From assembly GCA_021647205.1 (NCBI GenBank), contig JAKIVD010000010.1, positions 1-64,000 of the forward strand: a DNA stretch of 64,000 nucleotides. The letters run 5' to 3'. Of this stretch, positions 1 to 64,000 are shown piece by piece. This DNA is from Bacteroidales bacterium (GTDB taxonomy: Bacteria > Bacteroidota > Bacteroidia > Bacteroidales > F082). The notes beneath the pieces are model-generated. The model was not told the DNA's origin and searched no databases. It saw nothing but the letters and a program-made list of their open reading frames with translations. Position numbers and translations under genes: made by a program. Within the stretch, counting starts at the first letter, position 1, and every line of letters starts with the position of its first letter.

Positions 1-283
1 AGGGTGCGGCCGGTGTGCCGGCATTGAAATAAAATCCCCCGGGTGTAAGGCCTGAACCGTCCGGCACGTAAACCAACAGGCCGGTAGCCGGATTTTTGAT
101 GGTACTGCCATCCACATCGTTTACAAGCGCCACCCTGGGAATGAGCAAGCCACCCTCAGGGGATTTTACATCCAGCATAGCCGACGCATCGGGCGTGCTG
201 CCATCGGTGTTGATGGCCACCTGGGCGGTGAGGGAAATATTGAACAGTAAGCCAAGCATTAAGATAAAGGATAAATTTTTCAT
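1..283 (-). CDS. N-terminus of a third S74-type fibre protein (cut by window edge)
   Basis: The first 94 codons of a minus-strand gene whose remainder lies left of the window. It starts with a Sec signal peptide ([21 protein letters not shown]) followed by the [28 protein letters not shown] module that opens the two complete fibre proteins here. Over all 283 bases it aligns without gaps to the start of the next gene (3468-3750), with about seven substitutions by eye. It is therefore a recent paralogue, or that region has been homogenised by gene conversion. Whether the rest of the gene is intact cannot be seen. Confidence 0.85.
1..283. repeat. Direct repeat copy A (second copy 3468-3750)
   Basis: Bases 1-283 and 3468-3750 match in the same orientation with a constant offset of 3467 and about seven mismatches. 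The match covers the 5' coding part of two neighbouring fibre genes and stops at the start codons; the upstream sequences differ. Recombination between the copies would delete or duplicate one complete fibre gene while keeping the reading frame. Confidence 0.85.
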
Positions 284-310
284 AAGAGTAGGTTTTATGG
301 GTTAAATATT

Positions 311-365
311 CGGGTTACAGCTTACGGGTTACAGGTTACGGGTTACGGGTTACAGGTTACGGGTT
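311..365. repeat. Short tandem repeat of GGTTACG/GGTTACA units between fibre genes
   Basis: The gap between two fibre genes contains consecutive near-identical units of GGTTACG or GGTTACA. Related short motifs (ATTACGGGTTACG) recur at about 14410-14435, again between genes. No protein or RNA gene is seen; it looks like an intergenic simple repeat. Confidence 0.7.
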
Positions 366-414
366 TTGCCATTTCATGGGTGGTCATCAATCGCTAAAAA
401 CCGATGGCTGATGA

Positions 415-3400
415 CTATTTATCACTCACCAACTTCTTTAAAAGCTCAATTTCCTTTTTTAGCAGTTCGATGGTTTGTTGCTGCTGCTCTATGTTAGTCT
501 GCTGCTCCTGTACAGCTTTTACCAGGGGCACGACAAATTCGGCATAGCGCAGGCCATAGTGTGAGGTTTCATTTTTTGGTTTATCTATCCCATGAAAATC
601 ATAGCCTGTACTTTTGGCTGCTGCTTCCACTTCCTGGGCAATAAAACCGGATTGTAGTTCGGCTGCTTTAAGTTGCTCGGATTCCGGCGGACGCGAACGT
701 TCATCAGTACCATAAAACCGCGCAATGGCATCCATGTCCAGGTGATAGGTTACCGGTCTGAGTTTCATGATAAAATCAAGCCCGACTACATTTTGCTGTA
801 TCCCGGTCTTAAATCTTTTATCGGAAACATTCGTCCAGTTGGCAAAACCGCCAATCGTTGAAACAGACGCGTCCCCGATTCTGACCGTATTAGAAGCCCC
901 GGGTTCTGCATTATGGCCCAATGCGGTTGAATTTGTCAAGGAAGCTCCTGTGTTTAAAGCGCCATATCCCAAAGCAGTATTGAAAGTTCCGGTCGTGTTG
1001 GTGCCCAGTGCATAAGCTCCGCAAGCAGTATTATGATTTCCTGAAATATTTAAGTCGAGTGAACGATAACCGAGTGCGCTGTTGAGTTCTCCGGTTGTGT
1101 TTACCGGAAGTGACTTATACCCACAAGCCGAATTGGAGAAGCCACTAGTATTTTGCTCAAGAGCAAAATAGCCGATTGCCATATTGTAATTCCCTGTACT
1201 CCATTTTAATGCACTCACTCCAACACCAGTATTTCTAATTCCTGAATTGAACTCCATGGCTCTGTTACCAATGGCTGTGTTGTCACTTTCTGTTGTTTGG
1301 GTATACAGGGCATATACACCTAATGCAGTATTTCTACTACCCGTTGTATTGCCAGACATCGCCTTATACCCCATTGAAGTATTTTCTGTCCCTGTTGTAT
1401 TATCAAGCAATGAAGAAGCGCCATTTGCTGTATTTTGAGCACCAGTTGTATTTGAGTGAAGCGCCTGATAACCAACAGCGGAGTTATCGCCGCCCGTTGT
1501 ATTTGCAAATAGTGCTTTTGAACCCACTGCCGTATTGTATTTTGCCTGTCCCGAACCAGCCCCAATGCCATTGTTGTACAAGGCAGAGTCACCAACAGCC
1601 ACCAGGTTTGAACGCGTAGTGTTCGACCTTAAAGCACTAACACCGATAGCTACGTTAGAGTTGCCTGTTGTATTATCGTACATAGTGTATGAACCCATTG
1701 CAGTATTGTTGTCTCCGCTTGTGTTGTAGTAAAGCGTTCGAAAGCCGTAGGCATTGTTATAGCTTCCTGTCGTATTCGTAAAGAGCGAAGTGAAACCGTT
1801 TGCGTTATTCAAATTTCCGCTGGTGTTTGAAGTGAGTGTGTGAGAACCGTAAGCCGTATTGTTTGTGCCCGTGGTGTTTGCAGTGAGTGACTGAAAACCT
1901 GTTGCCGTATTGCTGAATCCTGTTGTGTTGGCATAAAGGGCTTTTGAGCCGACAGCAGTATTGTAGTTTGCATGAGAAGTTGTGCTGGCTCCTGTCCCGT
2001 TATTGTACAAAGCCGAATCACCTATTGCCACCAGGTTTGAGCGGTCGGTGTTGTTAAATAAGCTGCTTGCGCCGATAGCCACATTGGAATAGCCAGTAGT
2101 ATTCTTGTATAATACCTGATATCCGGCAGCTGTATTATCGTAGCCGGTGGTATTTGCTTGGAGTGCCTTCGAACCAATGGCAGTATTGTATCTTGCATGA
2201 TCAGTATGGCTTGCTCCAGTGCCGTTATTGTACAAAGCCGAATCGCCCACAGCCACCAGGTTGGAGCGGTCAGTATTTCTATACAGTGATTTTGCACCAA
2301 TAGCAACATTGGAATGGCCGGTTGTGTTAAAACGAAGTGATAGATAACCATCTGCAGTATTGGCAATTCCTGTTGTATTTTGATTAAGTGCAAAATACCC
2401 ATTTGCAGTATTGGCATTTCCTGTTGTATTTTCCTGAAGAGCGTACGCTCCATTTGCCGTATTGATATTTCCTGTTATATTCTTGTGTAATGTAGCATAA
2501 CCGGTTGCTGTGTTTTTGTAACCTGTGTCGTTGTACTTCAAAGATGCTGCTCCGGTTGCTGTATTGTTGTAACCAGCTGTATTGATATACATTGTACCCG
2601 ATCCACTTGCCGTGTTACCACTACCTGTTTTATTCAAATAAAGGGCTTTGTATCCAATAGCAGTGTTTTCATTTCCTGAAGTATTTATAGCAAGTGAATT
2701 TGCACCTATGGTTGTATTGTAATTGCCCATTGTATTCGCGGCAAGGCTACTGTCACCAAAGGCTGTGTTAAAATCCCCTATACTATTTGCAGCCAGCGAT
2801 TTTGCTCCGGTTGCGGTGTTGTGGCTGCCCTCAGTATTGGCAAAAAGTGCGCTGTCGCCGCTGGCGGTGTTGTAGCTTCCGCTCGTGTTTTTGTTCAGGG
2901 AGTATGCACCCGTCGCAGTGTTGTTTGAGCCGGTGGTGTTGGAAAACAATGACTTAGTGCCAATTGCCGTGTTTTTTCTCCCGCTTGCGTTGTTGTACAT
3001 GGACATGTACCCCAATGCCGTATTGTAATCTTCGTTGTTTTTAAACAGTGCGTAGGCACCCGAGGCCGTATTGTAATTGCCGCTGCTGTTGGTGAAAAGG
3101 GCATAAGCACCCACAGCGTTGTTAAAAGAACCGGTGGCGCTGTTTTGCAGGGCGTAGGCCCCGGTGGCGGTATTTAAGCTTCCCGTCGTGGTGAACTTTC
3201 CTGCTGACCGGCCAATAAAAACATTCCTGCGGTTGGTTAAATCATCATTTGCACCAGCACCTTCCCCTATAAATACAGAGTTCCCCGTATTCAGCACTTC
3301 CAGTTGCCCTTTGGGTGTAAGCCGCAGGTAGATGGTGTTATTACTTCGGAAATCAACGGCTACATTGTTTACTGTTCCCAGGAAGTTTTTCCCGGCGACC

Positions 3401-3750
3401 ATGCCGGTGTTTCCAAAAGTCTGCCAGGCATCTTCATCGGTATTTCCGTAAAAAAAACGGTTCCAGAAGGGTGCGGCCGGTGTGCCGGCATTGAAATAAA
3501 ATCCCCCGGGTGTAAGGCCTGAACCGTCCGGCACGTAAACCAACAGGCCGGTAGCCGGATTTTTGATGGTACCGCCATCCACATCGTTTACAAGTGCCAC
3601 CCTGGGAATAAGCAAGCCACCCTCAGGGGATTTTACATCCAGCATAGCCGACGCATCGGGCGTGCTGCCATCGGTGTTGATGGCCACCTGGGCGGTGAGG
3701 GAAAGGTTTAACAGTAAGCCAAGCAATAAGATAAAGGATAAATTTTTCAT
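415..3750 (-). CDS. Repetitive surface-fibre protein with NTAxG beta-roll repeats and C-terminal peptidase S74 chaperone domain
   Basis: 1111 residues. Order: signal peptide (1-20); N-terminal [23 protein letters not shown] module (about 21-130); an '[19 protein letters not shown]' entry motif (about 158-182); about 45 units of a 17-residue repeat of the form NTAxGxxxLxxNTTGxx (about 185-955); an S74 domain from Ser976; and a Gln/Leu/Lys-rich coiled coil (about 1075-1111). The repeats resemble the NSxAxG left-handed beta-roll repeats of YadA heads. S74 domains are known from phage tail spikes, where they fold as trimers and then cut themselves off. Here the S-D-x-x-x-K pattern (Ser976, Lys981) is kept, so self-cleavage is possible. 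No T9SS sorting tail, lipobox or autotransporter barrel is visible, so anchoring is unknown. A trimeric surface fibre is an inference. Confidence 0.85.
900..3225 (-). repeat. Coding minisatellite, 51-bp period
   Basis: The 17-residue protein repeat is encoded by consecutive 51-bp units over roughly this span, with a few longer units carrying the [18 protein letters not shown] variant. The units are diverged rather than identical, but neighbouring ones share runs of bases. This produces long accidental open frames on both strands that should not be annotated as genes. Confidence 0.8.
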
Positions 3751-3799
3751 AGCTATTGGGTTTTAAGTTTATATCGGGCACTGCTTTTCGGCCTGACTG

Positions 3800-4108
3800 T
3801 CAGTCAATAATGCTAAAGTCGCTGTACCCCTTTGTTGATTGATAATTGATTTCTGCTTTTTTCTTCCTGTACTTTTCTGCAATGCCGAGGCACCATTCTT
3901 TAAAGTGTTCTATCTGTTCGGTACGGCCCTCGGCTTCAAGGTACAGCGCGTCGTCTTCGGTGTACCTGGCAAGCCCTTTCACACCGCATTTAAAGGCCCG
4001 GTGCATGGCCGAAAACCGGATTCCCGTGTCTTTAAAGTTGCCGTAGATTTTGATGCTGATGTTTTTTATTTCACTTTCCAATGTTGTAGTATTTGCCAGC
4101 TTGTGCAT
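3800..4108 (-). CDS. Acylphosphatase-like protein, active site degenerate
   Basis: 102 residues, close to the usual acylphosphatase length of about 90-100. The segment 'IKIYGNFKDTGIRFSAMHRA' lines up with the family's phosphate loop GxVQGVGFR, and Arg31 is kept. The loop is altered (NFKDTG for RVQGVG). The family's catalytic Asn, in a GWVRNxxDG context, is replaced by Tyr in 'GLARYTEDD'. The later 'LEAEG' and 'FKEWC' segments fit the fold. True acylphosphatases hydrolyse acyl phosphates in the cytoplasm; this one may be inactive or only bind. It lies between fibre genes on the same strand, 49 bp upstream of the 1111-residue fibre gene, so co-transcription is possible. Confidence 0.65.
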   Translation of the reverse strand: MHKLANTTTLESEIKNISIKIYGNFKDTGIRFSAMHRAFKCGVKGLARYTEDDALYLEAEGRTEQIEHFKEWCLGIAEKYRKKKAEINYQSTKGYSDFSIID

Positions 4109-4195
4109 TCTTTTTCCGGTTATTGTGCAAATAACAATGATCCAAATGAGCTTTTCAAAAAAACGGGGGAGACAAATGGGGGGACAGGGGATGGG

Positions 4196-4253
4196 GGAGT
4201 GGCAAGTGATGAGTGGTGAGTGACGATTAGCGATTGACGAATGACAATTTTGG
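4196..4253. repeat. Degenerate GTGATGAGTG/GACGAATGAC simple repeat
   Basis: Imperfect alternation of GTGATGAGTG, GTGAGTGACG and GATTGACGAATGAC units in the gap upstream of the acylphosphatase-like gene. It contains no gene. It is similar in style to the other intergenic simple repeats in this window. Confidence 0.55.
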
Positions 4254-4285
4254 GGCGAGATGGGAGGGGTGGAATTGAAAAATCA

Positions 4286-4428
4286 GGCCGCACCTACGGA
4301 GCTCATTCCATGATTTATGGTTTTTCTGTAAACAGGGCGCACCTCTGGCGCTTAAACCAAAAGCCTCGTCGAGGCGAAATGTTTATAGAAAATTTAATAC
4401 GGAAAAAAGCAGCTCCGCAGGTGCGGCC
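4286..4428. repeat. Palindromic intergenic element with nested inverted repeats
   Basis: About 143 bp, bounded by an 18-bp inverted repeat (4286-4303 against 4411-4428, one mismatch). A second inverted pair lies inside (4322-4333 TTTTCTGTAAAC against 4381-4392 GTTTATAGAAAA, one mismatch). Within that are two short hairpins: GCGC-acctctg-GCGC at 4337-4351 and GCCTCG-T-CGAGGC at 4363-4375. The nesting predicts a four-way cruciform or a long branched RNA. An accidental open frame runs through it on the plus strand, but its composition is explained by the palindrome. The element resembles dispersed palindromic repeats I associate with Bacteroidota genomes; copy number cannot be judged from one window. 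Confidence 0.7.
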
Positions 4429-4547
4429 TCCTGGTCGTCCGGCCACCGAAGAAAAAAACTTCAATACAGTACGGATTTTCATTAGTGGTCAGACGATTAC
4501 CAAAACAGTGTTGGCAGCCTGAAAAGGGGAAAATCAGGTTGTTGCAA

Positions 4548-6512
4548 TCAGATGGAGGCGACAAACTCAAAGAGGGAAGCCCCGGTATCCAAACCAAATT
4601 TCTTCCTTAATCGCTGGCGGCTTTTTTTTACGGATGCAACAGTTACATTGAGTAATTGCGCGCTTTCGCTGGTAGTGAGCCGGATGCGGATGTAGGCAGT
4701 CAGCCGGATGTAGGTTTCACTCAGCCCGGGATGCTTCCGGTTCAGCTTGTCAAAAAAACCGGGATGGACTTTTTCGAAGCTGAGTTTGAATTTTTGCCAG
4801 TTTTGATCGATGTCGATGTTGTTGTTTATCAACCGGATGAGGTCCGGTATAAAATCTTCATTTCCCTTTGCTTTCGAACCAGTAAGTATTTCCGCTTTGA
4901 TATTGGTGAGTGCTTCATTTTTGTTCACTATGCACAATGCGGAGTTGACAAGCTCGTTGTTTTTTTGTTCAATTTCGGCCCTGTGTTTTTCCCTCTGCAA
5001 CCTGTTGAGTTGTTTTTCGGCAAAAACTTTATCTTCGAGATGCTCCTTTTCTGCCTCTTTTTTTGCCAGTTCCATTCTCCTCAGCTCCCTCACCCTTTCG
5101 TAAAGCAATTTGCTTTGTTTTAATGATTTTGACTTCAAACTGAAGGAATAAACCGTTGCCAGCAGCAACAGCACCAGGGCAGAAATTGCGACAAACAAGA
5201 ATCTTTTTTGGACTTTTTGTAACTGAATATCTTTCAGTAAAAGTTCGTTTTTGCGTTCTTTCTTCTCCGTTTCGTATTTGGTTTGCATTTCTGCAATGGC
5301 ATGCGCAGTAATATCGTTGTAGATGCTGTCGTTCAGTAAACCGATTTGTTCATATATCGCCACGGATTTCTCAAATTCACCAAACAAAAGGTAGTACTCA
5401 ACAAGGCTGTTGTAATTGGTCAGAACCAGGTGCCTTGCATTGATTTGTCTGGCAATGTCGAGGCTGTTCAGAAAATAAGCAGCCGCCGCTTTTGAGCCCT
5501 TTGAAAGGTGTACAGTCCCGATGTTGGTCAGTACCGAAGCCTCGGCAAACCTGTCGTTGGTTAGACGAATGAGGTCGAATGCTTTTTGATAATAAGCCAG
5601 CGCTTTATCAGGATCGCCCAGGTTTTTATAAATCAATCCTAAACTGTTGTAGGTTTCCGACAGACCTTCCTGATCGTTCAAATTCTCTTTGATGCCGGCC
5701 GATTCGAGGTAGTATTTTTTGGCCAGCTCAGTGCCACCGGTATTCTGGTAGGCATTGGCAAGGTTCAGTAAATTTTTTGAAACCTCTCTGTCATTATGCA
5801 GTTTGCGATTGGCTTCAAGGGCATTTAAAAGGTAGGCGATGGCATTGGGGTAGTCTTCGGTTTTCAGGTAAATGTTGCCAATGTTGTTGAAGTTGTATGC
5901 TTTTAGTTTCAGGTTTCCGGTTTTCTCAGCGATACGCAAGGCTTTGTGATAATAGGTGATTGCCTCATCGTATTCAGCCATCTGGTAGTAACAGCCGGCA
6001 ATATTGATGAGGTTGTTGGCCCATTTTGTCGAGTCATTGAGTCCGGCCCTGATGGTAGCCGAAAGTTCGTAATAATGAAGTGCATTTGAAAAATTGGATA
6101 ACCTGAGGTAATTCGTCCCGATTTTGGTGTAACATTTGGCCAGCAGTACCGAATCGGGGGTGGCCGTGAGATAGGGAACCGACTTTTTAAAATACGCATT
6201 GGAGACGGCCTGCATGCCTTGCAGCCATTTTACGATTCCCAGGTTGTAATAGGCTTTTCCGAGTAATTCGTTTGTACCGGTTTTTGCAGCAAGGCGGTGA
6301 AATTCCAGGGCATACGCTTCTGCCTTATCGTATTCTTTGGAACGTACATAATTGATGAGGATTTCTTTTGCGGCCTTCATCCGAACGCTGTCATTATCTG
6401 AAGTTTGTAAGATATTTTTTAAGCTGTCGGGATCGGATGGCAGGCTATAAGCATTTGCTCCGGTTCCGCATAGTAAAAAGATGAAAATAAAAAAGGGCAA
6501 GGATGATCGCAT
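4548..6512 (-). CDS. Membrane-anchored TPR regulator with C-terminal LuxR-like HTH
   Basis: 654 residues from the ATG at 6512. An upstream GTG at 6533 overlaps a likely -7 element (TATCTTTA on the minus strand), so I prefer the ATG. Order: signal peptide (1-21); about nine tetratricopeptide repeats (about 30-395); a transmembrane helix (437-458, beginning RFLFVAISALVLLLL); a charged coiled coil (about 465-538); and a C-terminal helix-turn-helix (about 598-648) with 'LTTSESAQLLNVTVASVKKS', typical of LuxR-like domains. The layout puts the TPRs in the periplasm and the HTH in the cytoplasm, as in known Bacteroidota one-component TPR regulators. There is no kinase or receiver domain. It sits between two fibre genes, which are possible targets (inference). 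Confidence 0.8.
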   Translation of the reverse strand: MRSSLPFFIFIFLLCGTGANAYSLPSDPDSLKNILQTSDNDSVRMKAAKEILINYVRSKEYDKAEAYALEFHRLAAKTGTNELLGKAYYNLGIVKWLQGMQAVSNAYFKKSVPYLTATPDSVLLAKCYTKIGTNYLRLSNFSNALHYYELSATIRAGLNDSTKWANNLINIAGCYYQMAEYDEAITYYHKALRIAEKTGNLKLKAYNFNNIGNIYLKTEDYPNAIAYLLNALEANRKLHNDREVSKNLLNLANAYQNTGGTELAKKYYLESAGIKENLNDQEGLSETYNSLGLIYKNLGDPDKALAYYQKAFDLIRLTNDRFAEASVLTNIGTVHLSKGSKAAAAYFLNSLDIARQINARHLVLTNYNSLVEYYLLFGEFEKSVAIYEQIGLLNDSIYNDITAHAIAEMQTKYETEKKERKNELLLKDIQLQKVQKRFLFVAISALVLLLLATVYSFSLKSKSLKQSKLLYERVRELRRMELAKKEAEKEHLEDKVFAEKQLNRLQREKHRAEIEQKNNELVNSALCIVNKNEALTNIKAEILTGSKAKGNEDFIPDLIRLINNNIDIDQNWQKFKLSFEKVHPGFFDKLNRKHPGLSETYIRLTAYIRIRLTTSESAQLLNVTVASVKKSRQRLRKKFGLDTGASLFEFVASI

Positions 6513-6649
6513 AAAATGTGAAGTTTGGCGCACTAAAGATAGGAAATTATCAATGCGCCAGGCCCCTTCACAAACAAAATCCCCTCCGGCAGTTAAAACA
6601 GCTTCATTATTAGAAGTCCCGGCACAAGAGAGAGCGGTGTGGATTTCGT

Positions 6650-9600
6650 TTATTTTCTCAGCAAAGCTTCCATCCGGTCGAGGCGGGTTTTGAGCTCGCG
6701 GTTTTCCTTTTCAAGTTGCTCTATTCTCAGGAGGTGATTTTGGTGGGCTACTTCTTGTTCCTGTACAGCTTTCACCAGGGGCACCACAAATTCGGCATAC
6801 GCCAAGCCGTAATAACTGGCATCGCCTTTGGGTTTCTTCACCCCGCTGAAGTCGTAGCCCGCCTGCCGGGCTGCGGTTTCCACTTCCTGCGCCAGAAAGC
6901 CGGATTGTTTAATGGTTTCAATCTCGTATTTTTCGGGATAGTCGCTCTCGTCTACTACCCCCATGAGCGCATCTATTTTATCTTTGTCCAGGTAATAAGT
7001 TACCGGGCGAAGATTCATGATGAAATCCAGCCCTTTCACGTCCTCCCGCACCTTGTTTTTTACCCTTTTATCCGAAATGATCGACCAGTCAACGTTTCCG
7101 CCGATCACGGTAACGCTGCTGTTGCCGATCACAACTCTGTTGCTGGCACTGGGTTCGGCGTTGTAGCCCAGGGCCGTACTGTTCGTCCAGCTTGTCCCCA
7201 GACTGAACGCGCCGTGGCCGACCGCCGTATTGTTGGTGCCGATGGTGTTGGCCAGCAGGGCCTGGTAACCGACGGCCGTGTTCTTGCCACCTGTGCTTGC
7301 ATTGTACAGCGCCTGATAGCCGGTGGCCGTGTTACGGTTGGCGGTGGTGTTGTAGTACAATGCCTGGACCCCGTTGGCCGTATTGCGGTTGCCTGTTGTG
7401 TTCTTGTAAAATGCCTGGTATCCCGAAGCAGTGTTGTTGCTGCCTGTGCTGTTTGTAAAAGCTACGTAATGCCCGCTTGCCGTGTTTGAAGTGCCGGTGG
7501 TGTTGGATGCCAGTGCCCGGTTGCCAATGGCAATGTTGTGTATGCCGTTGGTCGTGGCCGTGGGTTGGTTGCTGTACAAAGCGCTGTCGCCGATGGCAAT
7601 ATTGTGGCTGTGCCATCCTGCGCCCCCGTCATAAGACTGGGAATATAAGGCCTCCGTTCCAATGGCGATGTTGCTGCTCGCAGTGGTGTTCGAATAGAGT
7701 GCGGATAAACCGAATGAGATATTGTACCCTCCGAAAGTATTTGAATACAATGCATTATAACCCGTCGCGATGTTGTACTGTCCGGTCGTGTTGAAATAAA
7801 GCGCACTATAACCCGTCGCGATGTTGTACTGGCCGGATGTGTTGGAATATAACGCTTTATAACCCGTTGCGATGTTGTACTGGCCGGATGTGTTGGTATA
7901 CAATGTCCTGGTACCAATGGCCACGTTTCCCGAGGCGGTTGTATTTGAATAGAGGGCATATCTACCAACTGCTGTGTTGGAAGCACCGGTTGTGTTGTTG
8001 TATAGTACCCGAAAACCAACTATGGAATTGCCGATACCTGTTGTAGTGGAATAGCCGGCTTCATACCCGAAAGCAGTATTTGGACTGTTGGTACTCGAGT
8101 ACAATGCACGGTAGCCGACCGCCGTACTGTTACCAGCGTTTACTGAATAAAGTGCTTCGGCTCCAATGGCAACACTGCCGATTCCTATAGAGTTCGAATA
8201 GAGTGCCCGCATACCAACTGCTACATTTGAATACCCTGTTGTATTTGCGTTCAGCGCCAGAAAACCGAAAGCTGCGTTGTGACTTCCGGTGGTATTTGAA
8301 AGAAGTGAACTGTAGCCATTTGCCGTGTTCCAGTTGCCGGTCGTATTATTTAGAAGCGCGCTGTATCCGGTGGCTGTGTTAGAGCCCCCCGATATATTGG
8401 AAGTCAGTGCACTCACACCGATGGCCGTATTGTTACTCCCTGTCGTATTTGCATCCAGCGCACTACTGCCTATTGCAGTATTGGAACTTCCGGTAGTGTT
8501 CAACAAAAGACTTTGATGACCAACTGCCGTGTTGAGTCCTAGTGTTGCTTCATTGGCAGACAGGGCCTTGTAGCCAAGCCCGGTATTGCCTCCGCTTATA
8601 ATGTTTCCGCTCCCTGCGTGGTATCCGACAAAAACATTCCGGTTATTTGTTAAATCATCATTAGCTCCGGCGCCTTCCCCCAGAAAAACTGACTGTCCGG
8701 TTCCTGTTTGGGCGATGTGCCCGTTTACGTCCAGTTCTGCAAGGGGTGTTGCCGTGCCGATGCCGATGCTGTCGGCAGTATTGAAAACGTAATTACCGTT
8801 AACTGTCCATCCGCCACCGTTTATGGAATCGCCGCTGGCCCAGTTGGCATTGCCCGAAGCATCGGAGACCAGGACCAGCCCTGCGGCCTGTTTGCCGTCC
8901 ACGTAGCGCATGCTGCCTTGAACATCCAGGGTGGCCGCAGGTGTTGCCGTACCGATGCCGATGCTATCGGTGGTGTTGAGCACATAATTTCCGTTAACCG
9001 TCCAGCCGCTGTTGATTACCGTGTCGCCATTGGCCCAGTTTGCATTACCAGAGGCATCGGAAACCAAGACCAGTCCTGCCGCTTGCTTGCCGTCCACATA
9101 ACGTATCGTGCCGGCGACATCCAGAGTGGCAGTGGGGGTTGTCGTTCCCAATCCCAGGTAACCGTTGGCCAGGTCGCCGTAAAGGGTGTTGCCGATGTTT
9201 AACTGATCATTGCCTGTGGCCGATGGCGCATCCGCATTCGCGCCAATGATGATGTTGTTGCTGCCGGTTGTGATGTTGTCGCCGGCCATGAAACCCAGCG
9301 CGGTGTTTTGGTAACCGGTGGTATTGGTAAGCAACGACTTTGAACCGACAGCCGTGTTTTCTGTGCCTTCGATCGTTAAAGTTGCACCGGTCCCGTTGTT
9401 AAGCAATGCCGAATCGCCAACCGCCACAAGGAAATTGCGGTCGGTATTCCCCTTTAATGCATAAGCACCAATACCAACATTTGCCGAACCTGTGGTATTG
9501 TCGTGCAGCGACCAAAAACCGGTTGCCGTGTTTCTTTTGCCCTGCGTGTTGTTGTTGAGCGAACGCCTGCCGATTGCGGTATTGGCATTTCCACTGAAGT

Positions 9601-10519
9601 TAAAATATAGTGCGTTGTTGCCGACCGCCACATTGTTGATGCCACCCTGGTTTTCATAGAGGGCATAACTACCAATTCCAACGTTATTGTTGCCTACCGA
9701 GTTACGGTAGAGTGAAAACGAACCATACGCAATGTTTAGACCTCCTGTGGTGTTAAAATATAGCGAATACCCTCCTGTAGCCACATTATATGTTCCGCTT
9801 GAATTTCTTAAAAGTGAAGAATAGCCGATGGCGATATTCTGAGACCCTGTGGAATTGAAGTTTAAAGCAGAATACCCGAGGGCCATATTGTAATTTCCAC
9901 TAGTATTGTTACGAAGTGTGCTGTATCCTATTGCAGTTGAAGCTATGCCGGTTGTGTTTTTGTTGCCGGAAAAATAACCTATGAAGACATTCTTGTTATT
10001 CGTCAAATCATCATCGGTCCCTGCGCCTTCGCCGATAAAAACGGAATTACCTGTGTTCAATGTTTCCAGCTGTCCCTTGGTGGTGATGCGTAACTTCGTT
10101 GTGTTGTTCGTACGTACGTCAAGCGCCTGGTTGTCGGTGGTGCCGATAAAGTCGGTACCCGATGTTGTGCCGCTGTTACCGGATGTTGTCCATCCCGCGC
10201 CGCTGCCCGAGGCAGGAACCATCCGCACCCAGTTGGGGGTGGCCGGTGTGCCGTTATTGTAATAGAAGCCGGCAGGACTGAGGCCGCCGGTGCCCGTATT
10301 GTAAACCAGCAGTGCCGTGGCCGGACTGGCGATGGTTACGGCGTCGGTGGTAGCGGTCAGTGCCACCCGCGGAATGAGGATTCCACCACTGGCTGATTTC
10401 ACGTCCAGCATGGCCGAGATATCCGGTGTACTGCCGTCCGTGTTGATAGCCACCTGGGCTCTTAAGGAAATATTCACAAATAAAATGAGTAAAACAATGG
10501 AGGTAAGAAATCTTTTCAT
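6650..10519 (-). CDS. Large repetitive surface-fibre protein with two beta-roll blocks and C-terminal S74 domain
   Basis: 1289 residues. Order: signal peptide (1-21); [23 protein letters not shown] module (to about 130); first SVFIGEGAG entry motif and beta-roll block of about 15 NTAxG units (about 160-430); three GLGT/GIGTxTPxAxLDVxG modules, two carrying a near-identical VDGKQAAGLVLVSDASGNANW segment (about 440-600); second SVFLGEGAG entry motif and a longer block of about 28 units (about 610-1115); S74 domain starting at Ser1149 with Lys1154 at the +5 position; and a heptad coiled coil (about 1250-1289). It looks like an internal duplication of the head seen once in the 1111-residue paralogue. 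The same S74 Ser-Lys pair suggests chaperoned trimerisation and self-cleavage. Anchor and ligand are unknown. Confidence 0.85.
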   Translation of the reverse strand: MKRFLTSIVLLILFVNISLRAQVAINTDGSTPDISAMLDVKSASGGILIPRVALTATTDAVTIASPATALLVYNTGTGGLSPAGFYYNNGTPATPNWVRMVPASGSGAGWTTSGNSGTTSGTDFIGTTDNQALDVRTNNTTKLRITTKGQLETLNTGNSVFIGEGAGTDDDLTNNKNVFIGYFSGNKNTTGIASTAIGYSTLRNNTSGNYNMALGYSALNFNSTGSQNIAIGYSSLLRNSSGTYNVATGGYSLYFNTTGGLNIAYGSFSLYRNSVGNNNVGIGSYALYENQGGINNVAVGNNALYFNFSGNANTAIGRRSLNNNTQGKRNTATGFWSLHDNTTGSANVGIGAYALKGNTDRNFLVAVGDSALLNNGTGATLTIEGTENTAVGSKSLLTNTTGYQNTALGFMAGDNITTGSNNIIIGANADAPSATGNDQLNIGNTLYGDLANGYLGLGTTTPTATLDVAGTIRYVDGKQAAGLVLVSDASGNANWANGDTVINSGWTVNGNYVLNTTDSIGIGTATPAATLDVQGSMRYVDGKQAAGLVLVSDASGNANWASGDSINGGGWTVNGNYVFNTADSIGIGTATPLAELDVNGHIAQTGTGQSVFLGEGAGANDDLTNNRNVFVGYHAGSGNIISGGNTGLGYKALSANEATLGLNTAVGHQSLLLNTTGSSNTAIGSSALDANTTGSNNTAIGVSALTSNISGGSNTATGYSALLNNTTGNWNTANGYSSLLSNTTGSHNAAFGFLALNANTTGYSNVAVGMRALYSNSIGIGSVAIGAEALYSVNAGNSTAVGYRALYSSTNSPNTAFGYEAGYSTTTGIGNSIVGFRVLYNNTTGASNTAVGRYALYSNTTASGNVAIGTRTLYTNTSGQYNIATGYKALYSNTSGQYNIATGYSALYFNTTGQYNIATGYNALYSNTFGGYNISFGLSALYSNTTASSNIAIGTEALYSQSYDGGAGWHSHNIAIGDSALYSNQPTATTNGIHNIAIGNRALASNTTGTSNTASGHYVAFTNSTGSNNTASGYQAFYKNTTGNRNTANGVQALYYNTTANRNTATGYQALYNASTGGKNTAVGYQALLANTIGTNNTAVGHGAFSLGTSWTNSTALGYNAEPSASNRVVIGNSSVTVIGGNVDWSIISDKRVKNKVREDVKGLDFIMNLRPVTYYLDKDKIDALMGVVDESDYPEKYEIETIKQSGFLAQEVETAARQAGYDFSGVKKPKGDASYYGLAYAEFVVPLVKAVQEQEVAHQNHLLRIEQLEKENRELKTRLDRMEALLRK
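7150..8640 (-). repeat. Coding minisatellite, second beta-roll block of the large fibre
   Basis: Consecutive, mostly 51-bp units coding for the 17-residue NTAxGxxALxxNTTG repeat. Around 7730-7900 four neighbouring units share the sequence for 'YNIATGYxALYxNT' and are close enough in DNA for slipped-strand change in copy number. Confidence 0.75.
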
Positions 10520-10774
10520 GGTCTCATTAATTGATTAATACTGCGTAAATTGCTCACATTAGTTTATCACAATGACCGAGAATCATCAGCCATATACTTT
10601 TCGTAAAATGCCTTGTCATCGCAGTGAGACCTGTCTCGCGGAAAAGGTTCAAGAGTATAGAATAGCAGTCAGAGGTGTGGATGTAGCTTATTTTCAGTTA
10701 CGAAACAACACATACAATGCTCTTTTTCAAAAATTAATTAGGTTGGTTACTTGTCTTGCCAAACACAGACCCGA
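10520..10774 (-). other. Long untranslated leader upstream of the large fibre gene
   Basis: No convincing gene. If the promoter at 10775-10805 is used, this is a leader of about 250 nt. It contains the 12-base palindrome-like GAGACCTGTCTC at about 10626-10637, which could be a short binding site. A plus-strand frame of 71 codons (10572-10787) has no recognisable motif and no ribosome site, so I do not call it. Confidence 0.4.
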
Positions 10775-10805
10775 CAAATGTACATAGTTTTACGGGAAAT
10801 CCAAA
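10775..10805 (-). promoter_or_regulatory. Bacteroidota-type promoter for the large fibre gene
   Basis: Read on the minus strand: TTTG (10805-10802), 19 bases, then TACATTTG (10782-10775). This matches the known Bacteroidota sigma-A pattern TTTG-N19-21-TAnnTTTG well. Transcription would start near 10768, leaving a leader of about 250 nt before the ATG at 10519. Confidence 0.6.
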
Positions 10806-10861
10806 TTTTAGGTTTCCGAGATGCACTTAGGCTTAGGCTGCCTTTCTCACAGGATTTTTTG

Positions 10862-10869
10862 TATTTTTG
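10862..10869 (+). promoter_or_regulatory. -7 element TATTTTTG for the DUF4831 gene
   Basis: TATTTTTG fits TAnnTTTG and lies 18 bases before the ATG at 10888, implying a start of transcription near 10876. It overlaps the upstream in-frame TTG at 10867, which argues that the TTG is not the translation start. No clear -33 TTTG is seen. Confidence 0.5.
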
Positions 10870-10887
10870 ACGCTCAACTCACTAACT

Positions 10888-12000
10888 ATGAAAAACCGGA
10901 TTTCCTGTTTTGTTTTTTTATTTTTAAGCCTGCAGGCTATGCAGTCTTTCGGGCAGTTCAGTGTGAGCAGGGTGCTTGACCGGAATGTCACCACCTCGCA
11001 GGACGGGTTTTTCTATGCCCTGCCGCAGACAGTCCTGGAGATCAACTTGCTTGTCGAAAAACTTGAAAAGAAGAAAGGTCCGCTGGCCGACTTTACCGAA
11101 GAATACCTGGGAACGGACCAATTCATCACCTCCAACAGTACCTCTTACCGCTTGCTGGACGTGCATATAGAACCCATAACGGAGCCCGACCCCGGCAAGG
11201 TGTACTATGTCATGTTTCCTGCCGACCGCGCCAAAGATGCAAAACCCACGGGCTTCAGCCTTAGTCCGCAGGGTATTCTTGCCGCCTACGACCCCGAAGG
11301 ACAGACCACAGCAAGAATCATTGAAAACGACATCAATCAGACCATCATTGTTGACAATGCCGACGAGGGCTTTAACTACGGGGCCGATTACAACCGAATG
11401 AAGAAAGTGGATACCGTCATCCGCAAAATCACCATCGACACGCTAACCATCGACCGTTTTTTGTTCAAGACCAGTTGGGTGGACAAAAGCCCGGAAGAAC
11501 GCGCCAACGAGGCTGCCAAACGCATTGTCGAAATACGCGAAAGCCGTTTCAACCTGATCAGCGGTTTTCAGGAAGTCAACTACGGCGAAAGCATCAAATA
11601 CATGGACAGGCAGCTCAGACAATTGGAAAGAGAATATCTCGAGCTTTTTCTGGGAAAGGAGACCAAATCAATTGAGAGTTTGACCGTTTATTTCACGCCA
11701 TCCAGGGAAAAAACATCGGCCACACTCTTCCGCGGAACCGATGGAAGCCGTGTGGAACTCGAAATAAAAAGTCAGGGCACAACACGGAATCTGCCCTTGG
11801 AACCCTTGTCAAAAACCGACAACATTTTTTACCGTATTCCCGAAAGCGCTGTTGTGGAAGTTACCCGCGAGGGCAAAGTGTTTTACCGGGGAAACTTTAG
11901 CCTTCCGCAGTTGGGCGTTGTGGCTGCAGCACCGCTGAACCGTTCCCGGCTGCATTTTGATCCCAAAACCGGGGCACTTGTAAAAATCGTCAGAGAGTAA
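10888..12000 (+). CDS. DUF4831 family secreted protein
   Basis: 370 residues from the ATG at 10888, with a signal peptide (1-22, ending QSFGQ). The body matches my recollection of DUF4831, a family of unknown function common in Bacteroidota: a 'YALPQTVLEI' opening, a middle segment 'RFLFKTSWVDKSPEERANEA', then 'ESRFNLISGFQEVNYGESIKYM' with a helical 'LEREYLELFLG'. The C-terminal part is a beta-rich domain ending in 'LHFDPKTGALVKI'. There is no lipobox, so it is probably periplasmic or outer-membrane associated. Its last 11 bases overlap the 3' end of the convergent kdsA gene. Confidence 0.75.
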   Translation: MKNRISCFVFLFLSLQAMQSFGQFSVSRVLDRNVTTSQDGFFYALPQTVLEINLLVEKLEKKKGPLADFTEEYLGTDQFITSNSTSYRLLDVHIEPITEPDPGKVYYVMFPADRAKDAKPTGFSLSPQGILAAYDPEGQTTARIIENDINQTIIVDNADEGFNYGADYNRMKKVDTVIRKITIDTLTIDRFLFKTSWVDKSPEERANEAAKRIVEIRESRFNLISGFQEVNYGESIKYMDRQLRQLEREYLELFLGKETKSIESLTVYFTPSREKTSATLFRGTDGSRVELEIKSQGTTRNLPLEPLSKTDNIFYRIPESAVVEVTREGKVFYRGNFSLPQLGVVAAAPLNRSRLHFDPKTGALVKIVRE

Positions 12001-12805
12001 GTGCTTCGCTAAGGGTAACAAGCTTTTTGAGTAGATCTTCCAGCGCATCCAGACGCAACATATTGGCACCGTCCGATTTGGCCATGCCGGGTTCGGGGTG
12101 GGTTTCCAGGAAAATCCCGTCAACACCTGTTGCGATCCCGGCTTTGGCAATGGTTTCAATCAGTCCGGGCGTGCCGCCCGTTACCCCCGAATCCCTGTTG
12201 GGCTGTTGCAGCGAATGGGTGACATCGAGCACCACGGGAACCCCGGTTCTTTGCATTTCGGGGATGTTCCGGTAGTCCACCACCAGGTCGCCGTAGCCAA
12301 ACATATTTCCCCGCTCGGTAAGCATCACCTGTTCGTTCCCCGTTGAACGTACCTTTTCAACGGCAAAGCGCATGGAGGCGCCCGAAAGGAATTGTCCTTT
12401 TTTGATGTTTACCGTCTTGCCGGTTCTCCCTGCTGCCAGCAGCAGTTCTGTCTGCCGGCAGAGAAAGGCTGGAATTTGCAACACCTCTGCAAATTCGGCG
12501 GCCATGATCGCTTCGTCGGCTGTGTGAATATCCGTTACCACCGGTACGTCGAAAGTTTCGCCCACTTTCCTGAGTACCTTCAGTGCTTTATTATCGCCGA
12601 TGCCCGTGAAAGCATCCATGCGCGAGCGGTTGGCCTTTTTGTAGGAAGCTTTGAAAATGTATGGAATTTTCAGCCTGTCGGTTATCTCCAGTATTTTTTC
12701 GGCAATGGGGAAGGCCATATATTCGTCCTCGATAACACAAGGCCCGGCCATCAGGAAAAAATGGCCGCTTCGAAGGTGCTTCAGCCTGGGAATATTGTTG
12801 AGCAT
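11990..12805 (-). CDS. kdsA: 3-deoxy-8-phosphooctulonate synthase
   Basis: 271 residues. Condenses phosphoenolpyruvate with arabinose 5-phosphate to Kdo-8-phosphate for lipopolysaccharide inner core. Recognised by 'AGPCVIE', 'FKASYKKANRS', 'VTDIH', 'LCRQTELL', 'NIKKGQF', 'VLDVTHSLQQPN' and 'GIFLETHPEP'. Cys23 in GPC marks the metal-dependent class; the E. coli-type metal-free enzymes have Asn there. The frame stays open a further 32 codons upstream, but a TTTG-N18-TATTTTTG promoter at 12823-12852 would start the transcript about 11 nt before the ATG at 12805. That start also gives the family's normal length. It overlaps the DUF4831 gene tail to tail. Confidence 0.93.
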   Translation of the reverse strand: MLNNIPRLKHLRSGHFFLMAGPCVIEDEYMAFPIAEKILEITDRLKIPYIFKASYKKANRSRMDAFTGIGDNKALKVLRKVGETFDVPVVTDIHTADEAIMAAEFAEVLQIPAFLCRQTELLLAAGRTGKTVNIKKGQFLSGASMRFAVEKVRSTGNEQVMLTERGNMFGYGDLVVDYRNIPEMQRTGVPVVLDVTHSLQQPNRDSGVTGGTPGLIETIAKAGIATGVDGIFLETHPEPGMAKSDGANMLRLDALEDLLKKLVTLSEALTL

Positions 12806-12822
12806 GCGGTTCAATTTGTTTC

Positions 12823-12852
12823 CAAAAATACGAAAAAGTGTTGAGGAACAAA
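12823..12852 (-). promoter_or_regulatory. Promoter for kdsA
   Basis: On the minus strand: TTTG (12852-12849), 18 bases, TATTTTTG (12830-12823). The predicted transcript start near 12816 lies just before the ATG at 12805 and decides the start-codon choice for kdsA. Confidence 0.6.
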
Positions 12853-12901
12853 TTGAAATGTTACAATAAGCGTCTATTGAACTGAAGGCTGTTGACATCA
12901 C

Positions 12902-13792
12902 CTATGCCACTGAAGGTTTCCTGCTGACAAAATAAACCCCCGAAAAAATAAACAGCGCTGCAACGACTTCCACCCAGGTCAGGCTGTCTTTTCCGAGTGA
13001 CAGTACAACCAGCGTTGCCAGGAAGGGCTGCAAATAAATATAGGAACTGTTGGTGGTCGGACTGATGTTCTTCAGGGAGAAATTATTTAAGAAATACGCT
13101 AAGACAGTCGTAAACAAAATAACGTAGCCGACGGACAGCCAGATAGTAAAGGGGATGAGGGTATAATCACTTTCCAGGGTCAACCGGATGGAAAAAGGTA
13201 AAATGAAAAAGAACCCAAAGGTAAACAACCATTTCATAATAGTCAGGGGGCTGTATTTGGCCATGAGTGGTTTGACCAGAACCAGGAACAGGCCGTAAGA
13301 TGATGCATTGATGACGACAAGTAAGTTTCCAACAACCATATCAGAGTTAAACGAGAAGCTGCCCCCGCGCAAAATCAGCCAGGATGCGCCCAGCGCACCT
13401 AAAAATATACCGATAATTTTGCTGGTTGAAATTCGCTCCTTTATCAAAAAGTGGGAAAACACCAAAACCAGAATGGGTGTACCGACCATGATGATGGAAG
13501 CATTGATGGGTGTGGTGAGGTTGAGCCCTTCAAAAAACATAATTTGGTTGATGGCGATACCGAAGACTGCACACAAAGCCAGCCGCCACAAATCTTTCTT
13601 ACTTACTTTTTCTTTTGGGAAAAAAAGACTGACCAATTGAAAAATAATCATCGCACCAAGCACCCTGAGAAGGATGATGGCCCTGGGTTGCAGGTAATCG
13701 GGCATAATGCCCTTGGCGATAACATAATTGAGCCCGTAGATTATGTTGGCTGCAATGACCGCCAAATGGGCAAGGATTATTTTTTGGGACAT
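12902..13792 (-). CDS. DMT superfamily (EamA) transporter
   Basis: 296 residues from the ATG at 13792; the in-frame TTG five codons earlier is not needed. About ten hydrophobic helices form two EamA repeats: first about 8-140 ('AANIIYGLNYVIAKGIMP'), second about 152-290 ('LLVVINASSYGLFLVLVKPLM'). The family exports or exchanges small metabolites across the inner membrane; the substrate cannot be inferred. It ends 96 bp upstream of the kdsA start on the same strand, but kdsA has its own predicted promoter in that gap. Confidence 0.88.
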   Translation of the reverse strand: MSQKIILAHLAVIAANIIYGLNYVIAKGIMPDYLQPRAIILLRVLGAMIIFQLVSLFFPKEKVSKKDLWRLALCAVFGIAINQIMFFEGLNLTTPINASIIMVGTPILVLVFSHFLIKERISTSKIIGIFLGALGASWLILRGGSFSFNSDMVVGNLLVVINASSYGLFLVLVKPLMAKYSPLTIMKWLFTFGFFFILPFSIRLTLESDYTLIPFTIWLSVGYVILFTTVLAYFLNNFSLKNISPTTNSSYIYLQPFLATLVVLSLGKDSLTWVEVVAALFIFSGVYFVSRKPSVA

Positions 13793-13825
13793 ATTTGTTA
13801 ATAACAAAACTTAAAATCCACACGT

Positions 13826-13867
13826 AAAAACCCAACTATCAAACAAGCTGTTTGATGGTTGATTTTT
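13826..13867 (-). terminator. Rho-independent terminator (bidirectional shape) after the DUF3127 gene
   Basis: A 12-bp stem CAACTATCAAAC / GTTTGATGGTTG (13833-13844 with 13850-13861, one G-T pair) has a 5-base loop, with a T run on each strand side. On the minus strand it follows the stop of the gene ending at 13930. Confidence 0.75.
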
Positions 13868-13929
13868 TGAGGACTGTCTTCGCTTCCGAAATAAAAGCCC
13901 GGAAGGGAGTATTCATTTGCTATTTTCTG

Positions 13930-14283
13930 CTAAAACGGCAAATCGTCTTCCGCTTCAATAATGTCCGGCGGCGGGCCATCAGGAGGTGGGGGAGGGGCCT
14001 CTCCCTCGTCGGCATCTTTCACGATGCGCCAGGCCCTGACATTGGTGTACCATTTGCTGTTGTATTCACGCGATTCGAGGTTAATGGAAACAGTAAGCCG
14101 GTCGCCTTCGGCCACTGCCGATAACATCGAAATCTTATCTCCCCACACATCCATACATATTTTCTTGGGGTACTGGTCATCTGTTTCAATCACAAATTCC
14201 TGTTTTTCCCACCTTCCGTTTCTTCCTTCGCCGCTCACCGGTTCAAGCTTCTTGATGAGCGTTCCTTTTACTTCAAGACTCAT
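13930..14283 (-). CDS. DUF3127 protein, OB-fold-like with SSB-type acidic tip
   Basis: 117 residues. The core (about 1-90) with 'EVKGTLIKKLEPVSGEG', 'WEKQEFVIET' and 'YNSKWYTNVRAWRI' fits DUF3127, which is OB-fold-like and common in Bacteroidota. A proline-rich linker (six prolines in 'PPPPPDGPPP') leads to a C-terminal EAEDDLPF. That end closely resembles the DDDIPF tip by which single-strand DNA-binding proteins recruit repair enzymes, so a nucleic-acid role is plausible but unproven. A -7 element (TAATTTTG, 14316-14309) lies about 26 bases upstream of the ATG. A strong terminator follows at 13826-13867, so the gene is probably monocistronic. Confidence 0.8.
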   Translation of the reverse strand: MSLEVKGTLIKKLEPVSGEGRNGRWEKQEFVIETDDQYPKKICMDVWGDKISMLSAVAEGDRLTVSINLESREYNSKWYTNVRAWRIVKDADEGEAPPPPPDGPPPDIIEAEDDLPF

Positions 14284-14489
14284 AATTCTTTCGGTTTTAT
14301 TTTGGTTTCAAAATTAGCGAAAAAAATGTTTGCCAATCCATAAAACCGGTCGAATCAAAAAAGTTCTTCCTGCTTCCGTCTCCCCCAACCGTCCAGCCAT
14401 CAAAATTTGACGGATTACGAATTACGGGTTACGATCAGGCGGAAGTAAATAACTGTCCAGCACCTTTCCTGCCACTACAGTAAAACTTT

Positions 14490-14497
14490 TATCTTTG
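14490..14497 (+). promoter_or_regulatory. -7 element TATCTTTG upstream of the zinc-ribbon gene
   Basis: Fits TAnnTTTG. Transcription would begin near 14503, only a few bases before the first ATG (14506). That favours the third in-frame ATG (14536, preceded by AAAAGGA) or a nearly leaderless message. Confidence 0.45.
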
Positions 14498-14505
14498 CCG
14501 GTCAG

Positions 14506-15099
14506 ATGAATGAGATGAACCAAAAGGATTTTAGCATGGAAGTCCCACGGCAGTTTTACGCTGACGCGACGGACAAGCCTTTTGAACATTGTCAGGTATG
14601 CGGAAAATACCTGCTCGCTGAAGGGACTTCCTATGTGGTGGAAAAAGCCATCAGAAGCTATGAAGGCCACGAGTTTTACGCTACGGCTTACGAATATGCC
14701 ATTTGTACCGGTTGCCATCAGGATATACAAAAAGGCATGTCGGAAGAATCGATGCGCAAATTGCAAGAATATTACAACAATTTTCTGGAGAAGAGGGGGC
14801 AACAACCGCTGGTCATCGACCTCCGTACTTTCGACCTTGACAGTTGGTTGTCGCGTTGCTTTTTTTCCGGGGAAGATATTAAGGGTATGAAGGAATACCA
14901 GCTTGTCGGGCAGTTCAGTGGCAGGAGGATGCTCATGAATATGCCACCACTGGTCATCGGTGAAAAAGTAATTGAGCAAATGGCCGGTCTGTTGTCAGAC
15001 AAAACAATTGACGAGATGAACGGCTTTCGCGATAAGTTTCTTGGTCCGTCGCCCGATATTGAAGAGCTGATCTTCGGTAAACGCCTGCTCCTCATTTAA
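14506..15099 (+). CDS. Hypothetical protein with a CxxC/CxxC zinc-ribbon
   Basis: 197 residues. The N-terminal third contains 'HCQVCGKYLL' and, about 40 residues later, 'CTGCHQDI': two CxxC knuckles that could bind one zinc. The rest is helical with no motif I can name ('LPPLVIGEKVIEQM'-like segment near 145-160). No signal peptide, so cytoplasmic. Starts at 14515 and 14536 are also possible; the latter has the best ribosome-site-like sequence. It ends 24 bp before msrA on the same strand, so the two may be co-transcribed. Function unknown. Confidence 0.7.
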   Translation: MNEMNQKDFSMEVPRQFYADATDKPFEHCQVCGKYLLAEGTSYVVEKAIRSYEGHEFYATAYEYAICTGCHQDIQKGMSEESMRKLQEYYNNFLEKRGQQPLVIDLRTFDLDSWLSRCFFSGEDIKGMKEYQLVGQFSGRRMLMNMPPLVIGEKVIEQMAGLLSDKTIDEMNGFRDKFLGPSPDIEELIFGKRLLLI

Positions 15100-15123
15100 T
15101 CGGGCTTTCAAGAATATAAAAAC

Positions 15124-15723
15124 ATGAACAGGTTTCTCTTCATCTTTCTCTTCCCTTTTGTTCTCACTAACGCTCAAAACATGAACAATCAACAAGATAC
15201 AGCCACTTTTGGTTCCGGCTGCTTTTGGTGCAGCGAAGCCATCTTCAGCCGGCTCGAAGGGGTCAGCGAGGTGGTTTCGGGATATTCGGGCGGGAAAATT
15301 CCCGATCCGACTTACGAATTGGTTACACAGGGCGAATCGGGCTATGCCGAAGTCGTACAACTGCTGTTTGATCCCGCTGTCATTTCTTACCGTGAATTGC
15401 TCGGGGTTTTTTGGCAAACACACGATCCCACAACTTTAAACCGCCAGGGGGCAGACACCGGCACACAGTACCGCTCGGTAATTTTTTACCATAACGAAGA
15501 ACAGTACCAAACGGCAAAGCATTATATGGCAGAACTGGAAAAAGCGAAAATCTGGGGAAAGCCTGTCGTGACGGAGCTCAGCCCTTTCGACAAGTTTTAT
15601 CCTGCCGCTGACGAACACCAAAATTTCTACGAAAACAATCCCGCGCAAGGCTATTGTAATTTTGTTATTACACCCAAAATCAAAAAGTTTGAAAGGGTCT
15701 TCTCCGAAAAGTTAAAGAAATAA
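15124..15723 (+). CDS. msrA: Peptide methionine sulfoxide reductase A, exported
   Basis: 199 residues. Reduces methionine-S-sulfoxide in proteins. The catalytic motif GCFWC (Cys33 nucleophile) follows a hydrophobic N-terminus (MNRFLFIFLFPFVLTNAQ) that looks like a signal peptide, so this copy probably works in the periplasm. Further family marks: 'GYSGGKIPDPTYE', 'YAEVVQLLFDP', 'HDPTTLNRQGADTGTQYRS' and a C-terminal 'GYCNF' Cys in the usual resolving position. No MsrB domain is fused. An internal ATG at 15181 would give a cytoplasmic form. Confidence 0.93.
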   Translation: MNRFLFIFLFPFVLTNAQNMNNQQDTATFGSGCFWCSEAIFSRLEGVSEVVSGYSGGKIPDPTYELVTQGESGYAEVVQLLFDPAVISYRELLGVFWQTHDPTTLNRQGADTGTQYRSVIFYHNEEQYQTAKHYMAELEKAKIWGKPVVTELSPFDKFYPAADEHQNFYENNPAQGYCNFVITPKIKKFERVFSEKLKK

Positions 15724-15813
15724 ACAGTCGCCCGGCCACCGCCCCGGTACATTTCCATCACGTTCTGACAACTGGTATTGATCATTTAGTTACCACATAT
15801 TAAGCAGCCATCA

Positions 15814-17700
15814 ATGAACTACCTTTCCGTTGAAAAACTATCCAAATATTTTGGCGACCTGTTGTTGTTCGAGGATATTTCTTTCGGACTGGAGAAAGGT
15901 GAAAAGACAGCCCTCATCGCCAACAACGGAACAGGTAAATCCACGCTCTTTAATATCCTGGCCGGGATGGATGCGGCGGACAGCGGAAAACTAAGTTTCC
16001 GCAACGGAATTCGCCTTGGTTATTTGCAACAAGACCCTGTATTCGATGAAAACATGACGGTTAAAGATTTGGTGCAAAGCGGGCATTCCGCTATTTACAC
16101 CGTCATCAGTAAGTACAAGAAAGCGCTGGAGCAACAAAGTATGGACCACAGCCCTGCAAGCCGGCGTGTGCTGGAGGCGGCTTCGGATGAAATGGACTTT
16201 TACCGGGCCTGGGATTTTGAACGTCGTGTAAGTCAATACCTTTCATTGTTCAGGGTGTCGATTCCCGACCAGGTAATCGGTACTTTTTCTGGAGGGCAAC
16301 GTAAACGACTTGCCCTCGCCCTGGTGTTGATTGATGATCCCGACATCTTACTGCTGGATGAGCCCACCAACCACCTTGACATCGAAATGATTGAATGGCT
16401 GGAGAAATACCTGAAACAAACAAGCTCAGCCCTGCTAATGGTAACCCATGACAGGTATTTCCTTGACCGGGTCTGCAACCGCATCCTGGAAATGGAAGAC
16501 GGCCTGATGTACCGGCACAATGGCAATTATTCATATTTTCTCAGGAAAAAGGGGGAAAGAATCGCCAACCGGCAAACAGAAATTAACAAAGCCGCCGGTT
16601 TTGTCAGGAAAGAAACGGAATGGATGCGCCGCATGCCTAAAGCACGAACCACAAAGTCGAAGGCACGCATCGACTCGTTTTACCAAAAAGAAGCCATCGC
16701 CAACAGCGGGAAAAAAGAACAGCAAATCAGGCTGGATGTTAAATCCAGGCGAATGGGGGGAAACATCCTCGAACTCAAAGACCTTTTCAAAAGTTACGGG
16801 AACATCAATATCCTCAACAATTTTAATTACCTGTTCAAGCGCGGGGAACGAATTGGTATAGTGGGGAAGAACGGCTCGGGAAAATCAAGCTTCCTGAATG
16901 TGATCATTGAGAAGGAAACTGTGGACTCCGGAACTGTAACAAAAGGGGAGACCATTGTTTTCGGTTATTATTCGCAGGAAGGTATCCAGCTTAAAGAAGA
17001 CAAGCGCGTGATTGAGGTGGTTACCGACATTGCCGAAGTTATTGAGCTTGGCAACGGTAGCAGCCTGTCTGCATCCCAGTTTCTCTCTTACTTCCTTTTC
17101 CCCCCGGAAAGGCAGTTCAATTATGTGTCTAAATTGAGCGGTGGCGAAAAAAAACGCTTGTACCTGCTCACTATCCTGATTAAAAACCCCAATTTCCTGA
17201 TACTCGACGAACCAACCAACGACCTGGACCTGGCGACATTAAACAAGCTTGAAGAGTTTTTGTCTGCCTACAAAGGCTGTCTTTTGCTGGTTTCCCACGA
17301 CAGGTATTTTCTCGACCATTTGGTGGACCATCTTTTTATATTCGAAGGTGATGGCAGAATCACTGACTTTTATGGGAATTATGCCGCCTACCACGAAAAA
17401 ATGATGGCAGCAGCACAACACCTGAAACCCGGAAGGGTAGGGGGGGCAAAAGCGGAGAAGCCCAAAACTGCCGGCCTTCCTGTTAAAAAGAAACGTTCTT
17501 ACAAAGAAAACCTTGAATACCAGCAACTGGAAAAAGAAATTGCGGAACATGAAGTAGAAAAGGCTCAGTTGGAGACAGCGTTGAACTCAGGGGGAACCGA
17601 TTACGAAACCCTCCAAGAAAATGCCAGCCGGGTCGGGGAACTTATTGAACTTATCGACGAAAAAACCTTTCGGTGGATGGAACTGGACGAACAGGAATGA
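15814..17700 (+). CDS. ABC-F family ATPase, Uup-like
   Basis: 628 residues, two ABC cassettes and no membrane helices. Cassette 1: Walker A 'ANNGTGKST' (about 36-44), signature FSGGQ, Walker B 'LLLDEPTNHLDIE'. Cassette 2: Walker A 'GKNGSGKSS', signature LSGGE, Walker B 'LILDEPTNDLDL'. The linker between them (about 240-310) is basic and helical, as in ABC-F proteins that act on the ribosome. The C-terminal 75 residues form a charged coiled coil ('YQQLEKEIAEHEVEKAQLE'), typical of the Uup branch, which binds DNA or ribosomes. It acts in the cytoplasm. Antibiotic-resistance ABC-Fs share the fold, but the C-terminal extension argues for Uup. Confidence 0.9.
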   Translation: MNYLSVEKLSKYFGDLLLFEDISFGLEKGEKTALIANNGTGKSTLFNILAGMDAADSGKLSFRNGIRLGYLQQDPVFDENMTVKDLVQSGHSAIYTVISKYKKALEQQSMDHSPASRRVLEAASDEMDFYRAWDFERRVSQYLSLFRVSIPDQVIGTFSGGQRKRLALALVLIDDPDILLLDEPTNHLDIEMIEWLEKYLKQTSSALLMVTHDRYFLDRVCNRILEMEDGLMYRHNGNYSYFLRKKGERIANRQTEINKAAGFVRKETEWMRRMPKARTTKSKARIDSFYQKEAIANSGKKEQQIRLDVKSRRMGGNILELKDLFKSYGNINILNNFNYLFKRGERIGIVGKNGSGKSSFLNVIIEKETVDSGTVTKGETIVFGYYSQEGIQLKEDKRVIEVVTDIAEVIELGNGSSLSASQFLSYFLFPPERQFNYVSKLSGGEKKRLYLLTILIKNPNFLILDEPTNDLDLATLNKLEEFLSAYKGCLLLVSHDRYFLDHLVDHLFIFEGDGRITDFYGNYAAYHEKMMAAAQHLKPGRVGGAKAEKPKTAGLPVKKKRSYKENLEYQQLEKEIAEHEVEKAQLETALNSGGTDYETLQENASRVGELIELIDEKTFRWMELDEQE

Positions 17701-17831
17701 AGATGCAACCCTTTAGAAGTTCATAATTTTGACAATGAAAAAACATTCGTCTTCGCGCAACCAAACCAAGGGCAAAGTTTGTCTAATTACAAAGCGATAA
17801 AACCTTTTCAAAGACCTGCCCGAAATTACCT

Positions 17832-17839
17832 TATTTTTG
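17832..17839 (+). promoter_or_regulatory. -7 element TATTTTTG before the first T9SS cargo gene
   Basis: TATTTTTG fits TAnnTTTG; transcription would start near 17846. The long frame opens earlier (17779), so this element implies a translation start inside it, consistent with the TTG at 17902. Confidence 0.5.
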
Positions 17840-17901
17840 TTGTTGCCGGTAGAAATAAGATTCAGTTGGGGCCTCTTAAAATATATGGAAATAAAAAATT
17901 A

Positions 17902-20439
17902 TTGAAGCAGCTCGTATTCATATTACTAATAAGTATAATCCCGAATTTGCTCCATGCCCAGAAGGAAGCCAATATTTGGTATTTTGGCGAAAAAGCTGGG
18001 CTTGATTTCTCAGCGGGCAACCCCGTTCCCCTGATTGACGGACAGATGGCCACCGAAGAAGGTTGCTCAACAATTTCTTCACCCGAAGGTGAATTGCTGC
18101 TCTATACAGATGGCAGCACCGTATGGAACAAGGACCACAACATCATGCCCAACGGTACGGGCCTGCTCGGACATCCTTCCGGCACTCAGTCAGGAATGAT
18201 TGTTCCTTTCCCCGGCGTATTAGACAAAGTGATTGTTTTTACCGTTGACTGGAATGTGGACGGTGGCGACAACGGGCTTAGGTATTCGATGGTAGACCTG
18301 AACCTGGAAGGCGGACTTGGGGATGTAGTGGCATCAGAAAAAAATGTTGTGGTACTTATACCCGTTGCCGAAAGGGTAACCGCAATAAAACACAGCAATG
18401 AAATAGATACCTGGGTGGTGGTCAACAAATACGGAACCAATGAATTTCATTCGTTTCTTGTTACACAATCGGGTGTTAGCTCCACGGCAGTTGTCAGTAT
18501 GGCAGGCGATTTGGTCAACGACGTCAATTCTCAGGGCTATATGAAAATCTCGCCCGACGGAACCTGGCTCGCAAGGGCGAACGGCTCAGACATGTCCATC
18601 GAATTATTTACTTTCGACGCCACTACCGGTCTTGTCGGGTTTGTTGCGAAGGATAGTGGCTTCGGTGTCAGCCGGAGAATGTACGGCGTTGAGTTCTCTC
18701 CAAATAGCACCCGCTTGTACGTTAGTACCTGGAAATCGAACCCCATGGGATTGTACCAATACAACCTGGATGCAGGAAGTCCACAGGAGATCATCGATTC
18801 AAGAACATTAATCTCGCATAGCCCCAATGGAGCTCTTCAACTTGCGCCAAATAACAAAATCTATTGCATCAGAAACGAAACCATCGGGATGGGTTCCTTG
18901 TCTGTAATCAACCAGCCCAACGAGCTGGGAACTGCCTGCGATTTTGTGGTCAACGGCGTTTACCTCGGCGGAAGGGAATCCAACTGGGGTTTGCCACCTT
19001 TTAATCAATCGTATTTTAACCTTGAAATCGACTTTAGTTTTGACCAGACCTGCCTCGGCGACGAAACACAGTTTACACTGATCAGTTCTTCAATACCCGA
19101 TTCGGTTCAATGGAATTTCGGCGATCCGGCTTCCGGTGCTGCCAACACTTCAAAACTGACAAACCCCACGCATGTCTTTACCACTTCCGGAACCTTTACG
19201 GTTACTGTAACCACCTGGGTAGCTGCCGAAAGCAAGAGCCTTGCTTATGATGTAAGCATTACCGACGTTCCACTTGTTGACCTGGGAGCGGATACCTCTT
19301 TCTGTACCGGGAACCCTTTCTTACTGGATGCCGGTGCCGGTTACGACAATTACCTTTGGTCAAATGGGGAAACATCTCAAACCATCGAAGTTACTGCTGC
19401 AGGCTTGTACTGGGTGCTGGTCGAAAATGGCCCCGGTTGCGCGGACCAGGATACGATAGTTTTAAGCGCGGCACCGGGTTATTCGCTGGAAACCGACACC
19501 AGTATTTGCCAGGGTGAATCCATTTTCCTTGGCGGTGACTTTCAAACCGAATCCGGTACTTATTACGACAGTTTAACCACGGTTTTGGGCTGCGACAGTA
19601 TCCTCATCACCAATCTCGAAGTGCTGGGGCTTTTAACAGCCAATGTCGATGCCAGCATTTGCAGTGGCGATTCTGTTTTCCTTGAAGGGGCTTACCGGAA
19701 GGAACCGGGGATTTATTACGATACCATCCCCAACCTGAATAGTTGTGATAGCTTGATTGTCACTACACTGGAAGTTTCTGACTTTCTTTCTGAAGAAAGG
19801 GAAACCGCAATTTGCCAGGGCGATTCCATCTGGCTTGGCGGCGCATACCAAACCGGCGAAGGCATTTATTTCGATACGCTTCAGAACGAGTTTAGCTGCG
19901 ACAGCCTTTACATCACCACCTTGTTAGTGAATCCCTTGCCACTGGTGCATCTCGGCAACGACACTTCCATTCTCGAAGGGGATGTGCTGCTACTTGACGC
20001 AACTTTCCCGGATGCGCAATACCTGTGGCAGGATGGCTTCACAGGAGCCATTTACAACGCTTCTGATTCGGGTTGGTATTGGGTTGAAGTAAGTACACCA
20101 TGTGGTATGGCCACCGATTCGGTTTTTATTGACTATCTTCTCGACCTGGAGTGTTTCGTTAAGGTCCCCAATGCTTTCACGCCCAATGGCGACGGTAAAA
20201 ACGATCTCTTTAAACCCGTGATTAACTGCGATGCCATCAGTTATGAGTTCATGATTTTTGACCGCTGGGGACAGCTGGTCTTTTCGTCTGATAACCAGGA
20301 AGAAGGATGGGACGGTGGCATTGCGGAAACGACCTTCCCGACCGGCGTTTATTTGTGGCAACTGGCCTATAAAATTCAGATAAATATTGGGAAATTTATT
20401 GAAGGCACGGAAAATGGAACGCTTACCCTGCTAAGATAA
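17902..20439 (+). CDS. T9SS cargo protein: propeller-like N-terminus, PKD and cysteine repeats, type B (CHU_C) sorting domain
   Basis: 845 residues if started at the TTG at 17902 (MKQLVFILLISIIPNLLHAQ, a good signal peptide). No in-frame ATG exists upstream. Order: a propeller-like domain opening 'NIWYFGEKAGLDFSAGNPVP' (about 22-375); a PKD-type domain ('WNFGDPASGAANTSKLTNPTHVF', about 385-450); an Ig-like segment with 'LDAGAGYDNYLWSNGE'; three 43-46-residue repeats of ICxGxSxxLxGxYxxxxGxYxDxxxxxxxCDSxxxTxLxV (about 525-670); and a CHU_C/gliding-motility-type C-terminus 'VPNAFTPNGDGKNDLF...FDRWGQLVF'. The tail directs secretion through the type IX system and surface attachment. It has a paralogue immediately downstream. 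Function beyond being a surface protein is unknown. Confidence 0.85.
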   Translation: MKQLVFILLISIIPNLLHAQKEANIWYFGEKAGLDFSAGNPVPLIDGQMATEEGCSTISSPEGELLLYTDGSTVWNKDHNIMPNGTGLLGHPSGTQSGMIVPFPGVLDKVIVFTVDWNVDGGDNGLRYSMVDLNLEGGLGDVVASEKNVVVLIPVAERVTAIKHSNEIDTWVVVNKYGTNEFHSFLVTQSGVSSTAVVSMAGDLVNDVNSQGYMKISPDGTWLARANGSDMSIELFTFDATTGLVGFVAKDSGFGVSRRMYGVEFSPNSTRLYVSTWKSNPMGLYQYNLDAGSPQEIIDSRTLISHSPNGALQLAPNNKIYCIRNETIGMGSLSVINQPNELGTACDFVVNGVYLGGRESNWGLPPFNQSYFNLEIDFSFDQTCLGDETQFTLISSSIPDSVQWNFGDPASGAANTSKLTNPTHVFTTSGTFTVTVTTWVAAESKSLAYDVSITDVPLVDLGADTSFCTGNPFLLDAGAGYDNYLWSNGETSQTIEVTAAGLYWVLVENGPGCADQDTIVLSAAPGYSLETDTSICQGESIFLGGDFQTESGTYYDSLTTVLGCDSILITNLEVLGLLTANVDASICSGDSVFLEGAYRKEPGIYYDTIPNLNSCDSLIVTTLEVSDFLSEERETAICQGDSIWLGGAYQTGEGIYFDTLQNEFSCDSLYITTLLVNPLPLVHLGNDTSILEGDVLLLDATFPDAQYLWQDGFTGAIYNASDSGWYWVEVSTPCGMATDSVFIDYLLDLECFVKVPNAFTPNGDGKNDLFKPVINCDAISYEFMIFDRWGQLVFSSDNQEEGWDGGIAETTFPTGVYLWQLAYKIQINIGKFIEGTENGTLTLLR

Positions 20440-20476
20440 TTCTGTGGGACACAACCAAAAACGGTTTGATTTTGTC

Positions 20477-20484
20477 TATCTTTG
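20477..20484 (+). promoter_or_regulatory. -7 element TATCTTTG before the second T9SS cargo gene
   Basis: Fits TAnnTTTG. It lies inside the upstream extension of the frame (which opens at a GTG, 20444) and 32 bases before the ATG at 20516, supporting that ATG as the start. Confidence 0.5.
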
Positions 20485-20515
20485 TAAGGGTTTTAAAAGA
20501 GGAAATATTACAGTC

Positions 20516-23380
20516 ATGAAAAAATATACAATTGTTCTGTTTAGCTTGCTGCTGTCGCTTTCGCTGACGGCTCAAAAGCAAGCCAGTTTTTGGTTCTTCG
20601 GCGAAAAAGCAGGCCTTGATTTTAACAGCGGTGCACCGGTCGCCTTAACCAATGGGGAATTGAGTACCTGGGAAGGTTGTTCTTCTATTTCCACCGAAAC
20701 CGGAATTCTGCGTTTTTATACGGATGGCAGCACCATCTGGAACAAAAACGACCTGCCCATGCCCAATGGCAGTGGCTTAATGGGGAACACTTCCAGTACG
20801 CAATCGGGAATCATTGTCCCCTGGCCCGAGAACGACAAAAAATATTTTGTGTTTACCATTGATGATGTAGATGCCGGCGGTGGTGCAAATGGTTTGCGCT
20901 ACTCTGTCGTTGACATGGCCCTGGCAGGTTTTCTTGGTGATGTGGTGGCTAACCAGAAAAATATCTTGTTAACTGCACCCATGTGCGAAAAGCTGACGGC
21001 TGTCGGTCATGATAATGGCATCGACACCTGGGTCATTGCCCAAAAATGGGGTACAAATGATTTTTATGCCTACCGTGTTACACCCACAGGTGTAGTCATG
21101 ACACCGGTAATCAGTTCCGTAGGTACGGTAATTGATACAGAAATTGACAATGCAAAGGGCTATATGAAAGTATCCCCCAATGGGGAGAAACTTGCCAAAG
21201 CCAATGCCGGACTCAAAAATATTGAGATATTTGATTTTGACAATGCCACCGGTATCATTAGCAATGTCATTACTGATTACAGCCTCGGTGGTGAACCTTA
21301 CGGTATTGAATTTTCACCGAACAGCAAATTATTGTATGTGAACACCTGGAAAGCAAATTCAGGGCAAAAACTCCTCCAATACAATCTTGAAGCCGGTACG
21401 CCCGGCGAAATCCTTGATTCCCAGGTGCAGATTGCGTCCGGAACAAATGGTGCCTTACAAATTGCACCTGATAATAAATTGTATGTGTCCATGAATTTGT
21501 CGGGTTCTATTAGCGTGGTGAATGTACCAAACAAACTGGGGAGTGCCTGCCTTTACGAAGCCAACAAGGTTTACCTTGACGGGAAGATTGCGAGATACGG
21601 CCTGCCGCCTTTCGTCCAGTCGTTTTTCAGCTTTAACCCGGGCTTTTACAACGAAACGCCCTGTTACACTGATTCGACACAGTTTTACGAAAACAGTTCG
21701 GTAACACCCGATTCGGTTTGGTGGGATTTTGGAAACCTTGCCTCAGGGGAAGACAACTATTCGACCGAATTTGACCCCGTACACCTTTTTACGGCTCCGG
21801 GTCTCTATTTTGTAAAACACGTAATTTGGGTCGAAGGCCTGATAGACAGTATTACCAATGGCGTTTTTGTTCACCAGAAACCGGATATTCAATTGGGTAG
21901 TGATACTTCTTTCTGTGAGGGGGATCCACTGCTACTGGACGCAGGTGAGGGGTTTGACAGTTATTTATGGAGCAACGGGGATACCACCATGACTACGACG
22001 GTTTACCTTGCCGGGGATTATTCATGTTACGTGACAAACGGCCCAGGCTGTGGGAACAGCGATACCGTAGCCGTTGTTGCCCTTCCAAAGCCGGTGATTG
22101 ACCTTGGTAACGATGTAGCCCTTTGTGCCGGAGGATTCTACACCATTGATGCCGGTCCGGGGTACACCAGTTATTTATGGCCAAATGGATCTACCCAGCA
22201 AACCTATTCGGTGGAAACTTCGGGAACTTACTGGGTGGAAGTTACCAATGATGTGGGCTGCGCTGCCAGGGACAGCCTTACTGTTACGTTTTATCCGAAT
22301 CCCGTTGCCGATGCCGGTCCGGTGCAAACCATAGATCAGGGGCAAACAACTGTGCTTGACGGTTCTGCTACCGGCGGGCTCAGCCCTTACTTTTACGAAT
22401 GGCAACCTGCTAACCTGCTTGTTCAAAACGACATTGCGGCCCCGGCAACTTTGCCCATTATTACACCAAGCTGGTTTACACTTACGGTTACTGACAGCAG
22501 AAATTGTGTGAGTGAGTCGAGCGAAGTGCTGATAAACCTGACGGGTTCTTCTTTAATGGCTTTGCCAACTGCCGATCCTGATACGATTTGCCTTGGTGAA
22601 TCGACAGATATTTCAGCTTATGCAACAGGAGGGGGGCTTGAATATACTTATGCCTGGACGGGAGACGACCCACCTGGTTTTACTTCTTCGCAAGCGAATT
22701 TTACTGTTACACCAACAACAACGGGAACCATTCTTTATAAACTGTATTTAACGGACCAGTATAACAATGAGTTTAACGGCAGTGCAAAGCTTGTGGTCAA
22801 GCCGCTACCCGTCATTGACCTCGTTCCTGACGGTATTGTTCCGGTTGGTCCCGATACCATTGTTGTTTGTGTGCGCGATACGGTAATGCTGGATGCCGGT
22901 CACGACGACGACCCCGGGGGAACAACTTACTTTTGGACGCAATCCAATTATTTAAACCGCTATTTTACTGCGTCAACTAACGGGAATTGGATAGACTTTC
23001 AGACACATGAGGTGCGGGTAAATTACCCGGGTTCCAGTGGCTGTGAAAGCATTGGAAATATTACCATCGTGTTTGATTTTAATGAATGTCAGATTGGCAT
23101 AGACGAGAGCACCGATGCGGAAGAAATGGCTTTCCAGTTGTTCCCTAACCCGAACAACGGGACGTTTACTTTACTGCTGAACACGGAAATGCGCGATATG
23201 GGGGTCAGGGTGTACAATTCTCTGGGAAAACCGGTTTATAATGAGCACTTTAGCGGATCTTTCCAAAAGGGTTACCGCAAACAGGTTCAACTCAATGTTC
23301 ACCAAAAAGGGATTTATTTTGTCAAAGTGTTTTCAGCAGAATCCGGACTTTTATCAGTCCAAAAGATCTTGGTGAAGTAA
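20516..23380 (+). CDS. T9SS cargo protein: propeller-like N-terminus, PKD/Ig domains, type A sorting domain
   Basis: 954 residues from the ATG at 20516 (signal peptide MKKYTIVLFSLLLSLSLTAQ). The N-terminal 380 residues parallel the upstream gene ('SFWFFGEKAGLDFNSGAPVAL', 'YTDGSTIWNKNDLPMPNG', 'YGLPPFVQSFFSF'). After a PKD-like segment ('WWDFGNLASGEDN') and two Ig-like modules with 'LDAGEGFDSYLWSNGD', it diverges: further PKD-like units, then a type A T9SS tail 'FQLFPNPNNGTFTLLL...YNSLGKPVY...GIYFVKVFS' ending in IYFVK-type strands and Lys. It is probably secreted and attached to surface polysaccharide. The pair shares a head and differs in sorting tail. Confidence 0.87.
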   Translation: MKKYTIVLFSLLLSLSLTAQKQASFWFFGEKAGLDFNSGAPVALTNGELSTWEGCSSISTETGILRFYTDGSTIWNKNDLPMPNGSGLMGNTSSTQSGIIVPWPENDKKYFVFTIDDVDAGGGANGLRYSVVDMALAGFLGDVVANQKNILLTAPMCEKLTAVGHDNGIDTWVIAQKWGTNDFYAYRVTPTGVVMTPVISSVGTVIDTEIDNAKGYMKVSPNGEKLAKANAGLKNIEIFDFDNATGIISNVITDYSLGGEPYGIEFSPNSKLLYVNTWKANSGQKLLQYNLEAGTPGEILDSQVQIASGTNGALQIAPDNKLYVSMNLSGSISVVNVPNKLGSACLYEANKVYLDGKIARYGLPPFVQSFFSFNPGFYNETPCYTDSTQFYENSSVTPDSVWWDFGNLASGEDNYSTEFDPVHLFTAPGLYFVKHVIWVEGLIDSITNGVFVHQKPDIQLGSDTSFCEGDPLLLDAGEGFDSYLWSNGDTTMTTTVYLAGDYSCYVTNGPGCGNSDTVAVVALPKPVIDLGNDVALCAGGFYTIDAGPGYTSYLWPNGSTQQTYSVETSGTYWVEVTNDVGCAARDSLTVTFYPNPVADAGPVQTIDQGQTTVLDGSATGGLSPYFYEWQPANLLVQNDIAAPATLPIITPSWFTLTVTDSRNCVSESSEVLINLTGSSLMALPTADPDTICLGESTDISAYATGGGLEYTYAWTGDDPPGFTSSQANFTVTPTTTGTILYKLYLTDQYNNEFNGSAKLVVKPLPVIDLVPDGIVPVGPDTIVVCVRDTVMLDAGHDDDPGGTTYFWTQSNYLNRYFTASTNGNWIDFQTHEVRVNYPGSSGCESIGNITIVFDFNECQIGIDESTDAEEMAFQLFPNPNNGTFTLLLNTEMRDMGVRVYNSLGKPVYNEHFSGSFQKGYRKQVQLNVHQKGIYFVKVFSAESGLLSVQKILVK

Positions 23381-23586
23381 AGATAACTTTTGTTGAGAAG
23401 TCGGTATGGATGCCGCTTACCATTAAAATTTCCTTCAAAGAAAAAGATTAGATGCTTCTGTATTGAGGGAGTAAAATACTTTCTGAGAAAAGTTCCCCGT
23501 CCTGTTTGCCCTATAATTAATAATATGTTAAATAGGAATTGTCGAAAAAAGGGAAGCACGACAGGCGTCTGCTCCCCTACAGTTAA

Positions 23587-24717
23587 TTAATTGCTTTCAT
23601 TCAGTTGCTGTAACTTATCGTTTAACTTCAACTGTATATAAATATTTTTCAGTGCAAGTTTTGAATCTCCGTCAGCCGGGTTCAGTTCAAGTGCTTTTTC
23701 AAAATAAGGCATGGCCACTTCCAGCTGTACATTTGCTTTGGCCACCAGATCTTCGTATTCTTTCACTTTATTCAATGGTAAAAGGTTAGCCTCATCTAAA
23801 AACGATTTACCGCGGTTACTGTAAATAGCACCCATGTTGTAATACAGATTCGAGTTTTCCCCTCCCAGGTCAATGGATTTCTGGTAGTACTCAAGCGCCT
23901 TTTCATCAGCTCCGTCATTATCATAAGTCTGGCCAAGAATCAGGTATAAGTTGGGGTTCTCGCTGTCAGTTTTAATGGCATCCAATAAAGCGTCGCGCAA
24001 TTTGGCGTTCTCCCCTGTTTCGAGATAAATCTGTGCCAGCTCGAGCATCAGGCTCAAATTATCCGGGTAAACAGCCCTTCCCTGATTAACAATGTCAATT
24101 GCTTTTGTTGTATCGCCAAGTTGCTTCACCGATTTGCTGTAATACTTGTACACCCGCACATCGTTATAACCGGCATCGAGGCATTGTTCAAGATATTCAG
24201 CTGCTATTTCAGGCCTTTCACCATACACTCCAGCCATACCGATATTAAAGGCTGTCACCGTATCGAATTTATCCATCGACTTGCTAATTTCAAAATTCGT
24301 TACAAAATCCTGTATCGCCGCATCATAGTTTTCATTCTGAAATTCAGCAAGTGCCTGGTTGAAGAACTGTATGGATACATTGGCGAGATACATATTGATT
24401 TCGTCAGTATATTTTCCCTTCGTATCGTATTCTTTAGCCTTCATCAATGATTCGTAGGCAATACGAACAGCATCCGGTGCAAGGATAGCAGCCAGGTCGT
24501 TGGCTTGAATATTATAATAAATCTCACCCCTGTACATCCAGGTTTTTGGGTCATGCATGGTTTTTTCATGTAAAATAGCCTGGTCGATGGCTTCTTTGGC
24601 ATTCTTGAATTCGCCATTTTTGTTGTACATATAAGCACTGGTACGCTTATTATTTTGCGCCTGTACACCAACACTGATTAGCAGGCCCAGACCCAGTAAA
24701 ATCACAATTCTTTTCAT
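23587..24717 (-). CDS. Exported tetratricopeptide-repeat protein
   Basis: 376 residues from the ATG at 24717 (signal peptide MKRIVILLGLGLLISVGVQAQ). The frame is open 21 codons further upstream, but the promoter at 24741-24772 starts transcription near 24734. About eight TPR units run from about 30 to 365, for example 'DDGADEKALEYYQKSIDLGGENSNLYYNMGAIY'-like helices (two residues of overlap between units), then 'AMPYFEKALELNPADGDSKLALKNIY'. No enzyme domain. Periplasmic or outer-membrane scaffold (inference). It lies 111 bp downstream of gyrA on the same strand but has its own promoter. Confidence 0.85.
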   Translation of the reverse strand: MKRIVILLGLGLLISVGVQAQNNKRTSAYMYNKNGEFKNAKEAIDQAILHEKTMHDPKTWMYRGEIYYNIQANDLAAILAPDAVRIAYESLMKAKEYDTKGKYTDEINMYLANVSIQFFNQALAEFQNENYDAAIQDFVTNFEISKSMDKFDTVTAFNIGMAGVYGERPEIAAEYLEQCLDAGYNDVRVYKYYSKSVKQLGDTTKAIDIVNQGRAVYPDNLSLMLELAQIYLETGENAKLRDALLDAIKTDSENPNLYLILGQTYDNDGADEKALEYYQKSIDLGGENSNLYYNMGAIYSNRGKSFLDEANLLPLNKVKEYEDLVAKANVQLEVAMPYFEKALELNPADGDSKLALKNIYIQLKLNDKLQQLNESN

Positions 24718-24740
24718 ACGGATTTGTTTTAACATTTTTG

Positions 24741-24772
24741 CAAAAATATGATAAATGAAAATAGGTAACAAA
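24741..24772 (-). promoter_or_regulatory. Promoter for the TPR gene
   Basis: On the minus strand: TTTG (24772-24769), 20 bases, TATTTTTG (24748-24741), a close match to the Bacteroidota consensus. Confidence 0.6.
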
Positions 24773-24828
24773 TTCTGCAAAATTTATACCAATTCTAAAT
24801 GGTGGGTTTTACTAAAAAAAGAATTTGG

Positions 24829-27384
24829 CTACTCCTCCCCTTCTTTAGGGGGCAGCGTGTTACCTTCGTCGTTTTCATTTGTACTTTCCTGTTCGCCATT
24901 TTCCTCTTCAAGGAGTGGGTCATCCTCCTCGTCAGCGGTGATTTCCACTTTGGCGACGGCAGCAATTTTATCATCCTCATCCAGCCTGATTAAACGGACT
25001 CCCTGTGTAGCCCTGCCCATCACGCGGAGGTTCTCCACCCCCATCCTGATGGTAATGCCGGATTTGTTAATAATCATCAGGTCGTCTTGATCGGTAACAT
25101 TTTTAATGGCAATAAGCGAGCCTGTTTTTTCGGTGATGTTAATGGTCTTCACACCTTTGCCCCCACGGTTGGTAACCCTGTAATCGTCAATACTGGAACG
25201 CTTTCCATAGCCCTTTTCCGACACAACGAGCACACTGTATTCATGACTTTCCAGGCAAATCATCCCAATTACTTCGTCCTTGTCGTCCGCCAGGGTAACG
25301 CCACGCACACCGGCGGCATTCCTTCCCATCGACCTTACTTTTTCTTCGTTAAAGCGAATGGCACGCCCTGATTTTTTAGCGAGTATAACTTCGTTGAACC
25401 CGTTGGTAAGGCGGGCTTGCAACAATTCGTCCCCTTCCCTTATGGTAATGGCGTTGATTCCATTTTGCCGCGGACGCGAGTAGGCTTCGAGCGATGTCTT
25501 TTTGATGACACCTTTTTTGGTAGCCAGCAAAATGTAGTGGCTGTCAATGTATTCCTGATCCTTCAGGTCTTTGGTATTGATGATGGCTTTCACATTGTCA
25601 TCTGCCGGAATATGGATAAGGTTTTGGATGGCCCTTCCTTTCGAGGTTTTTGAGCCTTCCGGGATTTCAAATACGCGCATCCAGAAAACCTTCCCTTTTT
25701 CAGTGAAGAACAGCATGTAATTGTGGTTGGTCGCTACGAACAGGTGCTCCAGAAAATCCTCATTTCTTGTAGTGCTCCCCCGGGAGCCTCGTCCCCCCCT
25801 TTTTTGCTGGCGGTATTCGGTGAGCGGTGTTCTTTTAATGTAGCCCATGTGCGAAATGGTAATCACAACTTTTTCGTCGGGGATGATGTCCTCCATACGG
25901 ATATCCTCGGCGGTATAAACTACCTGTGAGCGTCTTTCGTCGCCATATTTTTCTTTAATCCGCAGCAATTCATCCTTGATGATATCCATACGGATTTCCT
26001 TGCTTCCCAGGATTTCTTTCAACCGTCCGATGAGTTCCATTAATTCGGCGTAATCCGACTTAATCTTCTCCCTTTCGAGCCCGGTGAGTTTTTGGAGGCG
26101 CATCTCCAGTATGGCCTTGGCCTGAATTTCACTCAGTTCAAAAGTACCCATTAAGCCTTGTTTCGCATCGTCCGGTGTTTTCGATGCCCTGATCAGGGCG
26201 ATGACGGCATCCAGGTTGTCGAGTGCAATCAGAAGGCCTTCCAGGATGTGGGCTTTGCGCTCCGCTTCTTTCAGTTCGTATTCGGTACGGCGTGTAACTA
26301 CTTCGTGACGGTGCTCCACGAAATAGCGGATCATGTCTTTCAGGTTGAGCATTTGCGGCCTGCCGTTGACCAGCGCAATATTGTTCACGCTGAAAGAGCT
26401 CTGAAGGGCTGTCATCTGGTACAACTTGTTGATGACAATACTTGGAATGGCATCCCTTTTCAGATCATAAACAACACGCATCCCGTTTCTGTCCGATTCA
26501 TCATTGATGTCTGAAATGCCTTCCAGTTTTTTCTCGTTGACCAGATCGGCCGTCTTGCGAATCATTTCTGCCTTGTTCACCATATAAGGTACTGAACTGA
26601 CAATGATGCGCTCCTTTCCGGTCTTTGTTTCTTCAACATGCACTTCGCCGCGCATCATCACCCTGCCCCTTCCGGTCTCGAAAGCACTGACTACGCCTTC
26701 GTAGCCGTAAATAATACCGCCGGTCGGGAAATCGGGTGCCTGCACCAGGCTGATCAGGCGGCTCATCTCAATGCCGTTGTCTTCGATGTAGGCTACCGTC
26801 CCGTCAATTACCTGCGACAGGTTGTGCGGTGCCATGTTTGTTGCCATTCCCACGGCAATACCCGAAGCACCATTGATGAGCAGGTTTGGGATTTGCGTGG
26901 GCAAAACGGTGGGTTCCTGAAGCGTGTCGTCAAAGTTGGGCTGATGGTCGACGGTATCTTTGTCGATGTCAACCAGCATTTCTTCGGCAATTTTCCGCAG
27001 CCTGACTTCGGTGTACCTCATTGCCGCCGGGTTGTCGCCGTCAATGGAGCCAAAGTTCCCCTGCCCCTGAACCAACGGGTAACGCAACGACCAGTCCTGG
27101 GCCATTCTTACCATGGAGTCGTACACAGATGTATCGCCGTGGGGATGGTATTTACCGAGTACCTCCCCTACAATTCTTGCAGATTTTTTATACGGGCGGT
27201 TAGAATAAACACCCAATTCGTGCATCCCAAACAAAACCCTGCGGTGCACGGGTTTCAGGCCATCCCTTACATCAGGAAGCGCCCTGGATACAATGACCGA
27301 CATCGAATAATCGATGTAAGCCGACTTCATTTGACTTTCAATATTTACTTTAATAATTCTTTCCTGTCTGAGTTCACTTTCCAT
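24829..27384 (-). CDS. gyrA: DNA gyrase subunit A
   Basis: 851 residues. With GyrB it introduces negative supercoils. The catalytic Tyr124 lies in [10 protein letters not shown]. The quinolone-determining region reads [14 protein letters not shown], so position 83 (E. coli numbering) is Thr85 here and position 87 is Asp89. The GyrA box is [10 protein letters not shown] (QRRGGKG in E. coli), which marks gyrase rather than topoisomerase IV. Six blades of the C-terminal pinwheel follow, and the protein ends in an acidic Glu/Asp-rich tail of about 45 residues. Start and length are normal. A -7 element TACCTTTG (27432-27425) lies 41 bases upstream. Divergent from clpC. Confidence 0.96.
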
Positions 27385-27709
27385 CCAAATTGTGCTTTAA
27401 TTTCTCCAAAAAAAATATAACGTGCAAAGGTACGGAATTCACCCAAAGTATTGCTTAAAAATATTCACTATCCGAACATTAATATTAACAATTTTCTGTT
27501 AACATTTTACATCGAAACACGATGGCCCGAAAAATATTCCATCTACTTTTGAAAATAGACTAAGCCCGCTATGATTACTTCGTTCAATCAGGGTTTTATT
27601 AACCGCTGAAAAAACAGGGTCAAACTGAGGGTATGTACGGGCTTACTCACTTTTTTTCATGTATTGCACAAGCAAATTTATTAATTTTGCAAGTTCAAAA
27701 TAAGATTTT
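27385..27709. other. Divergent intergenic region between gyrA and clpC
   Basis: 325 bp without a gene. It holds a minus-strand -7 element for gyrA (27425-27432) and a plus-strand -7 element TAATTTTG for clpC (27682-27689). An 8-bp inverted pair TAAGCCCG (27562-27569) / CGGGCTTA (27638-27645) encloses about 68 bases; it could fold an RNA or bind a regulator. I see no heat-shock CIRCE-like repeat. Confidence 0.5.
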
Positions 27710-30259
27710 ATGGAAGCGAAATTTTCTGACAGGGTGAAGGAAGTGATTACTTACAGTCGTGAAGAAGCTGTACGTATGGGGAATGATTACCTGGGGGTTG
27801 AGCACCTGCTCCTCGGAATTATCCGCGAGGGGAACGGGATGGCCATTCAGCTCCTTAACTATTTCGGGGTTGACCTTGAAGGCTGCAAAAAGAACATTGA
27901 AAAAGCGATCCGGAAAGACCAGGGGATCGTGGCCAATACCCAAAGCCTCCCGGTATCGAAACAGGCAGAAAAAGCGCTGAAATTTACTTACCTCGAAGCC
28001 AAATTTTTTAACAGCGAACTGATAGGGACAGAACACCTGTTGCTGGCCATTCTCAAAGACGGAAACAACCTGGTGTCGAGCCAACTGGCGGAACAGGGTG
28101 TGTCTTACGACGATTTGATGGCAGAACTGATGAGCAATAAAAAAGGCGGAAAGGACAGCTCTGCGGTGGAACAACAACCGTCTTCGGCGCTTTCGGAGGA
28201 AGAGGAGAATGTACCAAGGGGAAAAGGCAGGCAGTTCAGTGGAGGTGCCGGAACAAAAAAACCAGACCCCAAATCGAAGACCCCGGTGCTGGATAATTTT
28301 GGCCGCGACCTGACACGGCAGGCCGAAGAAGGCCGGCTCGACCCCATTGTGGGGCGCGACAAAGAACTGGAACGCATTGCCCAGATATTGAGCCGAAGAA
28401 AGAAAAACAACCCGATCCTCATTGGTGAACCCGGTGTGGGCAAGTCAGCCATTGCCGAAGGCCTGGCGCTGCGCATCGTCCAGCGTAAAGTTTCCAGGGC
28501 TTTGTTCAACAAACGGATTGTTACCCTCGACCTGGCTTCGCTTGTTGCAGGGACAAAATACCGTGGGCAGTTTGAAGAAAGAATGAAGGCCGTATTGAAC
28601 GAACTGGAGAAAAACGAGGATATTATTTTATTTATCGATGAAATACACACCATTGTCGGGGCGGGAAATGCTTCCGGGTCGCTGGATGCATCCAATATGT
28701 TTAAACCGGCTTTGGCAAGGGGTGAACTGCAATGTGTTGGTGCCACAACGCTGGATGAGTACCGACAGCACATCGAAAAAGACGGAGCCCTCGAGAGAAG
28801 GTTTCAGAAAGTGCTGGTTGACCCTACCACACCGGAAGAAACTGTAGTAATCCTGGATAATATTAAAGAAAAGTATGAAGACCATCACCTGGTAAAATAT
28901 TCCGACGATGCTATCCAGGCCTGTGTTCAGTTGACCCACCGCTACATTAGCGACCGTTTTCTTCCCGACAAGGCCATTGATGCACTTGACGAAGCCGGTG
29001 CCCGCGTACACATCAGAAATATTAACGTTCCCGCCGAAATCATCAACCTCGAAAACTCCATCGAAGAAATCAAACTGAAAAAGACGCAGGCCATCAGCGG
29101 ACAAAAGTTTGAAGAGGCTGCACAGTTCAGGGATATTGAGCGGCAATACAACGAAGAACTGGAACGGGCGAAAAAACGCTGGGAGGAAGATGCACAGATT
29201 CACAGGGAGATGGTTACCGAAGAAAACGTATCGGAAGTCATTGCCATGATGACGGGAATTCCGGTTAGCAATATTGCGCAAAGCGAAAGCAACCGCCTGA
29301 TCAATATGGACAAAGCACTGCAAAAAGAAGTCATTGGCCAGGACGAACCCATATCAAAAATAGTGAAGGCCATCCGCCGGAACCGTGCCGGGCTGAAAGA
29401 CCCCAACAAGCCCATCGGAAGCTTTATTTTCCTGGGACCCACCGGCGTGGGAAAAACTTATCTTGCAAAAATGCTGTCCAAGTTCCTGTTCGATACCGAG
29501 GACGCCCTGATAAGGATTGACATGAGCGAGTACATGGAGAAATTCGCTGTTTCGCGCTTGGTGGGTGCCCCTCCCGGTTATGTAGGCTACGAAGAGGGAG
29601 GTCAGCTCACCGAAAAAGTAAGAAGAAAGCCCTATTCTATTGTTCTGCTTGATGAGATCGAAAAAGCCCATCCCGATGTGTTCCACCTGCTGCTACAGGT
29701 GCTGGACGACGGCGTACTTACCGACAGTTTTGGCCGCCGTGTTGACTTTAAAAACACCATCGTGATTATGACCTCTAACATCGGTTCGCGGCAATTGAAG
29801 GATTTCGGACACGGCGTGGGTTTCAGCACCGAAGCCAAGCGCAGCAGCAGGGCAAGTCATGCCAAAGGAGTCATCGAAAATGCCCTGAAACGTGCTTTTG
29901 CCCCCGAGTTCCTCAACCGGATTGACGATGTGGTTATCTTCGATTCGCTGGAAAGGGATTCCATCTACAAGATCATCGACATCGAATTGCGGCAGCTATA
30001 CAGCCGCATCAATGAGATGGGTTACAAAATCAAAGTAACCACCAAGGCCAAAGATTTTATTATCGAAAAAGGCTGGGACGAGCAGTTTGGCGCCCGGCCG
30101 CTGAAACGTGCCATCCAAAAATACATCGAGGATCCACTGGCAGAGGAGATCATTAAATCTGCGATACACGAAAACGATACCATCGTTGTGGACTTTGACG
30201 CGAAAAAGGACGAACTCAAAATTAAGATTAACAAACCAAAGAAAGCTGCTAAGGCTTAG
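27710..30259 (+). CDS. clpC: ClpC-type AAA+ protease ATPase
   Basis: 849 residues. Hexameric unfoldase that feeds ClpP. Order: two Clp-N repeats (about 1-145, 'YLGVEHLLLGIIREGNG' and 'LIGTEHLLLAILKDGNN'); a charged linker; AAA domain 1 with Walker A GEPGVGKS (239-246); a UVR-type middle segment ('FEEAAQFRDIERQYNEELE', about 465-485); AAA domain 2 with Walker A GPTGVGKT (about 576-583) and 'RIDMSEYMEKFAVSRLVGAPPGYVGYEEGG'. The short middle domain with UVR and no long ClpB coiled coil separates it from ClpB. Cytoplasmic stress protein. Confidence 0.95.
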   Translation: MEAKFSDRVKEVITYSREEAVRMGNDYLGVEHLLLGIIREGNGMAIQLLNYFGVDLEGCKKNIEKAIRKDQGIVANTQSLPVSKQAEKALKFTYLEAKFFNSELIGTEHLLLAILKDGNNLVSSQLAEQGVSYDDLMAELMSNKKGGKDSSAVEQQPSSALSEEEENVPRGKGRQFSGGAGTKKPDPKSKTPVLDNFGRDLTRQAEEGRLDPIVGRDKELERIAQILSRRKKNNPILIGEPGVGKSAIAEGLALRIVQRKVSRALFNKRIVTLDLASLVAGTKYRGQFEERMKAVLNELEKNEDIILFIDEIHTIVGAGNASGSLDASNMFKPALARGELQCVGATTLDEYRQHIEKDGALERRFQKVLVDPTTPEETVVILDNIKEKYEDHHLVKYSDDAIQACVQLTHRYISDRFLPDKAIDALDEAGARVHIRNINVPAEIINLENSIEEIKLKKTQAISGQKFEEAAQFRDIERQYNEELERAKKRWEEDAQIHREMVTEENVSEVIAMMTGIPVSNIAQSESNRLINMDKALQKEVIGQDEPISKIVKAIRRNRAGLKDPNKPIGSFIFLGPTGVGKTYLAKMLSKFLFDTEDALIRIDMSEYMEKFAVSRLVGAPPGYVGYEEGGQLTEKVRRKPYSIVLLDEIEKAHPDVFHLLLQVLDDGVLTDSFGRRVDFKNTIVIMTSNIGSRQLKDFGHGVGFSTEAKRSSRASHAKGVIENALKRAFAPEFLNRIDDVVIFDSLERDSIYKIIDIELRQLYSRINEMGYKIKVTTKAKDFIIEKGWDEQFGARPLKRAIQKYIEDPLAEEIIKSAIHENDTIVVDFDAKKDELKIKINKPKKAAKA

Positions 30260-30351
30260 CAGGGCCGAAGAAAATTGACACTGCTAGTGTGTCTTTCAAC
30301 ATGCTGAGATAAAGGCTGTTCAGTAGGTTTTTTTCAATTTACGGCAAATCT

Positions 30352-30359
30352 TATCTTTG
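30352..30359 (+). promoter_or_regulatory. -7 element TATCTTTG before the acyl-CoA dehydrogenase
   Basis: Fits TAnnTTTG, 34 bases before the ATG at 30393. A T-rich stretch lies at the -33 position instead of TTTG. Confidence 0.45.
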
Positions 30360-30392
30360 CCCCCGTTTTAATCAAGGAAAATACAATAACAA

Positions 30393-32171
30393 ATGAATGC
30401 ACCATTAAAAGGAGGGGAATTCCTCATTAAGGATGTAGATTACAATGACGTTTTTATCCCGGAAGAATTTGACGAAGAACAGTTGATGATAGCGGAAACC
30501 TGCGCCGACTTTGTCGAAACGGGGATTGCCCCGAATTTCGCCGCCCTCGACAACCACCAGGAAGGCCTGATGCCTGCTTTGCTGAAAAAAGCCGGTGAAA
30601 TGGGCTTGCTGGGGATTTCCATCCCGGAAGAATACGAGGGCTTCGGCCAGTCGTTTCTGACCAATATGAAAGCCAACGAGGCTGTCGGCTCTGCCTATTC
30701 CTTTTCGGTGGCCTTCATGGCACATACAGGAATCGGAACCCTGCCCCTCGCCTACTACGGAAACGATACACAAAAAGAAAAATACCTCGCTGACCTGGCA
30801 ACCGGCAAAAGACTGGCCGCCTATTGCCTTACCGAGCCTGGCGCAGGCTCCGATGCCAATGCGGGAAAAACCAAAGCAGTGCTTACAGAAGACGGAAAAC
30901 ATTACATTTTAAACGGTCAGAAAATGTGGATCACCAACGGTGGTTTTGCCGACCTGCTGACGGTTTTTGCCAAAATCGACAACGACAGGGTGCTCAGCGC
31001 TTTCCTCGTGGAAGCCCACTGGGAAGGCATCACCATGAATCCCGAAGAACACAAAATGGGCATCAAAGGCTCATCCACCCGTCAGATTTTCTTTAATGAT
31101 GTGAAGGTGCCTGTGGAAAACCTGCTGGGCAGGCGGGGCGAAGGCTTTCGCATCGCGCTGAACATCCTGCACATCGGCCGCATCAAGCTGGGTGCCACGG
31201 TGATTGGCGGCATGAAACGCTCCATTAACTACTCGGTTACTTACGCCAACGAGCGTAAGCAGTTCGGCTCCTTCCTCTCCGCTTTTGGCGCCATCAAACA
31301 CAAAATGGGCGAGCAGGTCATCAAAACTTTCGCCACCGAATCGGCAGTTTACCGTGCCAGCAAGGATGTTGACAACAGCATCGAGGCCTTGAAAGCGGAA
31401 GGAAAAACCTATGGCAAAGCCAACATCAACGGCGCTGCCGAATTTGAACCCGAATGTGCATTGCTCAAGGTTTACGGCTCTGAATCACTGGATTACATCG
31501 TTGACGAAATGGTGCAGATCTACGGTGGGATGGGCTTTTCGTCCGAAGCGCCGGCGGACCGTTCCTACCGCGACTCACGCATCAACCGCATCTTTGAGGG
31601 AACCAACGAAATCAATCGTTTGATTATCGTTGACTCTACCATGAAAAAAGGGCTGAAACACAAGATTGCGCTTTTTGAAGCCGCGAACGCCCTCCTGGAA
31701 AATCTGGACAGCATTGAGGAAGCGGACAGTTCAAGCGGTGAATATTTTGAAATGAAACATGCCCAGGTGAAAAATCTTAAAAAGGCTTCGATCCTCTTTC
31801 TTCCAGTTATCCAAAAGGCATTCGGGCGAAAACTCATGTTCGAGGAAGAAGTGTTGATGAATATTTCAGACATGATGATGAACACCTACATTCTGGAATC
31901 GACCTTGCTGCGTGTTGAAAAAATAGACAAGCTTGGCTTAAAGCCGGACAGCTCACTATACAAAGACATTTTGGATGTGCTGGCCCAGGACGTGATCCGT
32001 GCCGTTAATAAATCCGGTTTCGACATCATTGGCTCCGTTGCCGAAGGCGATGAAAAAGCAAAACTTTGTACGGCCTTAAATACTTTGACAAAAGTTGCTC
32101 CGGTAAACGTAAAGGAATCCCGCCGCCATGTTGCAGACAAACTGATTGACGAGGGCAGGTATAATTTTTAA
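30393..32171 (+). CDS. Acyl-CoA dehydrogenase, long C-terminal form
   Basis: 592 residues, longer than the usual 380-400. The first about 400 carry the normal FAD-dependent fold: 'YCLTEPGAGSDANAGKTKAV', 'WITNGGFADLLTVFAKI', 'RKQFGSFLSAFGAIKHKMGEQ' and 'YGGMGFSSEAPADRSYRDSRINRIFEGTNEINR' (two adjoining motifs). An extra helical domain of about 170 residues follows, as in very-long-chain dehydrogenases. Oxidises acyl-CoA in fatty-acid beta-oxidation in the cytoplasm; chain length is not certain. No beta-oxidation partner is adjacent. A strong terminator follows. Confidence 0.88.
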   Translation: MNAPLKGGEFLIKDVDYNDVFIPEEFDEEQLMIAETCADFVETGIAPNFAALDNHQEGLMPALLKKAGEMGLLGISIPEEYEGFGQSFLTNMKANEAVGSAYSFSVAFMAHTGIGTLPLAYYGNDTQKEKYLADLATGKRLAAYCLTEPGAGSDANAGKTKAVLTEDGKHYILNGQKMWITNGGFADLLTVFAKIDNDRVLSAFLVEAHWEGITMNPEEHKMGIKGSSTRQIFFNDVKVPVENLLGRRGEGFRIALNILHIGRIKLGATVIGGMKRSINYSVTYANERKQFGSFLSAFGAIKHKMGEQVIKTFATESAVYRASKDVDNSIEALKAEGKTYGKANINGAAEFEPECALLKVYGSESLDYIVDEMVQIYGGMGFSSEAPADRSYRDSRINRIFEGTNEINRLIIVDSTMKKGLKHKIALFEAANALLENLDSIEEADSSSGEYFEMKHAQVKNLKKASILFLPVIQKAFGRKLMFEEEVLMNISDMMMNTYILESTLLRVEKIDKLGLKPDSSLYKDILDVLAQDVIRAVNKSGFDIIGSVAEGDEKAKLCTALNTLTKVAPVNVKESRRHVADKLIDEGRYNF

Positions 32172-32194
32172 GCGCAGATTGTTTCTAAATTCTA

Positions 32195-32227
32195 AGGCGT
32201 TACAGTAATTGTAGCGCCTTTTTTTTA
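32195..32227 (+). terminator. Rho-independent terminator after the acyl-CoA dehydrogenase
   Basis: Stem AAGGCGTTACA (32195-32205) with TGTAGCGCCTT (32211-32221), one G-T pair, 5-base loop, then a run of seven T. Confidence 0.85.
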
Positions 32228-32301
32228 TTTTTGGGGATTCTCTTTTTAGAAAGAACTTTTCCAAAGTTCAAAACTTTGGAGAAGTTAAATCCGGATAAAC
32301 G

Positions 32302-33210
32302 ATGAAAAAACTTCCCCTAACTCTTTCACTCATTTTTTTTGGAATTGTTTTTTCCATAAGTGCCCAAAGCGATGTTTATTCCAGGCTGTTCTACTACAGT
32401 CCGGGCATGTTCAATCCGGCTGCAACCGGACTGGAATCGAAAAACTTTATTACCACAGACTTCGGTTCCAGGTGGCACAAACTGGATTTTTCTCCCCTTC
32501 GTTTTAATTTTGGTTATGAACGGACAATCGACAAGGTCAACAGCAGTGTAGCGGCATACTATTATTACAGCCAGTCGGGCAACTTAACAAATACAAACAC
32601 GCTTGGTATTTCTTACAGCTACAAATTCAGGTTCGCGGAGAATCATTTTTTGAAGCTTGGCATCCAGTTGAATGTGATCAGGTATTTTTTTGATTTTTCT
32701 TTGCTTTATCCTGTACCTGACGGAGATCATTCAATTCCAAATGGACAACAATCGGGAATTAAACCGGACATCAATCTTGGCATTTGGTATTCATGGAAAG
32801 ACTTAAGTGTTGGAGCGAGTGTTGTCAATTTATTCAGGCCGGTAATGATATCTTCGGAAACCGGCCACGATGAATATGCATTTAAATTACCCAGGTTTTT
32901 CACCTTTGTTGCAAAGTACGAAATTCAATTGTCGAAGAGTTTTGAGCTGGTTCCGGCAATCTATTATTTCTCGCCCGAAAGATTTGATTTGGACGTTGAT
33001 TACCTGGATTACAGCCTGAACTTGAGCTATAAAAAAACAATCAACCTCGGAACTATTTACTCACACCGGAACGCGTCGGTGTGGACAGTTTTCGCCGGTG
33101 TGAAAATAATTAAAAAAATAAACATTCAATTCTCTTACGGTTTTCCTGACAAAGATTATAAAACGTGGGGGCCATTTATTGAAGCCCTTGTCAGTTATTC
33201 GATTAATTAG
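32302..33210 (+). CDS. PorP/SprF family outer-membrane protein (type IX secretion associated)
   Basis: 302 residues with a signal peptide (MKKLPLTLSLIFFGIVFSISAQ). The start 'YYSPGMFNPAATGLESKNFITTDFGSRW' is the family's hallmark 'NPA.AG' opening. The rest alternates aromatic beta-strands ('FNFGYERTID', 'SYSYKFRF', 'INLGIWYSWKDLSVGASVVNLFRPV') of an outer-membrane barrel. PorP/SprF proteins help type IX secretion of particular cargo and surface adhesin SprB. Stand-alone copies such as this, away from the core porKLMN genes, often serve one neighbouring cargo; no giant cargo gene is adjacent. A -7 element TATTTTTG lies at 32226-32233, inside the upstream terminator's T run. Confidence 0.85.
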   Translation: MKKLPLTLSLIFFGIVFSISAQSDVYSRLFYYSPGMFNPAATGLESKNFITTDFGSRWHKLDFSPLRFNFGYERTIDKVNSSVAAYYYYSQSGNLTNTNTLGISYSYKFRFAENHFLKLGIQLNVIRYFFDFSLLYPVPDGDHSIPNGQQSGIKPDINLGIWYSWKDLSVGASVVNLFRPVMISSETGHDEYAFKLPRFFTFVAKYEIQLSKSFELVPAIYYFSPERFDLDVDYLDYSLNLSYKKTINLGTIYSHRNASVWTVFAGVKIIKKINIQFSYGFPDKDYKTWGPFIEALVSYSIN

Positions 33211-33239
33211 TAGGGAAACCCAACCGGCGCAACAACAAA

Positions 33240-34347
33240 TTATTCAACCCTGAGCAAAACATTCGCACCTGTTTCTATTTTTAGTTTGACAAAGCTTCCC
33301 TCCTTCTCTATATCCTTAAATTCCTCATTCATCCAGGGATACATTTTGTTGTGGGAAAGCATCTCGGGCGGAACAACCAAATAATGTATTCCGAGCCGGA
33401 CAGCGAGTTCCAGAAACTCATCTTTCGTAAATTTCTCTCCCTTCGCTACCTGGTGGTATTCCATTGTCTTGAACGAAACCAGATTTTTTACCGGTAACTG
33501 GTTAAAAACAAAGCGGTAAGGAACGAGGACTTTTTCACCGTTTCCGGGAAATCCCGAAAGGGTCTTCGCCAAAATCGCGGCGGTACTTTCCCTCCGGCCA
33601 AATGTTTCACCAAGCCCTATGGCAGCACTACTTATCTGAAACAGGATAAGCACAATTCCGATGGCTTGCAGCACAGGCCTTCCCGTCTTTTTTAATTCTG
33701 TAAAAAAAGAGGCAGCAATAAAAGCCATAAAGGGCAACAGCAGCGCAAAGCCGGCAACAATAAACATCAGCCCGTTTAAATGTACGAGAAGGGCGGTACC
33801 GGCCAAAGCTGCAGACAGAATTAGTTGAGCGTTTGTGTGCTTCCCCTTGAGCAATAAAAAGGAGAAGAACCCCAGACTCATCACCAATATCTCAGGACGG
33901 AAAGTAAAAGCAAACAGCAAAGTCAACGGATTTACAATCAGGAAGAAGAATACGAGCCTGCTGTCAATCTGCTGCCATTCCAGGGCTTTGGATTTTAAGC
34001 TCCTGAAAACGACAAACAGGAAAACCAAAAATACCAGCAGGGTAAAACTCTGCAATGGCGTAACCGACCAGCCAAACAGTTTTATTAAACCCGCACCAAG
34101 GATGATGTTGAGTTTGTGGTAAACAAAAAGCCGTTCGTCCCAGCCGTAAAATCAATGATTGTTGATGTTTTCACGTAGCCGAGCTTCGAGAACCAGTAGG
34201 CCTGTTCGCCAAACCAGGCATCATCGATATAAACAAACCTGTCGAAAAGGCTCGTGAGAAAAGCGACTACGGCGAGCAAAATAATTTTGCCAGGATAAAT
34301 TGTCTCCCCGCGAAAAACCCGTAAACCTTGTCAATCGTTTTTCGCAT
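33240..34347 (-). pseudogene. ArnT/PMT-like membrane glycosyltransferase with two single-base frameshifts
   Basis: The reading passes through three frames. It starts at ATG 34347 (MRKTIDKVYGFF...QFILAK), shifts near 34282, continues as 'LLAVVAFLTSLFDRFVYIDD' then 'AWFGEQAYWFSKLGY', shifts again near 34147, and continues 'GWDERLFVYHKLNIILGAGL' to the stop at 33240. Each shift is repaired by one extra base in a run of four A (plus strand A4 to A5, or T4 to T5), so a sequencing error in homopolymers is as likely as true decay. The acidic 'IDDAWFGEQ' after the first helix and 8-9 hydrophobic helices match dolichyl-phosphate-mannose-type (GT39) transferases. The repaired protein would be about 369 residues, shorter than most family members. 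Confidence 0.7.
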
Positions 34348-34420
34348 GTCCGGCGCCAAAAAACAAGCCGATGACATCCGTATCACCGGCTCAATATTAA
34401 TATTAAACCCGTTTCAGGAT

Positions 34421-35563
34421 TTATTTTAGGATTCCTTTGCCAATCACCACCCTTTGAATCTGGTTCGTTCCTTCGTAAATCTGGCAAAGTTTGGCATCGC
34501 GCATCATTTTCTCAACGAGGTAATCATACGAATAACCATCCCCGGCCATCACTTGCACGGCATCGGTGGTTACTTTCATACCCACATCCGAAGCATAGAG
34601 TTTCGACATGGCCGACAACAGGTTGGCCGATTTTTGTTTGGTATCGTAAGCCCAGGCAGCGTTCCAGGTCAGCAAACGGGCAGCTTCAATTTCGGTGGCC
34701 ATATCGGCCAGTATGAAACTTACACCCTGGTTCACCGTGATGGGTTTACCGAACTGTATCCTGTTTTTGGCCCAGTCGCGTGCCGTTTCGTAGGCTTCGC
34801 GGGCATTGCCGATACTCAGGGCCGCCACACCGGTACGGGTTCTCTCAAAGGTTTTCATGGCGAAAAGGAAACCGTGCCCCTCCCCTCCTATCCTGTTTTC
34901 AACGGGAACTTCCACATCGTGAAATTTAAATTCGGTTTGTACCGATGCCCTTTGACCCATCTTGCGCATATCCCCCACTTGTTCAACTCCCGGCGAATCG
35001 GTCGGAACGACAAAAGCCGTGAGGCTGCGGGCGCCTTTGGACGGGTCGGTGATGGCGAACACGGTAATGAAAGTAGAAGCACTCCCATTGGTGATGAAAC
35101 GTTTGTGCCCGTTCAGGACGTACTTGTCGCCATGCAGGATGGCCTGTGTTTTGATGCCTGCCACATCCGATCCCGCATTGGGTTCGGTGAGGGCGTAAGC
35201 GGCTACGCTTTTCTTCTCATTGATTTCACCGAAAAAACGTTTCTTTTGCTCATCGCTGGCGCCGATGTACAGTGGCGTGAGCGCCAGGGTGTTCGCGTCC
35301 ATGCAGATGCCGATGCCGACGCATCCGGCACCAAACTCTTCCGATGCAAGAGCACTTTCAAAAATGCTGTGGCCATGGCCGCCGTACTTCGCGTCCATCG
35401 GCCCGTTCATCATGCCTTCGTCATAAGCTTTTTTAACGATGTCCCATGGGAATTCCGCGAGCTCATCGTATTTTCTTGAATTGGGGCGCATGTGCCTGTC
35501 TGCAAAATCCCGGACTTTTTCCCGGAGTTCGATTTGTTTGGGTTCTAATGAAAAATCAACCAT
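34421..35563 (-). CDS. Acyl-CoA dehydrogenase, short/medium-chain type
   Basis: 380 residues, the normal length. Motifs: 'YALTEPNAGSDVAGIKTQAI' (FAD and substrate contacts), 'FITNGSASTFITVFAITD', 'RIQFGKPITVNQGVSFILADM' and 'QVMAGDGYSYDYLVEKMMRD', with the family's C-terminal 'IYEGTNQIQRVVIGKGIL'. The catalytic Glu usual in butyryl-CoA-type enzymes would fall near the C-terminal 'YEGTNQ'. Works in fatty-acid or branched-chain amino-acid oxidation with electron-transfer flavoprotein; the substrate is not determined. Upstream of the frameshifted glycosyltransferase on the same strand with 73 bp between. Confidence 0.92.
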   Translation of the reverse strand: MVDFSLEPKQIELREKVRDFADRHMRPNSRKYDELAEFPWDIVKKAYDEGMMNGPMDAKYGGHGHSIFESALASEEFGAGCVGIGICMDANTLALTPLYIGASDEQKKRFFGEINEKKSVAAYALTEPNAGSDVAGIKTQAILHGDKYVLNGHKRFITNGSASTFITVFAITDPSKGARSLTAFVVPTDSPGVEQVGDMRKMGQRASVQTEFKFHDVEVPVENRIGGEGHGFLFAMKTFERTRTGVAALSIGNAREAYETARDWAKNRIQFGKPITVNQGVSFILADMATEIEAARLLTWNAAWAYDTKQKSANLLSAMSKLYASDVGMKVTTDAVQVMAGDGYSYDYLVEKMMRDAKLCQIYEGTNQIQRVVIGKGILK

Positions 35564-35760
35564 CTTTTAATATTAATTTGATTATTAGTAAATTGTGTTC
35601 AATCGTCAAAGGAAAGGAAACAAAAATACAGTTTTAAATGGATTAATTCTATTTTGGCTGTACTTTTAGGGCGGAATTTATGAAGTCGTCAGACCACTTG
35701 AGGCAAGATACCGAATAAACGCTATGACGAAGATTAGTGGTCACTAAAAGGAAAAGCTTA

Positions 35761-36663
35761 GTGAATTACACCATCCTCCAAAACGGATTTTCCACCTACC
35801 TGAAACTGGAAAGGGGCTTATCGAAAAACACCCGGTCGGCCTACCTGCACGATACCGCTTTGCTGTTCGGTTTTTTGGAGGCAGAAAAGAATGGGATTCC
35901 CATTGCAGAAGTAAGTTTGGATGTTTTGAGCGACTTTGTTGCCTACATTCACAAAATGGGTCTGGGAAGCTGGTCGCAATCGCGTGTGCTTTCAGGGATA
36001 AAGGCATTTTTTAAATATTTGATGCTCGAACAGCTTGTCGTAAACAACCCTTCCGAGTTACTGGAATCGCCCCGCCTCGACCGCAAACTTCCCGAAGTGC
36101 TCAGTGTAGAAGAAATTGAAAGAATGATTGACGCAGTTGACTTGTCGGAACCACAGGGCGAACGCAACAAGGCCATCCTGGAAACCCTTTATGGCTGCGG
36201 CCTGCGCGTTTCGGAACTCACCGGATTAAGGCTGTCGGATTTGCATTTGCGGGAAGATATGATAAGCGTAACAGGAAAGGGCAACAAGCAGCGGCTTGTC
36301 CCGCTTGGCGCCTCAGCAAAAAAGCAGATGTTGGTTTATAAAGATCAGCTACGCATTCACCTGAAACCGGATAAAAAAGCCGAAGATATTTTATTCCTTA
36401 ACAGGAACGGCGGGCAAATGAGCCGGCAAATGGTTTTTATTATTGTCAGGCAACTTGCTGAGAAAGCCGGTGTCAGAAAAAAGATCAGCCCCCACACTTT
36501 CCGGCATTCTTTTGCCACACACCTGGTGCAGCACGGTGCCGATTTGCGGGCTGTTCAGGAATTGCTGGGGCATGTCTCCATTACCACTACGGAGATTTAC
36601 ACCCATCTTGACACCGATGATTTGAGAAAAGCTATTCTGGCGTTTCATCCGAGGAACAAATAG
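35761..36663 (+). CDS. xerD: Tyrosine recombinase, XerD type
   Basis: 300 residues from the GTG at 35761 (MNYTILQNGFSTYLKLERGL); an earlier in-frame GTG at 35737 would add eight. N-terminal SAM-like core-binding domain (about 1-90) and catalytic domain (about 105-295) with all six active-site residues visible: Arg149, Lys173, His245, Arg248, His271 and Tyr280. It resolves chromosome dimers at dif together with a partner. The length and stand-alone setting fit housekeeping XerD better than a phage integrase, and no attachment-site repeats or mobile genes flank it. Confidence 0.9.
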   Translation: MNYTILQNGFSTYLKLERGLSKNTRSAYLHDTALLFGFLEAEKNGIPIAEVSLDVLSDFVAYIHKMGLGSWSQSRVLSGIKAFFKYLMLEQLVVNNPSELLESPRLDRKLPEVLSVEEIERMIDAVDLSEPQGERNKAILETLYGCGLRVSELTGLRLSDLHLREDMISVTGKGNKQRLVPLGASAKKQMLVYKDQLRIHLKPDKKAEDILFLNRNGGQMSRQMVFIIVRQLAEKAGVRKKISPHTFRHSFATHLVQHGADLRAVQELLGHVSITTTEIYTHLDTDDLRKAILAFHPRNK

Positions 36664-36711
36664 CGGTCTCTGCAGAGGGGAGTATTTAAAAACAGCTAAA
36701 AGGTAAGGGCC

Positions 36712-36879
36712 ATGACAAACTATTATTCAGATTCGCTAATTGCAAATAAGCTGCAAAAGTGCTATGAGATTGCCCCGCTGAGGGTGAAACAATTCATGGA
36801 AGCAGAAGGGGTTTTTGCAAAGGGGGCTACACCCTTTCAATCTGACCGTTCTCGTCCACCATCACACCAAAATTCATAA
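36712..36879 (+). pseudogene. Remnant of a methyltransferase N-terminus
   Basis: A 55-codon frame beginning 'MTNYYSDSLIANKLQKCYEI' then 'APLRVKQFMEAEGVF'. This resembles the start of Bacteroidota class I SAM-dependent methyltransferases ('NYYSEKL...L.KCYEIAPPRV.QYLEAE'). The similarity stops near 36815, after which the frame runs antisense into the next gene and ends. The SAM-binding domain is absent. Most likely a truncated leftover; a real small protein is less likely. Confidence 0.45.
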
Positions 36880-37279
36880 AGACCAGTTTTCCGTCGCGGA
36901 AGAAAAAATCCATCATACTGAAATCGTAGGAAAGCCGGATGTCTTTTTCTTCTTCTTCACGTTCAAAGGTCGAATGCCCGTTTTCTGCCAGCAGGGCAAT
37001 CAATTCTTTTTCTGTCAGGCCCATGATTGTCCGGCCAAAAAGTGAGGCTTCCGGGTGGTCGGTTTCAATTCCGGCAAGAACCTGGTTGGTCAGCCCGACG
37101 AAGAAAACAGAAAGTCCTTGTTTCCAGTAATGCAGCAGGGTGGTGTTCATCTCCTCGTCCTCATCAAAAGTATCTACTTCATCGGGTTCGCCGTATTGTG
37201 TAATAAATTTATCGATGACCAGCCCGAATTCCAAATTGCCCAATCCGAGGCTGGGTTTGATTTCAAAGTTTTTAAGCAT
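36827..37279 (-). CDS. Hypothetical cytoplasmic protein, 150 residues
   Basis: Not recognised. No signal peptide or membrane segment. Visible features are 'GLGNLEFGLVIDKFITQYGEPDEVD' near the N-terminus (a G-N-x-x-FG...GEPDE pattern seen in several small unclassified bacterial proteins, split here across two short motifs), an acidic stretch EREEEEKD near 108, and a beta-hairpin-like C-terminus 'FFFRDGKLVFMNFGVMVDENG'. Convergent with xerD. Codon use looks like its neighbours. Confidence 0.65.
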   Translation of the reverse strand: MLKNFEIKPSLGLGNLEFGLVIDKFITQYGEPDEVDTFDEDEEMNTTLLHYWKQGLSVFFVGLTNQVLAGIETDHPEASLFGRTIMGLTEKELIALLAENGHSTFEREEEEKDIRLSYDFSMMDFFFRDGKLVFMNFGVMVDENGQIERV

Positions 37280-37336
37280 CTTTAATTATCCTTTAATTTA
37301 ATATAGTTCAATTTATTGTGTTAACTAATCTCTTTT

Positions 37337-38143
37337 CTACCTGAAGGGAGAGCCGGGTTCCTTTGCCATGGTCTTAAACACCCTTTTGCTTAACCAGGCC
37401 GGAAAATACTTATTGACCAGGACCATTGATTTGCCCAGCGTAGTCAGAACAAGTTTATTCTTTCTTTTACTGATGGCGGAGTAAATCTCGCGGGCTACCT
37501 GTTCCGCCGTCATCATTTTCTCTTCCTCCCTCGGTGATTCCCCTTGCGGACTTCCGTCGGCAGACAGTGCCGTATTGCGGATGTTGGAAGTTGTGAAGCC
37601 GGGGAAGGCCATCAGCACATGCAGGTTTTTGTTAAGGTTTTCGGTCCGCAGGCTTTCCATAAAACCGTTGATGGCAAATTTGGATGCTGAGTAGCCCGTT
37701 CTTCCCGGCAGGCCGATTAAACCGCCAATGGAAGAAACCGCCACGATGCTTCCTTTCTCTTTTAATATGTGGGCCAAAGCATATTTGGTACAATACACCG
37801 TCCCCCAAAAGTTGACATCCATCAGTTGTTTAAGTACCCGTATGCTGACATCCTCCAGCAAAGCCCGCATTGAGATTCCGGCATTGTTAATCAATATGTC
37901 GATTTTCCCAAATACATCAATAGCAGTTAGTATCAGGTTCTTGCAGTCCTCTTCTTTGGTAACGTCAGTTTGCGCATAAGCCACATCGCCCCCTTTGTGC
38001 TTGATGTCTTCCGCAATCTCCACCAGTTTACCGTGGGTTCGTGCGCCCATCACTACTTTTGCGCCCCGACCGGCAAACTCATAAGCCAGCGCTTTACCAA
38101 TTCCTGAAGTTGCTCCCGTAATAACAACAACTTTATTCTGCAT
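37337..38143 (-). CDS. Short-chain dehydrogenase/reductase
   Basis: 268 residues, classical SDR. Nucleotide-binding TGATSGIG (about 9-16), 'NNAG' at about 87-90, catalytic Ser in 'VAVSSIGG', and Tyr/Lys in YSASK (about 157-161). The residues after the second strand ('GARTHGK', with Arg) suggest NADP rather than NAD preference. The C-terminal 'AWLSKRVFKTMAKE' could be a membrane-associating helix, as in DHRS7-like SDRs. Substrate unknown. Divergent from the aminotransferase. Confidence 0.88.
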   Translation of the reverse strand: MQNKVVVITGATSGIGKALAYEFAGRGAKVVMGARTHGKLVEIAEDIKHKGGDVAYAQTDVTKEEDCKNLILTAIDVFGKIDILINNAGISMRALLEDVSIRVLKQLMDVNFWGTVYCTKYALAHILKEKGSIVAVSSIGGLIGLPGRTGYSASKFAINGFMESLRTENLNKNLHVLMAFPGFTTSNIRNTALSADGSPQGESPREEEKMMTAEQVAREIYSAISKRKNKLVLTTLGKSMVLVNKYFPAWLSKRVFKTMAKEPGSPFR

Positions 38144-38287
38144 GCTCGTTCAGATTTAATGCACAATGATAGGTAAAAACCTTTTAACGGCAAGTAGTTT
38201 CCGAACTATTTTTGTTTTTTTCACATCTTTCCTGCCATTCTTTCACCCTTGGGTATAAAACTGCTTTTCCCGTGTCTTTCATTTCTG

Positions 38288-38295
38288 TATTTTTG
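38288..38295 (+). promoter_or_regulatory. -7 element TATTTTTG before the class III aminotransferase
   Basis: Fits TAnnTTTG, 21 bases before the ATG at 38316; TTTT about 20 bases upstream stands in for the -33 box. Confidence 0.45.
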
Positions 38296-38315
38296 ACCAT
38301 GGAAAAAATCAAGGC

Positions 38316-39521
38316 ATGCAACTGACCAACCGACAACTGTTTTACCAGCACCTTGCTTTGCCGGCAAACATTGCTGAGGCCATCGAAATTGTAAAAGCCG
38401 AAGGGATTTATCTTTATGATATAAACGGCAGGCCTTATACTGACCTGGTTTCGGGTGTTTCTGTCAGCAATGTCGGGCACCGCCATCCGATGGTTTTAGC
38501 TGCTATCCACAAGCAACTTGAGCAATACCTGCACTTAATGGTTTATGGAAAATACATCCAGTCGCCACAGGTAAAACTGGCCGGTAAAATGGCCGAACAC
38601 CTTCCTGAATCATTGAACTCGGTATTTTTTGTCAACTCGGGCAGTGAAGCGATTGAAGGGGCTCTGAAGTTGGCGAAACGCATAACGGGGCGGACCGAAA
38701 TTGCCGCTTTTAAAAATGCTTATCACGGCAGTACGCATGGTGCACTCAGTGTACTTGGCAACGAAGAAATGAAGAATGCCTACCGGCCGCTCCTGCCGGA
38801 TGTTCGTTTCTTACAATTTACCAACGAAGCAGAGCTGGAACGGATTACGGAACGGACAGCATGTGTGGTGGCTGAGCCTGTGCAGGCAGAAGCTGGAATC
38901 CGGCTTCCTGGCAAATCTTACCACAAGAAATTAAGGGCGCGTTGCGATAAAACGGGAAGCATACTCATTTTTGACGAAGTCCAGATGGGTTTTGGCCGGA
39001 CAGGAAAGCTCTTCGCCTTTGAAAACTTCGGGATTGTGCCTGATATTTTATGCCTTGCCAAAGGGATGGGTGGTGGCATGCCCATTGGCGCTTTTGTGTC
39101 CTCAGCAAAGAACATGGCACTTTTAACACACAATCCGGCACTTGGCCACATCACAACTTTTGGTGGCCACCCGGTTAGTTGTGCTGCGGCACTGGCAAGT
39201 CTGGAAGTCATTCTCGAGGACGGGCTTCATGAAAAAGCTGAAAAAAAGGGGAAACTTTTTGTTGATTCATTACAATCGCACCCTGTCGTTCAAAACATCC
39301 GCCGGGCGGGACTGATGCTGGCAGTGGAGATAAAAGCAGGATTTTCCGTAAGCAAGCTGGTGAAACTCCTGCAAGCCAACGGATTGATTGTTGACCAGTT
39401 TCTGTTTAACAACAGCAGTTTCCGTATTGCCCCTCCCCTGACCATTACGGAGAAAGAAATCAGGGGGGTTGCCCGTGAAGTGGTAAAAAGTCTGGATGAA
39501 CTGTACGAACACACTGTTTGA
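38316..39521 (+). CDS. Class III (acetylornithine/GABA-type) aminotransferase
   Basis: 401 residues. PLP enzyme: 'NSGSEAIEGALKLAKRITGR' (phosphate cup), 'AYHGSTHGALS', 'LIFDEVQMGFGRTGK' (Asp contacting the pyridine N) and 'LAKGMGGGMPIGAF' with the Schiff-base Lys. Family members transfer amino groups from ornithine, acetylornithine, GABA or similar omega-amines, usually to 2-oxoglutarate. The substrate cannot be read here, and no arginine or GABA pathway genes are adjacent. The gene ends 41 bp before aat on the same strand. Confidence 0.88.
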   Translation: MQLTNRQLFYQHLALPANIAEAIEIVKAEGIYLYDINGRPYTDLVSGVSVSNVGHRHPMVLAAIHKQLEQYLHLMVYGKYIQSPQVKLAGKMAEHLPESLNSVFFVNSGSEAIEGALKLAKRITGRTEIAAFKNAYHGSTHGALSVLGNEEMKNAYRPLLPDVRFLQFTNEAELERITERTACVVAEPVQAEAGIRLPGKSYHKKLRARCDKTGSILIFDEVQMGFGRTGKLFAFENFGIVPDILCLAKGMGGGMPIGAFVSSAKNMALLTHNPALGHITTFGGHPVSCAAALASLEVILEDGLHEKAEKKGKLFVDSLQSHPVVQNIRRAGLMLAVEIKAGFSVSKLVKLLQANGLIVDQFLFNNSSFRIAPPLTITEKEIRGVAREVVKSLDELYEHTV

Positions 39522-39562
39522 AATAGTGATTTTAAACATCCGAGAGGTTTAACCAAAAACAA

Positions 39563-40246
39563 ATGCCTGTTTATTTGCTTACCGACGAACCGTTTTTTCC
39601 AAGCCCCGCACAAGCTGATGGTGATGGTTTGCTTGCGGTGGGGGGCGACTTGTCCACCGAAAGGTTACTCAATGCTTACGCGCTGGGAATTTTCCCCTGG
39701 TATTCGGAAAACCAACCTGTTCTGTGGTGGTCGCCTGACCCGCGCATGCTGCTTTTCCCCGGCGATTTTAAACGACACAAAAACCTGCGGAGGACAGTGC
39801 AAAGCGGACGGTTTCAAATAAAGTTTGATACCGGTTTTAGGGCGGTGATTTCCCATTGCAGTGAGGTTAGCAGAAAAGAACAGGACGGTACCTGGATTAC
39901 CGGAGAAATGATAGCGGCCTACATCCGTCTGCACGAAGCGGGTTATGCACATTCAGTGGAAACTTATCTCGATGGAAGTCTGGTCGGCGGCTTGTATGGT
40001 GTTTCGCTTGGCGGTGCTTTTTTCGGGGAGTCGATGTTCCACCTCGTAACTGATGCGTCCAAAGTTGCCCTCTGGCATTTGGTGGACCGTGCCCTGCTTT
40101 GGAATTTTGATTTTATCGATGTACAGCAGGACACCCCTCATCTGCATAGCTTGGGAGCCAAAACGGTTGAAAGGAAAAAGTTCTTAATTTTACTCGGTGA
40201 AAGTTTGAAGAAACCGACCAGAAAAGGAAAATGGGGCAGGGGTTGA
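39563..40246 (+). CDS. aat: Leucyl/phenylalanyl-tRNA--protein transferase
   Basis: 227 residues. Adds Leu or Phe from tRNA to N-terminal Arg or Lys of proteins, marking them for ClpS-ClpAP/ClpCP degradation by the N-end rule. Family marks: 'LLAVGGDLSTERLLNAYALGIFPW', 'WWSPDPRMLLFP', 'TWITGEMIAAYIRLHEAGYAHSVE', 'GGLYGVSLGGAFFGESMF' and 'FIDVQQDTPHLHSLGA' (each about 12-24 residues, adjoining). Complete. The stop codon lies within the first unit of a 16-bp tandem repeat at 40242-40273. Confidence 0.93.
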   Translation: MPVYLLTDEPFFPSPAQADGDGLLAVGGDLSTERLLNAYALGIFPWYSENQPVLWWSPDPRMLLFPGDFKRHKNLRRTVQSGRFQIKFDTGFRAVISHCSEVSRKEQDGTWITGEMIAAYIRLHEAGYAHSVETYLDGSLVGGLYGVSLGGAFFGESMFHLVTDASKVALWHLVDRALLWNFDFIDVQQDTPHLHSLGAKTVERKKFLILLGESLKKPTRKGKWGRG

Positions 40247-40290
40247 AAGGTTATAAAGTTGAAAGGTTATAAGGTTAATAAGTTGAAAGT
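40242..40290. repeat. 16-bp tandem repeat (GTTGAAAGGTTATAAA/G)
   Basis: Two adjacent 16-base copies (40242-40257 and 40258-40273) differing at the last base, then a decayed third. The first copy contains the TGA stop of aat, so the 3' end of the gene was rebuilt by, or donated to, the repeat. Confidence 0.7.
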
Positions 40291-40345
40291 GATTATAAAA
40301 AACCCAAAGGTTCCGTAAAATTTAGGGAAAGCCCTGTAAAAGCTC

Positions 40346-40819
40346 ATGGAAGAAAATAAGAAGTTTATGAAGGAAGCCATTCAACTGGCGCAATCAAATG
40401 TTGAAGGAAACAGTGGCGGCCCTTTTGGGGCCGTGGTTGTAAAAGATGGGGAAATTATTGGCAGTGGCATGAACAACGTTACTTCCTGCAACGATCCGAC
40501 AGCCCATGCCGAAATCGTCGCCATCCGCAAAGCAGCCCAAAAGCTGGGCACTTTCAATTTAGAAGGCTGTGAACTTTACAGCAGTTGTGAGCCCTGTCCG
40601 ATGTGCCTCGGTGCCATCTACTGGTCGCACTTAAGCAAATTGTATTACGCCGGTACCAAAGATGACGCGGCAAAGGCCGGTTTCGACGACTCGGCCATTT
40701 ACAAAGAGTTTTGTATTCCAAAGGAAGAACGCTCGCTGCCCTCCACCCAGCTTATGCGCGAGGAAGCGGTGAAAGTCTTTGGGGCGTGGATAAAAAGCGA
40801 GAGCAAGATACCCTATTAG
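40346..40819 (+). CDS. guaD: Guanine deaminase (cytidine-deaminase fold)
   Basis: 157 residues. Zinc ligands His54 and Cys84/Cys87 (PCPMC) and catalytic Glu56 in HAE. Context separates it from tRNA adenosine deaminase: 'NNVTSCNDPTAHAE', 'EPCPMCLGAIYWSHL' and 'AGFDDSAIYKEF' match Bacillus-type guanine deaminase closely in pattern. Converts guanine to xanthine and ammonia in the cytoplasm. No purine catabolic genes adjoin it. TadA-like activity remains a minor alternative. Confidence 0.87.
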   Translation: MEENKKFMKEAIQLAQSNVEGNSGGPFGAVVVKDGEIIGSGMNNVTSCNDPTAHAEIVAIRKAAQKLGTFNLEGCELYSSCEPCPMCLGAIYWSHLSKLYYAGTKDDAAKAGFDDSAIYKEFCIPKEERSLPSTQLMREEAVKVFGAWIKSESKIPY

Positions 40820-40889
40820 CGGACTTCCCCGTGTCTTAGGCCATACGATCAACCCCTTTATTCGTGTTAACACTTTAAAAACTAAAATT

Positions 40890-41693
40890 ATGGAACTCGC
40901 AAAATCACACATCCGAATAATTCAGCAGGCACTAAACAAGATGGGGCTGAATGCCGGGCTTGTTGATGGGATTGCCGGAAACAAGACAAAAACAGCTTTG
41001 TCCGGCGTACCCGGAAACAAATCCACCTGGCCCTTTAAACGACAGGCCATCGCTTTTATCCAACTGCTTTGTAAACAAAATGGCATCGATGCCGGTAAAA
41101 TTGATGGTTACTGGGGTCCCCAAACTGATTATGCTTACGGTGTGCTCAAAGATTATTTACAAAGTGGAACCATGCCACTGCCCTGGCGTGATGAGCTGCC
41201 CGCTGCATCTGCCAACCCCCACAACTGGCCATTGGAAAACGATGCATCACTGTTGCAGTTTTATGGAGAGGTGGGCAAGAACCAGATACGTTTAACACTC
41301 CCCTATCCCCACCGTTTATCATGGGATAAGCGCAAAGTGGTCCGTTCAATATATTGCCATGAAAAGGTGAAGGACAGCCTGCAAACCGTACTCTCTAATG
41401 TGCTCAGTCATTATGGTATGGAAGAAATTAAGAGGCTTCGTCTCGACATTTGGGGTGGCTGCCTGAACGTCCGTAAAAAGCGCGGTGGCAGTACCTGGTC
41501 AACGCACAGTTGGGGCATTGCCATGGATTACGACCCCGAAAACAATGCCTTACGCCAGGGGCGCGATAGGGCCTGGTTTGCACATCCTGAATATGACAAA
41601 TGGTGGGAATTCTGGGAACAGCAGGGATGGGTGAGCCTGGGACGTGCCAGGAATTACGACTGGATGCATGTGCAGGCGGCCCGCAAAGTTTAG
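40890..41693 (+). CDS. Endolysin-like peptidase: peptidoglycan-binding repeats plus M15 peptidase domain, no signal peptide
   Basis: 267 residues. Two peptidoglycan-binding-like repeats at the N-terminus: about 5-40 ('IQQALNKMGLNAGLVDGIAG') and about 50-90 ('IQLLCKQNGIDAGKIDGYWG'). The M15 metallopeptidase domain (about 125-265) has zinc ligands His206 and Asp213 in STHSWGIAMD and His260 in YDWMH. Such enzymes cut L-Ala-D-Glu or D-Ala-D-Ala bonds in peptidoglycan and are common phage lysins. The N-terminus (MELAKSHIRII) has no signal or membrane segment, so export would need a holin-like route or lysis. No phage genes surround it. Confidence 0.8.
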   Translation: MELAKSHIRIIQQALNKMGLNAGLVDGIAGNKTKTALSGVPGNKSTWPFKRQAIAFIQLLCKQNGIDAGKIDGYWGPQTDYAYGVLKDYLQSGTMPLPWRDELPAASANPHNWPLENDASLLQFYGEVGKNQIRLTLPYPHRLSWDKRKVVRSIYCHEKVKDSLQTVLSNVLSHYGMEEIKRLRLDIWGGCLNVRKKRGGSTWSTHSWGIAMDYDPENNALRQGRDRAWFAHPEYDKWWEFWEQQGWVSLGRARNYDWMHVQAARKV

Positions 41694-41867
41694 ACAAAGG
41701 ACGTTGCAGCCGTTTAATGCTGCTTCATACAAACTGATCACCCAAATACACTTTAAATCACTTGTGCTTCCCGTTTAATTTTATAGATGAATTCTTCCGT
41801 AACTATCCGAAGCAGAGGAATTAATAGTTGCCCCCGGGCCGGGCCCGTTTAAATTATAGAATCTTTT

Positions 41868-41875
41868 TAGCTTTG
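41868..41875 (+). promoter_or_regulatory. -7 element TAGCTTTG before the outer-membrane barrel gene
   Basis: Fits TAnnTTTG, 41 bases before the ATG at 41916. Confidence 0.4.
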
Positions 41876-41915
41876 CGCCTTTAATCAGGGATAGTGTTTT
41901 GTCCGTTGCCGATTC

Positions 41916-42524
41916 ATGAAAAAAACCATTTTAAGTCTCTTTTTTGTTCTCGTTTGTTCATTCTTATTGAAGGCACAACTTACGATAATACCTGCCGCCG
42001 GTGTTCATTATACAAACTTCACCCGTTCACCGGGTGAATGGGACCGCTATGGTGGGTTCGGTTACCAGGCAGGTGCTTCGGCCATCATCGGGCGTCTGAC
42101 TTATGGTGAACTTGGTGTTTTCTGGCTGAAAAATTATTCGGAGTTTTCTCAAATTAATGCCGGCGGGAACGGCCCTGTTCGTTTCAACCACGAAGTGACG
42201 ATCTTGCGCATTCCGGTACTGGGTGGTTATACAATCTGGGACGGGCAAGACCTCTCCTTTGACTTTCGGGTGTTTGCCGGCCCCGTATTCGATATTGTTT
42301 TGCAGGCCAATAACACCATCCCGCATACGGATGCCCCGGCGAAACAGGACTACAACAATGTAATTTGGGGGGGGACTGCCGGATTTAGTGTAGCCTATTG
42401 GTGGTTGTTTGCCGATGCGGCTTACGAGTTCGGTTTTTCAAAAGTGTACAAAAACACTGCGGATTTCGGCACGGCAAAGGCGAATACCGTGAGTTTGAAC
42501 ATCGGTATCCGGATACGTTTTTAA
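41916..42524 (+). CDS. Outer-membrane beta-barrel protein (porin-family small barrel)
   Basis: 202 residues with a signal peptide (MKKTILSLFFVLVCSFLLKAQ). Alternating strands typical of 8-stranded small barrels ('GFGYQAGASAIIGRLTYGELGVFW', 'LRIPVLGGYTIWDGQDLSFDFRVFAGPVF' in adjoining strands), ending with 'VSLNIGIRIRF', where the terminal Phe is the usual BAM recognition residue. Function unknown; it resembles the Bacteroidota OMP_b-brl families. Gene on its own, 147 bp before the L,D-transpeptidase. Confidence 0.8.
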   Translation: MKKTILSLFFVLVCSFLLKAQLTIIPAAGVHYTNFTRSPGEWDRYGGFGYQAGASAIIGRLTYGELGVFWLKNYSEFSQINAGGNGPVRFNHEVTILRIPVLGGYTIWDGQDLSFDFRVFAGPVFDIVLQANNTIPHTDAPAKQDYNNVIWGGTAGFSVAYWWLFADAAYEFGFSKVYKNTADFGTAKANTVSLNIGIRIRF

Positions 42525-42671
42525 CGGACAAGTTGTGTGGAAAGTTTTCTCAAAGCACCCAACTTCAGAAAAGTAAAAAGACAATTTAACAGTGCTTCGT
42601 CCCAAAGCTTTAAATGTATTTTGAAAGTAAAAGTTTATTTATTATTTTAATGTTATTCAAATAAAACTATC

Positions 42672-44312
42672 ATGATTCTTAGAAGGCTTACATTTTTCAT
42701 TCTAATAAATATCCTGTTTTTCTTTGCATTGCAGGCTCAGGAAAACGGGGTGCAGCAATTAATTAAACAACGGGTCGAAAAGGGGCTTGACAACAAATCG
42801 GTTGCGGCAGCAGGCATTGTTTTGTTTTCTCAAAACGAATTGCCCGTTTTTTACACGAATCGTGAATCTGCCCCGGCCTGGGTGCAGCAACGAAACATGG
42901 ATGAATTGCTGACCAGCCTTGAGCACGCCTACGACGAAGGCCTCAATCCCAACGATTACCACCTTAAAGACTTACGGAAGCTCCTGCAATTAAAAGAACA
43001 AAACAAGCTGAGTGTTGAGGCTGCTGCCGATCTGGACATGTTATTAACCGATGCCCTGTTGTTGTATGCCTCTCATTTGGTGCTGGGAAAAGTGGACCAG
43101 TCAAAAATACGCCCCGGATGGGATATCCCGCTTAACAGCCTCCCTCAGAATGTGGACAGCCTGCTCGCCGCTGCGTTAGAGAGCAGCAGCATCCAACGGG
43201 AACTGGAAAAACTAAAACCGCAGAATTTCATGTATGTCCACATGAAAAAGGGATTGGAACGGCTCAGGGAGATTTCAGAAAACGGCGGTTTTCCTGCTGT
43301 ACCTGAAGGTGAGGTGCTCAAGAAAGGGATGGTCGGTGAAAGAATTGTTGCTTTAAGAAAATACCTGTCAATTACCGGTGATCTTTCTTCAACTGACTTT
43401 TTAAGCGACTCGCTTGATGAAGGCCTCGAAGCTGCCGTCAAACAGTTCCAGTTCAGGCACAACCTGAACCAGGACGGGGTGATTGGTAAAGAAACACTGG
43501 CGCAGATGAATGTACCGGTTGAGCAGCGCATCAATACGTTACGGCTAAACCTGGAAAGAGCACGCTGGGTAATGCACCAACTCCAGCCTGATTTCCTGGT
43601 TGTGAATATTGCCGGTTTCAACATCCGCCGCCTGACAAACGAAGAGGTTGTTTTCTATTCGCGCGTTATCGTTGGTAAAAACCACCACGAATCACCCATT
43701 TTCAAAAGCAAACTGACCTATTTTGTCATTAACCCGACCTGGACACTGCCCTACTCCATCGCCACCAAAGAAACGCTTCCCAAACTCAAAAAGAACCCCG
43801 CTTACCTCGCGGAAAAAAACATGGAAATAATGAACCGGGATGGAAAAATCCTTGACCCTTCAACGATTGATTTCAGCCAATATTCAAGGAGCAACTTTCC
43901 GTTTACCGTCCGTCAGAAAGCAGGCCCGCACAATGCCCTGGGACAAGTAAAATTTATGTTCCCCAATCATTATGCTGTTTACCTGCACGATACACCTGCA
44001 CGTAGTTTATTTGAAAGGGAAGCACGTGCATTCAGCCATGGTTGCATCCGTCTCGATAAAAAGTGGGATTTGCTGATGAACCTGACCGGCGAACCCGATG
44101 TGTGGAATATGGAGAAGATCAATGCGGTCCTTAAATCAGGGGAAACAACAACGGTAAAATTGAAAAACCCCATCGACATTATTATCCTGTACTGGACAGC
44201 AGGCGCCGATAAGCAAGACCGGCTTTATTTTAACAAGGACGTGTATGACAGGGACATGGCTGTTTTGAAAGCGCTTGACACACCAGTTCATTTTAAGAAA
44301 ATTGACTATTGA
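42672..44312 (+). CDS. Murein L,D-transpeptidase (YcbB/LdtD type)
   Basis: 546 residues. Signal peptide (MILRRLTFFILINILFFFALQAQ), a scaffold domain (about 55-215), a peptidoglycan-binding domain (about 222-285, 'FQFRHNLNQDGVIGKETLAQMNVP'-type helix split by a short loop) and a YkuD catalytic domain (about 310-480). The active Cys458 lies in AFSHGCIRL. It forms 3-3 cross-links between diaminopimelate residues in the periplasm. Length and order match E. coli YcbB. Only 15 bp separate it from the next gene, an M15 peptidase, so the two are co-transcribed. Confidence 0.92.
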   Translation: MILRRLTFFILINILFFFALQAQENGVQQLIKQRVEKGLDNKSVAAAGIVLFSQNELPVFYTNRESAPAWVQQRNMDELLTSLEHAYDEGLNPNDYHLKDLRKLLQLKEQNKLSVEAAADLDMLLTDALLLYASHLVLGKVDQSKIRPGWDIPLNSLPQNVDSLLAAALESSSIQRELEKLKPQNFMYVHMKKGLERLREISENGGFPAVPEGEVLKKGMVGERIVALRKYLSITGDLSSTDFLSDSLDEGLEAAVKQFQFRHNLNQDGVIGKETLAQMNVPVEQRINTLRLNLERARWVMHQLQPDFLVVNIAGFNIRRLTNEEVVFYSRVIVGKNHHESPIFKSKLTYFVINPTWTLPYSIATKETLPKLKKNPAYLAEKNMEIMNRDGKILDPSTIDFSQYSRSNFPFTVRQKAGPHNALGQVKFMFPNHYAVYLHDTPARSLFEREARAFSHGCIRLDKKWDLLMNLTGEPDVWNMEKINAVLKSGETTTVKLKNPIDIIILYWTAGADKQDRLYFNKDVYDRDMAVLKALDTPVHFKKIDY

Positions 44313-44327
44313 ATCCAGGGTAAACGA

Positions 44328-45263
44328 ATGAGCAAAAGAAAAACGATAAGCATATTCTTGTTGCTGATTGCCCTTACGCTTTCGGCTTTTGAATCGGGGC
44401 AGGTAAACTTTGCTTTGGTCATCAATGAAGAAGCAACCAGCCTTGACCGTTTTTTTTACCCGGTGCTGCCCGGGGATACAGTTTCCATCAGTGTAGTGAG
44501 CAAGCCATCCGAAAGCTTTCGTGTGCAGAACAAGGGGGGGGCTGTCCAGGTTACCGCTAAAGCGAACCATTGGCGATATCTTGCTCCGGCGAGAAAAGGG
44601 GATTACACATTGACCGTTACCAATAAGAAAAGTGGTGAGATGATATATGTGACTGTTATCGTGATGGTTGCTGCGAAAGAACAAAAAGGGGAATACCTGA
44701 ATGGTTACCGAATTGGGTACTATCCGGATGCTACTTATAAAAACAGAAAAAAATACCGCATACCCGAAGGGTTTATAGAAGTAAACGAGGACAACAAAGA
44801 CTTATTCATCACTCCGCATTTCCAACTCAAACAATTTTTGTGCAAACAGGCTTCCGGCTGGCCGAAATACCTTGTTCTGAGCCCCCGTTTGCTGATAAAA
44901 CTTGAACACCTGCTGGCAGGGTTGAACAAGAAAGGCATCCGTTCAAACACTTTGTTTATCATGAGTGGTTACCGTACACCCTATTACAACCACGCCATCG
45001 GGAACGTGAAATTCAGCCGCCATGTGTTTGGCGATGCCGCCGATGTTTATGTGGATGTGGATGGCGACAGCAGTATTGACGACCTCAATAATGATGGGAA
45101 AATCAATATGGCCGATGCAGAAATCATTTATCAGACAGTAAGTAAAATGGACAATGATCCGGAGCAGCACCATTTGCTTGGCGGCATGGGAAAGTACAAC
45201 AAAAATGCCAGCCACACTTTTTTTATCCACGTTGACACCAGGGGGTATAAAGCGCGGTGGTAG
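44328..45263 (+). CDS. Exported M15-family (YcbK/DUF882-like) murein peptidase
   Basis: 311 residues. N-terminal hydrophobic segment (ISIFLLLIALTLSAF), a beta-sandwich region (about 25-120), then a catalytic M15 domain (about 155-311): zinc ligands His232 and Asp239 in SRHVFGDAAD, and His301 in FIHVDTRG. Between the motifs sits an acidic loop DVDGDSSIDDLNNDGKI (about 244-260), which looks like a calcium-binding EF-hand or dockerin loop. I recall similar loops in other Bacteroidota homologues. Probably trims peptidoglycan peptides in the periplasm, in partnership with the co-transcribed L,D-transpeptidase. Confidence 0.85.
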   Translation: MSKRKTISIFLLLIALTLSAFESGQVNFALVINEEATSLDRFFYPVLPGDTVSISVVSKPSESFRVQNKGGAVQVTAKANHWRYLAPARKGDYTLTVTNKKSGEMIYVTVIVMVAAKEQKGEYLNGYRIGYYPDATYKNRKKYRIPEGFIEVNEDNKDLFITPHFQLKQFLCKQASGWPKYLVLSPRLLIKLEHLLAGLNKKGIRSNTLFIMSGYRTPYYNHAIGNVKFSRHVFGDAADVYVDVDGDSSIDDLNNDGKINMADAEIIYQTVSKMDNDPEQHHLLGGMGKYNKNASHTFFIHVDTRGYKARW

Positions 45264-45299
45264 TTTCAAGCCGGCTTTTTCCACCTAAATATTAATTGC

Positions 45300-45307
45300 T
45301 AATTTTG
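45300..45307 (+). promoter_or_regulatory. -7 element TAATTTTG before the K+ channel gene
   Basis: Fits TAnnTTTG, 34 bases before the ATG at 45342. Confidence 0.45.
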
Positions 45308-45341
45308 TTCGGCACATTGTGCCAAAATCATCACCAGACGC

Positions 45342-46385
45342 ATGGACAAAAACAACAACCACAACCTGATACTTGCCGGGTTCTATCTTTTGGCAGTTGT
45401 TCTTTTTGGCACATTCGGCTATATCCTCATCGGGGATTATTCGTTCATTGATGCTTTGTACATGACTGTTATCACGGTCTCAACCGTTGGTTTCAAAGAG
45501 GCCAGGCCACTGGATGACGGCGGGAAACTGTTTACCGTCATCCTGATTTTTGCCAGCTTGGGGATACTGACCTATTTCTTCACATCATTGGCGCAAAGTC
45601 TGTTTCAGAGCCACATGCGCTTTTTTTATTCAGGATACAATAAAATAAAAGGAAGTAAAAGGATGGAAAATCATACCATTGTCGTCGGACACGGAAGAAA
45701 CGGAAAACAAGTAGTGGACGAGTTGATTGCCTTTGGCTCGCAAATGGTGGTCATTGACCAGGACCATGAACTGGTCATCAGCAAACTGGACAGCCCTGTG
45801 CGTTTTATTGAGGGCAATGCCACCGAAGATGAGGTTTTAATCAAAGCCAATATCAAGAAGGCCCGTTCACTTATCACGACCTTGCCCAACGATGCGGACA
45901 ATTTGTTTGTTGTGCTTACCGCCCGTTCACTTAACCCTGACCTGAAGATTATCAGCAGGGCATCCAGCGAAAGCACGGAGAAAAAGCTACGGATGGCAGG
46001 GGTTGACAGTGTGGTGATGCCCGAACGGATTGGTGGTGCACACATGGCAACACTTGTTGCACAACCCGATGTGGTCGAGTTTCTGGAACACCTGACAATT
46101 CATGGCGAAGGGGGCACTCAGCTGATGGAAATTATGTGCAGCGACCTTCCTTCAGAATTTATTAACAAACCCATCCGGGAGATTGGGATCAGGCGCTTTT
46201 CGGGAGCAAATATTATCGGTTTCAAAACAGCCGCAGGAGAAATGATCATGAACCCGACACCCGATACCCGGCTCATCCCGAATTCCAAACTTTTTGTTTT
46301 GGCAACCAAAGATCAACTGAAACAGATGGTTGCGCTTTTAAGCGGCAATGCCCCGCTTCCCCCTGACAAGAACCAACAGCAATAG
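45342..46385 (+). CDS. Two-helix potassium channel with RCK (TrkA-N/TrkA-C) domains and unusual filter
   Basis: 347 residues. Two transmembrane helices (about 10-28 and 66-88) flank a pore loop reading TVITVSTVGFKEARPL. K+ channels normally have TVGYG(D); here it is TVGFK, so the second glycine is replaced by Lys. An RCK NAD-binding domain follows (about 110-230, 'HTIVVGHGRNGKQVVDELI', 'VVIDQDHE', 'GNATEDEVL'), and a TrkA-C domain closes the protein (about 255-335). Inner-membrane tetramer, probably ligand-gated. The changed filter makes potassium selectivity uncertain. Confidence 0.87.
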   Translation: MDKNNNHNLILAGFYLLAVVLFGTFGYILIGDYSFIDALYMTVITVSTVGFKEARPLDDGGKLFTVILIFASLGILTYFFTSLAQSLFQSHMRFFYSGYNKIKGSKRMENHTIVVGHGRNGKQVVDELIAFGSQMVVIDQDHELVISKLDSPVRFIEGNATEDEVLIKANIKKARSLITTLPNDADNLFVVLTARSLNPDLKIISRASSESTEKKLRMAGVDSVVMPERIGGAHMATLVAQPDVVEFLEHLTIHGEGGTQLMEIMCSDLPSEFINKPIREIGIRRFSGANIIGFKTAAGEMIMNPTPDTRLIPNSKLFVLATKDQLKQMVALLSGNAPLPPDKNQQQ

Positions 46386-46480
46386 GTTCCTGAATCTGTT
46401 TCTTCGGTATTTCTGTCCGGGAACATTTTGCGGCGGGGCTTGTTTTCTGTTTACTTGTTTCTTGCGAATTCCGCCACAAG

Positions 46481-46508
46481 AAAAACCCGGGAATATTACT
46501 TTCCCGGG
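46481..46508 (-). terminator. Rho-independent terminator after the lipoprotein gene
   Basis: Stem CCCGGGAA (46486-46493) with TTCCCGGG (46501-46508). On the minus strand a T run (complement of AAAAA 46481-46485) follows, 79 bases beyond the lipoprotein stop. It lies at the convergent end with the channel gene but has no T run on the plus side. Confidence 0.75.
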
Positions 46509-46586
46509 CAATAGAGTTACTGTTGAGTAGATTAAAGTTGGGTGGCTGTTTTCGGCCTTTAGGTAATCAAAATCTAACTTTCAATT

Positions 46587-47063
46587 TTAGAATTTCGCAT
46601 CAAACTTACCATTCGTAATGCTTTTTGTCTCTTGATCGGTATTGTAAACAGTACCGCTAAAAGTTCCTTTAATATTTGTTGCCGAAAGTTCAGTAATGGT
46701 AATTGTACCGGATCCCAAAACAAAGCTGGCGGTGTAGGTTTGCTTCGGGTCAACGCCTTCAGTCCACCTTATTGAATTGCCTGAGCTTCCGTTGGGACCA
46801 ACTTTGTAGGTGCCGGGTTTAGTTACACTAAAAAGGTTAATTGCTGCCTGGCGTGCATTGCCATCGCTTCCGGTTACATTGATCACACCATTGGTGTTTA
46901 CTGCCTGTACCGATAAATCTGCTGTCCAGTTGGTACCGTCATAGGACAGGCTGACGGTTCCGTTACTGGCAGGATTTGTACCACCATCATCGTCTTTCTT
47001 ACAAGAAATAAGAATTACTGCCGAAATCAATACTGCACTGAGTAATAAACTTTTCATTTTCAT
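46587..47063 (-). CDS. Surface lipoprotein, beta-rich, function unknown
   Basis: 158 residues. A lipoprotein signal (MKMKSLLLSAVLISAVILISC) with Cys21 is followed by KKDDDGG. In Bacteroidota a Lys/Ser plus acidic run directly after the lipid Cys is a known surface-export signal, so this protein probably faces outward (inference). The mature part is a small beta-sandwich-like domain ('SLSYDGTNWTADLSVQ', 'GTITITELSATNIKGTFSGTVYN') reminiscent of DUF6252-type proteins. A long inverted repeat precedes the gene (47092-47168). Confidence 0.75.
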   Translation of the reverse strand: MKMKSLLLSAVLISAVILISCKKDDDGGTNPASNGTVSLSYDGTNWTADLSVQAVNTNGVINVTGSDGNARQAAINLFSVTKPGTYKVGPNGSSGNSIRWTEGVDPKQTYTASFVLGSGTITITELSATNIKGTFSGTVYNTDQETKSITNGKFDAKF

Positions 47064-47091
47064 TTTGAATAAAATTTATGGGTTATTAAAA

Positions 47092-47168
47092 ACACAGAGC
47101 TTCAGACAGTGTAATTGTATTGAACCTCAAAGCAAATCAAAGGTGTGAACTGCCGGAAAGCTCTGTGT
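47092..47168. repeat. 11-bp perfect inverted repeat in the lipoprotein leader
   Basis: ACACAGAGCTT (47092-47102) and AAGCTCTGTGT (47158-47168) are perfect reverse complements with 55 bases between them. A minus-strand -7 element TAATTTTG (47226-47219) lies upstream, so the repeat would be within the 5' leader of the lipoprotein message and could form a long hairpin, or be an operator pair. Confidence 0.6.
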
Positions 47169-47300
47169 ATTTTCTTTATCATGGGAACTTACTTTGAAGA
47201 AGTAAAACAATTACAGGGCAAAATTAGACCAATGATGGCCGGAGGGAATAGTGGAATAAACGTAATTGACTACGTCTTTTACCGTAGATAGGAAGCCGGC

Positions 47301-47939
47301 TCAGGTGCTGATGCCGTTTTTAATGGCAAAACCAACAAGCCCGGCAATGTTGTTGACCTCCAGTTTTTTCATCAGGTTGCTGCGGTGTGTGTCCACGGTA
47401 CGGTGGCTGATGAACAGCTTTTCCCCGATTTCCTTGTTGGAAAAACCATCGGCAATGAGGCCGAGTATTTCCCGTTCGCGTTTGGTAAGCTCAGCTGCAA
47501 GCTTCGATTGTGTGGAGGGGGTATTTTCTTTCAGCAGGGAAAGTGTAACATCTGCAGCAAAATATTGTTGTCCGCTGGCCACTTTTGTAATGGCCTCTAT
47601 CAGTTCGTCCTTGCTGGTATTTTTCATCAGGTAACCATCTGCGCCAATTCCTATCAGTTCTTTCACCATGCCGCTATCGCAATGCATCGAAAGAATAATC
47701 ACCCTGGTTTTTCCGGGCTGATCCTTGATGGCTTTTGTGGCGTCAAGGCCGTTCATGACCGGCATGTCAATGTCCATGAGTACAACATCGGCATCCAGGA
47801 CTTTAAGCATTTCGATTGCCTCTTTTCCATTATTTGCATCCCCTATAACGTGCATTCCTTCAACACTGTTTACCAGTGCCCGCAGGCCATCAATAATAAT
47901 CTGGTGATCGTCAACTAATAAGATGTTCAGTTCTTTCAT
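47301..47939 (-). CDS. NarL/LuxR-family response regulator
   Basis: 212 residues. Receiver domain (about 3-118) with the phospho-acceptor Asp in 'VVLMDIDMPVMNG' (about residue 55), acidic pair 'VDDH' near the N-terminus and a Lys in 'YLMKNTSKDEL'. LuxR-type HTH (about 145-205, 'LTKREREILGLIADGFSNKEIGEKLFISHRT' across its helices). Its start overlaps the last four bases of the upstream kinase gene, so the two are translationally coupled and form one two-component system. Confidence 0.93.
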   Translation of the reverse strand: MKELNILLVDDHQIIIDGLRALVNSVEGMHVIGDANNGKEAIEMLKVLDADVVLMDIDMPVMNGLDATKAIKDQPGKTRVIILSMHCDSGMVKELIGIGADGYLMKNTSKDELIEAITKVASGQQYFAADVTLSLLKENTPSTQSKLAAELTKREREILGLIADGFSNKEIGEKLFISHRTVDTHRSNLMKKLEVNNIAGLVGFAIKNGIST

Positions 47940-49870
47940 GTCAATGGTATTCTGATTGTGGCAATTGTGCCTTTTCCCTTTACGGTTTCATAGTTGAGTT
48001 TGCCATGAATTGCCTTTACCCGGCTTTCAATGTTCATCAGGCCGATGCCGCTGCCTGTATGCTGATTGTACTCAAATCCTTTCCCATTGTCTTCGACCAT
48101 CAGCATGACCTGGCTGCTTCTTCTTACCAACTGCACGCTTACCTTTGAAGCCCCTGCATGTTTAAGGATGTTGGCAATCAATTCCTGAAATATCCTGAAC
48201 AAGCCCAGTTCGACAGTTTGCGGCAGGCGGTTCTCCATGCCAGTTTCCTCAAACTCATATTGAACACCGGTATTGCCGAAACTGAATAGCAGGATGCTCC
48301 GGATAGTTGGCACCAGGCCAAACTGTTCCAGTTCTTTGGGCATCATCTGGTGCGAAATGCTCCGGACCTCGATAACGGCATCATCGAGCATGTGCGACAT
48401 TTTCTCGAGTTGGCTGGCTTTTTGCGTAGTTTTAAAAGTCCCGGAGATCAGTTCCCAATTCAGCTTAATTCCCGAAAGTGTTTGTCCCACCCCGTCGTGT
48501 AGCTCACGGGCAATCCGGCGGCGTTCCTGCTCCTGCCCTTCCAAAACAGCCTTTAATTGTGTTTCGCCGTGCCTGATGGCAGCAGTATCCATGGCAGCTT
48601 GCTGGAGCTGTTTGCGCCGGTAAAAGACAAAGATACCGGCGCCAACCAGGCTGATAATCAGAAAAATGAGCATGCCTATTTCTGTTTTTCGCTGTTTCAT
48701 CCCGATTTCAGTCAGTTCCTTTTCTTTCCTAAGCAATTCAATTTCTTTCTGCCGCTTTTCAGTTTCATATTTCTCCTGCACATCCACTATTTGTTGTTCG
48801 AGCCTTCTCTCGTAAACCGAATCTTTGGTGGCAATGTATTTGTTGGTGTATTTAAAAGCACTGTCCAGGTGGTTTGATAAAGCAAACATTTTAGCAAGGG
48901 TAATATAAGCTCCCATTTCCTCCTCTACAACGTCAATCTGTTTGGCAATTGCCAGCCCCTTTCGCAATGAGTGTTCCGCCTTATCGTATTCCCTGAGGTT
49001 GATAAAGACATCGCCCAATTTTATCAGTGTTGAGGAAATACCTTTGCGCTCACCAAGTTTTTCCCTTATTTGCAAAGATTCATTCAGAAGTTTAAGGGCT
49101 GTTTCATTTTCGCCACGGGCAGCGTAAATATTGCCCATATTGCTCAGCTGCACGCTTACGGCTTCGGCATCTTCAACCTGCCGCAAAAGGGAAAGGCTTT
49201 TTTCGTAGTAGCCGATTGCGGTGGCCGTATCGCCCAATTTTACATAAACATTGGCAATGTTTCCGTAAGAGCCCCCTTCACCGTAAAGGTCATTCATTTT
49301 TTTTCTGTACTCCAGAGCCTCGAAATGATATTCAAGTGATTTTTCCAGGTTTCCGAGGTTTTGGTGGACGATGGCAATGTTGTTGAGGGAATAGCCAATC
49401 CAAAGGTCCTGGTGCAATTGTTCGTAAATCCTGAGGGCATCAATTTGGTTTTCCAGGGCCAGCTTTAAGTTGCCCTGTTTTTGATGGACGATTCCCATTT
49501 TGTTGTACAGTGAAGCGATACCGGCCGTATCACCCAGCTTTTTCCGGATTTCCAGTGCGTTGTCAAAATACTCAAGTGCCAGTTGAAACTCGCCATTGCC
49601 GATATAAACAATACCCAAATCGTTGTACGACTGGGCTTCACCTTTGGGATAATTGATGTTACCGGCCAGTTTCAGTGCCCTTTTCCCAAACAGAATTGCC
49701 GAGTCGGCAGAAACATAGCGGTACTCCCAACAAAGGTCGCACAGCATCTTTACCCTGCTTGTGTCATCAGCGGCTGACAAACGATGCTCCAGACTATCGG
49801 AAAACTGATTTGCGTTGAGGCCGAAAAAAATAAAAACAGCGGTAAGTAACAGAATGACTTTTTGCTTCAC
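47936..49870 (-). CDS. TPR sensor histidine kinase (HisKA_3/NarX type)
   Basis: 644 residues. Signal peptide (1-20), seven or eight TPRs (about 40-340, e.g. 'YPKGEAQSYNDLGIVYIGNG'), a coiled coil (about 355-395), one transmembrane helix (about 399-419, 'IGMLIFLIISLVGAGIFVFY'), a HisKA_3 domain with His458 in ARELHDGVGQ, and a HATPase domain with 'NILKHAGASK', 'DNGKGF' and 'GSGIGLMNIESRV'. TPRs in the periplasm, kinase in the cytoplasm. The signal sensed is unknown. The domain order matches the TPR-HTH regulator at 4548-6512 up to the membrane, so both sensors may share an input style. Confidence 0.92.
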   Translation of the reverse strand: MKQKVILLLTAVFIFFGLNANQFSDSLEHRLSAADDTSRVKMLCDLCWEYRYVSADSAILFGKRALKLAGNINYPKGEAQSYNDLGIVYIGNGEFQLALEYFDNALEIRKKLGDTAGIASLYNKMGIVHQKQGNLKLALENQIDALRIYEQLHQDLWIGYSLNNIAIVHQNLGNLEKSLEYHFEALEYRKKMNDLYGEGGSYGNIANVYVKLGDTATAIGYYEKSLSLLRQVEDAEAVSVQLSNMGNIYAARGENETALKLLNESLQIREKLGERKGISSTLIKLGDVFINLREYDKAEHSLRKGLAIAKQIDVVEEEMGAYITLAKMFALSNHLDSAFKYTNKYIATKDSVYERRLEQQIVDVQEKYETEKRQKEIELLRKEKELTEIGMKQRKTEIGMLIFLIISLVGAGIFVFYRRKQLQQAAMDTAAIRHGETQLKAVLEGQEQERRRIARELHDGVGQTLSGIKLNWELISGTFKTTQKASQLEKMSHMLDDAVIEVRSISHQMMPKELEQFGLVPTIRSILLFSFGNTGVQYEFEETGMENRLPQTVELGLFRIFQELIANILKHAGASKVSVQLVRRSSQVMLMVEDNGKGFEYNQHTGSGIGLMNIESRVKAIHGKLNYETVKGKGTIATIRIPLT

Positions 49871-50011
49871 CAGTTCAATTTTATTACCCGCGTAAAAATA
49901 AAGGTTTTTATGTAATTATTTTAAGGAGGGGGGGGGTTTTACGGAAATAACAAAACCACCATCATTGTCGGCACACACTTGTAACCGATATAAGTGTGCA
50001 GGGCTTGATGG

Positions 50012-51550
50012 TTATTCCACAAGGCTTTCCCCGATGTAATGAATAACCACCCTGTTGGTCAACCCTCTTTTGCTGATCGGGCTGCTGGCGATAACAATTA
50101 CAGGATCGCCTTTTTCGGCCCATTGGTTGCCGATAAGTATTTCATCAATTTCAGCAATAAACTTACTGCCCGATTCCGGTTGTTTCATTAAAACAGGCTG
50201 TATGCTGTACACCAGCGACAATTGTTGTAAGCGGCTGGTGTTTTCTGCAAAAGTGATAATGGGCATTTGTATCCTTTGCTGCGACAAGAGTACCGAACTT
50301 CCACCCGAATGGCTCCAGGTGATGATGTATTTAGCCTGAATGTCGCGTGCCATCATATTGACACCCCTTGCCATTGCCTCTTTGCTGTTCAGCAGCCCCT
50401 CGTATGGCATATATTTTCCCCTTTTGGAAAGGCTCTGCTTAAGGAAATCATTTGTTTTACCGGCTATCCGGCTCATCATTTTCACTGTTTCAACAGGATG
50501 ATTGCCAACGGCGGTTTCGCCACTCAACATAACCGCATCAACCTTGTCCATAATGGCATTGGCCACATCTGAGACTTCTGCCCTCGTGGGGGCAGCCTCA
50601 TGTATCATGCTCTGCAGCATTTGTGTTGCCACAATCACCGGTTTCATGTGCTGTCGGCATTTGCTGATAATTAGTTTTTGCAAGATGGCTACCTCGGCCA
50701 GGTCCATTTCCACACCGAGGTCGCCACGTGCCACCATGATGGCGTCGCTTTCTTCGATGATTTCATCAAGGTTGTCAATGGCCTGGGGTTTTTCTATTTT
50801 ACTAATAACAGGGATATAATTGTCTTCGAATATTGTTGAAAAACCCAAATCCCCACCTGTAATTTCAAGTCCATCCGGGCGTGCCCTCAACCTCGTCAAA
50901 TGCCTTTTCAGCACCCTTACATCTTCCGCTTTTCTAACAAAGCTCAAGGCAATAAAATCGAACTTTTGTTCAACGGCGTACGCAAGGCAGCGTAAATCCT
51001 TTTCGGTCATTGATGGAAACGAAAGTTCGGTATCAGGAAGGTTTATCCCTTTGGATGAAAGGAGTAAATTTCCATTGATGACTTTGCACCGTAAAACCGG
51101 GTCTTCGGCGGAACCGGTCCTGGAAACACACCTTAACTCAATACTCCCGTCATCCAGCAATATCTTTTCACCGGGTTTCACTTCGTCGATAAGTTTCGGG
51201 TAGGTCGTTGAAAATCTGAATTCATTTCCTTCTGTGCCACCAACAACAGGCGACTTCACAAGTTGGATTTCATCACCAGCATTGAGCATCACGCCTTCCT
51301 TTATCACCTGGCCAACCCTGATCTTGGGCCCGGACAAATCACCAAGCAGGGCGACAAATATCCCGGTTTCCTCTGCTGACTTCCGGATAATTTTTACAAG
51401 TTCGTCAAATTCATCAAAAGTTCCATGTGAAAAGTTTAACCTGAACACCCTCACCCCGGCCGCTATCAATTCTTTAATAACAGCTAAGGAAGATGTTGCC
51501 GGGCCAAGTGTTGCAATGATTTTGGTCATTGAAAATGTTCTGTCTCTCAT
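50012..51550 (-). CDS. pyk: Pyruvate kinase
   Basis: 512 residues, slightly longer than the usual 470-480. Converts phosphoenolpyruvate and ADP to pyruvate and ATP. Motifs: 'TKIIATLGPATSS', 'FRLNFSHG', 'GDLSGPKIRVG', 'KIEKPQAIDNLDEII', the signature 'IMVARGDLGVEM' and 'VATQMLQSMI', with 'AVMLSGETAVG' near the end of the barrel. The extra length is in the C-terminal domain. A -7 element TATATTTG (51581-51574) lies 23 bases upstream. A start seven codons later (MTKIIATLG) is possible. Confidence 0.95.
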   Translation of the reverse strand: MRDRTFSMTKIIATLGPATSSLAVIKELIAAGVRVFRLNFSHGTFDEFDELVKIIRKSAEETGIFVALLGDLSGPKIRVGQVIKEGVMLNAGDEIQLVKSPVVGGTEGNEFRFSTTYPKLIDEVKPGEKILLDDGSIELRCVSRTGSAEDPVLRCKVINGNLLLSSKGINLPDTELSFPSMTEKDLRCLAYAVEQKFDFIALSFVRKAEDVRVLKRHLTRLRARPDGLEITGGDLGFSTIFEDNYIPVISKIEKPQAIDNLDEIIEESDAIMVARGDLGVEMDLAEVAILQKLIISKCRQHMKPVIVATQMLQSMIHEAAPTRAEVSDVANAIMDKVDAVMLSGETAVGNHPVETVKMMSRIAGKTNDFLKQSLSKRGKYMPYEGLLNSKEAMARGVNMMARDIQAKYIITWSHSGGSSVLLSQQRIQMPIITFAENTSRLQQLSLVYSIQPVLMKQPESGSKFIAEIDEILIGNQWAEKGDPVIVIASSPISKRGLTNRVVIHYIGESLVE

Positions 51551-51962
51551 GGTTGCGTTTTTATGTGGAGGAGCAAATATATTGAGATTTGGTAAAGCTT
51601 GCCTGTCGCTTTTATTTATTTTAGGAGGAGTTCATGCCGGCCTCCTCTCCGGTGCGGGTCCAATGTCGTTAAATTAAGGATTTATCAGCAAAGCATTGTT
51701 ATATTTGTTTGCTAAATATCCGAACAAATTATATGATTCCAAAGTTCAAGTCCCGGCACGCGGGTTTGCCCGTCTGGCTTGCGGCAGTTAGTGAACTTAT
51801 TGTCTCAAGGAAACATAGGTTCCATGATGTGCCTCAAACGAACTTGAAGGATGTGCAACAGCTACTTGCATTTGCTGAAAATTATGATAAACAAGACAAG
51901 TATTTTGCCCGTTATCTAATTCTATTTTTGTCAAAAACTTTTAAACTTATCACCTGCTTTCC
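51551..51962. other. AT-rich gap upstream of pyruvate kinase with one weak open frame
   Basis: A plus-strand frame of 87 codons (51709-51972) reads 'MIPKFKSRHAGLPVWLAAVSEL' in two short pieces and 'LLAFAENYDKQDKYF'. I cannot place it in a family; it ends inside the signal-peptide region of the next remnant and may itself be a fragment. A -7 element TATTTTTG (51923-51930) sits at its end and points to the decayed gene that follows. Nothing else is seen. Confidence 0.35.
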
Positions 51963-52899
51963 TTGTTTTTAATATTCCATCCAGTCTTATGGGGCCAAAA
52001 TGAAAAAATAGAAATTACCGGAATTGTTATTGATTCAAATAGCACGCAACCTATAAAAAACGTAAATATATTTTCGAAACGAAATAATGTTGGAACTATT
52101 TCAGATAAAGATGGTCATTTTACAATCCATCTACAAATATTCCCCGACACAATTCAGTTTTCCCATGGAGAATCAGTTATAAAACAAGAAATATTGTTAT
52201 TTCAAAACCTGTTGACAGCACCATTATAATAAAATTATAATATTCTTGGCGATTGTTTGTTTAGTATAAAAAAACAATATTTTCTTTAAAAAGATTACTA
52301 AATATGGCTTTAGCTATGAGATTTATTACATTAATGAGGAAACGAAAAATAGAGGAACTTTTATTTCTTGTTTTGATACGACAAGACTTAAAAGATACGT
52401 TTACGACCTTTCCGTTATTTCTTCGAGATATTGGGGTCATGGCATTCCTAATGCGTCTGTTGAGAATGACAGTTTGCTCCTGGATAACATCAGAAAATAT
52501 GAATATCACAGCCGGTTTTTATTGGAAATCGCAGATAAACCCATAGAAAACAGCATTACGCATGTAAATGACTCTATTGTTTACTTTAACTATCTGAATT
52601 CCACCATACAGTTATATTCATCTGATATGAAACCGCTTAAAAGTACACCTATTAAATATCAATACGTGAAAGGTTGGCGGCCTGAAATCATTAAAGATAA
52701 TATTACCCAAAATGTTTATTCTGTTTTTAAAACCAATGGTTATTTTGTTCTTTGTAGAACTTTACTGTACGAAGCTCAATTACAGCAAGTTACAAGCATG
52801 CCTGTTTTTAATACTGAAAAATTAAAATAAATAATGACTGGATATATTTTCTCCACAAAGGGGATAATTATAATGAACCAGAATATTTTTATGGATTCA
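51933..52899 (+). pseudogene. Frameshifted CarboxypepD_reg-like exported protein
   Basis: Pieces of one gene can be followed through several frames. They are a start-like 'SKTFKL' (51930s), then a signal peptide 'YHLLSLFLIFHPVLWGQ', a CarboxypepD_reg-like domain ('ITGIVIDSNSTQPIKNVNIF', 'GTISDKDGHFTI', 'DTIQFSH'), a shift near 52165 to 'RISYKTRNIVISKPVDSTII', and a gap. A second open part from about 52290 reads 'KYGFSYEIYYINEETKNRGT' through 'YSSDMKPLKSTPIKY' to a stop at 52830. The reading then continues in another frame as 'IKINNDWIYFLHKGDNYNEP'. At least three shifts and several stops make it non-functional. The intact relative would be an exported protein of about 350-400 residues. More AT-rich than its neighbours. 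Confidence 0.6.
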
Positions 52900-52903
52900 C
52901 TGC

Positions 52904-53083
52904 CAGGGAGCAGAAAGAGGTCAACTGATAAGCAAAGGAATTGGAATTAGCTGGGCGGATTTAGATGAAGACCTTTCTGTAAAAGGGTTTATCCATCAGG
53001 TAGCAATAAATGAAATGCTTGAACACTTACAGGTACCAATAGCTCAGGATTCAACCAGCATCAAAACAATAAGCGCCCCATAA
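52904..53083 (+). pseudogene. Remnant of a DUF2442 protein
   Basis: The frame at 52904 reads 'GQLISKGIGISWADLDEDLS' then 'VKGFI', which matches the C-terminal signature of DUF2442 (GxGIxWPxLDEDLSVxGLL). The upstream part in a neighbouring frame ('FTAREQKEVN') may be the preceding helix, implying one more frameshift. DUF2442 genes often accompany DUF4160 genes in toxin-antitoxin-like pairs; no partner is seen. The last 40 bases overlap the 3' end of the flavin reductase-like gene on the other strand. Confidence 0.5.
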
Positions 53084-53916
53084 ACATCCCCGGCTGCAAT
53101 CAATGATTTTGCGTAGGTGTGCAGGGCTTTTGTGTCCATTGCCAACTTCTGTAGTTCATCCTGTTCTTTCAGCTTTTTAATTTCATCAGAACCGGGTAAT
53201 TGCTCAACATTCCCCAACTGTCCCAAATCATTGCCGCTCAGGTAAGGGCTTAAGCGGATGGAAGCGGGCAGGCTGTCCACACCAATTCCGAGGGTTGTCA
53301 GGGGCTTGGGAATGGTGAATTTGGCCGCGCCATTGGTGCGTGCATAGTAATCACCGCCCATCCGCGCAACCAGGTCTATTTTGTCAGGGTCGATGTTGCC
53401 CTTGCTGTCCAGAATATTTTCATCGAGATGAATGTGTACAATCTCACAGATGACAAGGTTTCCCGATCCGGGCTTCCCGCTGGTTTCGATTATTTCCCTC
53501 ACCCTGCATTCAAAGTGCAGTGGTGATTCCTTCACACGGAGGGGTTTGACCTTCAGCGAATCAATCGCCGTAAAGCCGGCTTTTTCAAACTCATTCACCC
53601 CCTTGGGGTATTCGGTACTGGAAAGGCTTACCTGATGGACCATGGGGTAACTAACAGCGTGAATGACGACTTCCGGAACTTCTTTCAGGTTGTCGAGGGT
53701 GTGTTTGGTGGTGTTGTCGCGCCCCCTCCTTGCCGGTGAAAAAATCAGCGTTGTGGGGTTGATCCCGAAAAGGTTGTAGAAACTAAAGGGGGATAAATTA
53801 GGCCTTCCTTCTTTGTTGATGGTACTGGCCAGCGCAATTGGCCGGGGGGCTACTCCGCCCTGCAAGAGTTTAAGAAGTTCTGGATTGGCGTATTCTTCGG
53901 GGTTTATTTGTTTCAT
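53044..53916 (-). CDS. Flavin reductase-like (flavoredoxin-type) FMN-binding protein
   Basis: 290 residues. N-terminal split-barrel FMN-binding domain (about 15-200): 'GGVAPRPIALASTINKEGRPNLSPFSFYN' in two motifs, 'ARRGRDNTTKHTLDNL' and 'HFECRVREI'. The C-terminal about 80 residues are helical. Cytoplasmic. Last gene of the tyrosine-degradation cluster (159 bp after fahA, same strand). Homologues are often found in this position in Bacteroidota, as I recall, but its step in the pathway is not established. No maleylacetoacetate isomerase is present, so a role around that step is a possibility and no more. Confidence 0.82.
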   Translation of the reverse strand: MKQINPEEYANPELLKLLQGGVAPRPIALASTINKEGRPNLSPFSFYNLFGINPTTLIFSPARRGRDNTTKHTLDNLKEVPEVVIHAVSYPMVHQVSLSSTEYPKGVNEFEKAGFTAIDSLKVKPLRVKESPLHFECRVREIIETSGKPGSGNLVICEIVHIHLDENILDSKGNIDPDKIDLVARMGGDYYARTNGAAKFTIPKPLTTLGIGVDSLPASIRLSPYLSGNDLGQLGNVEQLPGSDEIKKLKEQDELQKLAMDTKALHTYAKSLIAAGDVYGALIVLMLVES

Positions 53917-54075
53917 GTTTCTACTACTTAATTAGACTTGTAAAAAGTTATTTCGTTTTAACCTCTTTAAATTAAAAAACTAAAACTGTTTAGCGGCCCA
54001 TCCCCTCTTTGGAGGGGGGGCGGGCGATGAATCCGGGGAGTTAATACTTCAGGAAACCTGATAATTCAGGTACAT

Positions 54076-55353
54076 CTATTTAATTGCCGGCAACACCCTT
54101 GTAACAACTTCCCCAAACCCAATGCGGACATTGTTTTTCAGGGCATGTGCACGCATGACAATAGTGTCGTTGTCTTCGATAAATTTACGTTCCCCGCCTT
54201 CTTTTAGTTTGAGCGGCTTCGTTCCGCGCCAGCTTAATTCCATCATTGAGCCGTACGAACCAGCCGTTGGCCCTGATATTGTTCCCGAAGCGTACATGTC
54301 GCCGACATTAATGTTGCATCCATTTACTGTGTGGTGTGCCAGGTGCTGGGAAATGTTCCAGTACAGGTATTTGTAATTTGATTTACAGACCGTCGTTTCT
54401 TCGCAACCTTCCGGCTGAATGCCGACTTCGAGCTGTATGTCGAAATTCCTGTTTCCTGTAAATTGAAGGTAGGGCAATACTTTGGGTTCCTGTAAGGGCC
54501 CTGCTACCCTGAAGGGTTCGAGGGCCTCAAGCGTAACTATCCAGGGTGAAACCACCGAACCGAAATTCTTTCCAAGAAAAGGGCCTAATGGGACGTATTC
54601 CCAGGTTTGGATATCGCGGGCTGACAAGTCGTTGAACAACAGCATGCCAAAGATGTGTTCTTCCGCTTTTTCGGTGGTGATGCGGGCGCCCAGTTTAGTC
54701 CCTTTTCCCGTAATAAAGGCCATTTCCAGTTCGAAGTCGAAAAGGCGGGTCGGGCCAAATTCGGGTACATCCGATCCGGGTGGTTTGCGTTGCCCTTTGG
54801 GGCGATGAATACCGGTTCCGGAAACCACGATGGATGATGCCCGTCCGTGGTAGCCTACCGGCAGGTGTTTCCAGTTGGGACTCAGTGCATTTTTCGGATC
54901 GCGGATCATGGTGCCGATGTTGGTGGCATGCTCAATACTGGAATAAAAATCGGTGTAATCGCCCACTTCGACCGGCATCATCATTTCGACCCCCTTAACA
55001 GGCAGTACGGCATGTTTGCAGGCTTCCGTATTGCTGTGCAGTTCCTGATTGTCCTTATTGAACAAATCGGAAAGCCGTTGCCTTACAGCATTGGTAAGGG
55101 GTTTGCCCAGTGCAATAAAGTCGTTCAGCACGGGCGCATAAAATACACCGTAATTGTCGATGTCTAATTCATCAAAGAACCCGTTGTCAGCGAGTACCGA
55201 CAAGTCAATAACCGTCTCCCCCACCCTTGTAACAGGACGGGGAGTTTTGCCTTGTGGTTTTGCAATTCCAAAAGGGATATTTTGAATGGGGAAATCGCTG
55301 TCGGGTGGAACAGGTATCCAGGAGCTTAAAGCGGGATTATTTGCGTTTATCAT
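54076..55353 (-). CDS. fahA: Fumarylacetoacetase
   Basis: 425 residues, the normal length. Last step of tyrosine degradation: fumarylacetoacetate to fumarate and acetoacetate. N-terminal FAA_hydrolase_N domain (about 20-115) and catalytic domain (about 120-415). Metal and active-site motifs are visible: 'DYTDFYSSIEHATNIGTMIR' (Asp, His), 'PVGYHGRASSIVVSGT', 'ELEMAFITG', 'NDLSARDIQTWEYVPLGPFL' and 'GDMYASGTISG'. Cytoplasmic. Third in the order hmgA-hppD-fahA-flavin reductase, 89 bp after hppD. Confidence 0.95.
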   Translation of the reverse strand: MINANNPALSSWIPVPPDSDFPIQNIPFGIAKPQGKTPRPVTRVGETVIDLSVLADNGFFDELDIDNYGVFYAPVLNDFIALGKPLTNAVRQRLSDLFNKDNQELHSNTEACKHAVLPVKGVEMMMPVEVGDYTDFYSSIEHATNIGTMIRDPKNALSPNWKHLPVGYHGRASSIVVSGTGIHRPKGQRKPPGSDVPEFGPTRLFDFELEMAFITGKGTKLGARITTEKAEEHIFGMLLFNDLSARDIQTWEYVPLGPFLGKNFGSVVSPWIVTLEALEPFRVAGPLQEPKVLPYLQFTGNRNFDIQLEVGIQPEGCEETTVCKSNYKYLYWNISQHLAHHTVNGCNINVGDMYASGTISGPTAGSYGSMMELSWRGTKPLKLKEGGERKFIEDNDTIVMRAHALKNNVRIGFGEVVTRVLPAIK

Positions 55354-55442
55354 TTTAATGATTTTTGGAAAATTGTATTGTGGTTTTTAGATCTGACGCT
55401 TCCAGGTCCGTAGGGATGCCGGAAGGTCTTACATCAAACATC

Positions 55443-56543
55443 CTAAAGCGTTCCCCGGCTTTCCTGTTCCAGTTCGATGGACTCGAACAGGGCCTGGAAG
55501 TTTCCTTTTCCAAAGGATTTTGCACCTTTGCGCTGGATAATTTCAAAAAAGAAAGTCGGGCGGTCCTCAACGGGTTTGGTGAAGAGTTGCAACAAGTAGC
55601 CTTCATCATCGCGATCGATAAGAATGCGGTGCTTTTTGAGCACCTCCATGTCCTCCTCGATTTTTCCGACGCGTTGGGTTACCGTATTGTAATACTCATC
55701 GGGCACGTGTAAGAAATCGACACCCCTTGCCCGTAAAGCATCAATTGTTTTCACGATATTGTCGGTAGCCACGGCAACGTGTTGCGGGCCTGGCCCGCCG
55801 TAAAAATCAAGATATTCTTCCACTTGTGATTTTTTCTTTCCTTTGGCGGGCTCGTTGATGGGAAATTTGATCCACATGTTATCGCTGGCCATCACCTTGC
55901 TTTTCAGGGCTGTGTATTCGGTAGAGATATCTTTGTCGTCGAAAGAAATCAATTGCTCAAAACCAAAAACATCTTTGTAAAAACCGGCAATGGTATCCAT
56001 TTCGTTCCAGCCTACATTACCAACAATATGGTCAACATACATAAGCCCTGTTTCTTCGGGACGGTAATCGGGTTCCCATTTTACAAAACCGGGAAGAAAA
56101 ACACCCTTGTAGTTCTTGCGTTCCACAAATACGTGAACCGTATCGCCGTATGTGTGAATCCCGGAGAGCACTACTTCACCGTTTTCATCCGTGAGGGTGT
56201 GGGGTTCCTGATATGGTCTGGCACCTTTTTCAGTTGTTGTACGAAAAGAGGCTTCCGCATCATCAACACCGAGTGCAATAACTTTGATGCCGTCGCCATG
56301 TAGTTTGTGGTGTTCTGCGACCGGTGAATCCGGAGTGAGGGCGGCCGTCAATACAAAAACTATTTTATTTTGTTTTACAACATAAGAAGTCCTGTCTTTC
56401 AGCCCGGTTTCAAGGCCGGCATAAGCCAAGGGCTGAAAGCCAAAGGCAGATTGATAATAGTGTGCGGCCTGCTTGGCATTTCCCACATAAAATTCAACAT
56501 AATCGGTCCCGTTAATGGGCAGGGATTTGGTATTACTTTCCAT
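55443..56543 (-). CDS. hppD: 4-hydroxyphenylpyruvate dioxygenase
   Basis: 366 residues. Fe(II)/O2 enzyme turning 4-hydroxyphenylpyruvate into homogentisate. Two VOC-type halves: N-terminal about 12-150 and catalytic about 165-355. Iron ligands are visible as His in 'MYVDHIVGNV', His in 'GPQHVAVATD' and Glu in 'TFFFEIIQRKGAKSFGKGNF'. It ends in the family's usual 'LFESIELEQESRGTL'. Complete. Second gene of the cluster, 141 bp after hmgA. Confidence 0.95.
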   Translation of the reverse strand: MESNTKSLPINGTDYVEFYVGNAKQAAHYYQSAFGFQPLAYAGLETGLKDRTSYVVKQNKIVFVLTAALTPDSPVAEHHKLHGDGIKVIALGVDDAEASFRTTTEKGARPYQEPHTLTDENGEVVLSGIHTYGDTVHVFVERKNYKGVFLPGFVKWEPDYRPEETGLMYVDHIVGNVGWNEMDTIAGFYKDVFGFEQLISFDDKDISTEYTALKSKVMASDNMWIKFPINEPAKGKKKSQVEEYLDFYGGPGPQHVAVATDNIVKTIDALRARGVDFLHVPDEYYNTVTQRVGKIEEDMEVLKKHRILIDRDDEGYLLQLFTKPVEDRPTFFFEIIQRKGAKSFGKGNFQALFESIELEQESRGTL

Positions 56544-56684
56544 TTTATTTTTTGTTTTAGTATTCTGTTATTCTGGTCATTTGCCCTGTGGGCACCATTT
56601 CATGGACATTTGCCTGCTGCGCCATTTAACGTCATTTGGTTGTGGCGACATTTTTTTGTTATTTGTGGCAGCGACAATTTATTG

Positions 56685-57845
56685 CTATTTAAGTATCCAA
56701 CTTTTGTAGTAACCGCGATCTTCAATTTGCATAGCGGCTTTGGTCATTTTTAGGGGTTTGAAAGTATCCACCATCACAGCAAATTCTTTTGTTTCTTTTT
56801 TTCCCACACTCCTTTCGATTGCGCCGGGATGCGGGCCATGCGCCAGTCCGATGGGGTGCAGCGTAATCTGGCCGCGGCCAATGTTGTTGCGGCTCATAAA
56901 ATCACCGTCCACATAATACAATACTTCATCCGAATCCACATTGCTGTGGTGGTAGGGTGCCGGAATGGCATCGGGATGGTAATCGTATAAACGCGGGACG
57001 AAAGCACAGGTTACCATCGCCGGTGTTTCAAAAGTCTGGTGGATGGGTGGTGGCTGGTGGATGCGGCCTGTAATGGGTTCAAAATCGTAAATTGACAAAG
57101 CATAAGGGTAAACATGCCCGTCCCAGCCAACCGCATCAAAAGGATGTGTGGCATAATGGTAAGGATAGATTTGATCGCTGTTTTTAATCTTCACCAGAAA
57201 ATCCCCCTTTTCAATGTGTGCGTCCAATTCTTCGGGAACTTTGATATCACGTTCATAAAATGGTGAATGTTCGAGCAGTTGTCCTGAATTGTTCATGTAA
57301 CGTTTGGGAAAGTTCAGCGGATGAAAAGACTCGACAATAAACAGCCGGTTGTTTTCATCTTTGAAATCGATCTGGTAAATCGTCCCGCGCGGGATAACAA
57401 GGTGGTCGCCTTTTACGAAAGGTAACAGGCCAAAGACTGTTTTTAAAACTCCTTTGCCCTCGTGCACAAAAATCATTTCGTCGGCCTGGGCATTCTTGTA
57501 GAAGTAATCTTTCATGGAAGATTTTGGTGCAGCAAGGCTCAGGTAAACGTCATCGTTGAAAAGCACAATTTTCCTGCTTTCCAGGAAGTCGGGTTCCGGT
57601 CTTACTTCAAAGCCTTTGAACGAACGGCATTGCAGGTTTTTTTGGATGGCGGTTTCCGGTGCTGCCGAATAAGGCTCATCAATCTTAAGCACCTGCGTCG
57701 GGGGGTATTCGTGGTAAACAATAGAATAGATATCAGAAAACCCGGCAGTGGAAACCACTTCTTCGGCGTACAGGCTGCCGTCCGGTTTTTTAAATACAAT
57801 GTGTCGTTTTGCGGGGACTTTCCCGCGGCGGAGGTAATGCGGCAT
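56685..57845 (-). CDS. hmgA: Homogentisate 1,2-dioxygenase
   Basis: 386 residues, the shorter bacterial form. Opens the aromatic ring of homogentisate to maleylacetoacetate. Cupin fold with iron site in the C-terminal half: 'YHHSNVDSDEVLYYVDGDFM' (His, Glu) and 'HPIGLAHGPHPGA' (His). N-terminal 'MPHYLRRGKVPAKRH' and 'YHEYPPTQV' are typical of this branch. A -7 element TATCTTTG (57882-57875) lies 29 bases upstream, so this is probably the promoter-proximal gene of the four-gene cluster. Confidence 0.93.
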   Translation of the reverse strand: MPHYLRRGKVPAKRHIVFKKPDGSLYAEEVVSTAGFSDIYSIVYHEYPPTQVLKIDEPYSAAPETAIQKNLQCRSFKGFEVRPEPDFLESRKIVLFNDDVYLSLAAPKSSMKDYFYKNAQADEMIFVHEGKGVLKTVFGLLPFVKGDHLVIPRGTIYQIDFKDENNRLFIVESFHPLNFPKRYMNNSGQLLEHSPFYERDIKVPEELDAHIEKGDFLVKIKNSDQIYPYHYATHPFDAVGWDGHVYPYALSIYDFEPITGRIHQPPPIHQTFETPAMVTCAFVPRLYDYHPDAIPAPYHHSNVDSDEVLYYVDGDFMSRNNIGRGQITLHPIGLAHGPHPGAIERSVGKKETKEFAVMVDTFKPLKMTKAAMQIEDRGYYKSWILK

Positions 57846-57874
57846 TTTTATCTGGATTAATTATAAATTGCGCG

Positions 57875-57882
57875 CAAAGATA
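57875..57882 (-). promoter_or_regulatory. -7 element TATCTTTG for the tyrosine-degradation cluster
   Basis: Minus-strand match to TAnnTTTG, 29 bases before the hmgA ATG. No good -33 box is seen, which could mean the promoter needs an activator. Confidence 0.45.
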
Positions 57883-57962
57883 AAAATTAGTTTGGAGATT
57901 CATCTGCCCTCAGGGAAATGCCTGCTGAAAAAAGAAAATTGAAAAGTGTGCGGCGCAGCTTT

Positions 57963-58733
57963 CTAAAACCTGAACCCGATCTGTACCATATACCTCAGGC
58001 CAAACCCCATGCTGACATTCACACCGCTTGTTGAAATTTCCCCATCATTTACCAACTGCTCAAATCCGGGAACTGATTTAGAAAGTATGTCGTAAATTGC
58101 TTTCAGGTATTCATCCTCGCTATCGATATCCAATTCACCACCGAGTGTAAACTTTTTTGCATACAACGACAAAGAAGGCCCCAAAAAAATCAGGTCGATG
58201 GTCATGCGGTCCTTCCAAAGGACAAACTGGTAACCCAGTTCAAGGCCGGCATTGAATATGTTGAGCCTGGCACCAAATTGGATATTCCCCTGAATGACCG
58301 CACTGTTAATGACAGTAATGTCATTTTCGAACCGGTAGTGATAATAGGAAGCAAAGATTCCCCAATACAATCCATCCGGAGCCGTTTTTTTATTTCGGTT
58401 CTTAAAGTAATAACGGTAATCCCCGGAAAAGGAAAGCCCTCCTTTATTCCTGGAGCCCTGGATGTTCAGGCTGTCAACCATGCCGGTAAACAAAGCAGGC
58501 AATTCAAAATAACCGGTATTTACCGAAAACGACCTGTAGGGGGACAAGATTCTTTCGTATCCTATGTTAACGTTCTTTTTGCTCCATAAAACAAAAGGTG
58601 TCAGGTTCCATTTAATTACGTTTTTGCGGAATTTTACCGAGTCAGGAAAGGCGTGATCTTCCTGGGCACCGGCAGAACCTGTTAAAAAAATCATCCCAAT
58701 AAGGACGCTCGTGGTGAAGAGTAACTTTTTCAT
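57963..58733 (-). CDS. Outer-membrane beta-barrel protein (DUF3575-like)
   Basis: 256 residues with a signal peptide (MKKLLFTTSVLIGMIFLTGSAGAQ). The mature start 'KNVIKWNLTPFVLWSKKNVNIGYERIL' resembles DUF3575 barrels ('KtNlly..t...N.g.E..l..'). Strands follow: 'GDYRYYF', 'GLYWGIFASYYHYRF' and 'GLELGYQFVLWKDRMTIDLIFLGP'. It ends 'MGFGLRYMVQIGFRF' with the terminal Phe used in barrel assembly. An acidic loop (about 190-225) faces outward or inward. Function unknown. No sign of an operon with hmgA. Confidence 0.8.
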   Translation of the reverse strand: MKKLLFTTSVLIGMIFLTGSAGAQEDHAFPDSVKFRKNVIKWNLTPFVLWSKKNVNIGYERILSPYRSFSVNTGYFELPALFTGMVDSLNIQGSRNKGGLSFSGDYRYYFKNRNKKTAPDGLYWGIFASYYHYRFENDITVINSAVIQGNIQFGARLNIFNAGLELGYQFVLWKDRMTIDLIFLGPSLSLYAKKFTLGGELDIDSEDEYLKAIYDILSKSVPGFEQLVNDGEISTSGVNVSMGFGLRYMVQIGFRF

Positions 58734-58810
58734 GGGTATATCTGATTAAAACCCGAAAAGCTTATTAAAGTCCAGCTTATAATACTGACTTCCCGGATAT
58801 TCGTTGCTTG

Positions 58811-61243
58811 TTAAAAGTTCATACTATATTGCAAAGTTACATTTCTCATTGGTTCTGCTTTTAATGGCCGCAACGAATACCGGCGGTTAAAAATGTTATC
58901 GGAGATAAGAGCAAGTTTATGATGCGTGGCAAATGAATAGCTTATGCGCATGTCGACAATAGTGTTGCCGTTGTTGTGGTTGTAAAAATAGTTTTTGTAT
59001 AAAATGGGCTGAAGTGTCCCGCCCGAGCCAACGGTGGCATCTTCGAAGTCGAAAATAGCCTTGTCCATGTTTTCTATTTTACTAAAAAATTTCAGGCTTA
59101 GGCCGAAGGCAAATGACCGGTAAATAAACTCGACATCCATTTTTACTGTGTGCAAAGAGCGGTACTTCAATATTTGCCTGCCGGGATCAACGCTGGTAGA
59201 ATTGTAGCTAAATTCGTTGTTGCCACCAGGGTTGTTGTCGTAAGCAAAAACCAGGTCGGGTTCTAGCGCAATAGGCAGCGTATACGTATAGCCGAACATG
59301 GTATTCAAACCGAAGCCACCGGGCAGTTTTGCCTGTCCGTTCAGGGAAATATCCACACCAGTTACTTTGCTCCTTCCCGTGTTGACAAATCTAAAACCAT
59401 AATTCGGGCTTACCGAAGGTGTGCCCCAAAACCCAAAAAGATATTCGATGGTGTTGTTGTATTGCTGGTAGAACACTGCCATATCAAAGTAGCCGTAGAA
59501 GGTGGCAAACTTAAAGCCTTGTTTTACACCGACTTCAGCATTCCAGCTTGTTTCAGGAAGCAAATCAGCATTATTAAAAACGCCAAAACTACCAATTGTT
59601 GTGCGGATATAGCGCTCGGTAATCGTCGGGAAGCGGTAGCCCTGCCCCAATGAAGCACGGAGATAAGTTTCCTGCAGCATTTTTAAGGATGCCCCGAAAC
59701 GGAAAACAGGTTTTGTGTCGCGGATAGAATCGTTGAGGCGAAAATGTTCGATACGCATCCCGGCAGAAAGGTTAACCGAATTTGCAATTTTCTTTTCAAA
59801 TTCCATGTAGGCCGACATGTTCCAGATCGTATTGTCGGGAGATCCGGAAGCATCGTACATATTGGAATGAGAGGCCGTAAACTGGCTTGAGAGCCCCCCG
59901 ATAAACTGTAAATTCCCAATATTCGAGAATGTTTTGTTGAAGCGATAGTTGTTGTAAATCATCAAAACCCTGTTCGACTGGTTGTTGTTTGCCTGCACAT
60001 CGCTGTACAAAATACGGTTTGAGAAATTATGGCTCACCCCTATACCGGCATAGAAATTCACAAAAGGGTCGAAATACATGGTAAGGGTATTGGCCAACAG
60101 CACTGCCCCCGGGTAAGCACGGTAGAAGCCTGCCGTATCATTTAACCAGGCAAACACGGTACTTTGCTTTTTTTGCATGATGTTGCCATTGAGGCCGAAA
60201 TCGAGGCCTTCCTTTTTCTTTGACCGCCTGCGGAGGTTGAAGTTGATGCGGGCCCTCCTGTTGGCCATGTCTTTGTCGCTGATGGAGTCTCCCGGATTAG
60301 AAACATAGGGGCCTGGTATTGGTGCGCCAATATAGCTTTGGTCTGCCAGATAAATTCCACCGACAACCAGGTCGGTGGAGCCGTCGCCCAGTTGCTGCGA
60401 ATGCAGGAAACTGGCGCCTCCCAGCAGGCTTGGCCCATTCCACCACTTGCTGGCCGGTGCGCGCGGGGCGGTATAAAACCCACCAAAAACCTGTATCTTG
60501 GTTAGCGGTTTGGTGCCGGGGAATTCGGTGCGGATATAAATGGCACCACTCAGGGCTGCCGACCCGGATAAAACCGAAGAAGCCCCTTTTACAACTTCAA
60601 TTTGTTTGATGTTTTCGACCGGGATTAGCGACCAGTCGGGCTTGCCAGCATCCCCTGCGGTAATGGGCAGGTCATCGATAAATACGGCCACTTTACTCCC
60701 GACGCCGAAGGTGAAACCACTGCCCCCCCTGATTTGGGGCTCTTCATCAAGGATGGTAACCCCGGGAGTCAGGTCAAGAATGGTTTCAACTGAACGGGTG
60801 TTCCGGGCTTCAATCAGCCGGGGTTTGATTATTTCGATGGATACCGTTTGGTCTTCAAGCGGTTTTTCAAACTTTCCCGCTTTGACCACTACTTCTTTGA
60901 ACTGTGTGCTAAACGGCTCCATCACAATATCAAGCCAGGTTGTCGAATCAGCAACAATGTTCAGGGGGATGTTTTGAGTTTTCATTCCCGTAAAGGAAAT
61001 TGTAAAAACAGTTTCCCCGGCAGGGACGGAAAGTGAAAAATAGCCATTGAAATCGGAAACCGCACCCAGTGACATGTTTTTTTTGACGTAGATGTTCGCA
61101 CCAACAAGCGTCTCGCCACTTGCTTTCTCGGTTATCCTTCCTGAAAAGATGCCGCGACTTTGTGCCTCGGAAAACAAAGTGCTCAAGAGAAATATCAGCA
61201 CAACAGCTGTATTTCTGAATATTTGAAAGTTATACCGAAACAT
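58811..61243 (-). CDS. TonB-dependent outer-membrane receptor
   Basis: 810 residues from the ATG at 61243; the frame opens 15 codons earlier, but the signal peptide 'IFRNTAVVLIFLLSTLFSEAQ' fits this start. Order: CarboxypepD_reg-like domain (about 30-115, 'GRITEKASGETLVGANIYVK'); plug (about 125-235, 'ILDLTPGVTILDEEPQIRGG' and 'VAVFIDDLPI'); and a 22-strand barrel to the end (...'NVTLQYSMNF', terminal Phe). It lacks a SusD partner, so it looks like a siderophore, vitamin or metal receptor rather than a SusC-type glycan receptor. Co-transcribed with the upstream T9SS cargo gene (55 bp gap). Confidence 0.9.
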   Translation of the reverse strand: MFRYNFQIFRNTAVVLIFLLSTLFSEAQSRGIFSGRITEKASGETLVGANIYVKKNMSLGAVSDFNGYFSLSVPAGETVFTISFTGMKTQNIPLNIVADSTTWLDIVMEPFSTQFKEVVVKAGKFEKPLEDQTVSIEIIKPRLIEARNTRSVETILDLTPGVTILDEEPQIRGGSGFTFGVGSKVAVFIDDLPITAGDAGKPDWSLIPVENIKQIEVVKGASSVLSGSAALSGAIYIRTEFPGTKPLTKIQVFGGFYTAPRAPASKWWNGPSLLGGASFLHSQQLGDGSTDLVVGGIYLADQSYIGAPIPGPYVSNPGDSISDKDMANRRARINFNLRRRSKKKEGLDFGLNGNIMQKKQSTVFAWLNDTAGFYRAYPGAVLLANTLTMYFDPFVNFYAGIGVSHNFSNRILYSDVQANNNQSNRVLMIYNNYRFNKTFSNIGNLQFIGGLSSQFTASHSNMYDASGSPDNTIWNMSAYMEFEKKIANSVNLSAGMRIEHFRLNDSIRDTKPVFRFGASLKMLQETYLRASLGQGYRFPTITERYIRTTIGSFGVFNNADLLPETSWNAEVGVKQGFKFATFYGYFDMAVFYQQYNNTIEYLFGFWGTPSVSPNYGFRFVNTGRSKVTGVDISLNGQAKLPGGFGLNTMFGYTYTLPIALEPDLVFAYDNNPGGNNEFSYNSTSVDPGRQILKYRSLHTVKMDVEFIYRSFAFGLSLKFFSKIENMDKAIFDFEDATVGSGGTLQPILYKNYFYNHNNGNTIVDMRISYSFATHHKLALISDNIFNRRYSLRPLKAEPMRNVTLQYSMNF

Positions 61244-61298
61244 AGAAGAAATTACTTTTTGTTTCTGAAACTTGTTTCCGAAAAGCAATTGGGAAGGG

Positions 61299-62234
61299 CT
61301 ATTGAACCAGAACTTTTTTAGCGAATGTACTGCCCGCCGCCGAAATGCTTGCTATGTAGATTCCATCAGGCAGGTTAATCAGGAAACGATTGGACACTTG
61401 CGTTTCAATTTGCTTCTCGTAAACAACACGTCCCACCAGGTCGGTTAAGCGGAGTTGCGCCGTTTGCCGGTGTGCACCGCTGAGGTTAACATTGAGTGCG
61501 CCATAAGTATAGAACACCTGAAAGTTATCTGCGGTAAAGTCATCAATACCGGTCGGGTAAATCATTTCCACATCATCAAACCAGGCTTCACTACCGCCAA
61601 TGGCTTCTGTGCCATTTCCTGAGTATAGGATAGCCAGCAAGTATTCGGGCTGCACATCTTTTTCATATACAAAGGGTACTGAAAAGCGGGTCCATTCGGT
61701 GACAGTTTCACCGGGCAAATTCAGCATGGCTTCGGCAACAATATTGCTTTCATCACCGGGCAATTGCTGATAGCCCGTGTGCAACACCACCCTGACGGCG
61801 GGGTGGTCATCTGTCATGGGGTTTGCTTTGTACCATCCAACCACGCTGTCAGGCCGACCTGTAAAAGGTGTGTTCCATTGATCATCATCCAGATCGGTAA
61901 AGACAAAGCCTGAATCGGGGGTCATGCTTGCATGAACGCGCCCATTGGTAATCGTTCCTGTGGCAACAATACCGAAAACAGCAAAGTTGTGTAAATACAG
62001 CGAGTAGTTTCCGGAGTGGGCATCCTCGCTTTTTCCCCAAACAACGGGGGCCAGGTCGTTTAAATCAGGACGATCTGAGGTTTTGATGGAACTCCAATTG
62101 ACCGGTTCCATTAAATTGGGCCCCAGACCTACTTCCTCCCAGTCTTCAAATCCGGGGTTCTGAAACTGTTGTTGTGCCATCAGTCCCATTGCCATGAACC
62201 ATACGAAAGTGATGCTCAGTAAATGTTTACACAT
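61299..62234 (-). CDS. T9SS type A cargo protein with PCMD-like domain
   Basis: 311 residues. Signal peptide (MCKHLLSITFVWFMAMGLMAQ), then a beta-jelly-roll-like domain (about 22-230) beginning 'NPGFEDWEEVG' and containing 'VGWYKANPMTDDHPAVRVVL', 'TEWTRFSVPFVYE' and 'EAWFDDVEMIY'. This pattern resembles the putative carbohydrate-binding PCMD domain. The C-terminal about 75 residues form a type A sorting tail ('LRLTDLVGRVVYEKQIE', 'LPDGIYIASISA', ending KKVLVQ). Probably secreted by T9SS and surface bound. Directly upstream of the TonB receptor, suggesting a ligand-capture pair (inference). Confidence 0.82.
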   Translation of the reverse strand: MCKHLLSITFVWFMAMGLMAQQQFQNPGFEDWEEVGLGPNLMEPVNWSSIKTSDRPDLNDLAPVVWGKSEDAHSGNYSLYLHNFAVFGIVATGTITNGRVHASMTPDSGFVFTDLDDDQWNTPFTGRPDSVVGWYKANPMTDDHPAVRVVLHTGYQQLPGDESNIVAEAMLNLPGETVTEWTRFSVPFVYEKDVQPEYLLAILYSGNGTEAIGGSEAWFDDVEMIYPTGIDDFTADNFQVFYTYGALNVNLSGAHRQTAQLRLTDLVGRVVYEKQIETQVSNRFLINLPDGIYIASISAAGSTFAKKVLVQ

Positions 62235-62419
62235 AATTTAAGGTTTTGATGAATGTTTTTTCCTGCTTGTAAAAGTAGAAAAAATCCGGGATACCCGTAA
62301 CTTCACATCAGATATTTGTGTGGTCGTGGCCGGGCTGTGGTGCAGCGAAATGCGCTTGCATGTAATAAGAAGCGCTATTCGCCATTGTCTGCTTATATGG
62401 CAAATTTGTAAATGAATAG

Positions 62420-62450
62420 AAAAAGGGCCTGAATATTCAGACCCTTTTTT
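62420..62450 (-). terminator. Rho-independent terminator after tRNA-Arg
   Basis: Near-perfect stem AAAAAGGGcCTGAA / TTCAGaCCCTTTTT with a 2-base centre (62420-62450). On the minus strand the U run follows the hairpin, 51 bases beyond the tRNA 3' end. The A/T-rich ends make it bidirectional in shape. Confidence 0.85.
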
Positions 62451-62500
62451 ACATCCAGATTTTGAGAGTATTGCTACACAGTATGTTAACACTGTTTTAG

Positions 62501-62572
62501 TGACCCTACCGGGATTCGAACCCAGATCATGAGAACCGGAATCTCACATTCTATCCATTGAACTATAGGGCC
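62501..62572 (-). tRNA. tRNA-Arg (anticodon CCG)
   Basis: 72 nt, cloverleaf checked by hand. Acceptor GGCCCTA/TAGGGTC (one G-U), D arm starting TAGTTCAATGGATAGAAT, anticodon stem TGAGA/TCTCA enclosing TTCCGGT with CCG at positions 34-36, a short 4-nt variable loop, and T arm CTGGG-TTCGAAT-CCCGG. Discriminator A; no CCA encoded. It reads CGG codons. 36 bp downstream of the tmRNA on the same strand, probably one transcript. Confidence 0.93.
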
Positions 62573-62608
62573 GGGGTGGATTTTAGATCAAACAACTAAA
62601 ATCCAAAG

Positions 62609-63004
62609 TGGAGCTGGAGGGATTCGAACCCTCGTCCAAACAAAGAACCGATAAGCTTTCTACATACATATTTTGTTATTGGTTTTCGACAAGGGCACGG
62701 GAACAAACACCCAAAACCCAAGCTTAGCTTCTTGATTTCATCACTGCCGCGAAGCGAAGCAGCAACTATCCCGAAATTGCTTGCGATCCGTAACCTGGCC
62801 GGAATCGGGCGACTCCACCAGCGAACCGTCCCGTCCCCGGTAACCTAGACCAGGGATAGAGCCAATCTACTAAACTTCGATTAGGCTGCGAGAGCGTAGT
62901 TATTATCGCCAATTATAAAGTGTGCGACACGGATTTACGAGCTTTGTCACATGGCTCGGCATGCTTACTTACCCTTTCTGTTGCTGTCAAAACCGGTCAG
63001 CCCC
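62609..63004 (-). ncRNA. ssrA: Transfer-messenger RNA (tmRNA)
   Basis: 396 nt, one-piece form. The tRNA-like ends pair as GGGGCTG (63004-62998) with CAGCTCC (62616-62610), discriminator A at 62609, no CCA encoded. The T arm GAGGGTTCGAATCCCTC is visible at 62616-62634. The tag frame ends at 62881 and reads GDNNYALAA then TAA (62910-62881), matching the Bacteroidota tag style (xENNYALAA). The rest holds the pseudoknot-rich segment. It rescues stalled ribosomes and tags the peptide for ClpXP/ClpCP-type proteases. A -7 element TACCTTTG lies at 63053-63046, 42 bases before the mature 5' end. Confidence 0.95.
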
Positions 63005-63045
63005 AAATATTTCTAAGAACTTTTTCCTTCACCGAAAAAGGGATG

Positions 63046-63053
63046 CAAAGGTA
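63046..63053 (-). promoter_or_regulatory. -7 element TACCTTTG for tmRNA and tRNA-Arg
   Basis: Minus-strand match to TAnnTTTG. A start near 63039 leaves a 35-nt leader to be removed by RNase P from the tmRNA. Confidence 0.5.
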
Positions 63054-63060
63054 GTACAAT

Positions 63061-63118
63061 AATTTGAAAATTTGAAGATGAGAGAATTTGAAAATTTGAA
63101 GATGAGAGAATTTGAAAA
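63061..63118. repeat. 24-bp tandem repeat between tmRNA and the NtrC-type regulator
   Basis: Two exact 24-base copies (63061-63084 and 63085-63108) and the start of a third (63109-63118). The unit is AATTTGAAAATTTGAAGATG plus AGAG. It contains no gene. Exact copies imply recent expansion. Confidence 0.85.
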
Positions 63119-63137
63119 TGGAAGAACAGCCAGGAAA

Positions 63138-64000
63138 CTACAACATCAGCGGTTCTACAAAGCGCTCAATATCTGCTTTCGTGATTTCACCACTGCACAA
63201 AATCAATAGTCTTTCCACCACATTGTGCAGTTCGCGTACATTACCACTCCAGTTAAAGTCTGAAAGCTTCCTGACAGCTTCCTCAGTGATGGGGATTTCA
63301 GGTCGTCCCTGTGCAGCAGAAATGGTTTCAATGAAATGATTGACCAGCAACTGAATATCACTTTTCCTTTCGCGCAATGGAGGCACTTCCATAACAATAA
63401 CACTCAAACGGTGGTACAAATCCTCCCGGAACTTATTTTCCTTAATCTGTTTGCGGATGTTTTTGTTGGTGGCGGCAATTACCCGCACATCCACCGGGAT
63501 TTCTTTCTCCCCCCCTACCCTTACAATTTTATTCTCTTGCAGTGCACGCAATACTTTGGCCTGTGCCGACAGGCTCATGTCGCCAATTTCATCCAAAAAA
63601 AGCGTTCCCCCGTGGGCCAGTTCAAAATCGCCCTTGCGCTGTTTATGGGCTGATGTAAACGAACCTTTTTCATGTCCAAACAACTGGCTTTCGATTAATT
63701 CGGAAGGGATAGCTGCACAATTGACTTCGATAAAAGGGGATTTTACCCGCGTACTTTGTTCATGTATTTGCCGGGCAACCAATTCTTTCCCGGTTCCGTT
63801 TTCGCCCTGAATCAAGACCCGTGCTGTAGTAGGCGCCACTTGCGAAATCATTTGTTTCAGGGTCAATATATTCTCAGATTCACCGACAATTTCGTACTTT
63901 TTTTCCAGTTCCTGCTTGAGCATTTTGGTTTGCGAAACCAGATCGTTTCTTTCGATGGCATTTCTAACGGTAGTTAGTAAACGATTAAGGTCGGGAGGCT
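63138..64000 (-). CDS. NtrC-type sigma-54 response regulator, 5' end beyond window, no C-terminal HTH
   Basis: 287 codons visible; the gene continues right of the window. The first visible residues 'PPDLNRLLTTVRNAIERNDL' are the end of a receiver domain and linker, so translation does not begin at the internal ATG at 63923. The AAA+ domain follows: Walker A GENGTGKE, Walker B 'GGTLFLDEIGDM', arginine finger region 'FREDLYHRLSVI' and 'NVRELHNVVERLLIL'. The sigma-54 contact loop, GAFTGA in most activators, reads GSFTSA. The protein ends at 'ADIERFVEPLML', a few residues after the AAA+ lid, with no room for the usual Fis-type DNA-binding helix-turn-helix. It may act through protein partners or without specific DNA binding. 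Confidence 0.88.
   Translation of the reverse strand, partial: PPDLNRLLTTVRNAIERNDLVSQTKMLKQELEKKYEIVGESENILTLKQMISQVAPTTARVLIQGENGTGKELVARQIHEQSTRVKSPFIEVNCAAIPSELIESQLFGHEKGSFTSAHKQRKGDFELAHGGTLFLDEIGDMSLSAQAKVLRALQENKIVRVGGEKEIPVDVRVIAATNKNIRKQIKENKFREDLYHRLSVIVMEVPPLRERKSDIQLLVNHFIETISAAQGRPEIPITEEAVRKLSDFNWSGNVRELHNVVERLLILCSGEITKADIERFVEPLML

Follow-up and report, generated by a model that had tools for sequence, protein, structure and literature searches.

Evidence for a multigene family of chimeric, self-chaperoned fiber proteins, probably surface adhesins, in a Bacteroidales genome

We describe a multigene family that probably encodes chimeric, self-chaperoned fiber adhesins. The stretch of DNA that was analyzed (the window) comprises the first 64,000 nucleotides of contig C31 in a Bacteroidales genome assembly of 3.53 Mb that is 98% complete. 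Its fiber genes join a putative signal peptide and a Bacteroidota head to a repetitive shaft and an S74 domain of phage type, and their products are most likely regulated, self-chaperoned trimeric surface fibers.

Fiber genes of the window and their relatives

The preliminary description of this DNA had listed three minus-strand fiber genes, and all three ORFs are present (Table 1). It had also given the three a common head and repeat shaft; this proved right for the two complete genes, while the third has only its signal peptide and head in view, being truncated because the window starts at base 1 of the contig. This copy 0 is identical to fiber gene 1 at 275 of 282 bases, and such near-identity suggests that duplication or gene conversion took place recently. 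Between the two, window positions 283-415 hold short direct repeats, imperfect and of the type CCCGTAACCTGTAAC. The S74 domain expected in both complete fibers was recovered at 39.3 and 29.5 bits, over the Pfam cut-off of 22 (Peptidase_S74, PF13884), and neither fiber matched any model in an NCBIfam scan. The bodies of fibers 1 and 2 contain 45 and 41 N-x-[AGTS]-x-G motifs, about 10-fold or more above shuffled sequence (500 shuffles each, with means of 3.5 and 4.2 and maxima of 11 and 10). Successive motifs are most often 17 residues apart, a spacing that accounts for 29 of 44 intervals in fiber 1 and 20 of 41 in fiber 2.

Table 1. Features of the fiber cluster, given as window positions
Feature	Position	Strand	Remarks
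Fiber gene copy 0	2-283	minus	Signal peptide and head only; open at contig start
Fiber gene 1, 1111 aa	415-3750	minus	Signal peptide, head, linker, 17-residue repeat shaft, cap, S74, coiled coil
Head module of fiber 1, residues 21-105	3436-3690	minus	Gln at +1 of putative signal peptidase I site
S74 intramolecular chaperone domain of fiber 1	610-825	minus	SDKRFK from Ser976 (predicted cleavage residue); Lys981 its predicted partner
C-terminal helix/coiled coil of fiber 1	418-546	minus	Helix 364-405 of structural model
Acylphosphatase-like gene	3800-4108	minus	Pfam Acylphosphatase, 37.6 bits
TPR-transmembrane-HTH regulator, 661 aa, start read as GTG	4548-6533	minus	TPRs by Pfam; membrane helix and HTH by eye
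Fiber gene 2, 1289 aa	6650-10519	minus	Architecture of fiber 1; two repeat blocks split by another segment
S74 domain of fiber 2	6857-7075	minus	SDKRVK, Ser1149

A TPR-membrane-HTH regulator and an acylphosphatase-like gene had been reported between the fiber genes. Both ORFs are there, and Pfam recognizes the TPRs and the acylphosphatase, but not the HTH, for which the regulator gave no Pfam match at E up to 1. The acylphosphatase-like gene is probably a chance neighbor of the fibers, since no homolog was detected in 80 fiber loci of relatives (kept of 419; phmmer, E <=1e-3). To the right of the cluster, a DUF4831 gene occupies positions 10891-12000 (123 bits, Pfam). Promoter and terminator scans gave counts of 20 and 13, close to the 15.1 and 13.6 expected from shuffling.

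Across the genome, 13 ORFs combine the head with S74, and they fall into seven clusters; the Pfam S74 model finds 12 ORFs, and a local S74 model adds C4:56722 plus a fragment at the end of contig C24. The SDx[RK]xK motif is present in 12 of 12 aligned S74 domains of this genome, with invariant Ser, Asp, and Lys columns. In a further 12 ORFs, among them the truncated copy 0 and one broken piece, the head occurs with no S74 domain; when five of these were scanned for FISUMP, four scored over the Pfam cut-off and one, beside the C22 fibers, scored below it. One head therefore carries both S74 and non-S74 tips across the paralog family, as in the mosaic adhesive trimer (MAT) superfamily of Bdellovibrio bacteriovorus considered below. 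Contigs C20, C21, C24, and C31 all end in fiber or head pieces, indicating that the assembly breaks at this gene family.

The window-type head has no Pfam match. It was found in at least 36 of 148 sampled Bacteroidota genomes, this one included, a lower bound given that up to 32 candidates were scored per genome. Twenty regions fetched from head-bearing genomes contained 25 head ORFs; eleven of these were scanned and had S74 (five), Lcl_C (two), Collar (one), or no Pfam domain (three). At L223:601-3363, a relative has three tandem head proteins; a scan of one of them showed a phage tail Collar domain at its end. The 80 relatives kept of 419 are labeled Bacteroidota apart from one Chlorobiota, one Ignavibacteriaceae, and one Gammaproteobacteria record; locus L118, with head and S74 fibers on a contig labeled as a Gammaproteobacteria MAG, is perhaps mis-binned. 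Among the 114 S74-model-positive ORFs in these 80 loci, 66 have the window-type head, 21 have a second head, 13 have another or none recognized, and the other 14 lack their 5' end. SDx[RK]xK occurs in 104 of the 114, and several of the other 10 are fragments or have no normal S74 end. The second head (YQAVVRD...VPYA; alignment A3), which also has no Pfam match, sits on S74 tails at, for example, L129:13995-17354 and L142:8636-10552, and none was found in the fetched stretches of the window's own genome. The occurrence of one S74 tail type on different heads argues that shafts and heads were recombined during the history of the family.

The repeat and S74 part of fiber 1 matched 109 of 50,697 phage records, all at <60% identity, and 34 of these matches cover at least 80% of the query. 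The phages include Synechococcus, Bacillus SPO1-like, Pelagibacter, and Flavobacterium phages and others. In contrast, the head of fiber 1 was found in 0 of the 50,697 records (tblastn, E up to 0.01). With the cassette in phages and the head in none, the fibers read as chimeras of a bacterial head and a phage-type repeat/S74 part. It is very improbable that they are instead structural tail fibers of a prophage or a contractile injection system, despite the 109 cassette-bearing phage records and the statement, in the available text of one paper, that eCIS fibers can carry S74 (PMC12923769). The fibers have signal peptides, their genes are spread over seven separate clusters, and their head is the part missing from the phage records. 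The contractile sheath model PF04984, positive in 3 of 14 controls, had 0 matches in the genome, and the right flank reads by eye as chromosomal housekeeping, the left flank lying beyond the contig end.

Predicted fold, export, and location of the fibers

Two parts of fiber 1, the 240 residues that begin the mature protein and the C-terminal 406 residues, were modeled with AlphaFold as single chains, each with an alignment of relatives. The head alignment used 41 of 53 sequences (2 from the window plus the 51 of 74 head ORFs that passed score, length, and no-N filters), with unclear starts and near-duplicates removed; the C-terminal alignment used 50 of 90, 88 of the 114 S74 ORFs having passed the filters. 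Mean pLDDT was 84 for the N-terminal model and 82 for the C-terminal model, and the five models of each spanned 84 to 65 and 82 to 64. The repeats of the C-terminal model matched UspA1 (Z 17.7; 217 residues, 3.2 A), BpaC (Z 16.7; 221 residues, 3.2 A), CbpF (Z 16.1), and YadA (Z 12.9), so that the YadA-type beta-roll proposed earlier for the repeats is now predicted, in single-chain models, with adhesin heads among the matches. The C-terminal S74 region matched the ICA domain of MyRF (Z 9.2; 124 residues, 2.6 A), and Foldseek gave probabilities of 1.00 for MyRF, 0.97 for the endosialidase chaperone 3gw6, and 0.89 for BpaC, with weak E-values for the whole C-terminal model (best, 0.02). The role of intramolecular chaperone assigned to this domain agrees with the predicted fold.

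Other beta-structures score close behind the adhesins for the C-terminal model (CsgA, Z 16.4; an ice-binding protein, 13.5; LpxD and GlmU, 10 to 11), and the N-terminal model is topped by an ice-binding protein (Z 11.6), followed by EibD (11.1) and by BoaA and BpaC (10.3). These scores make the predicted fold class of the repeats better supported than kinship with the adhesins. At the level of sequence, the Pfam scan gave no YadA_head match in the window fibers, and a search of solved structures gave best E-values of 0.55 for the head, 0.39 for the second head, and 0.55 for the C terminus, none of them credible. The head part (model residues 1-80, block pLDDT 80-91) had no good match in the PDB (best Foldseek E, 2.1) and reached Z 3.5 or less in a second structure comparison, poor matches that do not establish a new fold. 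Against a viral library, the first model had 28 matches at E up to 0.001, domains counted together.

The N termini of the fibers, read by eye, look Sec-type, as first described. All 14 aligned heads have Gln directly after the putative signal peptidase site, in keeping with the Bacteroidetes rule that Gln is expected after the signal peptidase I cleavage site, as given in the accessible portion of PMC5837995, and none of the 14 rows has a Cys near the cleavage site that could indicate a lipobox. A Pfam-A scan at E up to 1 found no C-terminal YadA barrel anchor in the window fibers. The Pfam scan, the list of T9SS tail matches, and the head alignment thus agree with the earlier statement that the window fibers have no barrel, lipobox, or T9SS tail.

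This genome nevertheless encodes SprA (2564 bits) and has 150 matches to the type-A tail model TIGR04183 among 150 scored of 184 candidates, which together suggest a working T9SS. The fibers could therefore be T9SS cargo whose C-terminal signal went unrecognized or was lost, a reading that we consider unlikely. A T9SS-like C-terminal domain was detected by a pattern test on 6 of 208 S74 or head ORFs (1/122, 2/35, 3/25, and 0/26 in the four sets), and an HMM of these six ends matches T9SS tails of the window's own genome at 5.6e-17. Against this, the pattern was found in none of the 26 fiber or head ORFs in the fetched stretches of that genome, none of its 150 scored tail matches falls in a fiber ORF, the window fibers end in a coiled coil, and the curated tail models (NCBIfam, Pfam) gave no match on the three tailed ORFs of locus L228. 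The tailed ORFs lie at L228:1397-3859, 3956-6904, and 7064-9280, L138:6505-7794, L191:1795-4671, and L196:1884-3197. In these ORFs the T9SS-like domain comes downstream of the self-cleaving domain, and cleavage ahead of export would fit poorly with such an order. SDx[RK]xK is intact in three of the six, and the combination of tail and motif raises the question of whether cleavage follows export. The T9SS-like tails of a few relatives leave export not wholly unexplained for the family and point to an outside location for at least some of its members.

The fibers might also be periplasmic or envelope-internal structural proteins that are not displayed outside. A Sec signal with Gln at +1 places them merely beyond the inner membrane, and the Pfam and T9SS tail searches found no outer-membrane anchor or export signal. 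We regard this as quite improbable, given that MAT fibers are surface displayed, that the tail-bearing relatives point outward, and that the ten best fold matches of the shaft, eight of them adhesin heads, are proteins that we take to be extracellular.

TPR regulators near fiber loci

In this genome, TPR genes adjoin five head-gene clusters, and their outputs differ: the HTH type of the window, two LytS-type kinases each with a LytTR regulator, a hybrid kinase with an AraC domain, and a HisKA_3 kinase. A sixth cluster, on contig C6, is adjoined by a gene with a regulator-like end and no Pfam match; this gene lies beside two tandem genes that combine the head with FISUMP (L168:4592-8495). Of the 12 TPR regulators counted, five have a head gene no more than 1.5 kb away (P about 2e-5, in a test made after the pattern was seen). 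The 12 were drawn from 28 matches, leaving out C41 (membrane glycosyltransferase-like by eye), C29 (not recovered), and the C6 gene, which has no TPR or HTH in Pfam; with C6 included, the count becomes 6 of 13 (P about 1e-6). At L016:16983-18294, a TPR-HTH regulator 5.8 kb from the C33 fiber is seemingly split into two ORFs by a stop; this broken gene was kept in the count. As a control, 3 of the 12 regulators lie near a T9SS-tail gene, as expected (P 0.48). These binomial values assume a uniform genome and hand-typed cluster spans and, for the T9SS control, a mean gene length.

The preliminary description had suggested a search for other genomes in which fiber and TPR-HTH regulator genes stay together; fiber and TPR genes do so in a minority of loci. 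In the 80 loci kept of 419, queries with the TPR part alone placed 20 of 24 TPR ORFs within 2 kb of a fiber, in 18 loci, and these are divergent (11), in the same direction (5), or convergent (4) with respect to it. In two cultured environmental relatives with head and S74 genes, Flavobacterium filum DSM 17961 (L101) and F. fontis DSM 25660 (L104), a TPR kinase gene is 0.7 to 0.8 kb from the fiber. In a second set of 26 non-overlapping loci, 8 of 9 TPR ORFs lie within 2 kb, in 6 loci. After edge correction, the 80 loci have 73.6 TPR ORFs per Mb in the innermost 2 kb and 9.6, 5.7, 9.1, and 0.0 per Mb in successive outer 2-kb bins, and the rate ratios are 9.7 (P 1e-6) for the 80 loci and 10.3 (P 0.007) for the 26; without correction for cut ORFs, they are 11.1 and 11.6 (P 2e-7 and 0.0045). 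All of these P values are optimistic, as the loci share ancestry (several are from Flavobacterium). Queries with the whole regulator, which also catch kinases, gave a gentler fall-off (85.9, 26.6, 15.7, 6.8, and 0.0 per Mb). Hydropathy indicates a membrane helix in 19 of the 20 near TPR ORFs of the first set and in 8 of 8 of the second. TPR ORFs were near the window-type head in 18 of 66 cases and near other heads in 5 of 34, a difference that is not significant in the 80 loci (P 0.21). A TPR sensor is frequent at fiber loci and not obligatory, most loci having no near TPR ORF.

There is some chance, though a minority one in our estimate, that the TPR genes are near the fibers by coincidence or through shared variable islands, with no regulatory link. 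No more than about a fifth of loci have one (18/80 and 6/26), the output domains differ among loci, and the loci are not independent. However, the edge-corrected density drops tenfold beyond 2 kb in two samples, and TPR regulators are not enriched at the T9SS-tail genes of this genome.

Proposed model and comparison with known systems

We propose the following model for regulated, self-chaperoned trimeric fibers. Sec would export each fiber, and signal peptidase I would cleave it before the Gln read from its sequence. The Bacteroidota-type head would stay at the cell and present the phage-type shaft, modeled as a beta-roll that resembles YadA heads and has about 17 residues in each turn. Three chains may trimerize, assisted by the S74 domain and coiled coil at the C terminus, after which, judging from S74 family biochemistry and the conserved motif, the S74 part would cut itself off before Ser976, release 136 residues, and leave a locked fiber. 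The fibers would be displayed at the surface with the C-terminal end outward and act in adhesion, and the paralogs, with their FISUMP, Lcl_C, collar, or other tips, could provide a repertoire of binding ends. In the regulators, a single membrane helix would connect the TPR domain, which is probably periplasmic, with an output domain in the cytoplasm, and the regulators adjoining some clusters probably control them in a FimS-like manner.

More tentatively, and with limited confidence, we consider a phylum-wide Bacteroidota display system in which a head without a Pfam match mounts phage-derived, self-cleaving trimers and other tips at the cell surface by a route with no need of the canonical T9SS signal and TPR transmembrane sensors encoded beside them read the fiber. 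From the periplasmic side, the sensors might detect an unassembled subunit, the head, or the S74 piece once released, and tune fiber expression in response. If the fibers act as proposed, two heads without a Pfam match would gain a role, and what Bacteroidota TPR sensor proteins sense would become testable, with a fiber part as the candidate signal here.

Exact-phrase searches of a set of open papers returned none that describes the Bacteroidota head or its association with TPR genes; Bacteroidota proteins may be listed in the supplementary tables of PMC10769870. One eCIS paper aside, exact-phrase searches of open papers also found none on Bacteroidetes S74, tail fiber, or FISUMP proteins.

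The regulator recalls FimS of Porphyromonas gingivalis, described in the available part of PMC11053733 as a periplasmic TPR sensor of fimbriae for which the authors propose a polypeptide signal. In FimS/FimR, a periplasmic TPR sensor controls surface fibers, and the window regulator, which lies beside fiber genes, probably acts likewise. Unlike FimS, the window regulator reads as a one-protein TPR-HTH; its nearest NCBIfam models are FimS itself (NF053520), at 100 bits far below the cut-off of 600, and the BT3442 family, at 58 against 940.

Like S74 phage fibers such as the T5 L-shaped fiber, the K1F endosialidase, and the SPO1 tail spike, the window fibers have an intramolecular chaperone with a self-cleavage motif, and SPO1-type phages match much of the repeat and S74 query. 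The window fibers differ in their putative Sec signal, their Bacteroidota head, and the lack of phage context in the assembled flank. With trimeric autotransporter adhesins (YadA, UspA1, and BpaC) they share the predicted beta-roll shaft. In contrast to those proteins, they gave no match to a C-terminal barrel anchor and carry a chaperone at the C terminus instead, an exchange from which we infer that the head is probably at the cell and the C terminus outward.

The closest precedent is the MAT superfamily of B. bacteriovorus, in which, according to the text available of PMC10769870, a front domain of ~130 residues is common to 21 proteins, of which 13 have S74 at the end; Bd3182 cleaves itself at Ser782, and members carrying a tag were located on the surface. 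As far as that text goes, the resemblance extends to a signal peptide, a conserved front domain, a shaft, swappable tips that include S74 with an SDxxxK motif, a large paralog family, and a phage-like tip; the window head looks analogous to the conserved beta-rich domain that comes after the signal peptide in MAT proteins. Compared with MAT as described there, the window family belongs to another phylum and has a YadA-like repeat shaft, TPR gene neighbors, and T9SS-like tails in a few relatives, and its surface display and trimers are predictions. The suggestion that this is a little-described system may hold for the Bacteroidota head and the TPR link, and less so for the general plan, which has a precedent in MAT and a repeat and S74 half common to phage fibers. 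If the proposed model were right, the idea of a chimeric phage-fiber adhesin would extend from one predator to a large environmental phylum.
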